Source: Sipunculus nudus (taxonomy: Eukaryota; Annelida; Sipuncula; Golfingiida; Sipunculidae). Taken from it: 64,000 nucleotides of DNA. The notes beneath the pieces are model-generated. The model was not told the DNA's origin. It saw only the letters and a list, made by a program, of their open reading frames with translations, and searched no databases. This document shows positions 1-64,000 of this stretch, in pieces. The stretch is from NCBI GenBank assembly GCA_026874595.1, contig CM049317.1:31362901-31426900 (forward strand), written 5' to 3'. The translations under genes and the position numbers were made by a program. How positions within the stretch are numbered: the first letter of the stretch is position 1; each line of letters begins with the position of its first letter.

Positions 1-29
1 GTTAAATGCATGTAAATCAGCACGTTCCC

Positions 30-500
30 AAAAATGAGCACTACACACGTAAAATTTACCAATATAATGAGACCAGCAATAACTCTTCCGATTTTTGCCG
101 ACTGTGGTTGTATATAAATGTGCCGTAAATAAGCATCACAGAGCAAGTGTGCTAATTCTGTCCCGCTTCTTGTCAGAAGATTACAATTTCCGTCTAGTTG
201 GCCATTTTAATCGATCTCTATTTTTTAATCTAAAAATAGCTATTATGTTAAAAACCAAATGAACCTATAGTCTTACCTCCCCTTTCGCGGTGTAAGGACT
301 CTACAGATGAATACTTGCTTGAATGACAACAGTAAAACCCTTGAGAACAGTCTCCTCTTTGCTTCTTTGATCAAGTAAGGGTTTACGTGTTCTTGGTGAG
401 GAAACTTGAGATCTGGTGAATGGCCGAGTGCTTGTCCGTCACAGCTTGGTACGCTCCGGGCCCGCCAAGGTTATTTGTCCATCATTGACCGATTGCCTGC
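30..500 (+). repeat. Diverged partial copy of the 56-57 kb dispersed repeat
   Basis: This stretch aligns by eye with 56,250-56,700 and its tandem duplicate at 57,230-57,680. Shared landmarks in order are a CTTCCGA..TTGCCG block, 'cgtaaata.gca', 'gatcaagt.agggttta', 'gatgaatggcc' or its equivalent, 'gtccgtcac' and 'gggcccg'. Identity is clearly lower than between the two 56-57 kb copies, so this is an older copy. No open frame runs through it and no coding function is visible. Confidence 0.7.
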
Positions 501-2764
501 GGTGCCCTTGTGATAAACTGATAACCATCTCAGTCTTGCTTGAGGTGCTTTAGGTGTATGTATCATCGTCTTAATTTTGTATATAATTGATATAAATAAA
601 CCACAAATGACCCATACTTTCATTATTTTACCACAAAATAAAATATCCCGAGATATACATTTTGCACAAAAACACGAAATTTTAAGCAGAAGATATCATA
701 TGGGTCTTAATTAATATAAATAATATAAACACCAAAATGTTCTCACTGGATCAACATATGACATAACTAGTGCGTTAATTAACTTACTCTCAGCCAATTA
801 CACACGGTCCCTTAAACAAAATACATGGCTATACGAATGTATAAAGTGGAATTAAAAATATCACATGGTCTTCATTCAGTACATGCGGAGTGTATAGATT
901 ACGCATGCTTTGGCTGATTAATACATTTCGGTATTTTTAGTGTATATGGTATCACCAGAGGAACGTATTATCACTAGGTATTAATTGTATGAAACTGTTA
1001 TACAAAACTGTTATACAAAATAAGAATAGTGAGTGAATATTATGATAATTCGGTGATGGAAATTGAACAAGATCGCCCTTTACTTTGGTCTCATATTAGT
1101 CTCATATTCCACTCTAATTTCAGTCTCAGCAATCAAATGACAAAAAAAAAAAAACTGATTGATACGGCATGCACGTTTATTCAAGACCTGACCCAGAGGA
1201 TCATGAAAGTGTCTTCAGTACAGGGAGGGCTACGTCAACAATATGTATATCCACGTGCCGATATTAACAGTTGAAGGCATCGCCTTCTAACCAGTCATGA
1301 TCATTATAGGATTTTGTTTATAAACACTTCCCGGCAGTAAACCAATTACCAAAAAAAAAAGCAAGGAAGCTTACAACCATAGACATACGCAGCCAGTTGA
1401 AGCAGATAACGCTGTGAATCACAGTGTGCAATCAAAATCACAGTATGCAAAGCTTTCCCTTCCAAGGTCATTTCATATCTATTTCGAAAAAGTGTCCATC
1501 GATTCAATATTTGGTGTACTCGCGGATGCCGGTTATTAAAAGTAGACGTTATTAAACAGTTCAGTCACACTTGTAACATGAAAAGGTTCCAATAGGAACT
1601 GTCTGCACCGGAACCTTTGTTGTACTGATTAGAGAACAGTCCTTTGTACAATGCTGTGTAGTCAACTAGTTTTACTGATAAGAATAAAACGAATAGTGTC
1701 TGCATGCGGAATATCACAGTCACTCTTGTTTAATGGTGTTATCAAATGAATGGATGCACATACGGTTTATAAGACTTAAACTAATTTGAAAATTTCAGAA
1801 TGTGTCAATCAATTGGTCTTCACAACATTTCGTCGATGGTACTTTTGCGAGAACAGTACCCGATTACACGGCAAAGATTTACGCTGAAGCTTTATCAAAC
1901 GTAGTTAATGCCTGTGAATAAAGTTCATAATATGAAATGTCAATTCCGTCCGTCGATAATATTTCTTACTGATGAAAGTTATATGGAGAGCGAATTTGTT
2001 AAAAGTCGTAATTAAAAGAACGCAAGTAAATGGTCACCTTATCAAGACAGCAGGTGGCTTGCGCCACCCATTGCAATGAAGCAATATTTTGATTATATAA
2101 ATTTGACAATTATGACACGTTCGTAAAGTTCCGTATACAGAAAACTGTAGATATTTAGAGTAAACGAATTGATATTTTGCTATAATTAATCATACCGTCC
2201 AATGTTGTTAGTGTTTACATGTTTAAAAAGTGTCATAATGGTACAACGGTACATTGTCATCATGATGCAAGATGAAATGTTTTCAAATTACTTGATTCCG
2301 CCGATGAATAATTTCTGTTTAGATCATTCTGCAGACGAAAAGGATAATGGGCGAGACCTTTGACTAAACTTTTATTTATAAAATATACCTTGCATAAATA
2401 GAAGAAAACGTCACAGGTTAGTATTCAATCAACATAAAAGAAACCCAAGGTTCGTGATGAAATATGGTTGAATACAAGACTTACATCAATTAAATTTGAA
2501 TGGTCTCCCTCGATTAAAATGAAGTGAGATAACCTTCATGTATCCCCTACATATTACCATGTCTTTGTAATCCACGCTGGAGCCATGCAGATTTAATGGA
2601 AGAATGGACTCCATCGCCTACAAGTAATGTGCAATAAATAATAATACTAATAATAATAATACAATGGAGAAGTGCAAATGTATTCCGATTTTTCTTAATA
2701 TAAACAATGTCAAGTAATCAAAGGAAATAGCTTGTCAATGAAGTACGCCTAAAGTTATCACTTT
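501..2764. other. AT-rich intergenic sequence, nothing recognised
   Basis: There are no long open frames, tRNA-like boxes or clear tandem repeats apart from a short (TAA)-rich tract near 2,640-2,662. The 81-codon frame at 1,029 shows no recognisable protein motif and is probably chance. Confidence 0.5.
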
Positions 2765-3630
2765 TATTGTATGTCCGTGATAAGGGTGACCCTAACCGTT
2801 CTTACAAGAAATATTCCTGTAAATGCTTGTCCAACTGGTATATGATATGTACGTGATACTGGTAAACTTAACCTATCGCGCATAGGATACACCCGATTGT
2901 TGGACGTGGTATATGTTATGTGCGTGCAACCCTAAACCTCCGGGCATGGAATACTCCTGAAAGTGATTGTTATAGGTGGTATATTGTATGTCCATGATAT
3001 GGATAACCCTTATTCTTGAGGTATGGATTCCTGCAGGACGTGCTTTACAGTGCTTGACAGAATTTGGATATTTTATGTCCATGACCCGTCGGGCATGGAA
3101 TACTTCTGGAAGTGATTGTCACGGGTAATATATGGTATGTCCGTGAAATGAGAGTCCTACCACTTCGAGGATGGGTATATGGCATGTAGGTGATAGAGGT
3201 AAACCTTATCCATTATGCATGGAATACTCCAGTACGTGCTTCCAGAGGACGTGTATGGTATGTCCGAGATATTGGGCCCCTACTAAATCGGGCATGAAAC
3301 ATTTCGGTAAGTTATAGACACACTTGGCAAATAGTAAATCCGTGACACGGGTAACCCTAACGCTAGTCTTTTTCATTTTCGTAATATGTCTTATACTTAT
3401 GGGTTATGGGTGACCCTAGAGCTACGGGCATGGAATTATCCCGTGTTTGTCACAGATGGCAAATAGCACGTCCGTGATATAGGTAACCCTAAGATTTCGT
3501 TCATTGGTATATGGTATGTACGTGATAGGCTGAAACCTAACCTTTCGGGTATGGAATTTTCCTGTAGATGCTCGTTACAGGTTGTATATGGTATGTCCGT
3601 AGTATGAGTGACCCTAACACTAACCCGGAG
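2765..3630 (+). repeat. 77-bp tandem array A (diverged)
   Basis: About a dozen degenerate monomers built on 'tatggtatgtccgtgatat', '-gggtaaccctaac-', 'ttcgggcatggaat', 'actcctgtaagtg' and 'ttgtcacaggt'. The consensus I counted is 77 bp, the same as the main satellite, and the core gggtaaccctaaccc-ttcgggcatg is shared. Monomers are very diverged and some are partial, so this is an old relic or side array of the 11.9-27.3 kb family. Open frames across it on either strand are products of the repeat, not genes. Confidence 0.85.
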
Positions 3631-3881
3631 TTTACCGGGGCTCAGTGTAGCAATGGTCTTATAATGGACAGTCAAAGACGTGAACATTGAGGTAGCCTCA
3701 CTTGATTAATGTATTAGTTAGCATACATTTTCATTATACATAGTAAACTACGTCCGAGGAGCTCGCGTAGGCTGGTGAGTGTTTTTAAACGCGCAGTCTC
3801 TTTGGCTTTTGTGTTAAAGTTTAGATATATAGATGTTCATCAGGAGATTCAACAGACCTCCGGTCGATTATGGAGTTTTCT

Positions 3882-3883
<2 letters not shown>
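3631..3883. other. Unique AT-rich spacer
   Basis: Sequence between array A and the TA microsatellite. No feature is recognised. Confidence 0.4.
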
Positions 3884-3954
<71 letters not shown>

Positions 3955-3957
3955 GTT

Positions 3958-3988
<31 letters not shown>

Positions 3989-4018
3989 ATGTTAATATAT
4001 ATATATATATATATATAT
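3884..4018. repeat. (TA)n microsatellite with minor interruptions
   Basis: Long alternating TA tract with a few TTTATA and GTTAATA interruptions. It creates artefactual open frames rich in Ile and Tyr. Confidence 0.97.
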
Positions 4019-5024
4019 GTATCAACTGGATGTATGCGTCATGTTTGAAGTCATATACATGTGGATTTTTAAGTGAGTACTTTTTAGGATTTTAGGATAT
4101 TTATTTTTATTTACAGAGAAAATTAATGTATTTGAAGTAAACCAGATAAAGCTAGAGCAGTAGTTGTTTGAATGCATTATTTTCAAATTTCACAACATTT
4201 CATCACTACCATGTTTGACATTTATTATGAGTATTGGAGCAGGTTGAGTGGTTTTTAGTACGGCTGTAGAAAGAAGACGAAAGTTGCTAAATTGCTGGAT
4301 TAATACAGCAACTGCGGTAATTGCCGGCAGATATGTGCAGAATACTTCAGTTGGTGATACAAGCACCAAATTTGATATGTGTTTTCTCTAGGGCCGTTCT
4401 TTTTCATAGAAAAGTTAGCCAACAAAAATTTCATGATGGCGGGCATTTTTCACCATTTACCGCTTTGAGAGCAGGCTTTTAGTAACAAAACATGATTCTT
4501 TTGTCCAATTTCAATAATTTCTTTTATCTATTCCTAGGTCTTTCGGCAAGCTGAATCCAATTCTAACTGAATAAAAGCTCAGACATTCCTGCTTTTACTT
4601 GATGTGTTATATTATTCATACGACCTTTCCTTTATACCTTCTACATTTTGCTTTGTTGTTCGCTTAAAATATCATTTGTGGTTCTAATATCCTTTCTTTG
4701 TTAAATAATGCATCCTGCTTTAAGCTTGGGTGTTGGGGATGGTCCAAAGAAAGCTTTATTTCGCTCTAAACTTTGCCTATACACTCCCCCTTGCCACCAA
4801 AATCTCGCCTTGACGCTCTCCTTGCATCAACTCGCCCGTGACGAAACCTCCCCCTAATTTCGCCCATTTTCTTAAACAGCTCATGGAACAGCAATTTGAC
4901 AAACATACTAAATCCTAGATGTCATTGGTCGAAACAATCGGTATACCGCGTTTTAGAAATTCAATTAAATAAAGTACAAAAAATGCTGTAATGATTACTT
5001 AAACTTATTTTTAAAAAATCTTAT
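4019..5024. other. Intergenic sequence, nothing recognised
   Basis: AT-rich sequence with a modest pyrimidine-rich part around 4,780-4,870 (several CTCGCC-like words). No coding or RNA signal is seen. Confidence 0.4.
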
Positions 5025-5085
5025 AATAGTGGTTGGCTAAAAGTGGCCCTTGCCAACCACTATTGTAATAATTATTACAATAGTG
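5025..5085. repeat. Hairpin overlapping a 28-bp perfect palindrome
   Basis: A 13-bp perfect stem (AATAGTGGTTGGC at 5,025-5,037 against its complement at 5,052-5,064) has a 14-nt loop. Its right arm overlaps a 28-bp perfect palindrome at 5,058-5,085, centred on TAATAATTATTA. This could be the terminus or footprint of a small inverted-repeat element. No flanking duplication was identified. Confidence 0.8.
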
Positions 5086-5129
5086 AACGTTTTTACAATA
5101 CTGGTTGCAACAGGCCTATGTAATGCCTG

Positions 5130-5600
5130 ATTGCCAGGCACAATACACCACCCTTCACCATAGGCAGACCCGACTAATAACTTTTAGACAAGCCCTATCC
5201 CTAGTATTATATCCTAAAATTTAAAATAGTGATTCAAATCTGTTCATATCAGGTTACATTCTCAGTTATAATTTTCCTATAACTCCTGGCTTAGTGTGAC
5301 TGTTACAATGACAAGGTCAGTTGAGTCAAGCAAGTCGTATATAAAGAGATATACAGTCAATGAGTATGACTATGTTTGAAGATTACATATGTGTAATATA
5401 AAAAAGTATATTGTTATAAATATATTGCTTGGTAGAATCAGTTTGTTCGTTTTGGAAATGTAAAAGATGTTTGTTTGAGAAATAAAACTACAAATTTGAA
5501 AAAAAAACAACACTGTGCACATTCGAATTCGTGCGGAATGCCACGTTCCGGTTGTGAACTACGTGTTCAACCCACTGCGCCATTCTACCTCCAATATGTT
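5130..5600 (-). mobile_element. SINE-like repeat with tRNA-like head, copy 1
   Basis: Collinear with 34,215-34,650. Both contain 'caccataggca', 'atcatatcaggttacac' or near variants, 'gactgttacaatgac/atgacgagg' and 'ttggtagaatcagtttgtt'. The right end read on the minus strand looks like a decayed tRNA: an A-box-like TGGCGCAGTGGGTTGA near 5,585-5,565 and a B-box-like GAATTCGAAT near 5,530-5,521. The order (tRNA-like head, then a body of about 350 bp) is that of a SINE transcribed from the minus strand. No poly-A or tandem-repeat tail was recognised. Confidence 0.55.
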
Positions 5601-7695
5601 TATAGTGATAGTATAAAAATGAACAAATCGTGCGTGACGAAATACAGTACCGGTATACAATTGTTTTGATTAGAGGCTAATATGTCAGTGCCCATCGGTC
5701 ATTTCCCTCATCTCAGTTCAGCATTCGCGCCAACATGCACCTTTTCATTTAGTTCATCGTTTAGAATAAATATAGATCTTTATTTGAATCAGTGGATAGC
5801 TTTATGCTGTTGTCAACGTAAATGCTATGTGACCAGGATTGCCGGAGCCATGCTCTGATTGCTCTTTGGCATTTGGCTCAGTGCCCAACTTCACACCTTC
5901 CCCGAGATTTATTGCCCCAGTGTTATCGTAAATCACACCTTCTTATCAGGTAATTAGCACCTAGTCTTGATACCACTACAGCTCTCGGGGTTGCAGGGGT
6001 CCTTGCGTATGGTCCTGGCACTGGGGATGAACATAGGCATGGCAGTGAATGTGTTAAATACAAATTATGTTAATTACAGCCTGTTGTTTATGATACGTTT
6101 ACGGCATATTTTTTTATCCTGTTAAAAAGATTGACTTTATATAAATTAATTGAAGAGGGCATCTTTTAATAAAATATGAAGAAACCATATGTTCGACTTG
6201 AACAGAATTGTTTTTCTGAATAAGATTTCTTCACTAATCACTTTCTCGTTCAACAAGTGAGTATTTATTGAAAAGGTACCATATGAACAGGTACTGAAAT
6301 GGAAAAATTCTAATTACAAATGAATGACATATTAATAAAACACCACTGAAAAAAATGAGCAGGAATAAAGACAATGTGTACTATTTAAAAATGTTTAAAA
6401 CTTTCAAATAAAAATTAACATACTGGAAATGCAATTTTAAGGCAACACCATAATAGATACTTATTACAGCAATTGTACTGACTTACAGCGAGTGTACTAA
6501 CTTGCATAAACACAGACTAAAGGTTTTATGTTTAAGGGCCAACATGACATCCGCGTGTATGTTTTTCCTTTTTTTTGTTTTGCATGATTCTTTAGTTCGT
6601 TAAGAAACAGCCGCCTTGGTGTACATTTCTTTTTCTGTCATAAACTTATTTTATTATGTAATCAATGCATATATTTTCAATGTGAAGACAATACAATGAA
6701 TGGTGTTTTTACGCTTGGACGACTCACTCCTGGTGCAAAAATATACGCAGATTTGAATTTGCTTCTCTATATAAAAAAAATATGAATGTCCGATGAAGCA
6801 GACAGTAGATTGAAAGCATCAGTTTTTTCATGTAAACAATCTCTGACCATAAACATCTGACGTTAATTCATTTATAATCATCTTATTATGGCACAATTTC
6901 AACACATGAGGTATTTTGAAAGTGATCCAGATGAAGGTATGATGGATTTGACCAAATGGAAATTACTGTTATTTCAAGAAATATTTTGAGAAGTTTTTAG
7001 TTTTCTCCTGGCTCCCTGGAGTTAACGGTATTTATTGTTATATTATACTGTAATGTGGCCGACTTGAGCCAAAAATACGTTGTCCTGGTGGGCCTGTAAA
7101 ATCGGCAACATGGCCCTTCTGAATTATAAATTTTCAAATAAATTATAAACCTGAATGCAACATAAAGTTTATGCGGACAACATTGGTGCAATGCTAACCT
7201 CAGTTAAGTTTGTCTGCAAAAGAAGGATAGTTTTAAAGATGATTTATTAAAAATAATGAGCATCAGTCCAGTATAGTAAGATTGCCTATTCTTTTGAAAG
7301 AAGTGAAATTTAAGAATTTAAGAAGAAAATAGATCTTATGTAAAATAAATTTCTTGACTTATATCTCTTAGTAAAATCTGCATATTTCTTTATAGTTAAA
7401 AATATTAATGTTCATGATGTCCAATGATTGTACAACGGTAAGGGCTTATTGCTAAAGCTTGGTTAACACTAAATTCCTCCAAAGGAAACAAAAATCCTTA
7501 AGATTTGACCCTGGTAAACAGATACAGGTACACACTTCTATCACACAGTCAACGCTAAATACCAAAGGAGTGTCCAGAAAACAAGTTAGATACCCACTGT
7601 CCTAGACAACATACGAGTTGACAGCACGCAGAATAAATTGTACAATATTTGATACTCTTTTCTTTACTATCTAAAATGATCTCATGTTCAGCTTA
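5601..7695. other. Intergenic sequence, nothing recognised
   Basis: AT-rich, with no coding frame longer than about 65 codons and no tandem repeats of note. Confidence 0.4.
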
Positions 7696-8708
7696 TCTCA
7701 TTAATACTTGTCCAAGGTGGTATATGATATGTACTTGATATAGGAAAACTTAACCTAACGGGCATGGAATACTCCTGGTAATGCCTGTCCGAGGTTGTAC
7801 CTGATGTCCGTGATAGGGATAACACTAACCTTTCTTACATGGAATGCTCCTGTAAGTGATTGTTACAGGTGGCATATGGAATGCCCGTGATATGGTTTAC
7901 CCCTACCCTTCGGCCATGGATTATTCAAGTTAGTTCTTCTCCCAGGTGGTATATGGAATGTCCGGGAGAGGGATAACCCTAACCCTTTTTGCTCGGAATT
8001 TTCCTGTAAATGATTGTTACATGTGGTAAATGGTATGTCCGTGATATGGGCAACAATAACCATTAAGGTATGTTTTCCTGCAGAACGTGCAGGGTTGGGA
8101 TATGGTATGTCCTTGATATGGGCATATGATAATACTAAAAGTGATTGACACAGGCGGTAAATGTTATGTCCGTGATATGGGAATCAGTAACACTTCTGGC
8201 ATCGGATAATAATGCAAGTGTATGATAGAGGTGGTATATGGAATGTACATGACATGGGTATCTCTAAACCTTCAGGCAAGGAATACTCATATAAGTGCTT
8301 GTCACAGGTACTATATGAAACGTCCGTGATAGGGAGAACCCTTGCCCTTCTTGCATGCAATGCTCCTGTAAAAGACTGTTGCAAATAGTATATGGCATGT
8401 CCGTGATATGGGTAACCATAACCCTTTGGGCATGGATTCCTGCAGAACGTGCTTGACGTATTTGGGATATGTTTTGTCCGTGATATATGTAATTTTAACG
8501 CATCGGGACGCTCCTAAAAGTGATTGTCACAGGTGGCAAATGTTATGTCCGTGACAAGGGAGTCACTACCAGTTCGGGCATGGGATATTGATGTAAGTGC
8601 GGGTCACTGATACTGTATTTTATGTCCGTGACATGGAAAATCATGATATATTTTGGGCATGGAAGAATCCTGTAAGTAAATGATACATGTGGCAATTGGT
8701 ATATCCCA
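7696..8708 (+). repeat. 77-bp tandem array B (diverged)
   Basis: About 13 degenerate monomers of the array A type ('ggtggtatatgg', 'atgtccgtgatatgggtaac', 'cctaacccttcgggcatgga', 'tactcctgtaagtg'). It is closer in spelling to array A than to the main satellite, but the period and core are the same. Some monomers are truncated (for example at 8,100-8,160 and 8,590-8,650). Confidence 0.85.
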
Positions 8709-8940
8709 AACTCAATGGCAGATTTTGTTCAGTTGACATCAAACGAGATTTGTATACATGTACATAAATGTGTATTAATTTTTTTCACCTATTACAGGAG
8801 AGTATATAATTTTCGAGAAGTACTTTTAGGTGATATACTGAATATTCACATGTGCATTCAGATGCTCAACTGGGCCTTTGGCAGAAAATTAAAAACCACC
8901 GCTGCTTTTCTTCATTTAAAAGAATCTGTGTATGACATTT
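8709..8940. other. Spacer between array B and the octamer-rich tract
   Basis: A 75-codon open frame covers it (8,715-8,942), but no motif is recognised and it is probably not a gene. Confidence 0.4.
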
Positions 8941-9120
8941 GACTCAAACCTCAAATGAAAATGCAAATGCAAAGCATTTTTTTTCAAAATGTAAATGTAA
9001 ATTCACTACATTAGCGTTGGAAATGAATGCAAAAGCAAATGCGGGCTTTTCAAGATCCTTGCATTTAAATACAAATGTTAATGTGCAAAATGTTAATGCA
9101 AATGCAAATGCATTTGACCC
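8941..9120. repeat. Degenerate AAATGC-type repeat with POU octamers
   Basis: The tract is built from variants of AAATGC/AAATGT. It contains the exact octamer ATGCAAAT at 8,961-8,968, 9,096-9,103 and 9,102-9,109, plus many one-off variants. This is either simple-repeat decay or a homotypic cluster of POU/Oct sites; the sequence alone cannot decide. Confidence 0.7.
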
Positions 9121-10040
9121 AACTTTGGCATCAACATGTGTTACATAAAATAATCTTCGTAAATCATGACATTTTGCTACACTGGACCATTATTTGATTT
9201 TAAATTCAATATAGCGCCTCTGTTGGTCGCATGACAGGATCCCGTCACCGTTGACATAAGTATATATACACTGATCTAAGGTTTAGCCTGTTTATAGAAA
9301 TATTTTTTAATCATTAATCAAAGGTTTCCTTTAATTTAATTAAGGCATATCATCATTTTTTGCCTTATTGTATAATTTAATGGAGCCAGACCAAAATTTA
9401 CATTAATTACAAAGTACAGTGTGTATCAAATTTTCTTATTCTGTTTTGAAAATTGAAAATTATACAAATGCAGTACAATCTATTATGCTTAAATACAGTT
9501 GCTTTTGCACTTACATTTTACAAACCGTGAAAATAGAAATATTAAAATATTGAAAATATAAAATGCATTTATTATACTTTGATAAACTGGCTTTATCTTC
9601 CTTTTTTTTATAATGAACATGCATATTACAGTCACTTATACTTATACTGATGTATATACAAACATGTGATCATGAGAGGCTCCTGCATCTTTCATGAAGT
9701 CCATAAAACAACACAAACAACACCAAATGTGTGTATTGTGTACATTCTAAAATAGTGATATACGAAGAAATAACTATTGTTTCATTTCCATACGCTAGAT
9801 TCTTATACAAGTATTCTCAAAATCAATTTCAGCTGAGCGCCGTGACCAACAAATCAAGATTCTTTGATCTAGCGCAAAATACATAAATGCACAGCTGGGA
9901 CTATCCCATGCCTCTTTGACAATAACTAAAACGCATTCAGTACTTTAATATTGAGCTATTGACATTTTATTACTCAGAATGGGCCATTCATATATGAACT
10001 TCGCAAAGGTGTATAAAATACAACGCGCTACTAAAGTTAA
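9121..10040. other. Intergenic sequence, nothing recognised
   Basis: AT-rich, with no long frames or repeats recognised. Confidence 0.4.
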
Positions 10041-10225
10041 AGGTGTGTTATAATTTATTCTTAATATGTTACGAATTTATATTTGAACATTACTGTTGAT
10101 AGGACTGTTATTTTTTGGTCTCAAAATATAACCATATGCGTTAATTTATTCTTAATATGATACGAATTTATAACTGGACATAACTGTTCACAGGACTGTT
10201 ATTTTTTTTGTCTCAAAATAAACAT
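10041..10225. repeat. Two-copy tandem duplication, period about 91 bp
   Basis: 'aatttattcttaatatg', 'acgaatttata', 'ggactgttatttttt' and 'gtctcaaaat' occur once from 10,052 and again from 10,143. The copies have diverged by several substitutions. Confidence 0.8.
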
Positions 10226-10636
10226 AAAATGTTGGGTAACAGGGATAAAGATAATTGGGTGACCCTCAGTTTCTCATCAACGTTGAAGTTATCCAGGATC
10301 AAATTTTAAAGAAAATTTGAAGGTAATGCATGCACTAATTATTAAGATACTCGAACTCTAGTAGGATATTTGACGCAAAATGAACAAAGTCCAGAAACAT
10401 TTTTCAACCGTACACAACATTTCTGGAGAACTGAGGGGACCAGTTTGGTTGCATTCAGGCAAAGTTAAAGGCGTAAAGGGGGTGTATCATTCATTCTTAT
10501 TAAGAAATGCAAAATAAATGATTGCACAGCTAAAACGGTCACATGACTGCAGTCTGTGAGATTCAAGTAACGTTCAAACGTGCTTTAAATAATAAAATAT
10601 CTGATACCACTCGTTACAAACCATGGTTAAACTCTT

Positions 10637-10675
<39 letters not shown>

Positions 10676-11668
10676 TATATCTCCTTTAAACTCAATGATT
10701 GCACTAATTATTTGGAAATTTGACCTTCTGTATGAAATATTACTTAAAATTGATCAATTAACTGGCTAGCTACAATTGTCTAACTGATTTTGGAAACGAT
10801 TTTTTTATATTCGGACAAACTATACTTAACTGAACAAATGGATTGATTAATTCAGGAGTAAACCTTGGAATACAGGAGCACTGAGCACTTATCTGTAATC
10901 ATTGGCTCAGACTTCAAAATATACAAGCACTTCACAATTGGAACTATCCTTTACATATTACCTCGGCCAAGGGACAGGGCTTATGATTCTGCTGGAATTT
11001 GTTTCTTCGTCTGTTTGCAAAAATTACCCAAAAAAGTATAACCAACGGATTTTGATGAAAATTTAAGGAAAGCTCGAAGTGATAAAAGGAACAATTGATA
11101 AAATTGTGAGTTGAGATATTTTGCATTTCTGACAATGCCATGTGAGGATTATGAGTTGTCTTTGCGGAGGTCTGCGCTCACTAAGCGCTTTCCCAGTTGA
11201 TGAGCACATTTTACATTATTTATTAAATTAAATCTTATTAAATATAATGATAACCTCTTATGTCAAATGGTGCAAAAAAAAATTAGGGCAGATTTATATT
11301 TTAAAGGGTTACAAATAAGATAAAATGTGTAAATATTTCATTCTGCGAGATTTCTAAATTTTTATTAAAACAACAAAAGTATAATTTTACATAATTTATA
11401 AGCGTATAAAATTATATTTTTGTTCCTGTCAAGTGAGAGTCTCACAGTCTTTATTGACGTATCTTGTTGGTTGCACCTTCGCACCACACACAGAGAAAAG
11501 TACACAAATATACATAAATGCATATTGACATACATTAAATAAAAAAAAAAGATAGGGACAGAGAACAGAAAAATAAAAAGAAACCACAGTCCGACATACT
11601 AACATATTTAATCACACACATGGATAAAGTCACACATACACAAATGTATACCTGAATGATTACAAATA
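10226..11668. other. Intergenic sequence with a short TA tract
   Basis: Contains a TA microsatellite at 10,639-10,680 and otherwise AT-rich sequence without recognisable genes. The 65-codon minus-strand frame near 10,944-11,141 has no motif. Confidence 0.45.
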
Positions 11669-11683
11669 TAAATAAATAAATAA

Positions 11684-11726
<43 letters not shown>
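11669..11726. repeat. (AAAT)n followed by (TA)n microsatellite
   Basis: Several AAAT units pass directly into an alternating TA tract. Confidence 0.95.
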
Positions 11727-11728
<2 letters not shown>

Positions 11729-11924
11729 CTATATTGTGTCATGGCTTCAGGTTATTTCTTTTCATTCCTCACACTTGTTAGATACACCCCAGATATATCA
11801 GTTGAATGTAACATCGTATTTCAGGAACCACACCTTCTAAAATTGCTTACTACGCCTGCGGATGACATTAAATGCAAATATCTTCCAGAATTTCCAATGA
11901 AGCATTAACTGTGTCATATGACAC

Positions 11925-14900
11925 CTGCGTTAAGGGTTACCATACCCCTTCGTGCATAAAATACCCCAGTAAGTGTTTGTCACTATTCATATATGCTATA
12001 TCCGGGATACGGGTTACACAAAGCCTTTAGTCTTGAAATACTCCAGTAAATCCTTGTCACTATTAATATACGGTGAATGCGGGATATGGGTTACCCAAAC
12101 CCTTCGAACCTGAAATACTCAAGTAAGTGTTTGTCATTGAAATATTCCAGTAAGTGTTTGTCACTATTAATAAATGATATATCCGGGATACGGGTTACCA
12201 TAACCCTTAGGGCATGAAATACTCAAGTAAGTGTTTGTCACTATCAATATATGCAATATCCGGGATACGGGTTACTCTAACCCTTCGACCATGAAATACT
12301 CCAGTAAGTGTTTGTCACTATTGATATATGCTATATCCGGGATACGGGTTAGCCTCAACCTTCGGGCATGAAATACTCCAATAATTGTTTGTCATTATTA
12401 ATATGTGCTATATTCGGGATACTGGTTACCCTAACCCTTCGGGCATGAAATACCCCTGTTGGTGTTTGTCATTATCAATATATGCTACACCCGGGATACG
12501 GGTCACCCTTACTCTTCGGGCATGAAATACTCCAGTAATTGTTTGTCACTATCAATATATTCAACATCCGGGATACTGGTTACACTAACCCTTCGGGCAT
12601 GACATACTCCTGTAAGTGTTTGTCACTATTAATATATGCTACATCCAGGATACGGGTTACCCTAACCCTTCGGGCATGAAGTACTCCTGTACGCATTTGT
12701 CATTATTAATATATGTTATATCCAGGTTACGGGTTACCCTAACCCTTCGGGGATGAAATGCTCCAGAAAGTGTTTGTCACTATTAATTTCTGCTATATCC
12801 GGGATACGGGTTACCCTAACCCTTCGGGCATGACATACTCCAGTTAGTGTTTGTCACTAATAATATATGCTATATCCGGGATACGGGTTACCCTAACCCT
12901 TCGACCATGAAATACTTCTGTAAGTGTTTGTCACTATTCATATATGCTATATCCGGGATACGGGTTACACTAAGCCTTTAGTCTTGAAATACTCCAGTAA
13001 GTCCTTGTCACTATTAATATATGGTGAATGCAGGAAACGGGTTACCCAAGCCCTTCGAACCTGAAATACTCAAGTAAGTGTTTGTCACTGAAATATTCCA
13101 GTAAGTGTTTGTCACAATTCATATATGCTATATCTGTGACACGGGTTACGCTATCCCTTCGGGCATGAAATACGCAAGTAGGTGTTTGTCAGTATTAATA
13201 TATGCAATATCCGGCATACGGGTTACCCTAACCCTTCGGGCCTGAAATACTCAGGTAAGTGTTTGTCATTATTAATATGTGCTATATCGGGGATACTGGT
13301 TACCCTAACCCTTCGGGCATGAAATACTCCTGGTAGTGTTTGTCACTGTTTGTCTATATTCATATATGCTATATCCATGATACGGGTTACCCTATCCCTT
13401 CGGTCATTAAAAACTGCAGTAAATGTTCGTCCCTATTAATATATGCTGTATCCTATACACAGGTTACCCTAACCCTTCGGATATGTAATACTCCAGTAAG
13501 TGTTTGTCACTATTAATATATGCTATATCCGTGACACGCGTTACCGTAACCCTTGGGGCGTGCCAAACTCCTGTAAGTGTTTGTCGCTCTGAATATATGC
13601 AGTATCCAAGATGCGGGTTGCCCTTACCCTTAGGACATGAAATACTCCATTAGTTATTTATCCTTAATGATATATGCTATATCCGGGACACGGGTTACCC
13701 TAAACCTTTGTGCATGAATACACGAGTAAGTGTTTGTCACTTTTAATATATATGCTTATCGGGATACGGGTTACCTTAACCCTTCGGCCATGGAATACAG
13801 CAGTAGGTGTATGTCACTATTAATATATGCTATATCAGGGATATGGGATAGCCTAACCCTTCGGGCATGAAATACTCATGTAAGTGTTGGTCACTATTAA
13901 TATATGTTATATCACGGATACGGGTTACCCTAAGCCATCGGACATGAGATACTTCAGTAAATCTTTGTCACTATTAATATACGTATTTCCGGGATACGGG
14001 TTACCTGATCCCTGCGGGCATGAAATAATATAGGAAGTGTTTGTCACTTTTAATATATGCTATATCCGGGATACGGGTGACCCTACTCCTCCGAGCATTA
14101 AATACACCAGTAAGTGTTTACTCAGTGATTGTCACTATGATTATATGGTAATTCCGGGATACGGGTTACCCTAACCCTTCGGGCATGACATACTGCTGTA
14201 AGTGTTTGTCACTATTCATATATGCTAAATCCAGGATAAGGGTTACCCTAATTCTTCGGGCATGAAATACTCCAGTAAGTGTTTGTCACTATTAATATAT
14301 GGTGAATGCGGGATTAGTCACTATTCATATATGCAATATGCATGATACGGGTTACCCTAACCCTTCGGTCATGAATAACTGCATTAAATGTTCGTCGCTA
14401 TTAATATATGCTGTATCCTATACACGGGTTACCCTTACCCTTCTAATATGAAATACTCCTATAACTGTTTGTCATTATTCATATGTGCTATATCCAGGAT
14501 ACGGGTTACCCTAACCCTTCGATCATGAAATACTCCAGTAAGTGTTTGTCACTATTGATATATGCTATATCCTGGATACGGGTTACACTAAGCCTTTAGT
14601 CTTGAAATACTCCAGTAAGTCTTTGTCACTACTAATATATGGGGAATGCCTGATACGGATTACCCAAACACTTCGAACCTGAAAGACTCAAGTAAGTGTT
14701 TGTCCCTGAAATATTCAAGTAAGTTTTTGTCACAATTCATACATGCTATATCCGTGACACGGGTTACTCTATCCCTTCGGGCATGAAACACCCCAGTAAG
14801 TGTTTGCCACTATAAATATATGGTGATTGCGGGATTAGTCACTATTAATATATGCGATATCCGGCAGATGAGTTACCCTAACCCTTTTGGCCTGAAATAC

Positions 14901-17900
14901 TCAGGTAAGTGTTTGTCATTATTAATATGTGCTATATCCGGGATACTGGTTGCCTTAACCCTTCGGGCATGAAATACTCCTGTTAGTGTTTGTCACTATT
15001 CATATATGCTATATCCATGATACGGGTTACCCTAACCCTTCGGGCATGAAATGCTCCAGTTAGTATTTGTCACTATCAAAATATGCTATATCCGTGACAC
15101 GGGTAACCGTAACCCTTGGCGCGTGAAAAGCTCGAGTGTTATTCGCTATTAATATATGCTGTATCCGGGATACGGGTTACCCTTCAGACATGAAATTCTG
15201 GAGTAAGTGTTTGTCACTAATAATTTATGGTATATCCTCGATACGGGTTACCCTAACCCTTCGGGCATGACATACTCCAGTAAGTATTTGTTAGTATTAA
15301 TATGCAATATCCGGCATACGGAATAGCCTTACCCTTAGGTAATAAAAGTCTGCAGCAAATGTTTGTCTCCATTTATATATGCTGTACCCTATACCAGGGT
15401 TACCCTAACCCTTCGGATATGAAATACTCCTGTAACATTTTGTCATTATTAATGTGTGCTATATCCGGGATACGGGTTACCCTAACCCTTCGGGCATGAA
15501 ATAGTCCAGTAAGTGTTTGTCACTATTAATAAATGATATATCCGGGATACGGGTTACAATAACCCTTAGGGCATGAAAAACTCAAGTAAGTGTTTGTCAC
15601 TATCAATATATGCAATATCCGGGATACGGGTTACTCTAACCCTTCGAACATGAAATAGTCCAGTAAGTGTTTGTCACTATTGATATATGCTATATCCGGG
15701 ATACGGGTTAGCCTAAACCTTCGGGCATGAAATACTACAATAATTGTTTGTCATTATTAATACGTGCTATATTCGGGATACTGGTTACCCTAACCCTTCG
15801 GGCATGAAATACCCCTGTAGGTGTTTGTCATTATCAATATATGCTACACCCGGGATACGGGTCACCCTAACTCTTCGGGCATGAAATACTCCAGTAAGTG
15901 TTTGTCACTATCAATATATTCAACATCCGGGATACTGGTTACACTAACCCTTCGGGCATGACATACTCCTGTAAGTGTTTGTCACTATTAATATATGCTA
16001 CATCCAGGATACGGGTTACCCTAACCCTTCGGGCATGAAGTACTCCTGTACGCATTTGTCATTATTAATATATGTTATATCCAGGTTACGGGTTACCCTA
16101 ACCCTTCGGGGATGAAATGCTCCAGTAAGTGTTTGTCACTATTAATTTCTGCTATATCCGGGATGCGGGTTACCCTAACCCTTCGGGCATGACATACTCC
16201 AGTTAGTGTTTGTCACTATTAATATATGCTATATACGGGATACGAGTTACCGTAACCCTTCGACCATGAAATACTTCTGTAAGTGTTTGTCACTATTCAT
16301 ATATGCTATATCCGAGATACGGGTTACACTAAGCCTTTAGTCTTGAAATACTCCAGTAAGTCCTTGTCACTATTAATATATGGTGAATGCGGGAAACGGG
16401 TTACCCAAACCCTTCGAACCTGAAATACTCAAGTAAGTGTTTGTCACTGAAATATTCCAGTAAGTGTTTGTCACAATTCATATATGCTATATCTGTGACA
16501 CGGGTTACGCTATCCCTTCGGGCATGAAATACTCAAGTAGGTGTTTGTCAGTAATAATATATGCAATATCCGGCATACGGGTTACCCTACCCCTTCGGGC
16601 CTGAAATACTCAGGTAAGTGTTTGTCATTATTAATATGTGCTATATTGGGGATACTGGTTACCCTAACCCTTCGGGCATGAAATACTCCTGGTAGTGTTT
16701 GTCACTGTTTGTCTATATTCATATATGCTATATCCATGATACGGGTTACCCTATCCCTTCGGTCATGAAAAACTGCAGTAAATGTTCGTCGCTATTAATA
16801 TATGCTGTATCCTATACACAGGTTACCCTAACCCTTCGGATATGTAATACTCCAGTAAGTGTTTGTCACAATTAATATATGCTATATCCCTGACACGCGT
16901 TACCGTAACCCTTGGGGCGTGCCAAACTCCTGTAAGTGTTTGTCGCTCTGAATATATGCAGTATCCAAGATGCGGGTTACCCTTACCCTTAGGACATGAA
17001 ATACTGGAGTGTTTGTCACTATTAATATATGCTATATCCGGGATACTGGTTACACTAAGCCTTTAGTCTTGAAATACTACAGTAAGTCTTTGTCACTATT
17101 AATATATGCTATATCAGAGGTACAGTTGACCGTAACCTTCGGGCATGAAATACTCCTGTAAGTGTTTGTCACTGAAATACTCCAGTAAGTGTTTGTCACT
17201 ATTAATATATGCTATATAAGTGACACGGGTTCCCCTAACCCTTTGGACGTGAAAAACTCCAGTAAGTGTTTGTCACAATTAATATATGCTATATCATGGA
17301 TACGGGTTACATTAAGCCATTTGTCTTGAAATACTCCAGTACGTGTTTGTCACTATTAATGTATCCTATATCGGGGATACGGGTTACCCTAACCCTTCGG
17401 GCATGAAAGATTCCAGTAAGTGTTTGTCACTATTAATATCTGCTATATCCGGGATACGGGTTACCCTAACCCTTCGGACATGAAATACTCCAATAAGTGT
17501 TTGTCACATTTGATATACGTATATCCGGGATACGGAATAGCCGATCCCTTCGGGCATGTAATACTAAAGGAAGTGTTTGCCACTATTAATATATGGTATA
17601 TCTGGATTCGGGTTACACGACCTTTCGAGCATGAAATACACCAGTAAGTGTTTGTCACTATTAATATATGGTATTACTGGATACGGGTTACCCTAACCCT
17701 TTCTGCATGAAATACTCCATCAGTTATTTGTCAATAATAATATATGCTTTATCCGGGACACGGGTTACCCTAACCCTTTGTGCATGAATACACGAGTAAG
17801 TGTTTGTCACTATTAATATATGGTATATCCGGGATACGGGTTACCCTAACCCTTTCTGCATGAAATAATCCATTAGTTATTTATCATTAATAATATATGC

Positions 17901-20900
17901 TATATCCGTTACACGGGTTACCCCAACGCTTAGGGCATGAAATACTCCAAGAAATGTTTGACACTATTAATATATGCTAAATCCGGGATACGGGTTACCC
18001 TAACCCTTCGGGCATGAAATGTTCCAGTAAGTGTTTGTCACTATTAATATATGATATATCAGGGATACAGGTTACCCTAACCCTTCGGGAATGAAATACT
18101 CCAGTACGTGTTTGTTATTTTTAATATATGCTATATCCAGGTTACGGGTTACCCTAACCCTTCGGGCATGAAATGGTCCAGTAAGTGTTTGTCACTATTA
18201 ATTTCTGCTATATCCGGGATACGGTTTACCCTAACCATTCGGGCATGAAATACTCCAGTTAGTGTTTGTCACTATTAATATATGCTATATGCGGGATAGG
18301 GTTACCCTAACCCTTCGGGCATGACATACTGCTGTAAGTGTTTGTCACTATTCATATATGCTATATCCAGGATAAGGGTTACCCTAACCCTTCGGGCATG
18401 AAATACTCCAGTAAGTGTTTGTCACTATAAATACATGGTGAATGCGGGATTAGTCACTATTCATATATGCTATATCCATGATACGGTTTACCCTAACCCT
18501 TCGGTCATGAAAAACTGCAGTAAATGTTCGTCGCTATTAATATATGCTGTATCCTATACACGGGTTACCCTTACCCTTCTAATATGAAATACTCCTATAA
18601 CTGTTTGACATTATTAATATGTGCTATATCCAGGATACGGGTTACCCTAACCCTTCGATCATGAAATACTCCAGTAAGTGTTTGACACTGAAATATTCAA
18701 GTAAGTATTTGTCACAATTCATACATGCTATATCCGTGACACGGGTTACTCTATCCCTTCGGGCATGAAACACTCCAGTAAGTGTTTGTCACTATTAATA
18801 TATGGTGAATGCGGGATAAGTCACTATCAATATATGCAATATCCGGCATACGAGTTACCCTAACCCTTTTGGCCTGAAATACTCTTGTTAGTGTTTGTCA
18901 CTATTCAGATATGCTATATCCATGATACGGGTTACCCTAACCATTCGGGCATGAAATGCTCCAGTTGTATTTGTCACTATTAAAATATGCTATATCCGTG
19001 ACACGGGTAACCGTAACCCTTGGCGCGTGAAAAGCTCGAGTGTTTGTCGCTATTAATATATGCTTTATCCGGAATACGGGTTACCCTTCGGACATGAAAT
19101 TTTGGAGTGAGTGTTTGTCACTAATAATTTATGGTATATCCTCGATACGGGTTACCCTAACCCTTCGGGCATGACAAACTCCAGTATTTGTCAGTATTAA
19201 TATGCAATATCCGACATACGGGTTACCCTAACTCTTCGGGCATGAAATACTCAGGTAAGTATTTGTCATTATTAATTTGTGCTATATCCGGGATACTGGT
19301 TACCCTAACCCTTCGAGCATGAAATACTCTTGTTAGTGTTTGTCACCATCATATATACTGTATCCATGATACGGATTAGCCTAACCCTTAGGTAATAAAA
19401 ATCTGCAGTAAATGTTTGTCGCTATTAATATATGCTGTCCCTATACCAGGGTTACCCTAGCCCTTCGGATATGAAATACTCCTGTAACTGTTTGTCATTA
19501 TTAATATGTGCTATATCCAGGATACGGGTTACCCTATCCCTTCGGGCATGAAATACTACATTAAGTGTTTGTCACTATTAATCAATCATATATCGGGGAT
19601 ACGGGTTACCAAAACCCTTCGGGCATGAAATACTCAAGTAAGTGTTTGTCACTATCAATATATGCAATATCCGGGATACGGGTTACCCTAACCCTTCGAC
19701 CATGAAATACTCCAGTAAGTGTTAGTCACTATTGATATATGGTATATCCGGGATCTGGTTAGCCAAAACCTTCGGGCATGAAATACTCCAATATTTGTTT
19801 GTCATTAATAATATGGGTTATATCCGGGATACTGGTTACCCTAACCCTTCGGGCATGAAATACCCCTGTAAGTGTTTGTCATTATCAATATATGCTACAC
19901 CCGGGATACTGGTTACCCTAACTCTTCGGGCATGAAATACTCCAGTAAGTGTTTGTCACTAGCAATATATTCAATATCCGGGATACTGGTTACACTAACC
20001 CTTCGGGCATGACATACTCCTGTAAGTGTTTGTCACTATTAATATATGCTACATCCAGGATACGGGTTCCCCTAACACTTCGGGCATGAAGTACTCCTGT
20101 ACGCATTTGTCATTATTAATATATGCTACATCCGGGATACGGGTTACCCTAACTCTTCGGGCAGGAAATACTCCAGTAAGTCCTTGTCACTATTAATATA
20201 TGGTGAATGCGGGATATGGGTTACCCAAACCCTTCGAACCTGAAATACTCAAGTAAGTGTTTGTCACTGAAATAGTCCAGGAAGTGTTTGTCACAATTCA
20301 TATATGCTATATCTGTGACATGGGTTACGCTATCCCTTCTGGCATGAAATACTCAAGTAAGTGTTTGTCAGTATTAATAAATGATATATCCGGGATACGG
20401 GTTACCATAACCCTTCGACCATGAAATACTCCAGTAAGTGTTTGTCTTTATTAATAAATGATATATCCGGGATACGGGTTACCATAAACCTTCGGGCATG
20501 AAATACTCCAGTAAGTGTTTGTCACTATTAATAAATGATATATCCGGGGTACGGGTTACCATAACCCTTAGGGCATGAAAAACTCAAGTAAGTGTTTGTC
20601 ACTATCAATATATGCAATATCCGGGATACGGGTTACTCTAACCCTTCGAACATGAAATAGTCCAGTAAGTGTTTGTCACTATTGATATATGCTATATCCG
20701 GGATACGGGTTAGCCTAAACCTTCGGGCATGAAATACTCCAATAATTGTTTGTCATTATTAATACGTGCTATATTCGGGATACTGGTTACCCTAACCCTT
20801 CGGGCATGAAATACCCCTGTAGGTGTTTGTCATTATCAATATATGCTACACCCGGGATACGGGTCACCCTAACTCTTCGGGCATGAAATACTCCAGTAAG

Positions 20901-23900
20901 TGTTTGTCACTATCAATATATTCAACATCCGGGATACTGGTTACACTAACCCTTCGGGCATGACATACTCCTGTAAGTGTTTGTCACTATTAATATATGC
21001 TACATCCAGGATACGGGTTACTCTAACCCTTCGGGCATGAAGTACTCCTGTACGCATTTGTCATTATTAATATATGTTATATCCAGGTTACGGGTTACCC
21101 TAACTCTTCGGGCATGAAATACTCCAGTAAGTGTTTGTCACTATCAATATATGCAATATCCGGGATACGGGTTACTCTAACCCTTCGAACATGAAATAGT
21201 CCAGTAAGTGTTTGTCACTATTAATATATGCTATATACGGGATACGGGTTACCCTAACCCTTCGACCATGAAATACTTCTGTAAGTGTTTGTCACTATTC
21301 ATATATGCTATATCCGAGATACGGGTTACACTAAGCCTTTAGTCTTGAAAAACTCCAGTAAGTCCTTGTCACTATTAATATATGGTGAATGCGGGAAACG
21401 GGTTACCCAAACCCTTCGAACCTGAAATACTCAAGTTAGTGTTTGTCACTGAAATATTCCAGTAAGTGTTTGTCACAATTCATATATGCTATATCTGTGA
21501 CACGGGTTACGCTATCCCTTCGGGCATGAAATACTCAAGTAGGTGTTTGTCAGTATTAATATATGCAATATCCGGCATACGGGTTACCCTACCCCTTCGG
21601 GCCTGAAATACTCAGGTAAGTGTTTGTCATTATTAATATGTGCTATATTGGGGATACTGGTTACCCTAACCCTTCGGGCATGAAATACTCCTGGTAGTGT
21701 TTGTCACTGTTTGTCTATATTCATATATGCTATATCCATGATACGGGTTACCCTATCCCTTCGGTCATGAAAAACTGCAGTAAATGTTCGTCGCTATTAA
21801 TATATGCTGTATCCTATACACAGGTTACCCTAACCCTTCGGATATGTAATACTCCAGTAAGTGTTTGTCACTATTAATATATGCTATATCCGTGACACGC
21901 GTTACCGTAACCCTTGGGGCGTGCCAAACCCCTGTAAGTGTTTGTCGCTATGAATATATGCAGTATCCAAGATGCGGTTACCCTTACCCTTAGGACATGA
22001 AATACTGGAGTGTTTGTCACTATTAATATATGCTATATCCGGGATACTGGTTACACTAAGCCTTTAGTCTTGAAATACTACAGTAAGTCTTTGTCACTAT
22101 TAATATATGCTATATCAGAGGTACGGTTGACCCTAACCTTCGGGCATGAAATACTCCTGTAAGTGTTTGTCACTGAAATACTCCAGTAAGTGTTTGTCAC
22201 TATTCATATATGCTATATAAGTGACACGGGTTCCCCTAACCCTTTGGACGTGAAAAACTCCAGTAAGTGTTTGTCACAATTAATATATGCTATATCATGG
22301 ATACGGGTTACATTAAGCCATTAGTCTTGAAATACTCCAGTACGTGTTTGTCACTATTAATGTATCCTATATCGGGGATACGGGTTACCCTAACCCTTCG
22401 GGCATGAAAGATTCCAGTAAGTGTTTGTCACTATTAATATCTGCTATATCCGGGATACGGGTTACCCTAACCCTTCGGACAGGAAATACTCCAATAAGTG
22501 TTTGTCACATTTGATATACGTATATCCGGGATACGGAATAGCCGATCCCTTCGGGCATGTAATACTAAAGGAAGTGTTTGCCACTATTAATATATGGTAT
22601 ATCGGGATTCGGGTTACACGAACTTTCGAGCATGAAATACACCAGTAAGTGTTTGTCACTATTAATATATGGTATTACTGGATACGGGTTACCCTAACCC
22701 TTTCTGCATGAAATACTCCATCAGTTATTTGTCAATAATAATATATGCTTTATCCGGGACACGGGTTACTCTAACCCTTTGTGCATGAATACACGAGTAA
22801 GTGTTTGTCACTATTAATATATGGTATATCCGGGATACAGGTTACCCTAACCCTTTCTGCATGAAATAATCCATTAGTTATTTATCATTAATAATATATG
22901 CTATATCCGTTACACGGGTTACCCTAACGCTTAGGGCATGAAATACTCCAAGAAATGTTTGACACTATTAATATATGCTAAATCCGGGATACGGGTTACC
23001 CTAACCCTTCGGGCATGAAATGTTCCAGTAAGTGTTTGTCACTATTAATATATGATATATCAGGGATACAGGTTACCCTAACCCTTCGGGAATGAAATAC
23101 TCCAGTACGTGTTTGTTATTTTTAATATATGCTATATCCAGGTTACGGGTTACCCTAACCCTTCGGGGATGAAATGCTCCAGTAGGTGTTTGTCACTATT
23201 AATTTCTGCTATATCCGGGATACGGTTTACCCTAACCATTCGGGCATGAAATACTCCAGTTAGTGTTTGTCACTATTAATATATGCTATATGCGGGATAG
23301 GGTTACCCTAACCCTTCGGGCATGACATACTGCTGTAAGTGTTTGTCACTATTCATATATGCTATATCCAGGATAAGGGTTACCCTAACCCTTCGGGCAT
23401 GAAATACTCCAGTAAGTGTTTGTCACTATAAATACATGGTGAATGCGGGATTAGTCACTATTCATATATGCTATATCCATGATACGGTTTACCCTAACCC
23501 TTCGGTCATGAAAAACTGCAGTAAATGTTCGTCGCTATTAATATATGCTGTATCCTATACACGGGTTACCCTTACCCTTCTAATATGAAATACTCCTATA
23601 ACTGTTTGTCATTATTAATATGTGCTATATCCAGGATACGGGTTACCCTAACCCTTCGATCATGAAATACTCCAGTAAGTGTTTGACACTGAAATATTCA
23701 AGTAAGTTTTTGTCACAATTCATACATGCTATATCCGTGACACGGGTTACTCTATCCCTTCGGGCATGAAACACTCCAGTAAGTGTTTGTCACTATTAAT
23801 ATATAGTGAATGCGGGAAAAGTCACTATCAATATATGCAATATCCGGCATACGAGTTACCCTAACCCTTTTGGCCTGAAATACTCAGGTAAGGGTTTGTC

Positions 23901-26900
23901 ATTATTAATATGTGCTATATCCGGGATACTGGTTACCCAAACCCTTCGGGCATGAAATACTCTTGTTAGTGTTTGTCACTATTCAGATATGCTATATCCA
24001 TGATACGGGTTACCCTAACCATTCGGGCATGAAATGCTCCAGTTGTATTTGTCACTATTAAAATATGCTATATCCGTGACACGGGTAACCGTAACCCTTG
24101 GCGCGTGAAAAGCTCGAGTGTTTGTCGCTATTAATATATGCTGTATCCGGGATACGGGTTACCCTTCGGACATGAAATTTTGGAGTAAGTGTTTGTCACT
24201 AATAATTTATGGTATATCCTCGATACGGGTTACCCTAACCCTTCGGGCATGACATACTCCAGTATTTGTCAGTATTAATATGCAATATCCGACATACGGG
24301 TTACCCTCACTCTTCGGGCATGAAATACTCAGGTAAGTATTTGTCATTATTAATTTGTGCTATATCCGGGATACTGGTTACCCTAACCCTTCGAGCATGA
24401 AATACTCTTGTTAGTGTTTGTCACCATCATATATACTGTATCCATGATACGGATTAGCCTAACCCTTAGGTAATAAAAATCTGCAGTAAATGTTTGTCGC
24501 TATTAATATATGCTGTCCCTATACCAGGGTTACCCTAGCCCTTCGGATATGAAATACTCCTGTAACTGTTTGTCATTATTAATATGTGCTATATCCAGGA
24601 TACGGGTTACCCTATCCCTTCGGGCATGAAATACTACATTAAGTGTTTGTCATTATTAATCAATTATATATCGGGGATACGGGTTACCATAACCCTTCGG
24701 GCATGAAATACTCAAGTAAGTGTTTGTCACTATTGATATATGGTATATCCGGGATCTGGTTAGCCAAAACCTTCGGGCATGAAATACTCTAATATTTGTT
24801 TGTCATTAATAATATGGGTTATATCCGGGATACTGGTTACCCTAACCCTTCGGGCATGAAATACCCCTGTAAGTGTTTGTCATTATCAATATATGCTACA
24901 CCCGGGATACTGGTTACCCTAACTCTTCGGGCATGAAATACTCCAGTAAGTGTTTGTCACTAGCAATATATTCAATATCCGGGATACTGGTTACACTAAC
25001 CCTTCGGGCATGACATACTCCTGTAAGTGTTTGTCACTATTAATATATGCTACATCCAGGATACGGGTTCCCCTAACACTTCGGGCATGAAGTACTCCTG
25101 TACGCATTTGTCATTATTAATATATGCTACATCCGGGATACGGGTTACCCTAACTCTTCGGGCAGGAAATACTCCAGTAAGTCCTTGTCACTATTAATAT
25201 ATGGTGAATGCGGGATATGGGTTACCCAAACCCTTCGAACCTGAAATACTCAAGTAAGTGTTTGTCACTGAAATAGTCCAGGAAGTGTTTGTCACAATTC
25301 ATATATGCTATATCTGTGACATGGGATACGCTATCCCTTCTGGCATGAAATACTCAAGTAAGTGTTTGTCAGTACTAATAAATGATATATCCGGGATACG
25401 GGTTACCATAACCCTTCGACCATGAAATACTCCAGTAAGTGTTTGTCTTTATTAATAAATGATATATCCGGGATACGGGTTACCATAAACCTTCGGGCAT
25501 GAAATACTCAAGTAAGTGTTTGTCACTATCAATATATGCAATATCCGGGATACGGGTTACCCTAACCCTTCGACCGTGAAATACTCCAGTAAGTGTTTGT
25601 CACTATTGATATATAGTATATATGGGATACGGGTTAGCCTAAACCTTCGGGCATGAAATACTCCAATAATTGTTTGTGATTATTAATATGTGCTATATCC
25701 GGGATACTGGTTACCCTAACCCTTCGGGCATGAAATACCCCTGTAAGTGTTTGTCATTATCAATATATGCTACATCCGGGATACGGGTTACCCTAACTCT
25801 TCGGGCAGGAAATACTCCAGTAAGTGTTTGTCACTATCAATATATTCAATATCCGGGATACTGGTTACACTAACCCTTCGGGCATGACATACTCCTGAAA
25901 GTGTTTGTCACTATTAATATATGCTACATCCAGGATACGGGTTACCCTAACCCTTCGGGGATGAAATGCTCCAGTAAGTGTTTGTCACTATTAATTTCTG
26001 CTATATCCGGGATATGGGTTACCCTAACCCTTCGGGCATGACATACTCAAGTTAGTGTTTGTCACTATTAATATATGCTATATCCGGGAAACGAGTAACC
26101 CTAACCCTTCGACCATGAAATACTGCTGTAAGTGTTAGTCACTATTCATATATGCTATATCCCGGATACGGGTTACACTAAGCCTTTAGTCTTGAAATAT
26201 TCCAGTTAGTCCTTGTCACTATTAATATATGGTGAATGCGGGATATGGGTTACCCAAACCCTTCGAACCTGAAATACTCAAGTAAATGTTTGTAACTGAA
26301 ATATTCCAGTAAGTGTTTGTCACAATTCATATATGCTATATCCGTGACACGGGTTACGCTATCCCTTCGGGCATGAAATACTCAAGTAAGTGTTTGTCAG
26401 TATTAATATACGCAATATCCGGCATACGGGTTACCGTAACCCGTTGGGCCTGAAATACACAGGTAAGTGTTTGTCATTATTAATATGTGCTATATCGTGG
26501 ATACTGGTTACCCTATCCCTTCGGTCATGAAAAACTGCAGTAAATGTTCGTCTCTATTAATATATGCTGTATCCTATACACGGGTTACCCTAACCCTTCG
26601 GATATGTAATACTTCAGTAAGTGTTTGTCACTATTAATATATGATATATCAGAGGTACGGGTTACCCTAACGCTTCCGGCATGAAATATTGCTGTAAGTT
26701 TTTGTCACTCTTCATATATGCTATATCCGTGACACGGGTTACCGTAACCCTTGGGGCGTGCAAAACTCCTGTAAGTGTTTGTCGCTCATAATATATGCAG
26801 TATCCAAGATACGGGTTACCCTTACCCTTCGGACATGAAATACTGGAGTGTTTGTCACTATTAATATATGCTATATCCGGGATACGGGTTACACTAAGCC

Positions 26901-27340
26901 TTTAGTCTTGAAATACTCCAGTAAGTCTCTGTCACTATTGATACATGCTATATCAGAGGTACGGGTGACCCTAACCCTTCGGGCATGAAATACTCCTGTA
27001 AGTGTTTGTCACTGAAATACTCCAGTAAGTGTTTGTCACTATTCATATATGCTATATCCGTGACAGGGGTTACCCTAACCCTTTGGGCGTGAAAAACTCC
27101 AGTAAGTGTTTGTCAGAATTAATATATGCTATATCCGGGATACGGATTACATTAAGCCATTAGTCTTGAAATACTCCAGTACGTGTTTGTCACTATTAAT
27201 GTATCCTATATCGGGGATACGGGTTACCCTCACCCTTCGGGCATGAAAGATTCCAGTAAGTGTTTGTCACTATTAATATATGCTATATCCGGGATACGGG
27301 TTACCCTAACCCTTCGGACATGAAATACTCCAATAAGTGG
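11925..27340 (+). repeat. Main 77-bp satellite array, about 15.4 kb
   Basis: Roughly 200 tandem monomers. In consensus order a monomer reads 'tgtttgtcactattaatata', 'tgctatatccgggatac', 'gggttaccctaaccc', 'ttcgggcatgaaatac', 'tccagtaag'; the counted period is 77 bp (for example 'gtgtttg' at 12,847 and 12,924). Variant monomers recur, including one with 'gtcttgaaatac', one with 'ggggcgtgccaaac' and a short insert 'gtcactgaaatattcca'. Variants repeat in the same order at a spacing of about 5,001 bp (17,420 to 22,421; 19,741 to 24,742; 15,810 to 20,812), so there is higher-order structure of about 65 monomers. An earlier block at 12.4 kb matches 15.8 kb at about 3.36 kb. The array is not coding; frames across it are artefacts. 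Confidence 0.97.
15700..25700 (+). repeat. Higher-order repeat: two successive ~5.0-kb units within the satellite
   Basis: Marker variants in one unit reappear about 5,001-5,002 bp later with very few changes: 'tacccctg' at 15,810/20,812 and 19,861/24,862, the 'gcatgaaagattccag' region at 17,403/22,404, and 'ggtatatccgggatctgg' at 19,741/24,742. Within a unit, monomers are far more different from each other than corresponding monomers are between units. Boundaries are approximate, and local deletions occur, for example a missing monomer block near 24,720. Confidence 0.85.
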
Positions 27341-27344
27341 AGTT

Positions 27345-27975
27345 TGACATCGCAAATTACGGGTGGTTTGCGATACGTCGCATCTCTGCAATCCTTTTAT
27401 GCAACTGATCATGGACCTTGCGAGGCTGTTGCGACGCCTCGCAGCCTTGCGATGCTGTTATGCAACAGGCCCCTGTTTGCTATTTTGCGACAATAATTGC
27501 TACTGCGCATAACGCTTTGAGTGGTCCTGTCCGAGCTGACAGCAACTTGCTACCGCGCAGGTCTGTTTGCTACCGCGCGCATTGCGCATTGCGATCGCAG
27601 CTATATATGTGCTACTTTGCGACAATTAATTGCTACCGCGCATATCGCTTTGAGTGGTCCTGTCCGAGCGACCTCTGGCAGCAAAGACTTGCACTACATC
27701 AACAGAAGCAGATTTTGCAATCATAGCCGCCATGATAGCAATGACAGCCACTTGCTAGCGGGCAGGTCTGACTTGCTACCGCGCACTTTGCACATATGAC
27801 GCGGTCTGTGCATAGGCCACAAGGGTAGCAATGACAGCCATTTGCTACCGCGCAGTTCTGATTTGCTACCGCGCAGTTTGCGCTCAAAAGCCTTTGAACT
27901 CATAATAGTAGCAAGATGAGTGGATGCTGAGTGCGCGTTGTGCCGGGCTATGCGCAATGGTAGCAAAGAATTCAA
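27345..27975. repeat. GC-richer island of short 'gctaccgcgca' repeats
   Basis: It starts immediately after the last satellite monomer. The word 'tgctaccgcgca' or one-off forms recurs at about 27,549, 27,570, 27,633, 27,776, 27,845 and 27,866, and an inverted form ('tgcgcaatggtagcaaa') lies near 27,950-27,967. A 133-bp partial tandem duplication is marked by 'tttgagtggtcctgtccgag' at 27,516 and 27,649. Base composition is clearly richer in G+C than the surroundings. Open frames on both strands reflect composition, not a recognised protein. It abuts the truncated 3' end of the transposase pseudogene. Confidence 0.75.
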
Positions 27976-27977
27976 AA

Positions 27978-28075
27978 CTAGTCTGAAAAACCGACAGTTC
28001 CCCGCATATATGGTGCAGACCTCTGTAGCTGGATCTCCGACTTTGTGACAAGACAACATAGACAAGGATAGGAGC
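27978..28075 (-). pseudogene. Exon 6 fragment: CxxC motif, then truncation
   Basis: Acceptor ATTCCAG at 28,076-28,082. In the correct phase it reads CSYPCLCCLVTKSEIQLQ and then runs into TAG at 27,980-27,978, close to where the GC-rich short repeats begin. The usual C-terminal half of such transposases, including a third acidic residue, is absent. Confidence 0.7.
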
Positions 28076-28081
28076 CTGGAA

Positions 28082-28192
28082 TAATAAGTATTATAAAGTA
28101 TACTTGTTAGAATGTGCACCTATGCATAATTTAATAAGCTCATGCTTAGGTATTTTCAAAATGACGAAAGTAATAAAGAAAAATATCCTTAC
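28082..28192 (-). other. Intron 5 of the transposase pseudogene
   Basis: AT-rich sequence bounded by GTAAGG and ATTCCAG. The other introns are 29,355-29,495, 28,950-29,058, 28,607-28,724 and 28,270-28,360. All are about 90-140 bp, short and AT-rich. Confidence 0.7.
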
Positions 28193-28269
28193 ATTGATGT
28201 TCTGACAATCCATACACCTTTGACAAAAAGTCATAGTCACCATAAAGGAATAGCTGGGTGCTTTTCCCT
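28193..28269 (-). pseudogene. Exon 5: second catalytic-type motif (GDYDFLSKVYGLS)
   Basis: A 77-bp exon between a TTTTCAG acceptor and a T|GTAAGG donor. It encodes LFLYGDYDFLSKVYGLSEHQ. The order GDY-x-FL..YGLS, followed in the next exon by PCLxC, is characteristic of this transposase-like family. The second Asp would be the counterpart of a DDE catalytic residue. Confidence 0.75.
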
Positions 28270-28360
28270 CTGAAAATATATAGATTTATTATAGATGTAT
28301 TTAGTTAATAAAAATAATATAAACGTGTATTCAGTAAGAAATGTAAATTAAATTACTCAC

Positions 28361-28606
28361 TTCCATTTCATATTTGACAGTTCCTGTAGATCACTCCGAA
28401 TCATTCCTATTGCTTGTTGCATATTCTCTGTGAAATCTTTTGCCTCGAAACAGGCCACAGTGATTGTGTTGTGCTTGGCATTTGGTTCTTCTGTATTTAA
28501 CACCTGCACAAAGAATTTCATTGAGCCTCCACCATGATCTCCTCCAAACTTTATCCATATTTCATCCTCTGGTATTGACCCATTCCTCCATGTAAGTGAG
28601 TTGTTC
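28361..28606 (-). pseudogene. Exon 4: first catalytic-type motif (KFGGDHGGGS)
   Basis: Acceptor TTGCAG, donor AA|GTGAGT. It encodes WIKFGGDHGGGSMKFFVQVL and then about 50 residues. The acidic residue in GGD followed by glycines lies where a DDE/RNase-H-type transposase would place its first catalytic Asp. Similar (W)(I/L)KxGGD(H/K)GGGS strings occur in many uncharacterised invertebrate proteins I know of. Equivalence to Asp600 of RAG1 is a hypothesis. Confidence 0.7.
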
Positions 28607-28724
28607 CTGCAATAAATTTTTAGAAGCAATGTTATGAAAGAACATGACAAAAACTGTAAAGTTAAAGAATGAAATATATAATCAATTCGTATAAAAGTCA
28701 CACTTTACATTATTCACTACCTAC

Positions 28725-28949
28725 TTTTCATATTTATCAAGGAGCTGCATGATAAATCCTGGAATGTCCTTGATATAGGCAAACATAACATCTCTTTGCA
28801 CCAAGCCTTTCTGTGAGCTGTCAGTAGCCTTTTACTCTCGTACACACATTTTTACCATCTTGCCCTGGAGATAGTCACCAAGGGTGTACTTCTGGGCTGT
28901 ACGCTCTTTTCTTTCGCTTTCAAAATTGACACCAACATATTTGAGCAGC
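28725..28949 (-). pseudogene. Exon 3: pre-core segment with an in-frame stop
   Basis: Acceptor TTTCAG and donor AA|GTAGGT keep phase 2 on both sides. The segment reads LLKYVGVNFESERKERTAQK, then TLGDYLQGKMVKMCVRE, then TAA (28,834-28,832), and continues in the same frame to IPGFIMQLLDKYEK. Frame continuity on both sides of the stop indicates a single nonsense change rather than a real end. Confidence 0.75.
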
Positions 28950-29058
28950 CTGAAAGACAATGAATTTATTAGTTGCAAATAATTCAATAATTTAATAAAT
29001 ACATATACACAACAGAATACACAATATAATACAAAAATAGGACGAAAAATAATAGTAC

Positions 29059-29354
29059 CTTTTCTGTTTTCTCAACTGTCCCCATGTTAGTCCTACATGC
29101 GATTTCATTGCTATGCTGGTAAACTGGTTAATTTCCACTCTAGATGGCATGCCGGCCTTGTCAAGTATTTCATCTTGGGATGATCTTGTAAGTGATTTCA
29201 GCTCGGTAGCATGTTGAATTCTATAGGATTTCTTGTCTTTCCCAGCCATGACATGTCGAAGATGAGCAATTGCTGTAGCTCGTTTAATCTTCAGGTATTT
29301 AGATGCCTGTACTGATGTTTTTTTGGCTTGGCGCATTTTCATCATAACCAGAGG
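29059..29354 (-). pseudogene. Exon 2: basic, Lys/Arg-rich segment
   Basis: Acceptor TTACAG just upstream, phase 0; donor AG|GTACTA. It encodes a basic segment of about 98 residues (KKTSVQASKYLKIKRATAIA... and later MPSRVEINQFTSIAMKSHVG) without cysteine motifs. In the order of the gene it sits between the zinc-binding region and the catalytic-core exons, so a DNA-binding or linker role is plausible but inferred. No stop lies within it. Confidence 0.75.
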
Positions 29355-29495
29355 CTGTAAGTAATAGAAGTAGTGATTACTAGTGATTTTTTTAAATTAC
29401 TTTTATTATTGTCTAGGAATGTTATCATTAACTTTATGATGAATACGAGATATTTAAATTCATGAACTAAAATCATATAGTGTTTTTATGCTTAC

Positions 29496-30639
29496 CTGTC
29501 CTCTTGAATTCTTACATCTTACTGTCCCTTCCACTGGTGCAAACTTCAGCATACGCCTTGTCAATTTTGTATATAGTTTCTCTTCGGATGAGATCGGTGC
29601 TTCAGTTTCTGGCTTTCTCCATGTGGTCTCAACAGTTTCAGGCATAATACTAGGAGAAGTCTGAATCTCTACTGATGAAAAAATCTTTGCTGTACTAGTT
29701 ATTTTGGGCAAAAAGGGTGTTGAGAAGGTACCGGAAGATGACATTTGTTCTTGGCTAGAGATTTCTGCAGATTCTGAATCAGTAATAGTCATTTCCCCCA
29801 TTCCCTCTCCCAATAAGCTGCTGCTTGAACAGTTATGTTTGTGTATCTCCCCGAGTGAAGCCACTTTAGAACATGTTTTACACTGAACATTTAAGAGTGC
29901 TAATTGATCACGAAACCTCTTGTCTACTTTCATTACTGATAGAAAGGTGACCTGTGTATAACAGGTTTGGCAGGTGATAGTGTTGGATAGATCTGCTTTA
30001 AACCTCTGACTAAGACAAGTAGCACAGACGTATTGGTCACACTGTGTTTTAACAGAATTGAAACTGGATATATTTTCACATATTACACAAATATTCATTT
30101 TTCTGTGGGTATCATTTATTTCGTCAATTTTAAAGCAGCTCATATCTGTGTCATAAGGACCAGTTTCACTGGAGAAGTCAAATATATCAAGCATTGTATG
30201 GTTGAACTGCAGATTATCTGGAATAATTTTGGTCGACCCTTTTTAGGATTTTTCGACATCCAGGTTGTGTTTCCTGCCTGTATGAGTGACAGGCAAAACA
30301 TTCCAAAAGTGTTGCATTTCTCCTATGGGACTTCCACTGCATATTGATTGACTGTGCCCTTTCTTTTTCAATTTTCAACAAATCAACATATTTATCAGAT
30401 GAATTTCTTTTCAAATTAAACTGCTTTAGATAACATCTGTCACAGAGCTTTGTAGGATGGATATCTGTAATGTCTGTTCCAATATCTATGCCATATGTTT
30501 CAGTAATTCTTTCTTTACTGTCTCTACATAGAAGAGCTTGATGTCAAGTTTTCTTAGCTTTTGTTTGGGCCCTTTTACCACATGTACAGCACAACTGTGC
30601 CAGACTCTGTCTATGAAATTCAAATGAATGTGACATCAT
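29496..30639 (-). pseudogene. Exon 1: RAG1-like N-terminal zinc region, RING and zinc finger
   Basis: From the ATG at 30,639, a CxxC pair (C17, C20) lies before an in-frame TGA at codon 32. Then come IHPTKLCDRC (H61 to C69) and W102-x2-H105..C114-x2-C117. In vertebrate RAG1 the equivalents are CRIC, IHPTEFCHNC and W-x2-H..CDIC in the same order. After the frameshift, counting from the Met at 30,194, the RING reads C36-x2-C39-x12-C52-x4-C57-x2-C60-x14-C75-x2-C78, with Gln where RAG1 has the RING histidine. The following C105-x2-C108..H118-x-H120-x-C122 aligns with the RAG1 zinc finger next to its RING. A Ser/Thr-rich linker precedes the GTAAGC donor at 29,495. The shift probably lies in the run of five A (coding strand) near 30,240-30,244. 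Confidence 0.88.
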
Positions 30640-31219
30640 GGGTCACATGTACTAACGTCATAAAGATAAAATATCCAGTTAATACATACTCTCAGGAAGG
30701 AATAATATTGGTTCATATAATAGTAACATTTCAGATTTCTGTGAGGTTTACTATTTATATTAAAAAACATTTTCCAGTCATCAAGCCAGTATACAAAAAT
30801 TTAATTCTTAATCATTCATATTAATTTATATTAATTTTAATTATTGCTGGTATGGGATTTAATGGTTAAGTTCTTTAATTATGATTTAAATAAGTGTTTC
30901 AGTTCGTTATTGTTAAATTCAGCGAGGGGAAGAAATGGTTTACAATGGTTAATACGTGTGTCCACGAAGGGAAAGGCCGATGGAAAGGCTTTAATAGGGC
31001 TTGGCCTCTGTTCCTAAATTGTCCCACATCATCAATGTACATTTGAATAACTTTTAAAATGTTACCTCCATTCTTAACAAAACATTGTAAATAAAACATA
31101 AATTTTCGTCATTATACAGTTTTAACTGTTTATAGTGAAAGTACATTCTAAGTATTTAATGTCAGACTTACATCTATTGACATCACAGAAACTCAAATCT
31201 ACAACATCAAAAGCGGATC
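30640..31219. other. 5' flank of the transposase pseudogene
   Basis: AT-rich sequence between the RAG1-like start codon and the dispersed repeat beginning at about 31,220. No promoter or terminal inverted repeat is recognised. Confidence 0.4.
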
Positions 31220-31494
31220 CAGGGAAGGGGTCAACCGTCAGTTTTTTCAGATACAGTTGAAAGAAACCTGAAAGTAGGCTTTAGGGGTTATTGTGAGACA
31301 CCCACCGATAGATTTCCTTGTATAATAAAATCTCATATATGCGAAATTGCCGATTCGAGCCAAATCATATATTTGGTAAACTGATTTGAGGTTTTTTTCA
31401 TCACTATTTCAGGACGAATGAGAAACACTCATTATACGTTTAATGAAGCCAGCAATATTTCGAACTCCAAAAAATAGACCGACATTTCTTTAAA

Positions 31495-31547
<53 letters not shown>

Positions 31548-31568
31548 AATATATATATATATATACAT

Positions 31569-31629
<61 letters not shown>

Positions 31630-33468
31630 GGTCTCTCATGACCCCTGCGGCGTGATATATATGCTGCTCCACATAAGGAGATTAATTACGAGAGAGATGT
31701 CTTGAATATTTGCTTAAATTATTAATGATATGGATTTAACCTATAGATGTCGAAATATGGGCACCGTTCATAGAAAAAAGCAGTTGCGGATCCAGGATTT
31801 TGCTCTAGCTTGGGCAGAACTGCCTGAAGGCAGTGATCTTTTTACAGGAGCATCGAATGGTTAATACAAAAATACCAAGGTTATATGTTGTCTCCTTTGT
31901 CACCTAACATACTGACATTTTGGAAGGAAAATCTGCAATAAATGGCTATTTGAATCTCAAATAAATTAAAATTCTTAAATAAGTGAATTAAGATGACTTT
32001 TATTAAACTCGCTATATCTCCATCAGTAGTATAGTTGTAAAATATGGCATGTAATGATATTAAGATCCTACAAAAAGAATTGCTATTCAAATATTTTGTG
32101 TCCATAAATAATTAGTGGCAATGGAAATAAATTTGAATCCTTGAAAAATTTGATTTGTTAAAACTACTGCATTGAAAGATCTATAAAACACACATTACCA
32201 GGTTACTCCTCGTGATGATTTAACAATGTATATGTGCAAGAAATATTAACAACAAAAACAAGTTTATGTCATAGTCGAGGTTACTAAATATATACACATT
32301 TAACAAACATTATTTAAAGATTTCCATATTTCATATTCTTGAAGCAAAGCGGCAGGAGAAGTTGCTGGTGTATTAAATAAAGAAAAGGGAGAGTAGACAA
32401 TAGAGATATCCTCAATTGAGATGAAAATTAACCATTTTTAATAACATTTCATTTGTTGACTAAATATATAATAATTTCCTTGGTAGGTTTCACCCCACCC
32501 CTCAGTAAGCAGTACATTCAGTATCCTCTGTTATTTTGAATCAGCAAGGGACTACTTTTCCACCACATCCGAACTTATAATTACTGGAAACACTGGAAAA
32601 CTTTACCACTTTCATTCATAAAACTATCAACATAAAATTTGTGAAAACCTAATATGCGGATCGAACAAACTGCTAAAAGATGCTAAACTTCATCTTCATA
32701 CTTCCAAGTCAGCGGCAGCTGCGCCTTTTCATAGCTTTACCGGCTTGGTGGTATGACGATGCTGAAACTTTGCAAGCATTCTCGGAAAACTTTATTTTTG
32801 TTATGCAAGTATGCCTTCTAACACCTATATTCATCTGTTAATGTATTCAGTTAACTCGTGCACTAATCATACAATGGGTTAGAAATAGGCCAGAAAGAAT
32901 TTGCCCTTTAAAATAGGAATTTTGCCTTGCCGAAATATGTAACGATATAAAAACCCATAGAAATATTTCAATATTACTATAAACTATATGGTGTATGCAA
33001 GTAAACTGACCGAAACATATGCCTTATTTTTATTTTACTTCATCTGGGCATACTAATGATTTTCTTTGAATGTGTTGACCTTTTATCTAACCGCAATAGT
33101 TATCAATGATATGGGGGATATAGTATTTCAATTCGGAAAGGTATAGGTTAATGCAGCCTAAGGTCTGACCGTCCATATACTAAGGGGTGTTTCCAGTCAT
33201 TTCTTTTGCTTGGGACCTATTGAACAAAAGAGTGGGGTTTCTGTAAGAAAATAAGGAAGGGGTCACCTTGAGATAAAAACTACCTCTTTTTACATCCATG
33301 GTAAATTTAGATGAAAGGTCGGATATAATATGTGAGGTAGCAAACAAATAAATAAATTGATAAAATTATGAATGCTAAGGGGAAGGCTCGTGCCCCTTGT
33401 GCTCCCATCTGGATCCGCGTATGTGAGCTACGGGTCAGTATAAACATTAATTAGGTAGTTTAACACTT
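31220..33468 (+). repeat. Long dispersed repeat, copy 1 (left part)
   Basis: Aligns with 57,690-59,945. Shared landmarks are 'gaaagtaggctt.aggggtt', 'attgccgattcgagccaaat', 'ggtctctc.tgacc.ctgcgg', 'gtcgaaatatgggca', 'tggttaatacaaa/gattaacacaaa', 'tatataataatttccttgg' and 'catctgggcata'. Copies differ by many substitutions and indels. No long open frame is conserved. Within it, 'gcggatccag' (31,787-31,796 region) and the inverted 'ctggatccgc' (33,410-33,419 region) could be ends of an inner DNA element of about 1.6 kb. Confidence 0.85.
31496..31625. repeat. (TA)n microsatellite with interruptions
   Basis: Two long TA tracts separated by a TATACATATACATGTA-like segment. The tract lies inside the dispersed repeat; the matching place in the second copy (58,130-58,210) is also TA-rich. 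Confidence 0.97.
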
Positions 33469-33541
33469 TCGCTGCCTATGACGAGTATACTCGTCATATT
33501 TTATGATTCCCCAAGTGCCTACGACGGGTATACTCGTCAGG
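33464..33541. repeat. Paired palindromes TGACGAGTATACTCGTCA
   Basis: An 18-bp perfect palindrome at 33,479-33,496 is followed about 40 bp later by a near copy ('cgacgggtatactcgtc', about 33,522-33,538). Both are preceded by 'gcctaYg'. The pair sits just right of a TTAA (33,460-33,463), where similarity to the 59.9 kb copy breaks down, so it may be the end of an inserted element. Confidence 0.8.
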
Positions 33542-34214
33542 AATTTATCAGCAATTTTCAGTAAGAAATCTCTTAAATTTATCAATAAACTCTGCGCAAG
33601 TGAGTAGTAGTTCATTTATAAATTGGTTTCTTGTCATGAAATAGTAAAATTTGTAATTCATCAGTGCGCTTGATAACTCGAAAGCAAGAAAGGTTTTGGG
33701 AGCGTTAAAATATCCACGGCTCTCGTCCTTTGCCGTGAAATAAGTTCATGACCTGCTGTAGTTTAAAAAAATTGATACCGTGTAGGAGTATTCCTTAGAA
33801 TCAAACGAAAGCGTGGACCGCATAAAAATCTGTATAGTTTTATATTTGGGTGTATTTTGGCCACTTACTTTCGGCAGACCCGCTTGTGAGACGGAGGTGT
33901 GACAGATAGCACCTTAGGTGTGAACTCGAGATAGCGAGGCGTGATGTCGTTCAGGTTTATTGCCCCGCGAGGACAGCCTATTGCGCAATCAACAACAATA
34001 GGGCGCGTGCCACTTGCCTGACACACAGATCGGCAGGGTAATCAGAACGCGGCTGCATATTTTTGGTTTGGCATATTTGGAGCTATCTCACGTATCCTAT
34101 ACATTTAGAGATAGCAATATGCTTGTGTAAGTACCTTCTCCAAGAAGTGCATGTAAATTGTAAAAATTCTGAAAGCAAACTCGGACGATCACTTGTGGAA
34201 CATGTTGGCCCTTT
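33542..34214. other. Sequence absent from the 59.9 kb copy
   Basis: No open frame or RNA signal is recognised. Its position between two blocks that are adjacent in the second copy suggests an insertion, but both boundaries are fuzzy. Confidence 0.5.
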
Positions 34215-34650
34215 ACTTTAGTATACCGACAATCCCAACCGCACTTTGAAATTCACCATAGGCACCCCCGACGTATGACTTTCAAACAATTCATAATAAA
34301 ATATTATATCATAAGCCCTAGAGTTGATCATATCAGGTTACACTTTGATCACTCGCAATTTTCGTATTATTCCCGGCATGACGAGGTTCACTGTATCATG
34401 CTATCGCCTCGGAATGTAAATAATGCTATGACTGTGTGTAATAAAAGATAATGCAATTTTTAGAATTATAATGATTGGTAGAATCAGTTTGTTTGTAATG
34501 AAAAGCAAAAAAAGGATTTTCTTCAGTAAAAATACAAGTTTGTAAAATGAAAGGTAAAGAACAAAAAAGCAAAGAGGGGATTCGAACTTGCGCGGTTTTT
34601 CGTCGCGCGTTATTTGACCTACTACATAACCCCTGAGCCATCTTCCACAC
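34215..34650 (-). mobile_element. SINE-like repeat with tRNA-like head, copy 2
   Basis: Collinear with 5,130-5,600. Its right end read on the minus strand is a better tRNA-like sequence: A-box-like GATGGCTCAGGGGTTATG (about 34,643-34,626) and B-box-like AAGTTCGAATCCCC (about 34,589-34,576). A body with 'ttggtagaatcagtttgttt' and 'atcatatcaggttacac' follows. This supports Pol III-type ancestry. Age and exact ends are unknown. Confidence 0.6.
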
Positions 34651-34809
34651 GTGTAATTGAAAGTTTATAGCATTCATAAACCAGAATGAGACACAAACCC
34701 TTGCGTGTTCTATCAGATCGATGAAGTGACATTAGAACTTTGATGATCATACATGATAATAACTGTGACGTTTTATAAATCTTCATCTATTATTTCAACT
34801 AAAATATCG

Positions 34810-35035
34810 AAGGTCACTTGAACAGCTGACTCGTCAAAGCAGAGACACTCTTCAAAGCTGCGACGAAAATTAATCACCGTGGCATTCGGCTTCTGATCAC
34901 AGATACGAATACATGAAAACAGCGAGCTAAGCTAAGTTGAACAATTCGTGTCTAGGATTCTGTGAGGCGCCGTTCTCTACTTCATGAAAAATTATCTGGA
35001 ACTGATACAAAGTGGCACTCACACATCCCGTTTGT
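34810..35035 (+). repeat. Long dispersed repeat, copy 1 (right part)
   Basis: Aligns closely with 60,010-60,235: 'cgtcaaagcagagacactct', 'gcgacgaaaatt', 'atcaccgtggcattcggctt', 'ggattctgtgag.cgcc' and 'caaagtggcactca.acatc'. In the second copy this block lies about 60 bp after the left part; here about 1.35 kb separates them. Confidence 0.85.
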
Positions 35036-36119
35036 CTTAGAATATTATCACATTTATTCATAAATTGACTTTAATGCTTTTCTGGAAAAGCATATTGATA
35101 GTTATCATATTAACAAAACTTCCTTTATTAGTTAATTATTATAAGATAAGTGCAATAACTATGTAACTCAAGTTTTGCTATTACAATACTTCTGAAACGC
35201 GAGTTACAGGTTTAGTGCACTGGGCACACGTGTGTTATTGGTGTGTTCTTGTACATGTAATTGGACTAACAGAGATACTGCACTAAATATAATCCGAATA
35301 AAGTTGTCATGCATACAAAAAGGCGGATCTGCAGACCGTATATTGTAGTCGGGCCATAGAGTTTTTAATATACAAATTAAATATGGATGCCTAGATTGGT
35401 AAGAATCAAAAGACAAATATTAAAAAAGAAACTGCACAGGACAAAACACACAAAAGCCAGTCTTAAAATTATAATAAGTAATTAAAGAATGTAACTTTGG
35501 TTTTAAACACTCTTTCAGAATCTTGTTTTGAACATATTTTGGGAAAAAGTACACAAACACAGTTTAATAAGGAGACCTAGAATGAAAGGGATATATACTG
35601 ATTTTGAATCAGGAATGAATGCTTACTGCCAAACGCACTGCTGGATATAAAATAAGATTTAATATTATTAAAGCGTCTTAAACGGAGATGGGTATAAGGT
35701 TGTCATAGTCATAAAATGCCTTGTAAAGATTTTAATACTATTCCATTTTGTATGGCTTAAGAGTAAAGAGGGTTTCCATGTTCCCTGGAAATCAGCTCAT
35801 CATTTTCGGTAAATTTCGATACTTATCATTTACGCTCAATACCAGAACTTTCCTATATTATACATTTACTGTTTCATACAAGTTTCTTATTTAAAAAAAT
35901 AGATGGACTTAATTCAACTTTAATTGTATATAAATCTAAGAAAATTTGCTAGGCCAATCCTGGATACATCTATGATGAAGTATAATTACATTCAATTGAA
36001 TAAAGATTATCTTAAAAACATAATAAATTTCAAAATTATATGCCGATTATCTAGTATAGATATGCTTAAAGGAAATTGTTAGGCAAAGAAAAAATAAAAG
36101 GTATGTTTCTCTGGCACTG
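35036..36119. other. Intergenic sequence, nothing recognised
   Basis: AT-rich, with no convincing frame. Confidence 0.4.
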
Positions 36120-36625
36120 CAATTTAAATTCCCGGAATCAATGATTTTATTTTTTTTTTCCATCAAAATCTTACCAATTTTGAGCTCCAGCCGCTAAGAC
36201 GCTTTTTATAAGAAGTATTAGAATATAGTAAAATTCTGATAAGAATTCCTCTATGATGTCTGCTTAATTTACTTGTTTAGCAAAAACAATTCTTTTATTA
36301 TCATGTTTTCCCTGATCATATGACATTTTAATAGAAACATACATAAAAAGGATCTAAAAATCTCCGGCCCGCATTGATTGCTGAAAAGAAGTACCTGAGA
36401 ACCAAATCTTATAATTTGTGGCCCTACACAACCTATTTTGTGTCTAGGGGAAATAAGATAAGTTTAAAACATTAAATAATAATATCCCATAATAATTTTT
36501 ATATAAATATGCAAGGTCTAACCAAAACAGCACAGGTTTTCTTCCTGAATAATAGTTACATTGGGCATGTTAAAACTGGTATAATTAAACTTTATATCCA
36601 CTTTCAATAAATCATGGGTGATGGA
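36120..36625 (+). repeat. Dispersed repeat D, copy 1
   Basis: Collinear with 46,390-46,925: 'aatt..aaattcccggaatca', 'gagc.ccagcc.ctaagacgct', 'caattcttttattatcat', 'gaaacatacataaaaaggat', 'ccggcccgcattgattg' and 'atatgcaaggtct'. It is unidentified; no open frame and no end structure were recognised. Confidence 0.85.
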
Positions 36626-37879
36626 ATGACAGCCTGTTTTTAAGGAAAACTAACATAATATTTGGTTGATTTGGTCTCTGTTTTCGAAAGACTTTGAGTG
36701 TACGAAGATAGACTTTGTTTTGAAACTCTTCTGCTCGAATATAAATAATAGAATATTCGCTGTTTCAATACATTTCACGTTGTTACGTTTTGTTCTCACA
36801 TTTATTTTTTTTTTAGATCATACAGTCACTGACGTTCAGTTGAAGGGGTCTGAGCCAATATTACGTGATTGCTGAATCTCTGGTCTTACATTAAAGTGGA
36901 TTACTACAAAGATGTTTTGCTTCCCCTTGGTTATTTTGTACGGTTCCACAAAACAGCCATAAACGAAAACATCCTCTTGACCTAAAACAAATGGATGACC
37001 AGATTTCAGAGTAACGATGACCAGAATATCTTATAACTTGCTTCGTGTTATGTATTTCATATGTTTTGTATATTATATAATACTGGCGAACCGTAATAAC
37101 TAATTAGAGTTAAACCTCGATTATTTTTCTTCCACATAGTCTTATGTCAACAAAGACAATTAGACGGTTATTAGACACTATACCTTGAATCTTAATAAAA
37201 TTTAATATGTTTTAGAACATTTATCAGTTCAAAAACTATGAGTCTGATACAATATTTGTTTATTATGCAAGCAAAACCAGTCTTCAATTTAGGGTTATAT
37301 GGGATGATGTATCTCGAAACCCTTTACAATAGGGACTGATTACAACCTATAGGGGGACGTTTTCTCATGCCTTTGTGCTTGCATTGTATAAACTCATATT
37401 TTATTTGTAAAATGAGAAAAGGAGGTATCTTCATGGGAAATATTAATGTGGATCAGCTATCGATATCAGTGTACATTAAAGTTCGAAGGAGTGTTGGATA
37501 AAGCTTATATTTATTTCCACGTTGTAAACATGGCTTAGTAAATAAGGATAAATCACCACCATGATGCGTAGTCGTCAAATTAAAGTTCCGCTACATTATG
37601 AACTTACAAATGTAAGGCCAACCAGAAATGAGTTTGAATTTCCTGGCACAAGAGTTACTTGTAACAATATATAATTGTTTATGACAAAGGAAGCCATGGA
37701 CAAAGCTAAATTTAAATAGATATTTGAAATTGATATTTTGAGAAGTTGCTGAGAAATTGCTATTCACATCTTTCTAGGAGAAAAAGAAGAAACCTAATAT
37801 TTACCAGAAAAACTGTAGGGGTCATATATAACCATAATTAATACATAGCCTCTATACTGACAAACAGTATTATCGATCG
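36626..37879. other. Intergenic sequence, nothing recognised
   Basis: AT-rich sequence without coding, tRNA-like or repeat signals that I can support. Confidence 0.4.
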
Positions 37880-38179
37880 ATGCCGTCATTGCAGTGTAAG
37901 TTTCTTTTTGACTCGGGTAATGTTCTGGCAAAGGTACCATCGACGACTGGCTGGGCTGACCGGCTGATTGAAAATATCCCTCAGATGTATTCCGATAAAG
38001 GCATTACTTATGTGAGAACAAACGATGACAAAGGATCATGTGTGATACAAATCTATGACAGTGAGCAGGAAATATTATATTTTCCGTATTGCACGGAAAT
38101 GTGTTTCATCTATCAGTACAAAAAAGGTTGCGCTGCCGATAAATTTATCACATTTCTCTCCTTCACATATGTTGTGTGA
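37880..38179 (+). CDS. Orphan 99-codon open frame, doubtful
   Basis: I do not recognise this frame. It starts at an ATG preceded in frame by TGA and runs to TGA. The predicted product has six cysteines and a plausible mixed composition (segments such as GWADRLIENIPQMYSDKG and DNDKG-like turns), unlike the Ile/Tyr-rich artefacts elsewhere. No signal peptide, repeat or known motif is visible. It could be a lone exon or chance; no splice partner was identified. Confidence 0.15.
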   Translation: MPSLQCKFLFDSGNVLAKVPSTTGWADRLIENIPQMYSDKGITYVRTNDDKGSCVIQIYDSEQEILYFPYCTEMCFIYQYKKGCAADKFITFLSFTYVV

Positions 38180-39019
38180 CGTGTTTTAAATTAGGAATGG
38201 GTATTGGCAGGACCCGGTCGCATTTGATTGTGTGGATAAATTTATATTTTAAAACGATTATATTTAACGATATACTTTTACATTATATATACTTATACTT
38301 TTCAAATTCTGACTGTATCTCATAGCAGTCGCGTTGGTATTATATATCAAGAAAAATTTCCTCATGTATGTGTTATCATTATTTATACAACCGGTTGCAA
38401 TTCTAGATTTTTTTTTTATTTGAGACTGGCCTGGCATTGGCGGATGCCTGTACCAAGATTTAAAATATGGCCGAGAAGTAAGGGGTGGTCTCATGTGAAG
38501 CATATCTGAAATGTAAAGATCTTGTCCGGAGCAAGGTATGGGAGTTTGTCCTTCAATCAACAGAGATCAGTCTATGATATGGATAAAGTAAATACTAAGA
38601 TTACTTAGGTAAAATAATGTGGTTTTGTTAACATTTGGTAGTTGTTCAAGGACTAGCAGTTCACTTCGGCTTGCCCTGTGTTTCAGCCGAGGTAGGTGGC
38701 TTCCGGGGCATTTCTGCTTGGAAAAAAATTGTAGACTTGTTGCCGTATGTTCAGGACATTTTAAAATTTTACAATCCAACAACAAGTTGTTGTATACTCA
38801 TATCATAGCATGATTATGCAAAGTTTTATTGTACTCAATTTAAATAATACAAAACATGCTTTAAAATTTTCATCGCTTTTTTTATTCCACGTCATCAAAA
38901 TAACAAAAACCACTAACCATGACAACACTGTTCTACCGTGCTTCAATAAGACATTTTGTTTTTATTTTAACCGTTTGCATTAACAGGACATTCAAAGACA
39001 AAATATATATTGTGCAATA
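38180..39019. other. Intergenic sequence, nothing recognised
   Basis: Several short frames on both strands, none with a motif. Confidence 0.4.
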
Positions 39020-39049
39020 TATATATTGATATATTTTATGGTATTGGGT

Positions 39050-39110
39050 ATAAGGTATGAGGTCATGGGTTCGAATCTCATCTGCAGTGAACCGATACAT
39101 ATGTGTAACT
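39050..39110 (+). repeat. tRNA-like 3' half, probable SINE fragment
   Basis: 'ggtcatgggttcgaatctca' from 39,061 contains a consensus-like B box (GGTTCGAATC) and is followed by 'tctgcagtga'. The same 'ggtcatgggttcga.tc.catc.gcag' string occurs at 52,897-52,925. No A-box half is recognisable upstream, so this is probably a truncated tRNA-derived element rather than a functional tRNA. Confidence 0.5.
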
Positions 39111-39295
39111 TTTTTTGTTGAATACAACAAAACGTTGTACTTAAAAAAATATTTTTATTGACATTTCTTACATATACACATACAATCAGTGTACAAGATG
39201 CACGTATAGACATTACATAACTTACGTAGACGCTCACAAAGTGAGAATACAATTTACAATGTGTACATAACATACACTGAAAACATAGAGTTGTC

Positions 39296-39430
39296 AAATC
39301 GACAACTTTTGGGTTGTAAAATGGGTGTACTTAAAACAACAATCCAGGTTGTCAAAATTTTAATTTGACAACCCTCTAGGGTTGAAAAAAGGATTATCAA
39401 ATGTTTGCTCTGACAACGTATGGGTTGTCA
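39296..39430. repeat. Cluster of GTTGTC/GACAAC words with a 10-bp hairpin
   Basis: GACAAC or GTTGTC/GTTGTA occurs repeatedly on alternating strands. Between them, GGTTGTCAAA at 39,347-39,356 pairs perfectly with 39,364-39,373 across a 7-nt loop. No element family is recognised. Confidence 0.7.
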
Positions 39431-39455
39431 TGGACCTGTCAGATTCATCCGTATT

Positions 39456-39478
39456 CACTCTTTCTCTTTCTCTCTTTC

Positions 39479-39509
<31 letters not shown>

Positions 39510-39512
39510 ATG
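39456..39512. repeat. (CT)n then (TA)n microsatellite
   Basis: Pyrimidine TTTCTC/CT tract leading into TA repeats. Confidence 0.93.
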
Positions 39513-41470
39513 ACAATAATGATTGCAACAGGCAATTTTCAGTAGAACGTATATTTATTAAAACCAAGTGGTCGTGTAATTTGTGATACGTGTATTTGTC
39601 TGCAACAGTTTTACGACTGATTATTCCTTACAATGTGGACAGGGTTCTGTCTGAGTATGTTTCAGTGTTCACATTAAGAGTAAATGTGTAGCTTTATTAT
39701 ATTGTCATCCACCTCGGCTTCCTCTCTAACAAGTAGTTTACCACTCCAAAGTTTGGTTCACGTCTACCCGCGTGATGAGCATATAGCTCTCTCTTTATTT
39801 TCTGCTTCTGTACTTGAACAATAGACTTGCCCTGGTCCCTCCTTCTACTCGGGGTTACAAATCTGTAACGAACATGTTTTCTCCAGAGTCAGAGTGTCTG
39901 GTAATACATAAGAAAATGTAAAATTCCACGAAAAACACATTTTATATGACAGAGTTGTGTGCAGGATTTTGTGAACATTGAATCACAGCTTATATGACTG
40001 AATATGTCATCCTGATAATTTTTATTTTAGATGCTACATCGGAGGTGTACTTTATATAATATTCATATTGGAGGGTTAGTTCCTGAGATTAAGGAGTCAT
40101 CCTCCCATTTATCTCCCAAAATGTGTGCTATCAATATTGCAATAACTTAAGCAAGCAAAGTGTCTTCATTGAATTTACAAAAAGTTTATTTGTTTATATA
40201 CTTGTCATATCCTTAAATGTTCCATATACATTATAAATATATATATATATATATATATATTTATATTTATACATATGTATATATTTATATCACACAACAT
40301 GTTCAGCAAATATTAATTAATTGTAACCTGGCAGGTTGGGCGATTCTCCAATGTCTGTTAGCTGTATTCTCCTTCTCCAGGCTCATTGGTCCAGGAATAG
40401 ACTCTACAAAATATTTGAAAAATACTTTTACTACACAGATGACAATGACTATTGGGAATGTAATTATTATATATGAAAATTAAACCTTACACATTATATT
40501 TATATGTGTGTGTGTACTGAACCTGCTGTATTATGTTGCAGTTACACTGTAAAGATTCAGGAGTACACATTACACCAAATTTTGTTAGTTTTTTAATGAA
40601 CATACATTTAGCTTTACTAATAGGTGTATTTTCGGGTTCTTGGTTACATTATTTGAAGTTACATACAGATATATCATAATACATAGGCCCCCCCTACTAT
40701 ACAAAATTCAACTTACCGAACTTGACTGTCACTCAGAAGACATACACTATGTGGTTCATTGTTTGGCAATTTTGACACAGCTAAAGTATTAAAATTAGTG
40801 CCTGTTCTTAACAAATTACTAACTTTTCAGAAACAGCAATTTATACAATTCACCTACTCACCGGCCGACTTGACTGGCTATCACTCGACAGTACTTTGTA
40901 TACGATGCACTGCAATCGCTTGGTCAATGACGACGAGGATGATTGTTGTGAGGACTGTAAAACGATCTGTACTTACTTATACTTTCACATGCTGAATTAA
41001 TGTAACACCGACTCTGCTAGTATCTGTGCCCTCTGGGCAAAAATGTTGTAAACACACATGTTGTAAATGTTGTGTTCACCCGAGACTTGTACACATGAAC
41101 ATGGCAAATCCACCCTCCGACTCCCCGTTGGGGGGGGGGGGGGCATAATTAGGTGATTCGACTCCTCTATGTTTTCAGTGCAAGGCATCCATGGAGACAA
41201 TTTTAACATTGTAACAAGACATAAGTGGTTTTGTTTTCATTACATTTTTTAAATACAAGTCCATACACGTAATACAATCTTACAGAAATGTAATTTTCAT
41301 CTGGTATCTTAGTATTCTAACAAATATGGGAGCAGCATTTCCAATTTCTCCAGGTGTACACATAATTTCCCTCGTTTCTGAGCTATAACATATTCTACTC
41401 TCTATATTTATTTCAACCGATTCTTAAAATTTTCAAACAAGTTTACAGTTTCTTTACCTCTACTATGATA
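39513..41470. other. Intergenic sequence with small simple repeats
   Basis: Contains TA at 40,237-40,262 and a run of G at about 41,131-41,143. No gene was recognised. The right part lies just downstream of the LINE remnant and may contain its 3' UTR. Confidence 0.4.
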
Positions 41471-41480
41471 AACAATCATT

Positions 41481-41717
41481 TTATATGTGAAATTTATTTG
41501 ATTTACCAAACAGAATTACAGTGATTTCATAGTCCGGAAAACGTATATTACATGATTTCAACCAAGACTGTATATTCAAATATAACTTTCTAGAGGCAAA
41601 ACATTCAGAAACAATGTGTGTAATTGTCTCGTCATAAGGATGACAGTAAGAACAAAGCGAACAATAAACAAGTTTCCACTTAAACGTCCAGTAGTTTACT
41701 GGTAAATAATAATACAT
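41481..41717 (-). pseudogene. LINE C-terminal zinc knuckle (zf-RVT type)
   Basis: LPVNYWTFKWKLVYCSLCSYCHPYDETITHIVSEC gives the classic C-x2-C...H...C pattern preceded by 'LP..YW..KWK'. This domain follows the RT in L1/Tx1-type and many plant and invertebrate LINEs. It ends in TAA-type termination near 41,481. Confidence 0.8.
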
Positions 41718-43099
41718 GATTTTAAACTGAAACTGTCTGCTGTATATATCAAAAGAAGCTGAATAAACTGTTTAAAATCTTCATGACTCTGTTATCCTGT
41801 AATTTCTAGCCAGTTATCCAAAGACGTTGGAGTTGAAGTTCTCTTATTGATGAACATATTATTTACTGTGGTTGGCTTCATATTGCCGAGGGTTTTAATA
41901 TTCGGGAATTGGAAATAATCGCGAAAATGAAACCCTCGGGAATAATTTGCCAATTGAGAATGTCCTTCTTATTCAGTGAAACCAATACTTGTATGTGTAT
42001 AGGTTAGTAAAGTGAGAAATTTTATAATAAATTCCATTATGTAGGTATCGGGAAAACGTTTCCTTAAATTTTAACTAAACCACCTGTGCTGTGTACACGG
42101 GACCATCGTTATATGAGTAGAACATCACAAACTCATGACTTATTATCATTTTATAATAAAAATAGACATGGCTTTACCAAAGAATTGATTTAGGTTCTGG
42201 TGAGATCGCGAAAATGAAACACTCGCGAAACATTAAAAATGGAGAAATTGCGAAATTTCAGCCTCGCGAATATGAAGCCAACCACAGTATCCTATTCGAT
42301 GTAATGTCTGATAATCCTTATATTTTTGCTACAGTGACTAATCTGTCCTCGCTATTTTTACTGTCTGATATATTTTCACTAGCTTCTGTCTTACATAAAT
42401 TAATCCACTCTTATAGTATTGCACTTATTATAAACCTTAATGAAAGATATTCATTAGCTGAAAATTCTGGGTATCTAGTTTTAATTTCTTGCCATGTGCA
42501 GACTTAACCAGTATCATTTAAAAAATCGTGTTCTCTCCTTATACCTAAGCTTTCAAAACATCTGTAGAAAAAAAGATGTATTGTTAATCTTTAAACAGTA
42601 GTTGTTCCATAATGGTTGCATTCTCATTTCTACCGATATTTGATTCCTTTTAACGAAATGTGACCACTCTTTTTAACAAATTTTATAAAACATTGGTAAC
42701 TTTCCCGGTACTATTGTCACTTCAAAGTTAGCGGATATAAAACAAATTCCACCTAAAGGGTTTAAATAATGCTGTGATACATATTTCCATGGCATATCTT
42801 TTCCATCTATTAATCGTCTTATCGACATAATATACTATGTTTGTAACTTTGTATGCACACCAGGAAGTATCAATCCTCCTATATTAGAAGGTCCAATGAC
42901 CATGTCATGTATACTCTTTGCTCTCTTGCCTTTCCAAAAAAAAAATCGCTTCAAATGCATTTTAACATTCTTAATAAATTCTGCAGGTGGAATACACATG
43001 TTACGTACAAATTAACTTTTGGCAAAGCCAAAGTTCTACATATTTCATTGCGACCAAACATTGTGACATTCCTGCTAGACCAGATATTGAGCACCATTT

Positions 43100-43970
43100 T
43101 CAGTTTTATTCCACTGACTTAAGCTTTTTATTTATATATATCTATATTGTAGGTAACCCATATACCAAGTATTTTCATGGCTGAAACAGTAAGGTTAACC
43201 CATGTACATTGTATTGACTTTTCATTATTCCTTTTCCATGCCCCGAGCCAAGCAGCTTCTAGTTTATCATAATTAACATACAGAGTGGAAAACTGTCCAG
43301 ATGTTTTTAGAATATATAACAGTGATTTAAATGATTCCACATCAGACAGGAAAAATGTAAAATCATCAGCAAAGGTTGCAAATGTAACTTCCTAGTTGTC
43401 AATCATAATTCCTTTTTTTTCTCTCTGCTCTAATCATATGTATTTAAACTTCAATGACCAGAAAAAAAATAGATATGGAGGTATAGAGTCGCCTTGGTTT
43501 GTTCCTCTAGACAAAGGGAAATAAATTCTTGACAACAAATTACTCAAGACACAACTTTGCGACCCTGTGTGTATGCTCTTAATCCTGTTTATAAACATTG
43601 GTTAAAATCCAATACGTTTTAACACAGATATAATAAAAGTGTAATCTACAGAACACTGCAAAATGCCACTGCAAAATCAGCAGCAAATAATATTCCAATC
43701 TTGCTTGAATATTATAATAATCAACAATGTCCGCAATTAGGCAAACTGAGTGTACAATATATCTTCTTGGTACAAAAGCATTTTGAACTACATGAACCAA
43801 TTTATATATAACTTTGCTCAAACGAGCCACGAATATTTTACTCAGCACCTTGGTGTCCACATTCATCAAAATAATTAGGCGCCATAACTGTATGAGTCTG
43901 ACCTCCTTCCTTGTTTCTCTGTCAGAGTAATTACATTTTGTTTTTGACTTGTCGTTAACTCTCAAGCATT
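43100..43970 (-). pseudogene. LINE reverse transcriptase fragments
   Basis: 43,965-43,579 contains LMNVDTKVLSKIFVARLSKV and VQNAFVPRRYI, followed by LIADIVDYYN; these are RT motifs of the 'LLNVDxKIxSKxLAxRL' and 'QxGFVPxR' type. After a frameshift come DFAVAF (usual DFxKAFD) and SRGTNQGDSIPPYLF near 43,525-43,440 (RQGDPLSP-type motif). FADD, the catalytic motif, lies at about 43,363-43,374, continuous with the frame ending at 43,128 (YDKLEAAWLGAW...KILGIWVTYN). The catalytic pair survives, but several frame breaks make the gene inactive. Confidence 0.87.
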
Positions 43971-44504
43971 AAAACATTAATTGAGACATGCTGTCAATTC
44001 TTTTACTAATACACTGAAAAACATAAATAAATATCCTTACTAACTCCTATTTCCTGATTTCTTATTATTACCCATAGCTTTCAAAGCTGTATATACAGAA
44101 TTCAATGTCACAATACCTTCAAACAGTAAAGCATCATCTGCATCTAATACTAACAAATTGTCTATGCCATTTTACCAATCATCGCATTCTACTGATTTTT
44201 ACCTCCTTGCCCCTTAAATCACTCAGAATAGATATAAGTAATATGTAGTTATATATCCTTTTAGTTTGTAAGTGCCTTACCTATATCTAGCAACTTCTAA
44301 TACAGGATATATTCTTTTTTTCTTTCTTTAAGATTAACAAAATATTTACTATTACGCTCACCATGCTCAAGCCACTGTGCCCTAGATTTTATAATAATAC
44401 CTTCTTTAATTTTGTCATTAAAAATTCGAATTCCTTCTTCAGTTTACCATATTCCTCTAGATTTTCTTCACTGGGATGTTTATCTATTTCGCTTTCTTAA
44501 TGTT

Positions 44505-45370
44505 CTACCTCTTTTTCAAGTATCTGGTATTGATTTTTATACGTTTTACTCCTTTTCTTTGAAAAATATTTGGTATATATCCTGACATTATTTTTAAGTA
44601 ATCCTTTTTTCTCCTATCTGCTTCTTTTTTAACTGTAACAATATATTCTTTTGTCTTGCTTACATACTCAGAGTCGTTTACAAGGGAGCAGTTAAATTTC
44701 CAAAATGAAGGACCATGGTTGTCAGTTTTCCAACACTTTATAGTAGGTTCCACAGTTGAATGATCTTGTTGTAAAACAGAGGATACCAATAAAAGGTCTA
44801 ATCGTCGTTGTGTTAGTGGATCCGATCTTCTCTATGTAAACCTTCTCAAATGTGGATTGCAATTCCTCCAAATATAAGGGAGATCTAAGGCTTCCATAAT
44901 GTTATTAATAGTCTCCATTGTCTTGTACTTTAATCTAAGATTACCTCCAACTGCATCTTCTTTAGTAAAATAAAAGTTGAAATGCCCTCGACAAGTTATT
45001 TGCGTGTATTCCTTAAATTCAAAATGTTCAACAATCAAGCTGTATATTTCATTATAACATAACATGTGTTCTGTTTCAGTGTTTGGTCCATATACAGTAA
45101 TCAATAAAAATTGTGTTCCCTTGATATTGAAGTGCAACATGACATATCATCCATCTTGGTCAATTTCATTAATTAACGAAAATTCTAGTTTTATGCAAAC
45201 TTAAGTGAATGTACCTTTTGATTTATTTGTCCCAAAATAAGTAATAGTGACCCCTTCATTGATTTTTCCATTCCTGTTCGCCAGTAGCATCAGAAAAGGG
45301 CTCTTGAATAGACAAATACCTTTGCTGAACTTTTAAAGTTGAATACAAAAGCTTACAACGCATCCTCTGC
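44505..45370 (-). pseudogene. LINE endonuclease domain fragments
   Basis: An N-terminal part near 45,370-45,200 reads YLSIQEPFSDAT..QEWKNQ then stop then RGHYYLF, matching the usual LQE(T/P)..S..W..EW.G endonuclease opening. Next, 45,140-44,832 reads ITVYGPNT...LDLPYIWRNCNPHLRRFT, the typical VYAPN and D.WR..NP...(R)FTW motifs. Then 44,789-44,505 has QQDHSTV (the DHS motif) and GPSFWKFNCSLVND. The GDFN motif is GHFN here, losing a catalytic Asp. Frame changes and stops separate the pieces. Confidence 0.82.
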
Positions 45371-45385
45371 CTCTCTTTACGCCTA

Positions 45386-45977
45386 GAATGCATCTGTGCA
45401 GTTTATCCCGGAACATTTGTATGTTATCAACCATATCTCGTTTGTACCTAAGGAGGCATTCGTTGTCGGCTTCGTCTGGTATATAAAACCAAAAAATGAG
45501 CAGTTTACTGTCATGGTTATTCGTGAGGTATCATGAACACATTGCTTGAGCTCAAGCATATATAGGCAAGAGGCCGTGGCCGCAAGGCTGGCCATACTAC
45601 TGAGCAGTTCACTTCCGAGATCAAGTGTGTCATCCTGTTAGACTCGCCATTATTATTTTTATTTGTCATTGCAATATTACTGCCAAGAAGAACACTACTC
45701 AAACAAGATCGCTTGGTTCCTATTTGACAGATATATTGAATCTACGAGGAGGGAACGGACGGCTTAATGCTTGATGAGAAGCTGACGTTCCTTGGTCCGC
45801 TCAATCATGATGCCAAGCGTGCAATCACAGCAAGGGAGTTCAAATCAACATTAGAAGATAACAGACGATAACGTCTGACCAAAGGAACATAAACAAACAT
45901 GCAAACAGCAACTGACGAGCTGCAGCTGGAGACCGCTGTTAACGCCTGGTTTATCCTGTCGCCTTGATGGTGGAGAT
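45386..45977. other. Sequence upstream of the LINE, not identified
   Basis: May include the LINE 5' region. Short minus-strand frames (45,383-45,595, 45,517-45,702, 45,805-45,999) have no motifs. Confidence 0.35.
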
Positions 45978-46305
45978 CATAACCTGGTTCACGATGCATG
46001 GCCGAAAAACTTACAAGTCTCTGAGTTGTTTTATAAAATTCTTAATTGAAATTTTACAATTTATATAAGATTCCTACACAATGAGCTAACCAATAGGAGA
46101 TTTTCTTGAAGTGTCACAAAAGCCATAATTAAAGAAAGGTGTAGACGGGAGATGAATTTAAATACCCGGCAACACAGCTTAAGCATATCTCAGTTCTGAC
46201 AGTTGAATAAACATAGTCCGAATTTACGGTAACACCTACACCTTATACATAGAGTAAGAAATGTAATAAAATAATAAAAATGACCCTTAGTATCTTACAC
46301 ACAAC
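45978..46305 (+). repeat. Possible LTR-derived repeat, copy 1
   Basis: Direct copy of 49,435-49,755: 'tcataacctggt.cacgatgcat/aggatgcat', 'gccgaaaaactt', 'gagttgtt', 'tataaaattctt.attg', 'atatctcagtt', 'aacaaacatagtcc' or its equivalent, 'gtaataaaat' and 'cccttagta'. Its ends are more decayed than those of copy 2. Confidence 0.6.
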
Positions 46306-46389
46306 ATCCACTTAAAAGAATATTTTTAATAATATAATATAAACAAAATTAATGTTTTTACATAATATTTTCTTGCATTTTCATAATTT
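46306..46389. other. AT-rich spacer
   Basis: Nothing recognised. Confidence 0.3.
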
Positions 46390-46925
46390 AGTCAATTTAA
46401 ATACCCGGAATCAAAGATTTTATTTGATTTTCATAAAAAACTAACCCATTTTGAGCCCCAGCCTCTGAGACGCTTCTTTCAAGAAGATAAATATTAGAAT
46501 ATAACACAATTTCGACAAGATTTCCTCTATAATGTTTTCTTAATTTACCTGTTTAGCAAAAAAAACAATTCTTTTATTATCATATGTCCCTCATCATATG
46601 ACATTTAAATAGAAACATACATAAAAAGGATAAAAAAAAATCACCGGCCCGCATTGATTGTTAAAAAAAAGTGCCTGAGAACCAAACCTGTTGGCCCTAC
46701 AAACCTATTTTGTGTCAAGAAGGAAAAAAGATAAGTTTAAATTATTAAATATAGTAAAACAAATTTAGTTATGCAAATATCCGATACTATTTTTAATATA
46801 AATATGCAAGGTCTGAGCAAACCAGCACAGGATATTTTCTTGACCAATCATTACATTAAGACCTGTTAAAACTAGTTAAAAGGAAACTTTATATCCACTT
46901 CCATTAGATCAAGGGTGATGGCAAA
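46390..46925 (+). repeat. Dispersed repeat D, copy 2
   Basis: Collinear with 36,120-36,625 with similar spacing of all landmarks and moderate divergence. Both contain 'atatgcaaggtct', then a tract ending in 'catgggtgatgg/caagggtgatgg'. Unidentified. Confidence 0.85.
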
Positions 46926-48179
46926 GCCAGCAGTGTTTCATATAAAAACAATGATAAAGATTGACTGGCCTAGTTTCAAAGCTGTACCAGGTTACAATGA
47001 CCTAAGTAAGGGGATGAGCTTTAGCTTCAGTATCTTCAATATAAGACCAGCTGACCTGCATCCTTAAAAGTAACAATTCAATCTTAAAATATATGTCAAG
47101 GTAAGTAATTTTGAAGTCAATTAGATTTAGAGTCATATGTGGCAAAAAAGAATCATATCAAATGAAACACGAGGGGCCTTTCGCGCTATCGACCGATATA
47201 TGCCTACAATGTAAGCTGCCTTGATTTAGAAAGCAAAGGTCACAGCAGCATGAAAAATGGTTTTACCACTTTTAAGATACAATGTTTATTTTAATAGATG
47301 GAGACATGTCTAGAATATTAACGTTTCCAATTGCATATGGGATCATCATCATCGGGGTAGACCTGTCTAGTAAACGAATAAGCCACCGAAGGGTATTTTA
47401 ATATGCAAATTATCTGTTTAAACATGCAAATCTAAGATTTTAATACAGTTCTCATTGGAGTATATTTGAAAACATAACAAGGGGTCCTTTGCTGCATGCT
47501 GCACAAAAATTATTTAGTTGTGGAAATATGAATTTTAGTGTGTGTTACTTTTCAGTGCAATAAGTCTGTATCTCACTAATTTGATAATTAAGTGAAAAAT
47601 AATGCATGCAGTAATACCAATCACAGAAAATATGAATCACGTTACCAACACAAACTCTCACATTCAATTTGATCTCTTAAGTATGAAGCATTTTTAAGAA
47701 AATTCAAAAAGTATTGTTTTATATTAGTTTTCCTCATTTCTAGCGATATGTAAAAATGTTTGTTAAAGGGGTTACTGTTATGGGGGTGCGATCTATACAT
47801 ATAAAATATATAACGGTTCCCATATATTGGGTTAAGACGCCCTTAGACCAGGTTTCACATATAAGATCTAAGAAGACAGGATGCTTGTTCAGCTCCCTAT
47901 CTTCATAACAGGCACAGCAAAACAAAAATCAATAAATAAATAAAATCAGTTTGATTATGTATAAAAATTAATATGTTCTGGTCACATGTATGGGATATTC
48001 AAATGCTTTATCCGTCCCTACATTACTTATAAAAATATAGCTATTGCACTGAAGCTACATTGAAGATCTTGTCACTGTCAGCAGCAAGACTGTATATTGG
48101 TAGATAGTTACTTTGTTTCACTATAAGCTACTGATATTCACATAACCAGCAGTTCGTTACGCCAAATAAATGATAAACT
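46926..48179. other. Intergenic sequence, nothing recognised
   Basis: AT-rich with no convincing frame. It lies between the direct repeats at 45.98 and 49.43 kb, but no gag or pol remains are visible. Confidence 0.4.
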
Positions 48180-48198
48180 ACACACACACACACACACG

Positions 48199-48262
<64 letters not shown>
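48180..48262. repeat. (CA)n then (TA)n microsatellite
   Basis: About 18 bp of CA repeats pass into a long TA run. Confidence 0.97.
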
Positions 48263-48265
<3 letters not shown>

Positions 48266-49432
48266 CTAAGATATACGCGTACAATATGTAACACACGGGT
48301 ATCAAGGACTGTGTGTCTAAACTGATTATGTATATTCACAGTAACATAGTCGGTTTCTACTACAATGGGTTTTTATACCTGATCCAACCATGATTGTAGA
48401 TATATAACAGTGTTGACTAGACATGTCTGTGCTGGTTACCATCTCGAAACTACATGTCTTCATTTACAATATGGGTATGAAAATTTAACACAAATGCGCA
48501 TGGATATCTTAAGTATTTCTGTTAGATTACCATGCATATCATTCATAAAAATGACTAGCAGAAAATCCAACTGTATAGTGAAAAAAATTATCGATATCAT
48601 AAACTGAAATCGACGAGGTCGCAGCCGGGTCCCACGTCGCCTTCAGCCTCGCCTTCTATTTGATTAAATTACTCTGTGACTTATTCCTGTATGAGGGACC
48701 TTCTCAATAAAACTGAAATTTAACATTAAATGTGTAATTTTAAATGAGGAATATGTGCTAGAACATTGATAAAACCTTGCATTCTGAATTGCATTGTCAA
48801 TATATAACACACCTTATAGTTATAAGGTAAAAAAGGTGAAAATACGAGCTTAAATATAAAAAATATTTAGGTAAATTTTGAATAATCATAATTCCTATAT
48901 TTTTATCGATATTTAATATATTAATTTAATATCGTTAAGTATCCATATTAGAATAATATATAAAATGCATTTACTTTCTGTTAATACAATAGTTATTTCG
49001 TTCTTCTGGTTCCCTTTCTCCTCATATAGCTGTCGACACGTCGTGGCGTTTCCTCTGTGTTCACTGCAGCATGCGAGCTGCGGCGTTACAGGCCTCGAGC
49101 TGTTCTCTTGTAAAATGTCATCAAAAACAACACTCACTGCTTCTTCATCGTGTGACATTTACTTCTTACTCATGATATAGTTTGATTCCAAGGGGCAGTT
49201 TTGAGAAATATGCTACTTTTTAGTTATACACTTATTCCATCAGGTCTGCAGACTAGCTTCTACTTGCCGGTTGGATCACAACATGCTTTTAATAGATCAG
49301 CTTAGGTACTGAATCACGAATATTCTGTATGACAACTTTTTTTCTGTATAAATGCTAGGTTTGCTTGTAATGCCTATTTTACCTTACTCCAGCTGATTTC
49401 AGGTATGGTAAGAGGCATGTTCGCCAGTATAG
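48263..49432. other. Intergenic sequence, nothing firm
   Basis: A short GC-richer stretch at 48,610-48,660 is followed by 'ctcaataaaactgaaattt' (48,692-48,712 region), which looks like a polyadenylation signal context. It might be the 3' tail of an unrecognised element. No coding match is seen. Confidence 0.35.
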
Positions 49433-49752
49433 TGTCATAACCTGGTCCAGGATGCATTGCCGAAAAACTTTCGAAGTCTCCGAGTTGTTGTATAAAATTC
49501 TTTATTGCAACTATTCAGCAGTGGGCGATGAATGAAAGTGCAATTAGACTGATTATCATGTAATCAGGGCTAAGTAATTACAGTCATTATGTAAATACCC
49601 GACAACTCAGCTAAGGTATATCTCAGTTCGGACGCTTGAACAAACATAGTCCCAATTAACAGTAACAACTACACCTGGTGTATTATATGATCATTATGAA
49701 ATATACAACGAGTAAAAATTGTAATAAAATGACTGGCCCTTAGTACCTGACA
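49433..49752 (+). repeat. Possible solo LTR, copy 2
   Basis: About 320 bp beginning TGTCA and ending TGACA (a 5-bp inverted terminus with TG..CA, as in LTRs). It has a TATA-like 'tgtataaaat' near 49,490 and AATAAA near 49,724, a short distance before the end. A diverged direct copy lies at 45,978. No target-site duplication is visible and no gag-pol remains lie between the copies, so the LTR reading is tentative. Confidence 0.4.
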
Positions 49753-52631
49753 TGCAGACTGTGACTAAATCTCACCAATGGCGGTGTCATTTGACCTTTC
49801 CTTCCACTGAAATTGTTGATATAAAAGGGCTAGCACGCATTATGGGTTAGGCGAAATTTTTACCAATCAAGCTGCGCGATAAATCTTATATTGTTTATAT
49901 TCCTCGATCGTCCATTACGTATTATTATATTTATATATAGCAATACATTCCTAAAAATAGAAATCTGCATTTCAAGGAATACAGGCTTCCTCCATTATGG
50001 GGGTTACCATTGAGGGTTGTTCCCCAAACCGTGTATGCCTTCTAATATTCGGCTCGAATTCTCATGACTGACTGTCAGTTTGAGAATATTCCTTGACAAT
50101 GTTCCTGAATCCGGATCATGCGAGGGATCCATACGTAAATGTTATTGATTCCCAAAATATCCTGCTAATTTCATGCGATTCAATCCTTTAACGCGTGAGT
50201 TATAATTTGAAGATACAAACACATACGAACTTTGAACACAATCTTTCTGGAGGCACCGGAGCTGTAGTGTCTTTCTTTTTTAATTTTGCCGATTTTATTT
50301 TAAACTTCCTTACCTGTAAGATTTCTACTTGGGTCAACAATTGTTTGATGGATTGTTATGAAAACAGCTTAGTTTTAGAAGATCAAAATAGTTCTACTAA
50401 GTAAGTTCTCAGATATTTTGTTCACACGGTCAATGGTCTAAGTCAAAGGACAAATTTCGAAAAAAAAAAATATTACAAACTATCTTTATAGACAAATTCA
50501 GTTTAGCGTTCCTACCTTTGTGTCTATTGTCATGATATTTTAGGGTAGACCCTACATTTATTCGTATTGATGAAACTATGAATAATATCTTTTTAAATAA
50601 GTATTCACATCGCAGGTAAATTAATAAAAACCCCTTACCTCTCGCCCGATATTTGGCAACAGCCGATTATATGATGAGGGGGATGCATATTCAAGGTGGC
50701 ACATATTATCTTAGTTATCATTCTGAAGTCTATCAAAAAAGTATGGTGATTTTTAGCTTTATCCCAATGATAATTTTACTGAACATGACATCTTTTGAGG
50801 TTCCAATGGAGAGACCAACTGTTAACAAAGAGTACACGTTTACAAGCGCTCTACGGACATTGGAATCCAAGTGCTATACCAGAAGTTCTGGGCGCCCAAC
50901 AGATACTTCAGGCTTGCGTGATGAGTCGGAGGCTTGACGGTATTATATTCATGTAATTTTTTGTACATGGTCCATTTGTGCATAAGTATACATTTATGCA
51001 TATTCTTTGAAGACACCCCTTGAATAAAAACGATCCTTCCTTGCCCCTTTCCCGAAATGGCCTGAAAATATCGTTATTTTATGATCAAACACACTGTTCC
51101 AGTCATTTAATGGAAAAAGTGGCCTGACCCACAACAAATTGGAACAGAGTTTATTTTTTATCATTCATTTTGGAAATACCCCGGGAAAACATACTACAAG
51201 TCTACGAAAATATCATGAGCAGAACATTTCTTATTTAACATTAATTCAATATGGCTGTCAGATTTTATATCTGAGCAACATTGAATACTTCTTCTCGTTG
51301 CGAAATCGTAATTGTTGATGCTAGAAACTTAATATCAAACGAGGTCGAGAGCAGATCTCATACGAAACCCAAAATTACGTCACCGTAAAGTAATGTCTAC
51401 CTGTAAACATTTGCATTGAAACAATTTACATGTTGAGTGCAGTAAATGAAACAGAGTATTATGATTAATAATACCAACTTCCTGTCCACGTTGGTAATGG
51501 GATCTGTCTTCTCTCACATACCTACGTATAATGATCTCAAAGATGTCAGTTCAATAATTTTTAATGTATTTACCTTGTTTTCATGGTTCTATGATGGGGA
51601 GGTAAACTGGGGTAAAGGTGGAAAAATGGGAGAAATGGACATACAAGCCCGGTCTTGCAATACATGTATAAACCTTCAGAAGGTCCGGGTACATCTCATG
51701 GTATACGAAAAATAAATCGTGGGATATGTTTTCTATAACAAAATGCCAGAAATATTCAGATTTTTCCTATAATGAATGCTATGCTTTATATTAAAATTTA
51801 AGATATAATTCCCAGTTTAACCAAGACAGGGATATGGCAGTTTTTTTTTTATATTGCCGTGTGGTTTTATATTAATCCGTTAAAAAAGGTTTAGTTATAC
51901 AAGGTGCATGAAGCCTGACATATTTAATATTTTTTAGCTAAGATTAAAATATTATAATAAAATGAACAGAAAGTTCATCTATACATATAACATGAGGAAT
52001 AATGCTGTATCATTTTGTTTTCATAATTATACATACTTTTGAATTTGATGTTGTTATAATGTTTTATTTAATAAAGGGGTTTAGGCAGTTTTTTACCTTA
52101 AATAGATAAAAACCGTTACATGGCATGTTCAACAGACCATATATGATATCTGTGACCATTTACCCACTACATGCATTAAGCCTCACTGCACCATATCAGA
52201 GAGAATGTTTTCTTATCTACTACGTCATTTGTTTCTGTATTAGTAAAAATGGAACATGTTTCTCGGCGAATATATGTGACATGAAAGCCTGTTGAACAAA
52301 TAAATGAGGCTAAAATTCAGTCCAAGCAGAACTGCAAATGTGATCTATGATCTTGTTCATTTGTTGTTATATCCTCTGAATTCTATTAGAGTTAGAAAAA
52401 TACAAATGTGTATTTTGAACTGAACTAATCACCTTAATCATCCCTAAGCAGAGTTAATCACCTGGAAACAAACATTACAAAAATATGTGACCTGGCAAAA
52501 AGTCAATAAGGTTGTTCCTCTAATGCTTAGCAAGACATACAAACCAAAGTAGAAGGGAGTTTCCTTCAATGATGGGGTGCATATATTTGAAGAATATATT
52601 TATCAACTAAAAGACTGTATATTGCATATAC
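49753..52631. other. Intergenic sequence, nothing recognised
   Basis: AT-rich sequence. The longest frames (50,653-50,937 and 51,446-51,715, plus strand) have no recognisable domains, and I do not support them as genes. Confidence 0.4.

Positions 52632-52668
<37 letters not shown>
52632..52668. repeat. (TA)n microsatellite
   Basis: Uninterrupted TA tract. Confidence 0.95.
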
Positions 52669-52669
<1 letters not shown>

Positions 52670-52783
52670 CCATGCAGGCTATTCATTCATCTCTTTATAT
52701 AATATTTGCCGCACACCATATAAAACCATCAATTCAAACCATGCAAAGTTGCTGTACCAGCACATGTAGTGGGTAAAGTACCC

Positions 52784-52825
52784 TGACGTCACTACCGTGA
52801 CGTCACTTCACTGGTTCTATAAAAG
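52784..52825 (+). promoter_or_regulatory. Two CRE sites and a TATA box
   Basis: Two exact TGACGTCA palindromes (52,784-52,791 and 52,798-52,805) lie 14 bp apart, followed by TCTATAAAAG about 10 bp downstream (52,815-52,825). Paired CREs directly upstream of a TATA box look like a compact Pol II promoter. No coding frame follows; a tRNA-like sequence starts about 30 bp further on. It could also be the upstream control region of a Pol III unit, or chance. Confidence 0.5.
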
Positions 52826-52852
52826 TGTGCAAATACACATAGGGGTCGGGGA

Positions 52853-52926
52853 TCTGTTGTAGCTCAGTGTGAAGAGCAATCGACCGGCAATCGTTAGGTC
52901 ATGGGTTCGATTCCCATCGGCAGCGT
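52853..52926 (+). repeat. tRNA-like sequence with A and B boxes (SINE head or tRNA pseudogene)
   Basis: An A-box-like TAGCTCAGTGTGAAGAGC with a GCTC/GAGC D-stem, then GGTCATGGGTTCGATTCCCA with a B box (GGTTCGATTCC) and T-arm. The acceptor ends (TCTGTTG and CGGCAGC) can form 6 of 7 pairs with two G-T. The anticodon stem is imperfect and the loop lacks T33, so a working tRNA is unlikely. The following TA tract may be the tail of a SINE. Confidence 0.6.
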
Positions 52927-52937
52927 ATTCATGTTCC

Positions 52938-52938
<1 letters not shown>

Positions 52939-52985
<47 letters not shown>
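52939..52985. repeat. (TA)n microsatellite
   Basis: TA tract directly after the tRNA-like sequence. Confidence 0.95.
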
Positions 52986-53046
52986 GTCAGACGTGTGTTA
53001 AACTACACAACGATAAAGTGCTCAACTGACAGGAGCTGTAATATAT

Positions 53047-53181
53047 GTATAGTTCAAGACTTTAACCTAACTCGTCGGAAACTGTAGGTCCTCACTCTTC
53101 GGAAAACCATCATCAACAGATGATGACGGCCCTTAAGAAACAACGTTGTAAAACCCATGTAGGTTAAAGTCTTGAACTATA
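53047..53181. mobile_element. 135-bp inverted-repeat element (MITE-like)
   Basis: Ends are the perfect 21-bp inverted repeat starting TATAGTTCAAGACTTTAACC (53,047) and its complement ending at 53,181. Inside lies a small hairpin (CATCATC..GATGATG around 53,110-53,128). It is bounded by microsatellite sequence; a TA target duplication would fit but cannot be told from the TA-rich flanks. Confidence 0.75.
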
Positions 53182-53206
53182 CACACACACACACATATAT
53201 ATATAT

Positions 53207-53966
53207 CGAAGGTTTAGATAAACAGTGACGCCTTTTAGATAGACTAACTAGTTTGTTAACACACGAGCTTTCGAAGTACAGGGATTTCTAAGTCAGGTGG
53301 AAATTTAGTGGGAATGTGTAGAGAGATGTTATATGATGGAACGACAATGTATAGAGTCCATAATGCCAGAAACAGTGTATTTACTTTGGATATATGTAAA
53401 ATAATTCAGACTGTAGAAAAAATGAAAAATATGAGTGATTCTCTTGAATAAAATATAAGTTATACATATTAAACATTCAACAGATTAGGAGATAATATGT
53501 TCCCGAAAAAATGCGGGTATCCGGCTCGCGGCACACCCTCGACCGATTAATCGGACCGATTTTGGCATTCGACCGGCGACTTGGCTAGGGACTACTATTG
53601 GAAATGGCGGGCTGTGCCACGGAGGGCCGTACTTTGGACCAGGCGACCCTTCGACGTGACGTCATCGTATGGATGACGTCGACCTTTATTCGGTTTCGCG
53701 GAATACCCGAGAGAGGCGATGTGTACTCACTGTACCCCGCCCACCCAGGGCATCATGGTTATGATATTACTAAATATCCAAGAAGAATGTAAATACACTG
53801 TTTCTGGCACTATGGACTCAATACATTGTTGTTCCATCATATGACATCTCTCTACACGTTCCCACTCAATTTCCATCTGACGAAGAAGTCCCTGTACTTC
53901 GAAAGCTCGTGTGTTAATAAACTAGTTAGTCTATCTAAAAGGCGTCACTGTTTATCTTAACCTTCG
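53207..53966. mobile_element. 760-bp foldback element with ~177-bp terminal inverted repeats
   Basis: The left arm (53,207-53,383) begins CGAAGGTTTAGATAAACAGT, and the right arm (53,790-53,966) is its reverse complement with few mismatches (about 2 in the outer 77 bp). Central sequence 53,384-53,789 has an AT-rich left part and a distinctly GC-rich, CpG-rich right part with a 64-codon open frame (53,598-53,792) and a CRE (TGACGTCA at 53,657-53,664). Long arms, small size and no transposase make it a non-autonomous foldback or MITE. The family is not recognised. Confidence 0.85.
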
Positions 53967-54013
53967 CTTCAACTACAGATTAACACGCGTATACCACTTA
54001 TCACCATATTTAA

Positions 54014-54016
<3 letters not shown>

Positions 54017-54075
<59 letters not shown>

Positions 54076-54078
54076 TAT
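54017..54078. repeat. (TA)n microsatellite
   Basis: TA tract close to the right end of the foldback element. Confidence 0.95.
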
Positions 54079-55562
54079 ACGCGTATATAAAAGACTTGTT
54101 TATGCAGATTGTCCCAGAGAGAAAGTCAGCTGAAAAGAATGACCTGTGACATTATGGGCTAACGTTCTTTTGTCCACACTTTGTACAAACTTTGCACCAT
54201 TAGAAATTTAAAAATGTCTGGTTAAAGTACTTTATCTTGACGATCGGAAGCAAAATTGATTTATGAGCTATAATTAGGCTGAGAGTAATATTAAACGGAC
54301 AGTATTTTACAATGGACAAAGTTACCTAAGATCAATACGCGTATCAATTTCCAAGGAACCTCATTCAAGCATGACTGGGGAAGTGATGTTTCTATATGAA
54401 ATTGGATTAAAAATGTACAAACTTTGCATGGTGAAATTTCATAACTGTTCGTCAAATTCTTGTAGGTCTCTGTGGTCGATTTTTTATACAAGTTTGATTG
54501 ATTTTAGTGATTTATGTCTGTGATAATTGTACATAATTGAAGTTTTGCAGGGCCAGTCGCAAATGGTATAATTACTTAGCTAATATTCTGGTTCGACTGC
54601 AATTTGAGAGTCAAATAAAGTCACTTTCCCATTTATGCACCTTTCTTTAGAAAGATAATGCAGAGTAATTGAACAATAGAGGAAATGAGGAAAAGTAAAT
54701 ATAAAGATTCTCAGTTTGGGACTAATTATGCGTTGGTTTACAGGGCGACTGCTTAGCAGCAACATGAGATTTCTAATGGGTGTGGGATTTCGATATCAGT
54801 CGACCAACCACCTTTTAAGAGTTACTGCAATGGCTCCATTATATTTTTTTCAGACAATGCACATGAAATGAAACCTGTGATCGTTCCCTTATAGCCATAT
54901 CAGAATTATATCGGGTTTCAATAATTCAATAATAAATATCGGCTTATATATGTACGAATCATAAAATAAAGTTTGACAGCAAACGCTTGATATTCGTAAG
55001 ATATCCAAACGAAAGGAATTCTATTATTGAAATTCAATTGAACATATCCTTCGTACGGACCATTTAGCAAATCAAAATTTCACAGGCATTGCATGAACAA
55101 ATCCTGTTAGCATTCAAGATGAAAGATTGCTGTCTGTCGGCATTCTGTATCTCTGATGAGTCTGAAATTTAATTGTACGTAATTCCCATATAGACAAATC
55201 ACCGTTTGATATTTCGGAGCAATGGCTTAAACAACTTATATTCGATAGCACACATCATCGTTCTTTTGATAACAGTTCACAACAATAGCTTAAACAGTTC
55301 TAGAAAAAATAGACAGTGCTACGGACAAGTAGTCTGGCGTTATGGAACCTCCTAATTACGGGCATTGACGGGACCGGATATTTTGCCTGCAACAGAGAGG
55401 TGCCCTTAGTATGGTGGTTATTAAAATATTTCGGACCCTCTGGCTTGCAATCTGCCTCGAGATAGGGCATCAACACAGAACAATAACAAATGTTTTAAAA
55501 TTAAAATATATATCTCTTTATGTGTAATAAATATGTAATATACACATATAACTTAATAAATT
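54079..55562. other. Intergenic sequence, nothing recognised
   Basis: AT-rich; no gene or repeat supported. Confidence 0.4.
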
Positions 55563-55564
55563 TA

Positions 55565-55608
<44 letters not shown>

Positions 55609-55611
55609 TAT
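55563..55611. repeat. (TA)n microsatellite
   Basis: TA tract. Confidence 0.93.
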
Positions 55612-55907
55612 ACTTAAAATTTGCCATAATATCACTACTTGAATATTTTTAATTATCATAGAACAATTAACACATATCAAATAAAAAGTAATAGGAAGAC
55701 TAATTTAAAATTTGTTCTAAATGTCAAGAAGCGAACAGAGCCAGGATTTAATTTGAAATATATAACTGATTTTTTTTTACTCTTAATGTGGCAAGCTACA
55801 AAAGTTATATGTTCAATCGGTATTCACGAGGCGTGATAACATGAGTTCATAATATAATACATATCTTTATTTCTATTTTTATTATATCACATTCATTTAC
55901 CATTTAC

Positions 55908-56883
55908 AATTAAAAAGAACAAAAAAAAAATAAGGAAACTTAAGAAAAAAATATGAACTTATGAAATGAATTTTTTAGTCAAATCAGTAGGAGTTTAGTT
56001 GCCTGATGACCTGTAATGTATCTTTTACTATGACGGTGTGGTAATATTTATATAATATATATATTTATAGTGATTTCTGCGAGGTAATATAATATATATA
56101 TATTTAAAGTGGTTTCTGCAAGTAATGCGTTTATTTGTACGCCGTCCGAACCTTCGGCCGCACGCATTTTAGTATTTTTTTGTTAATAGTCGAAACCTGC
56201 ATGCACGTAGGTGAGCACGCATGCGTGCACTCATTTTAGTTACAACTAAAAAAATTGAGCCATTGATGAGATAAGCGGTACTTCTTCCGAAAATTGCCGT
56301 CTGTTGTCCTGTATGAATAAGTCGTAAATAGGCAAGGCAGAATTCTAGTATGCAAATTATGACCCTCCACTTTTTCGGAAGATTAAAATTTCTGTCTAGT
56401 GATGGCCAATAATTCGATCTCTATTGTTTAAATATCCAAATAACTATTATGTTGAAAACCGAATGGACCCTTTTTATAAGGACCCCTTCCTCGGTTTAGG
56501 GATATGCCATGTGAATACTGGATTGAATAAAAAATCAATCAAAACATTCTTGAGAATTGCCTCCTTCCCTTTTTTCTTTGATCAAGTGAGGGTTTACATT
56601 TTTTGGGCGAGGACATTTGAGAGCCGATGAATGGCCGGCCCCCTGTCCGTCACGGCTGAATAATTCTTTTGTAAGTTTGGGCCCGGCTAGGTTGTTTATT
56701 TAAAGCTGACCGTCATTTTTTTTCAGGTAAAGTTAAACGCCAGTAATATGAAAGTAGGCTTCAGGGGTTTTTGCAAGCTACCCATCCGAGCAATTTTCTT
56801 GGAGAATAAAAACAATAAAAAATAACAGTATAGAACATGTTAAACTTGTTTTATAAATGGTCAAAAGGTGGCCTGCTTTGAAG
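55908..56883 (+). repeat. Tandem duplication, first ~976-bp unit
   Basis: Begins at 'aattaaaaagaac' and ends at 'ctttgaag'; the whole unit is repeated immediately at 56,884. I saw only isolated differences (gaccctcc/gatcctcc, ctattg/ctactg, length of an A run, a T run and a poly-T). The unit matches the diverged copy at 30-500 of this window. It contains the palindrome GCACGCATGCGTGC near 56,215. Confidence 0.95.
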
Positions 56884-57860
56884 AATTAAAAAGAACAAAA
56901 AAAAATAAGGAAACTTAAGAAAAAAATATGAACTTATGAAATGAATTTTTTAGTCAAATCAGTAGGAGTTTAGTTGCCTGATGACCTGTAATGTATCTTT
57001 TACTATGACGGTGTGGTAATATTTATATAATATATATATTTATAGTGATTTCTGCGAGGTAATATAATATATATATATTTAAAGTGGTTTCTGCAAGTAA
57101 TGCGTTTATTTGTACGCCGTCCGAACCTTCGGCCGCACGCATTTTAGTATTTTTTTGTTAATAGTCGAAACCTGCATGCACGTAGGTGAGCACGCATGCG
57201 TGCACTCATTTTAGTTACAACTAAAAAAATTGAGCCATTGATGAGATAAGCGGTACTTCTTCCGAAAATTGCCGTCTGTTGTCCTGTATGAATAAGTCGT
57301 AAATAGGCAAGGCAGAATTCTAGTATGCAAATTATGATCCTCCACTTTTTCGGAAGATTAAAATTTCTGTCTAGTGATGGCCAATAATTCGATCTCTACT
57401 GTTTAAATATCCAAATAACTATTATGTTGAAAACCGAATGGACCTTTTTTATAAGGACCCCTTCCTCGGTTTAGGGATATGCCATGTGAATACTGGATTG
57501 AATAAAAAATCAATCAAAACATTCTTGAGAATTGCCTCCTTCCCTTTTTTCTTTGATCAAGTGAGGGTTTACATTTTTTGGGCGAGGACATTTGAGAGCC
57601 GATGAATGGCCGGCCCCCTGTCCGTCACGGCTGAATAATTCTTTTGTAAGTTTGGGCCCGGCTAGGTTGTTTATTTAAAGCTGACCGTCATTTTTTTTTT
57701 CAGGTAAAGTTAAACGCCAGTAATATGAAAGTAGGCTTCAGGGGTTTTTGCAAGCTACCCATCCGAGCAATTTTCTTGGAGAATAAAAACAATAAAAAAT
57801 AACAGTATAGAACATGTTAAACTTGTTTTATAAATGGTCAAAAGGTGGCCTGCTTTGAAG
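56884..57860 (+). repeat. Tandem duplication, second ~976-bp unit
   Basis: Offset from the first unit is 975-977 bp throughout. Its right end continues into the long dispersed repeat shared with 31.2-33.5 kb, so the duplicated segment is the left part of that element. Very high identity means either a recent duplication or an assembly artefact. Confidence 0.95.
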
Positions 57861-60240
57861 CGTGAAGGCATAAATGATGAATCACCTTGCACTGACTCAA
57901 CAAAAACTTGTTTGGGCATCTACAATCTACATGTGTGCGACATTGCCGATTCGAGCCAAATTATATATTTGGTGGCTTCTTTCATCAATATTTCATCTAC
58001 AAACTCAGCATACGTTTGGACGTTAAGACTGATAGGAACGAATAAGAATCACACTCATTCATACGATAAATAAACCTAGCAATATTTCGAATTTATCAAA
58101 ATTTACCGACATTTCTTCAAAATATAAATGTGTATATATATATTTATATTTCTATATATAACTAGGTCTCTCCTGACCTCTGCGGCGTTATATATATATA
58201 TATATATATATGTCGCTTCACACAAGGAGAGTAGTTACAAGAGGGATGTCCTGAATATTTGCTTTAATTATGAATTATATTGGTTTAACCTTGAATTGTC
58301 GAAATATGGGCATCGGTCGTAGAAAGAGGCAGTGGCGGATTCAGTATTTTGCTGTAGCTTGGGCACAACTGCCGAATGGCAGTGATTTTTTTTGTATTCC
58401 GCTCAGGGTCATTATACAAAAGGAGCGTCGAATGATTAACACAAACATAACAAGGATATATGTTCAGTCTCCTATGTGACCTTGTATAGTGGCATTTGTG
58501 AAGGAAAATTTGCGATCAATGGACATTTGAATCTCAAATAAATTTAAAAACTGAAATCAGTAAATTCAGATAGCTTCCATTAAACTCGCTATTATTCCTC
58601 ACAAGCATAGTTAAATTATGATAAGTGGCATGTAATGATTTTTAGATCCTACAAAGAGAAATGCTATTAAAATATACAAAAGTGGCAATGGCAATAAATG
58701 TGAATCCTTGAAACATTTGAATGGTAAACACTTCTACATTGAATGATTTGAAAAACATACTTTACGAAGTTCCTCCTATCTCATAGTGATTTAACAATGG
58801 GCATGGTTAGGAATATAAAAATCATTGTCACTGTTACTTATCGTCACACATTCGACCAACATAATTTAAAGTCTCATCATTCTTATATTCTTGAAGCAAA
58901 GAGGCAGGTTGTATTAAATTAAGAACAGGGCAATAGAGATACTCACCATTGAAATTAAAATTAATCATTTTAATAATATTCTCTTTGGTGACTAAATATA
59001 TAATAATTTCCTTGGTGAGTTTCACTCCACCCCTCACAAATCCCTCCTGTACTCCGCTCTTTTGAAGCAGTGAGGGACTACTTTTCCACTCCATCCGAAC
59101 CAATAATTTACTGGGACCACAGTCTTTAAAAAAAACTATATCACTACCATTCATTAAACTAAATTTGTGACAACTTTATATACGCATCCAGCCAACAGCT
59201 AAAAGATTCATCTTTATACTACCAAATCAGTGGCAGCGGCGCTTTTCATAGCTTCACAGACTGGGTAGTATGACAGTGCTGAAACTATGCAAGTAATCTC
59301 GGCAAACTTTTTTTCCCATGTATGAATGCATTCCAACACCCATATTCATCTGTTCATGAATTCAGCTTACTCGTGAACTATGCATACAATTGGTTAGAAA
59401 ATGGCCTGAAAGAATATGCCCTTTAAAGTAAGAATTATGCCTCGCCGACATATGTGTAACTATATAAAATATAAAAATGAGAATATTTTACTGATTACTG
59501 TAAACTATATGGTGAATGAAAGAAAACTGACCAAAAGGTATACCTTATTTTTGTTTTACTTCATCTGGGCATACAGGTGATTTACTTTAAATGTGTTGAC
59601 ATTTATTTAAACGGTATAGGTTTAGAAAGGTATAGGGTAATGCACGTTAGGTCTTGCCGTTCGTATACCAAGGGGCGTTTCCAATCACTTCCTTTGCTTA
59701 GGACCTATTGAAAAAAAGAGTGGGGTTACTGTAAGAAAATAAGAAAGGGGTCTGTTTGAGATAAAAATTACCTTTGGTTACATCCATGGTGAATTTAGAT
59801 GAAAGTCCGGATGAAATAGACAGCAAAAATTAATATAATCATGAAGGGGGGGGGGGGGGGAGCGGGGGCACGTGCCCCTTGTTTTCCACTCTGCATTCGC
59901 GTATGTGAGGTATGGGTCAGTATAAACATCAACTTGGTAGTTTAACAATTCTAGTCATATTAAGGGAACACTTCCTATATGGCTTCGTTGGTTCTGTTGT
60001 TCACTTGCACAGCTGAAACGTCAAAGCAGAGACACTCTACAAACCTGCGACGAAAATTTATCACCGTGGCATTCGGCTTCTGCTCAAAGATAGGATACAT
60101 GAAAACAACGAGCGCTGGACAGACGAGTCTATGTTAGATTGGACAATTCTTGTCTCGGATTCTGTGAGACGCCACTCTCTATTTCTTTAAAATTACCTGG
60201 AACGGATTCAAAGTGGCACTCAAACATCACATTTTAAATG
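57690..60240 (+). repeat. Long dispersed repeat, copy 2
   Basis: Counterpart of 31,220-33,468 plus 34,810-35,035, here without the 1.35-kb interruption. It contains a TA tract at 58,130-58,210, a 'cagtggcggattcag' site near 58,330, a run of 13 G at about 59,846-59,858 and 'ctgcattcgcgtatg' near 59,890 at the place of the inverted 'ggatccgc' end in copy 1. No conserved open frame was found, so it is probably a non-autonomous or dead DNA element or a composite. Confidence 0.85.
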
Positions 60241-60349
60241 AATATTATTACAAACAACCATTTTCATACTATTTTTTTGCGTTGTTTTTAATTTAGTACA
60301 TGCAGGCTGGGATTTTTCCTGTTTTTTTTATTATGCTAGATTACTATGA
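60241..60349. other. Short AT-rich spacer
   Basis: Nothing recognised. Confidence 0.3.
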
Positions 60350-60605
60350 ATATGTACATCAGAATTCCATTCATTCCATTCAAGAGTGCTTTGGTGTGTA
60401 AATGTTTCCATTGCTTGTTCATACCATAGAGGAACCCCTGAAAGGCGTACTCTTTTGCGAGTGAAGCCCGGCCGTTGGGTGGAACCTTCCCATGAAGCCC
60501 ACAGAGCGCTCACACTGGGTTGGGATGATCTCATTGCCTGGCCTTATACTCGAAATCATTATCCCCCGGTTTTGGGTCTTTTGCTCTACCCCTAAGCCAC
60601 AGAAG
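60350..60605 (-). mobile_element. Candidate tRNA-headed SINE, different family
   Basis: On the minus strand it opens with CTGTGGCTTAGGGGTAGAGC (A-box-like) at about 60,603-60,584, followed by a degenerate B box (GATTTCGAGTA) near 60,560-60,548, then a GC-richer body ending near 60,350 in 'gaatggaatgaatgg'. It does not match the 5.1/34.2 kb SINE-like body. Open frames on both strands come from its higher GC content. Confidence 0.45.
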
Positions 60606-61921
60606 TGAGTTTGGCAGACACATCCATAGTTGTTTTATTATTTTTTACTCTCAGTACAGTCTTGTTTGGTTTAAACGTTGATTGTAAAAAGGACTTACCA
60701 AAGTAGGAAATTTCACAAATGAATTGAAATATCTGATTGCAGTTGCCTTCGTCACAGTGGAACAAGTCGTAAATAACAGTTGGTACAGCCCAGTGGTAGT
60801 CGACTGTCAGGATGATACAGTGATGGTCAGGAAAGTGGTCCGGTTGATCCGGAATCTAGTTGGTCCATCTGGTCCTCGAGACGTCTGCCAGGCAAAAATC
60901 TCCAGCTAAAATCGAGGACCAATGAAATTCAGTGTCAATAAAGGTCATGGTAATGATCTTATTGTTTTAGTTATTTACTTTTATGACTTTTACAAAAGCA
61001 CTTGCAGTATACATCCGGATTAAAGTATGAACAAGATTGTCAAAATAAAATTCTATGGATTGCAAGCCTGGCTATGTTGTTTGTCTATTTTGTGGGTGGC
61101 TCCCAAAACGGTGGTTGCGTTCACTTATTCGGCCTATACTCCCAGATTCATTCGTGCAGAGGGGATTATACAGAAATTACGATGATTCCGGATCATGTAG
61201 AACAAAATCTAGTCTATTTTTCAATGGCCCATTCTCCAGATGCCCGGATAATTTCACTCGATTTCGATCATGATCGCGTGAGTTATTTTGTAAACAAGCA
61301 CACACATATTCGCGAAATGGGTTGAACGGACACCCTCCTGTCAGAAGTACATTTTATTCAAGACACTTTCTTTTCACTGAATCAGAATAAAATTCACCTG
61401 AAAGAACGATGCATATTCATACCTGTCCTATATAACTGGTAGGAGAATGACAAACATGATGTTTGAGATTAGATTTTATTTTTCTTGTCCTGATTCTTAC
61501 GCCATTATACATATACAAAATAACGTGTACCTGAGGAATGCTCAGTTGTTTTCGTACGACTGTAGAGCGGTAATAGTTACTTTTACAACACTTCAGTACG
61601 CTTGGCCTGTCTCCCATTTTCTTGTGTGTAGTAAAAAGCAATATAACCCTACATCTTATTTCAGTTCTATCTGTTCATTTATGTTTCTTTCAAATGGTCA
61701 CACTGTGAGTTTCTCAGTACGTTTCGGTACTGTGCTGTTATGCAGTGCAGAAACATATCAATCTGTATACTGTCTGAAGACAAAACATAGGCAGAGATAC
61801 ATGAATACCTGCAAGTTACAATGAGGCTGATACATTAACACAATGAGGCTGACACATTAACCCTACACTTCGAGCTGTTCATTCGAGTAGGTTGTGGAAT
61901 TTTAAGTTGAGGCAAAATTGG

Positions 61922-61923
<2 letters not shown>
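60606..61923. other. Intergenic sequence with unexplained open frames
   Basis: Plus-strand frames at 60,724-60,909, 61,002-61,325 and 61,447-61,824 (61-125 codons) are longer than usual for the window, but I recognise no domain and see no convincing splice structure. They may be parts of an unknown element or chance. Confidence 0.3.
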
Positions 61924-61969
<46 letters not shown>

Positions 61970-61985
61970 TAGTTATATATATATA
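61924..61985. repeat. (TA)n microsatellite
   Basis: TA tract with one short interruption (CTAGT). Confidence 0.95.
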
Positions 61986-63400
61986 AAGGTTTTAATACGA
62001 TATCTCTTGCTACGTACTATGCGTTTCCGCCCGACCTGAAGGGAGCTGATAAAGCTGGGTATTCATAACGCAGGTAATTTGTCTTCTCAAGTGTGTTTGC
62101 CTTCACCAAGGTGGCGCCATGGTCAGTGCAGGTTTCCATGGCATCTTTCCATGTGAGATACGTTGTGTTCAGGTACAGACATTCACTGTGATATTAATGC
62201 CATCCTGCAGGGTAATCTACCACCATAAAAATAAAGTTTTACCAAACCACAGACACTACAAAAACGAGGAATTTATCATGATAATTGTTGTGAAAGTCTG
62301 ATTTATTAAACCAGAATGGCGGAAAAGCAAACTTAAGTTTGCTGTAATATTTCTTAAATAAATTGTTTAATCCAACAATTTTTTCAAACATATGTAGCCT
62401 TGTCCTTTTTTGTCCATCAAGCAAAGACAAAAAATTGACAGCAACTTACTTCTAACATCTCTTTCAGTTCAACTCCATCGAAAGTTATTTAAAGGGACAA
62501 AAACATTTGCCATATGTGTTTTAACTCACGCTGTTATTTCATTTGACTGCCTACAAAGGTTTCATTGCGCATATTGATCCTAAAATCCATATGGCAATAC
62601 ACGCACTTACCTACAACCTCTTTTATGCAACGGTTTTAAAAGTAAGAAAGCACAGTGCCCGTGGTATCTTTACCAAAGCAAGACTAGAGATACTATATTG
62701 CGCATGCGCGTCAACATACCAAACAAGGAGAAGTAAAAAGAAAGTAGAAGCTTTTTGGAAGCTGGAAATAATTAAACCATTTTTGGAAGCTGGAAATAAT
62801 TAAGAAATGCGCGGTACGGCAGCCAGGAAGCGTGTGCGCTAAATTTATGATTTGTGCCACTGGTCGCCCTAATACAAGGGTATATCCACATGTGTACAGT
62901 AGTAAGGAAACTGATTTAAAATAATGGCCAAAACTTCATGTAGAACTTCATTTACATGTTACAGAGATGGCATGTGGATAGATCCCTTTAGGCTTATATT
63001 CCAAGTGAACCAAATATGAAATATTGTGGGGTCACTCTAGAAGCCTTTAAGGAGCAGAGCGTGAACACGTGTCATATTTTCGGTTAGAATATGGTATCAT
63101 ATTAAAAACCGTGCGCTGCAATGTTTGCGAATGAAATATATGCCCTCATGTAAATTTAAATTTTAACCATAGATTGCAAGTAAACAATATTTTATTGCAA
63201 ACACGCAAAGAGGATACGAAAAAAGACCCTACATTGATTCTTCTTGTATGTCCGTCATTTGAATAAAAGAAACTGTGAACTGTGAGCATTTCTAGGTACT
63301 AAACAAATCAATGTACATAGATAATTTTTCTTTATTAATTTGTAGGTCTAGCGCCTAGTTATTTTCCAGTTCCTCCTTTGAGATGACATTTCATTTGACT
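61986..63400. other. Intergenic sequence, nothing firm
   Basis: Contains a 28-bp direct duplication at about 62,752-62,805 ('tttttggaagctggaaataa' twice) and otherwise AT-rich sequence. Confidence 0.4.
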
Positions 63401-63623
63401 TCTGAGTTCTAACCGCTTTGTCACAATTTATTCAATCCAGTGGGCAAGGAGGGCCATACATGTACGAAAAAGGGGTAACAGAGACCTGAAGCGGTTGGAC
63501 GTGCTTTCCACAAGCAGAGAACTGAATAGGAAATATTTTATACCTAAGGCAAGTGGAAGATTAAGATACGTGTCACATGATAAATGAACATTCATTAGTG
63601 CTGTATATCGCATAAACACTGAA

Positions 63624-63758
63624 ATGGGTATCAGTGTAGAGGCCTGGAGGGCCAGAATAGGAACTTTTACTCCGGGTATGAGAGGCCCCGCATGGCAACC
63701 GGAGACTCTCCATGTAACAACGGACTTCTCCGGCAAACTGTCAGGTGCTTGGTACTGA
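63624..63758 (+). CDS. Upstream small frame overlapping the 2A frame
   Basis: A 44-codon ATG frame (MGISVEAWRARIGTFTPGMR and on) that overlaps the start of the 2A-bearing frame in another phase. It may be a 5' UTR upstream ORF of the retroelement or chance. I recognise no family. Confidence 0.2.
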   Translation: MGISVEAWRARIGTFTPGMRGPAWQPETLHVTTDFSGKLSGAWY

Positions 63759-63934
63759 TAAGTATACTTTTGGTGCTAGCGGGGGATGTAGAGCTGAATC
63801 CCGGACCTACTACCAGCCCTAACAAGACCAGTAAACAAAGACAAGGGCAAGGTTATAGACAAGGACCCCCAAACACAAGGACTAGATTACAGTCTAAACT
63901 TGTTGCAAATGCAAGAGGGGACAACTGTTGCTGA
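63692..63934 (+). CDS. 2A-peptide-bearing N-terminus, probable non-LTR retrotransposon frame
   Basis: An 80-codon frame. Residues 19-30 are hydrophobic (CLVLISILLVLA) and are followed at once by GDVELNPGP (Asp32 to Pro39; 63,785-63,808), matching the D-V/I-E-x-N-P-G-P 2A motif that makes ribosomes skip the Gly-Pro bond. Such 2A sequences are known at the N-termini of invertebrate non-LTR retrotransposons, where the hydrophobic stretch may double as a signal sequence. After the motif comes a basic, Gln/Arg/Thr-rich tail, as in ORF1-like or linker regions. The frame ends at TGA 63,932. An overlapping frame starts at ATG 63,909 (MQEGTTVADSSFTSTPVSSS) and stays open to the window end, so a one-base shift or a second ORF is likely. 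No RT is inside the window. Confidence 0.7.
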   Translation: MATGDSPCNNGLLRQTVRCLVLISILLVLAGDVELNPGPTTSPNKTSKQRQGQGYRQGPPNTRTRLQSKLVANARGDNCC

Positions 63935-64000
63935 CTCAAGTTTTACTTCAACACCGGTCAGTAGCAGTAAGGGTAGTCAGCCACATACCCCATCCCAAAT
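63909..64000 (+). CDS. Partial frame continuing past the window edge
   Basis: Opens at ATG 63,909 in a different phase from the 2A frame and stays open to 64,000. The product is Ser/Thr/Pro-rich (STPVSSSKGSQPHTPS), typical of a disordered linker. It is probably the continuation of the retroelement protein after a frameshift, or the start of a following ORF. Confidence 0.35.
   Translation, partial: MQEGTTVADSSFTSTPVSSSKGSQPHTPSQ

Follow-up and report, generated by a model that had tools for sequence, protein, structure and literature searches.

Which kind of gene in Sipunculus nudus opens with cysteine and histidine pairs arranged as in the N-terminus of RAG1, the enzyme underlying antibody diversity? 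The question is raised by the window, i.e. the whole stretch of 64,000 nucleotides that was analysed (contig CM049317.1, positions 31,362,901 to 31,426,900). An earlier note, made from the letters alone, had described a RAG1-like zinc region followed by a RING in a transposon-like gene and had taken it as evidence that the RAG1 N-terminus circulated in invertebrate transposons.

The zinc-binding front in exon 1

The motifs originally listed (CxxC, IHPTxxCxxC, WxxH..CxxC, a RING and an adjacent finger) are all present on the minus strand in the place and order described. Reading of the minus-strand frame assigns them to a single exon, 30639-29496, that is closed by a GT donor:

29496..30639, minus strand: exon 1, coding for the RAG1 N-terminus-like zinc domain (Chapa), then the RING and the CxxC..HxC finger next to it (PF12560, 4.5e-5)
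30591-30580, minus strand: CxxC (frame reading)
30459-30433, minus strand: H-P-T..CxxC (frame reading)
30336-30289, minus strand: WxxH..CxxC (frame reading)
29961..30089, minus strand: degenerate RING finger (frame reading and family alignment)
29829..29882, minus strand: CxxC..HxC zinc finger 3' of the RING (frame reading and family alignment)
30544..30546, minus strand: in-frame TGA stop within the Chapa domain (frame reading)
about 30240..30289, minus strand: shift of the reading frame by one or more indels (frame reading)
30033..30035, minus strand: Gln codon at the position of a RING zinc-ligand His (family alignment)

Owing to the TGA and the frame shift, the reading frame of exon 1 is not open in the window copy. 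The string singled out for its closeness to RAG1 had been quoted with incorrect spacing; when IDIGTDITDIHPTKLCDRC from the window is set against IDVKADVDSIHPTEFCHDC from RAG1, 9 of 19 residues are identical. The RING and the neighbouring finger were located as announced, but the RING carries Gln at a ligand position occupied by His in all six other family sequences aligned, and no RING family of Pfam reaches its cut-off in the RING half of the window copy (best zf-RING_10, E=1).

For the N-terminal zinc domain (Chapa) the exon 1 piece 30543-30217 matches Pfam family PF12560 (RAG1_imp_bd) with E=4.5e-5 and 23.6 bits, just 0.3 bits above the cut-off of 23.3, and the runner-up, a cysteine-rich cytochrome family, stays under its own cut-off (0.0021). 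Three of three relatives score under the PF12560 cut-off (L044, 18.3; L048, 22.9; L017, which lacks its start, 20.8). A genome-wide scan with the same family yielded 13 matches, 11 of which adjoin RAG1-core matches and two DUF1280 matches as judged from coordinates; the window is absent from these 13, and none of 14 control genomes matched, so that the scan has no positive control. Searched against 177,635 distinct PDB sequences, a profile of the Chapa domain (A2), built from four family sequences including the window, retrieved three that belong to RAG1 (2.7e-5 to 3.3e-5), the next match being an unrelated protein at 0.18. Alignment by hhalign of the window-family Chapa domain with the Chapa part of three RAG1-like proteins from the same genome gave 95.7% and 1e-8.

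The RING profile (A3, seven sequences) ranked RNF4, BRCA1 and TRAF6 all above RAG1 (1rmd), which was found at rank 20 with 5.1e-5; the best single RNF4 RING reached 9.9e-7 and the two-RING RNF4 chain 1.8e-12. The RAG1 match spans the RING and the next finger, and the same is true for the matches to TRAF6 and RNF125. This ranking is what could be expected if the front were that of a generic RING protein, or a chance series of cysteine pairs, unrelated to RAG1. The relative P0001, whose best match is BRCA1, can be cited in favor of the same explanation. This protein was the one relative recovered by a protein search that took the read-through as query and scored 6,556 candidates (449 aa, 34% identity, 65% query coverage); it lacks the first CxxC and the HPxxxC part and stops ahead of the DUF1280 part. 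Since the domain preceding the RING matches RAG1 alone significantly, we regard an unrelated origin as highly improbable. The proposed RAG1-likeness, for which comparison with generic RING proteins had been named beforehand as the check, consequently holds for one half of the front: the Pfam, PDB and hhalign results support a Chapa domain that is specifically RAG1-like, while the RING, with RAG1 at rank 20, is no nearer to RAG1 than to ordinary RINGs.

Downstream exons and the state of the window copy

Naming the gene transposon-like proved appropriate in that the DUF1280 core and the ends of the relatives indicate a mobile element; the transposase exons past exon 1 had, however, been missed. 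The window contains only four stop-to-stop open reading frames of at least 130 aa. The transposase remnant consists of six exons on the minus strand, from 30639 to about 28014, with AG/GT borders for exons 2-6:

29059..29354, minus strand: exon 2 (AG/GT borders; tblastn from the intronless relative L017)
28725..28949, minus strand: exon 3, with an in-frame TAA at 28834-28832 (frame reading, L017 tblastn)
28361..28606, minus strand: exon 4, DUF1280 (Chapaev transposase) with the GGDHGGGS motif (PF06918, 4.4e-14, 53.1 bits)
28193..28269, minus strand: exon 5 with the YGDYDFL motif (frame reading, L017 tblastn)
28014..28075, minus strand: exon 6, cut off where homology to the family copies stops (genome DNA comparison)
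28014..30851, minus strand: entire remaining transposon fragment (genome DNA comparison)

In tblastn the exons of the window are collinear with residues 5-647 of the 1014-residue L017, an intronless relative with its start missing and one internal TGA. L017 contains GGDHGGGS, HGDY and HGEQ, judged by eye to be candidate motifs of the DDE triad, the final acidic position of which is putative; the window lacks the C-terminal third. Residues of L017 past 647 found no tblastn match anywhere in the 64 kb at E up to 1. On this result it was rejected that the missing C-terminus might lie displaced within the window, such as past the 77-bp satellite. A genome scan with PF06918 gave 32 matches, with the window among them, and the RAG1 core family PF12940 had no match in the six in-frame pieces of the window that were scanned. 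The front thus sits with a Chapaev core in one gene and is more than a roaming RAG1 front end.

The window copy starts at 30851 and ends at about 28014, where other sequence takes over. About 640 bp of the 5' end including the terminal inverted repeat (TIR) have been lost, as have the last third of the transposase and the 3' end. No TIR is present in the window copy itself, the homology limits at 30851 and about 28014 marking truncation at both ends, and no target-site duplication (TSD) is retained. The window copy is a dead, doubly truncated internal fragment because it combines the in-frame TGA, the frameshift, the TAA and the lost RING His with the absence of both ends and of the catalytic C-terminus.

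These lesions also bear on the idea that a Chapaev transposase was domesticated to become a host gene, in which Chapa and RING would have been kept for a cell function. RAG1 itself is domesticated and provides a precedent, and the multi-exon structure would suit such a gene. The stop codons, the frameshift, the lost zinc ligand and the missing C-terminus argue against it, and stops also occur in many further family stretches found in the genome search with the RING half. Domestication thus has a barely appreciable probability.

On the far side of the 3' truncation, a 77-bp satellite forms a long array that occupies at least about 20000-27400 of the window. Another repeat, containing GCGCGGTAGCAA-like units, fills 27480-28013 and begins at the transposon cut; the stretch adjoining this cut recurs at no fewer than 15 other places in the genome.

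Related copies and RAGL elements in the same genome

The 260 residues encoded by the RING half of exon 1 served as query against the 1.43-Gb genome (153 contigs), and at least 65 matching stretches including the window were obtained, a number that is a lower bound on matches and in which several stretches are pieces of one copy. Sixteen of the 64 other stretches extend over 240 or more residues of this query and have no internal stop. Among the matches listed, copies on contigs C13 and C11 are 92% identical to the window DNA over the aligned parts. A copy of the window's subfamily on C13 (L050:730) starts with CACAGCAGTTAC, and homology to several sisters begins at this point. The search for intact copies that had been recommended led to three full-length relatives, all better preserved than the window copy:

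C7:71839256-71845342: full copy of a related subfamily, 6087 bp, TSD AGAT
C12:5606976-5613055: full copy of a related subfamily, 6080 bp, TSD TGCT
C8:60254199-60260323: full copy of a related subfamily, 6125 bp, TSD GGGG

Their mutual identity amounts to 98.6-99.3%, and 12-bp inverted repeats CACAGCAGTTAC at both ends together with 4-bp duplications were present in all three copies examined to both ends. The pair L044/L046 showed no TIR at the ends of its alignment. With regard to the circulation of the RAG1 N-terminus in transposons, the window copy testifies to past movement alone, recent movement being indicated by the near-identical relatives.

Other family members differ in their build. 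L052 and L053 (C11:66616091-66617139 and C11:66624766-66625815), which lie about 8.7 kb apart and are 98% identical, derive from the window's element by deletion and lack the middle of the gene. L014, L017, L018 and L025 form a Chapaev-type subfamily with a transposase of roughly 1000 residues devoid of the introns of the window family; L014, L017 and L018 share 98-99% identity pairwise. Among genome contigs from bacteria and archaea, a pattern was matched by 34 stretches, none of which was confirmed as a relative.

The same genome harbors RAG1-like/RAG2-like (RAGL) elements. Scanning with PF12940 gave 34 matches, some of them pieces of one copy. One RAGL transposon could be delimited completely:

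C10:30485511-30497730: RAGL transposon, 12,220 bp, ends CACATAC..GTAAGTG, 5-bp TSD ACACA

It covers the loci L078, L075, L072, L004 and L073 and contains a stop-free RAG1-like frame of 958 residues with PF12560, RING, PF12940 and a CxxCx3GHx4C tail. Convergent to it runs a stop-free RAG2-like Kelch-PHD frame of 470 residues. This frame scores 25.0 bits with PF03089, for which the cut-off is 21, and its match to the RAG2L chain in 6b40 reaches 7.9e-20. A genome-wide scan with PF03089 gave no match in this genome or in the control genomes and must be considered insensitive in view of the 25.0 bits of that very frame. A second RAGL copy resides on C7 (TSD GGATG), is about 99% identical to that on C10 over the stretches compared and has one TAA in its RAG1-like match. 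A further stop-free RAG1-like frame of 997 aa with Chapa, RING and RAG1 core, L006 (C2:3873420-3876164), has clearly diverged from the C10 copy.

A tree comparison with RAG1 and RAG1-like proteins, as had been suggested, was carried out for the Chapa domain (10 rows) and the RING (11 rows) with IQ-TREE (LG+G4, 1000 ultrafast bootstraps), mouse RAG1 being represented by residues 115-251 and 285-375 only. The window family was set apart: the RAG1-like rows and mouse RAG1 are split from the window and all other family rows with 96% (Chapa) and 95% (RING). Either tree places P0001 beside the RAG1 branch (65% and 93%). These values are to be read in light of long branches, short alignments, the absence of the first CxxC from some rows and the position of P0001, a sequence that ends ahead of the core.

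Class of the element and age of its architecture

Chapaev elements are characterized by TSDs of 3-4 bp and CAC..GTG ends (as described in PMC4079192), and DUF1280 has been equated with Chapaev transposases in one clade with RAG1 (as stated in PMC3985635). DUF1280 is found in exon 4 of the window, and CAC..GTG TIRs and a 4-bp TSD in the relatives. Since PF12560 (exon 1) and PF06918 (exon 4) share one gene and the relatives have these ends and duplications, 30851-28014 of the window is, with high probability, an internal piece, now inactive, of a Chapaev-superfamily DNA transposon of the cut-and-paste kind and the Chapa+RING type, a class assignment that depends on the relatives because the window copy has neither TIR nor TSD of its own.

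We also considered a fragment of a RAGL transposon of the ProtoRAG/TransibSU type, in which a true RAG1-like gene containing the RAG1 core is accompanied by a RAG2-like partner. The identical order of Chapa and RING, the presence of RAGL elements in the same genome and the placement of the family relative P0001 beside the RAG1 branch are all compatible with this possibility. However, the exons past the RING match DUF1280 and not PF12940, the relatives have 4-bp TSDs and CACAGCAGTTAC ends (3/3) as opposed to CACATAC..GTAAGTG and 5-bp TSDs in the RAGL elements of this genome, and both trees part the window family from the RAG1-like rows. Derivation from a RAGL transposon is therefore very unlikely; membership of the window in the RAG1-core group was rejected on the grounds of the DUF1280 match, the 4-bp TSDs, the CACAGCAGTTAC ends and the trees. 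Compared with RAGL/ProtoRAG/TransibSU elements and vertebrate RAG1, the Chapaev-type gene of the window is alike in the Chapa-RING order and in having an RNase H-like core, which is distantly similar to theirs.

In better-preserved relatives a single gene encodes a transposase composed of Chapa, RING plus zinc finger, and an RNase H-like DUF1280 core. The latter, as a DDE cut-and-paste enzyme, would cut at the CAC/GTG ends and insert with a 4-bp stagger. By analogy with RAG1, the Chapa/RING front may dimerise, bind partners or DNA, or act as a ubiquitin ligase. The window copy is capable of none of these activities.

The combination of Chapa followed by RING has been reported for two Chapaev subgroups, for which a common ancestor was proposed (Kapitonov and Koonin 2015, PMC4411706). 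The order Chapa, RING, Chapaev/DUF1280 core described there is the same as in the window gene, and the 4-bp TSD and CAC..GTG ends of Chapaev recur in the window's relatives, although the window copy itself is a dead fragment. N-RAG-TP from Aplysia californica (Panchin and Moroz 2008) is likewise presented as a mobile element with a RAG1 N-terminus-like protein (PMC8355894, PMC2996935, PMC13337447). According to PMC8355894, N-RAG-TP consists wholly of RAG1 N-terminal-like sequence, whereas the window gene carries a transposase core. N-RAG-TP most likely belongs to the Chapa+RING Chapaev type. As far as these sources go, the Chapa+RING front in Chapaev has been known since 2015 (PMC4411706) and N-RAG-TP since 2008, and the window family is a further member.

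Some reviews derive RAG1 from Transib plus a separate N-RAG-TP that gave only the N-terminal part (as outlined in PMC8355894 and PMC13337447). On another reading, for which we see the balance as even, the genome of S. nudus contains two recently mobile lineages, one with Chapa+RING on DUF1280 and the other with the same front on a RAG1 core beside a RAG2-like partner. This would fit a single ancestral Chapa-RING-RNase H transposase and not a late N-RAG-TP-Transib fusion. The shared front looks old and not recently swapped because the fronts of the two lineages form separate groups in our small trees. The finding of a RAG1-like front and a Chapaev transposase in one gene of a family with recently moved members agrees with the Chapaev argument of Kapitonov and Koonin, and a genome with both lineages would offer good ground for testing the role of the front in transposition and the age of the architecture. 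RAG1-like proteins with a RING-type ZDD are also known from molluscs (as reported in PMC7204232).
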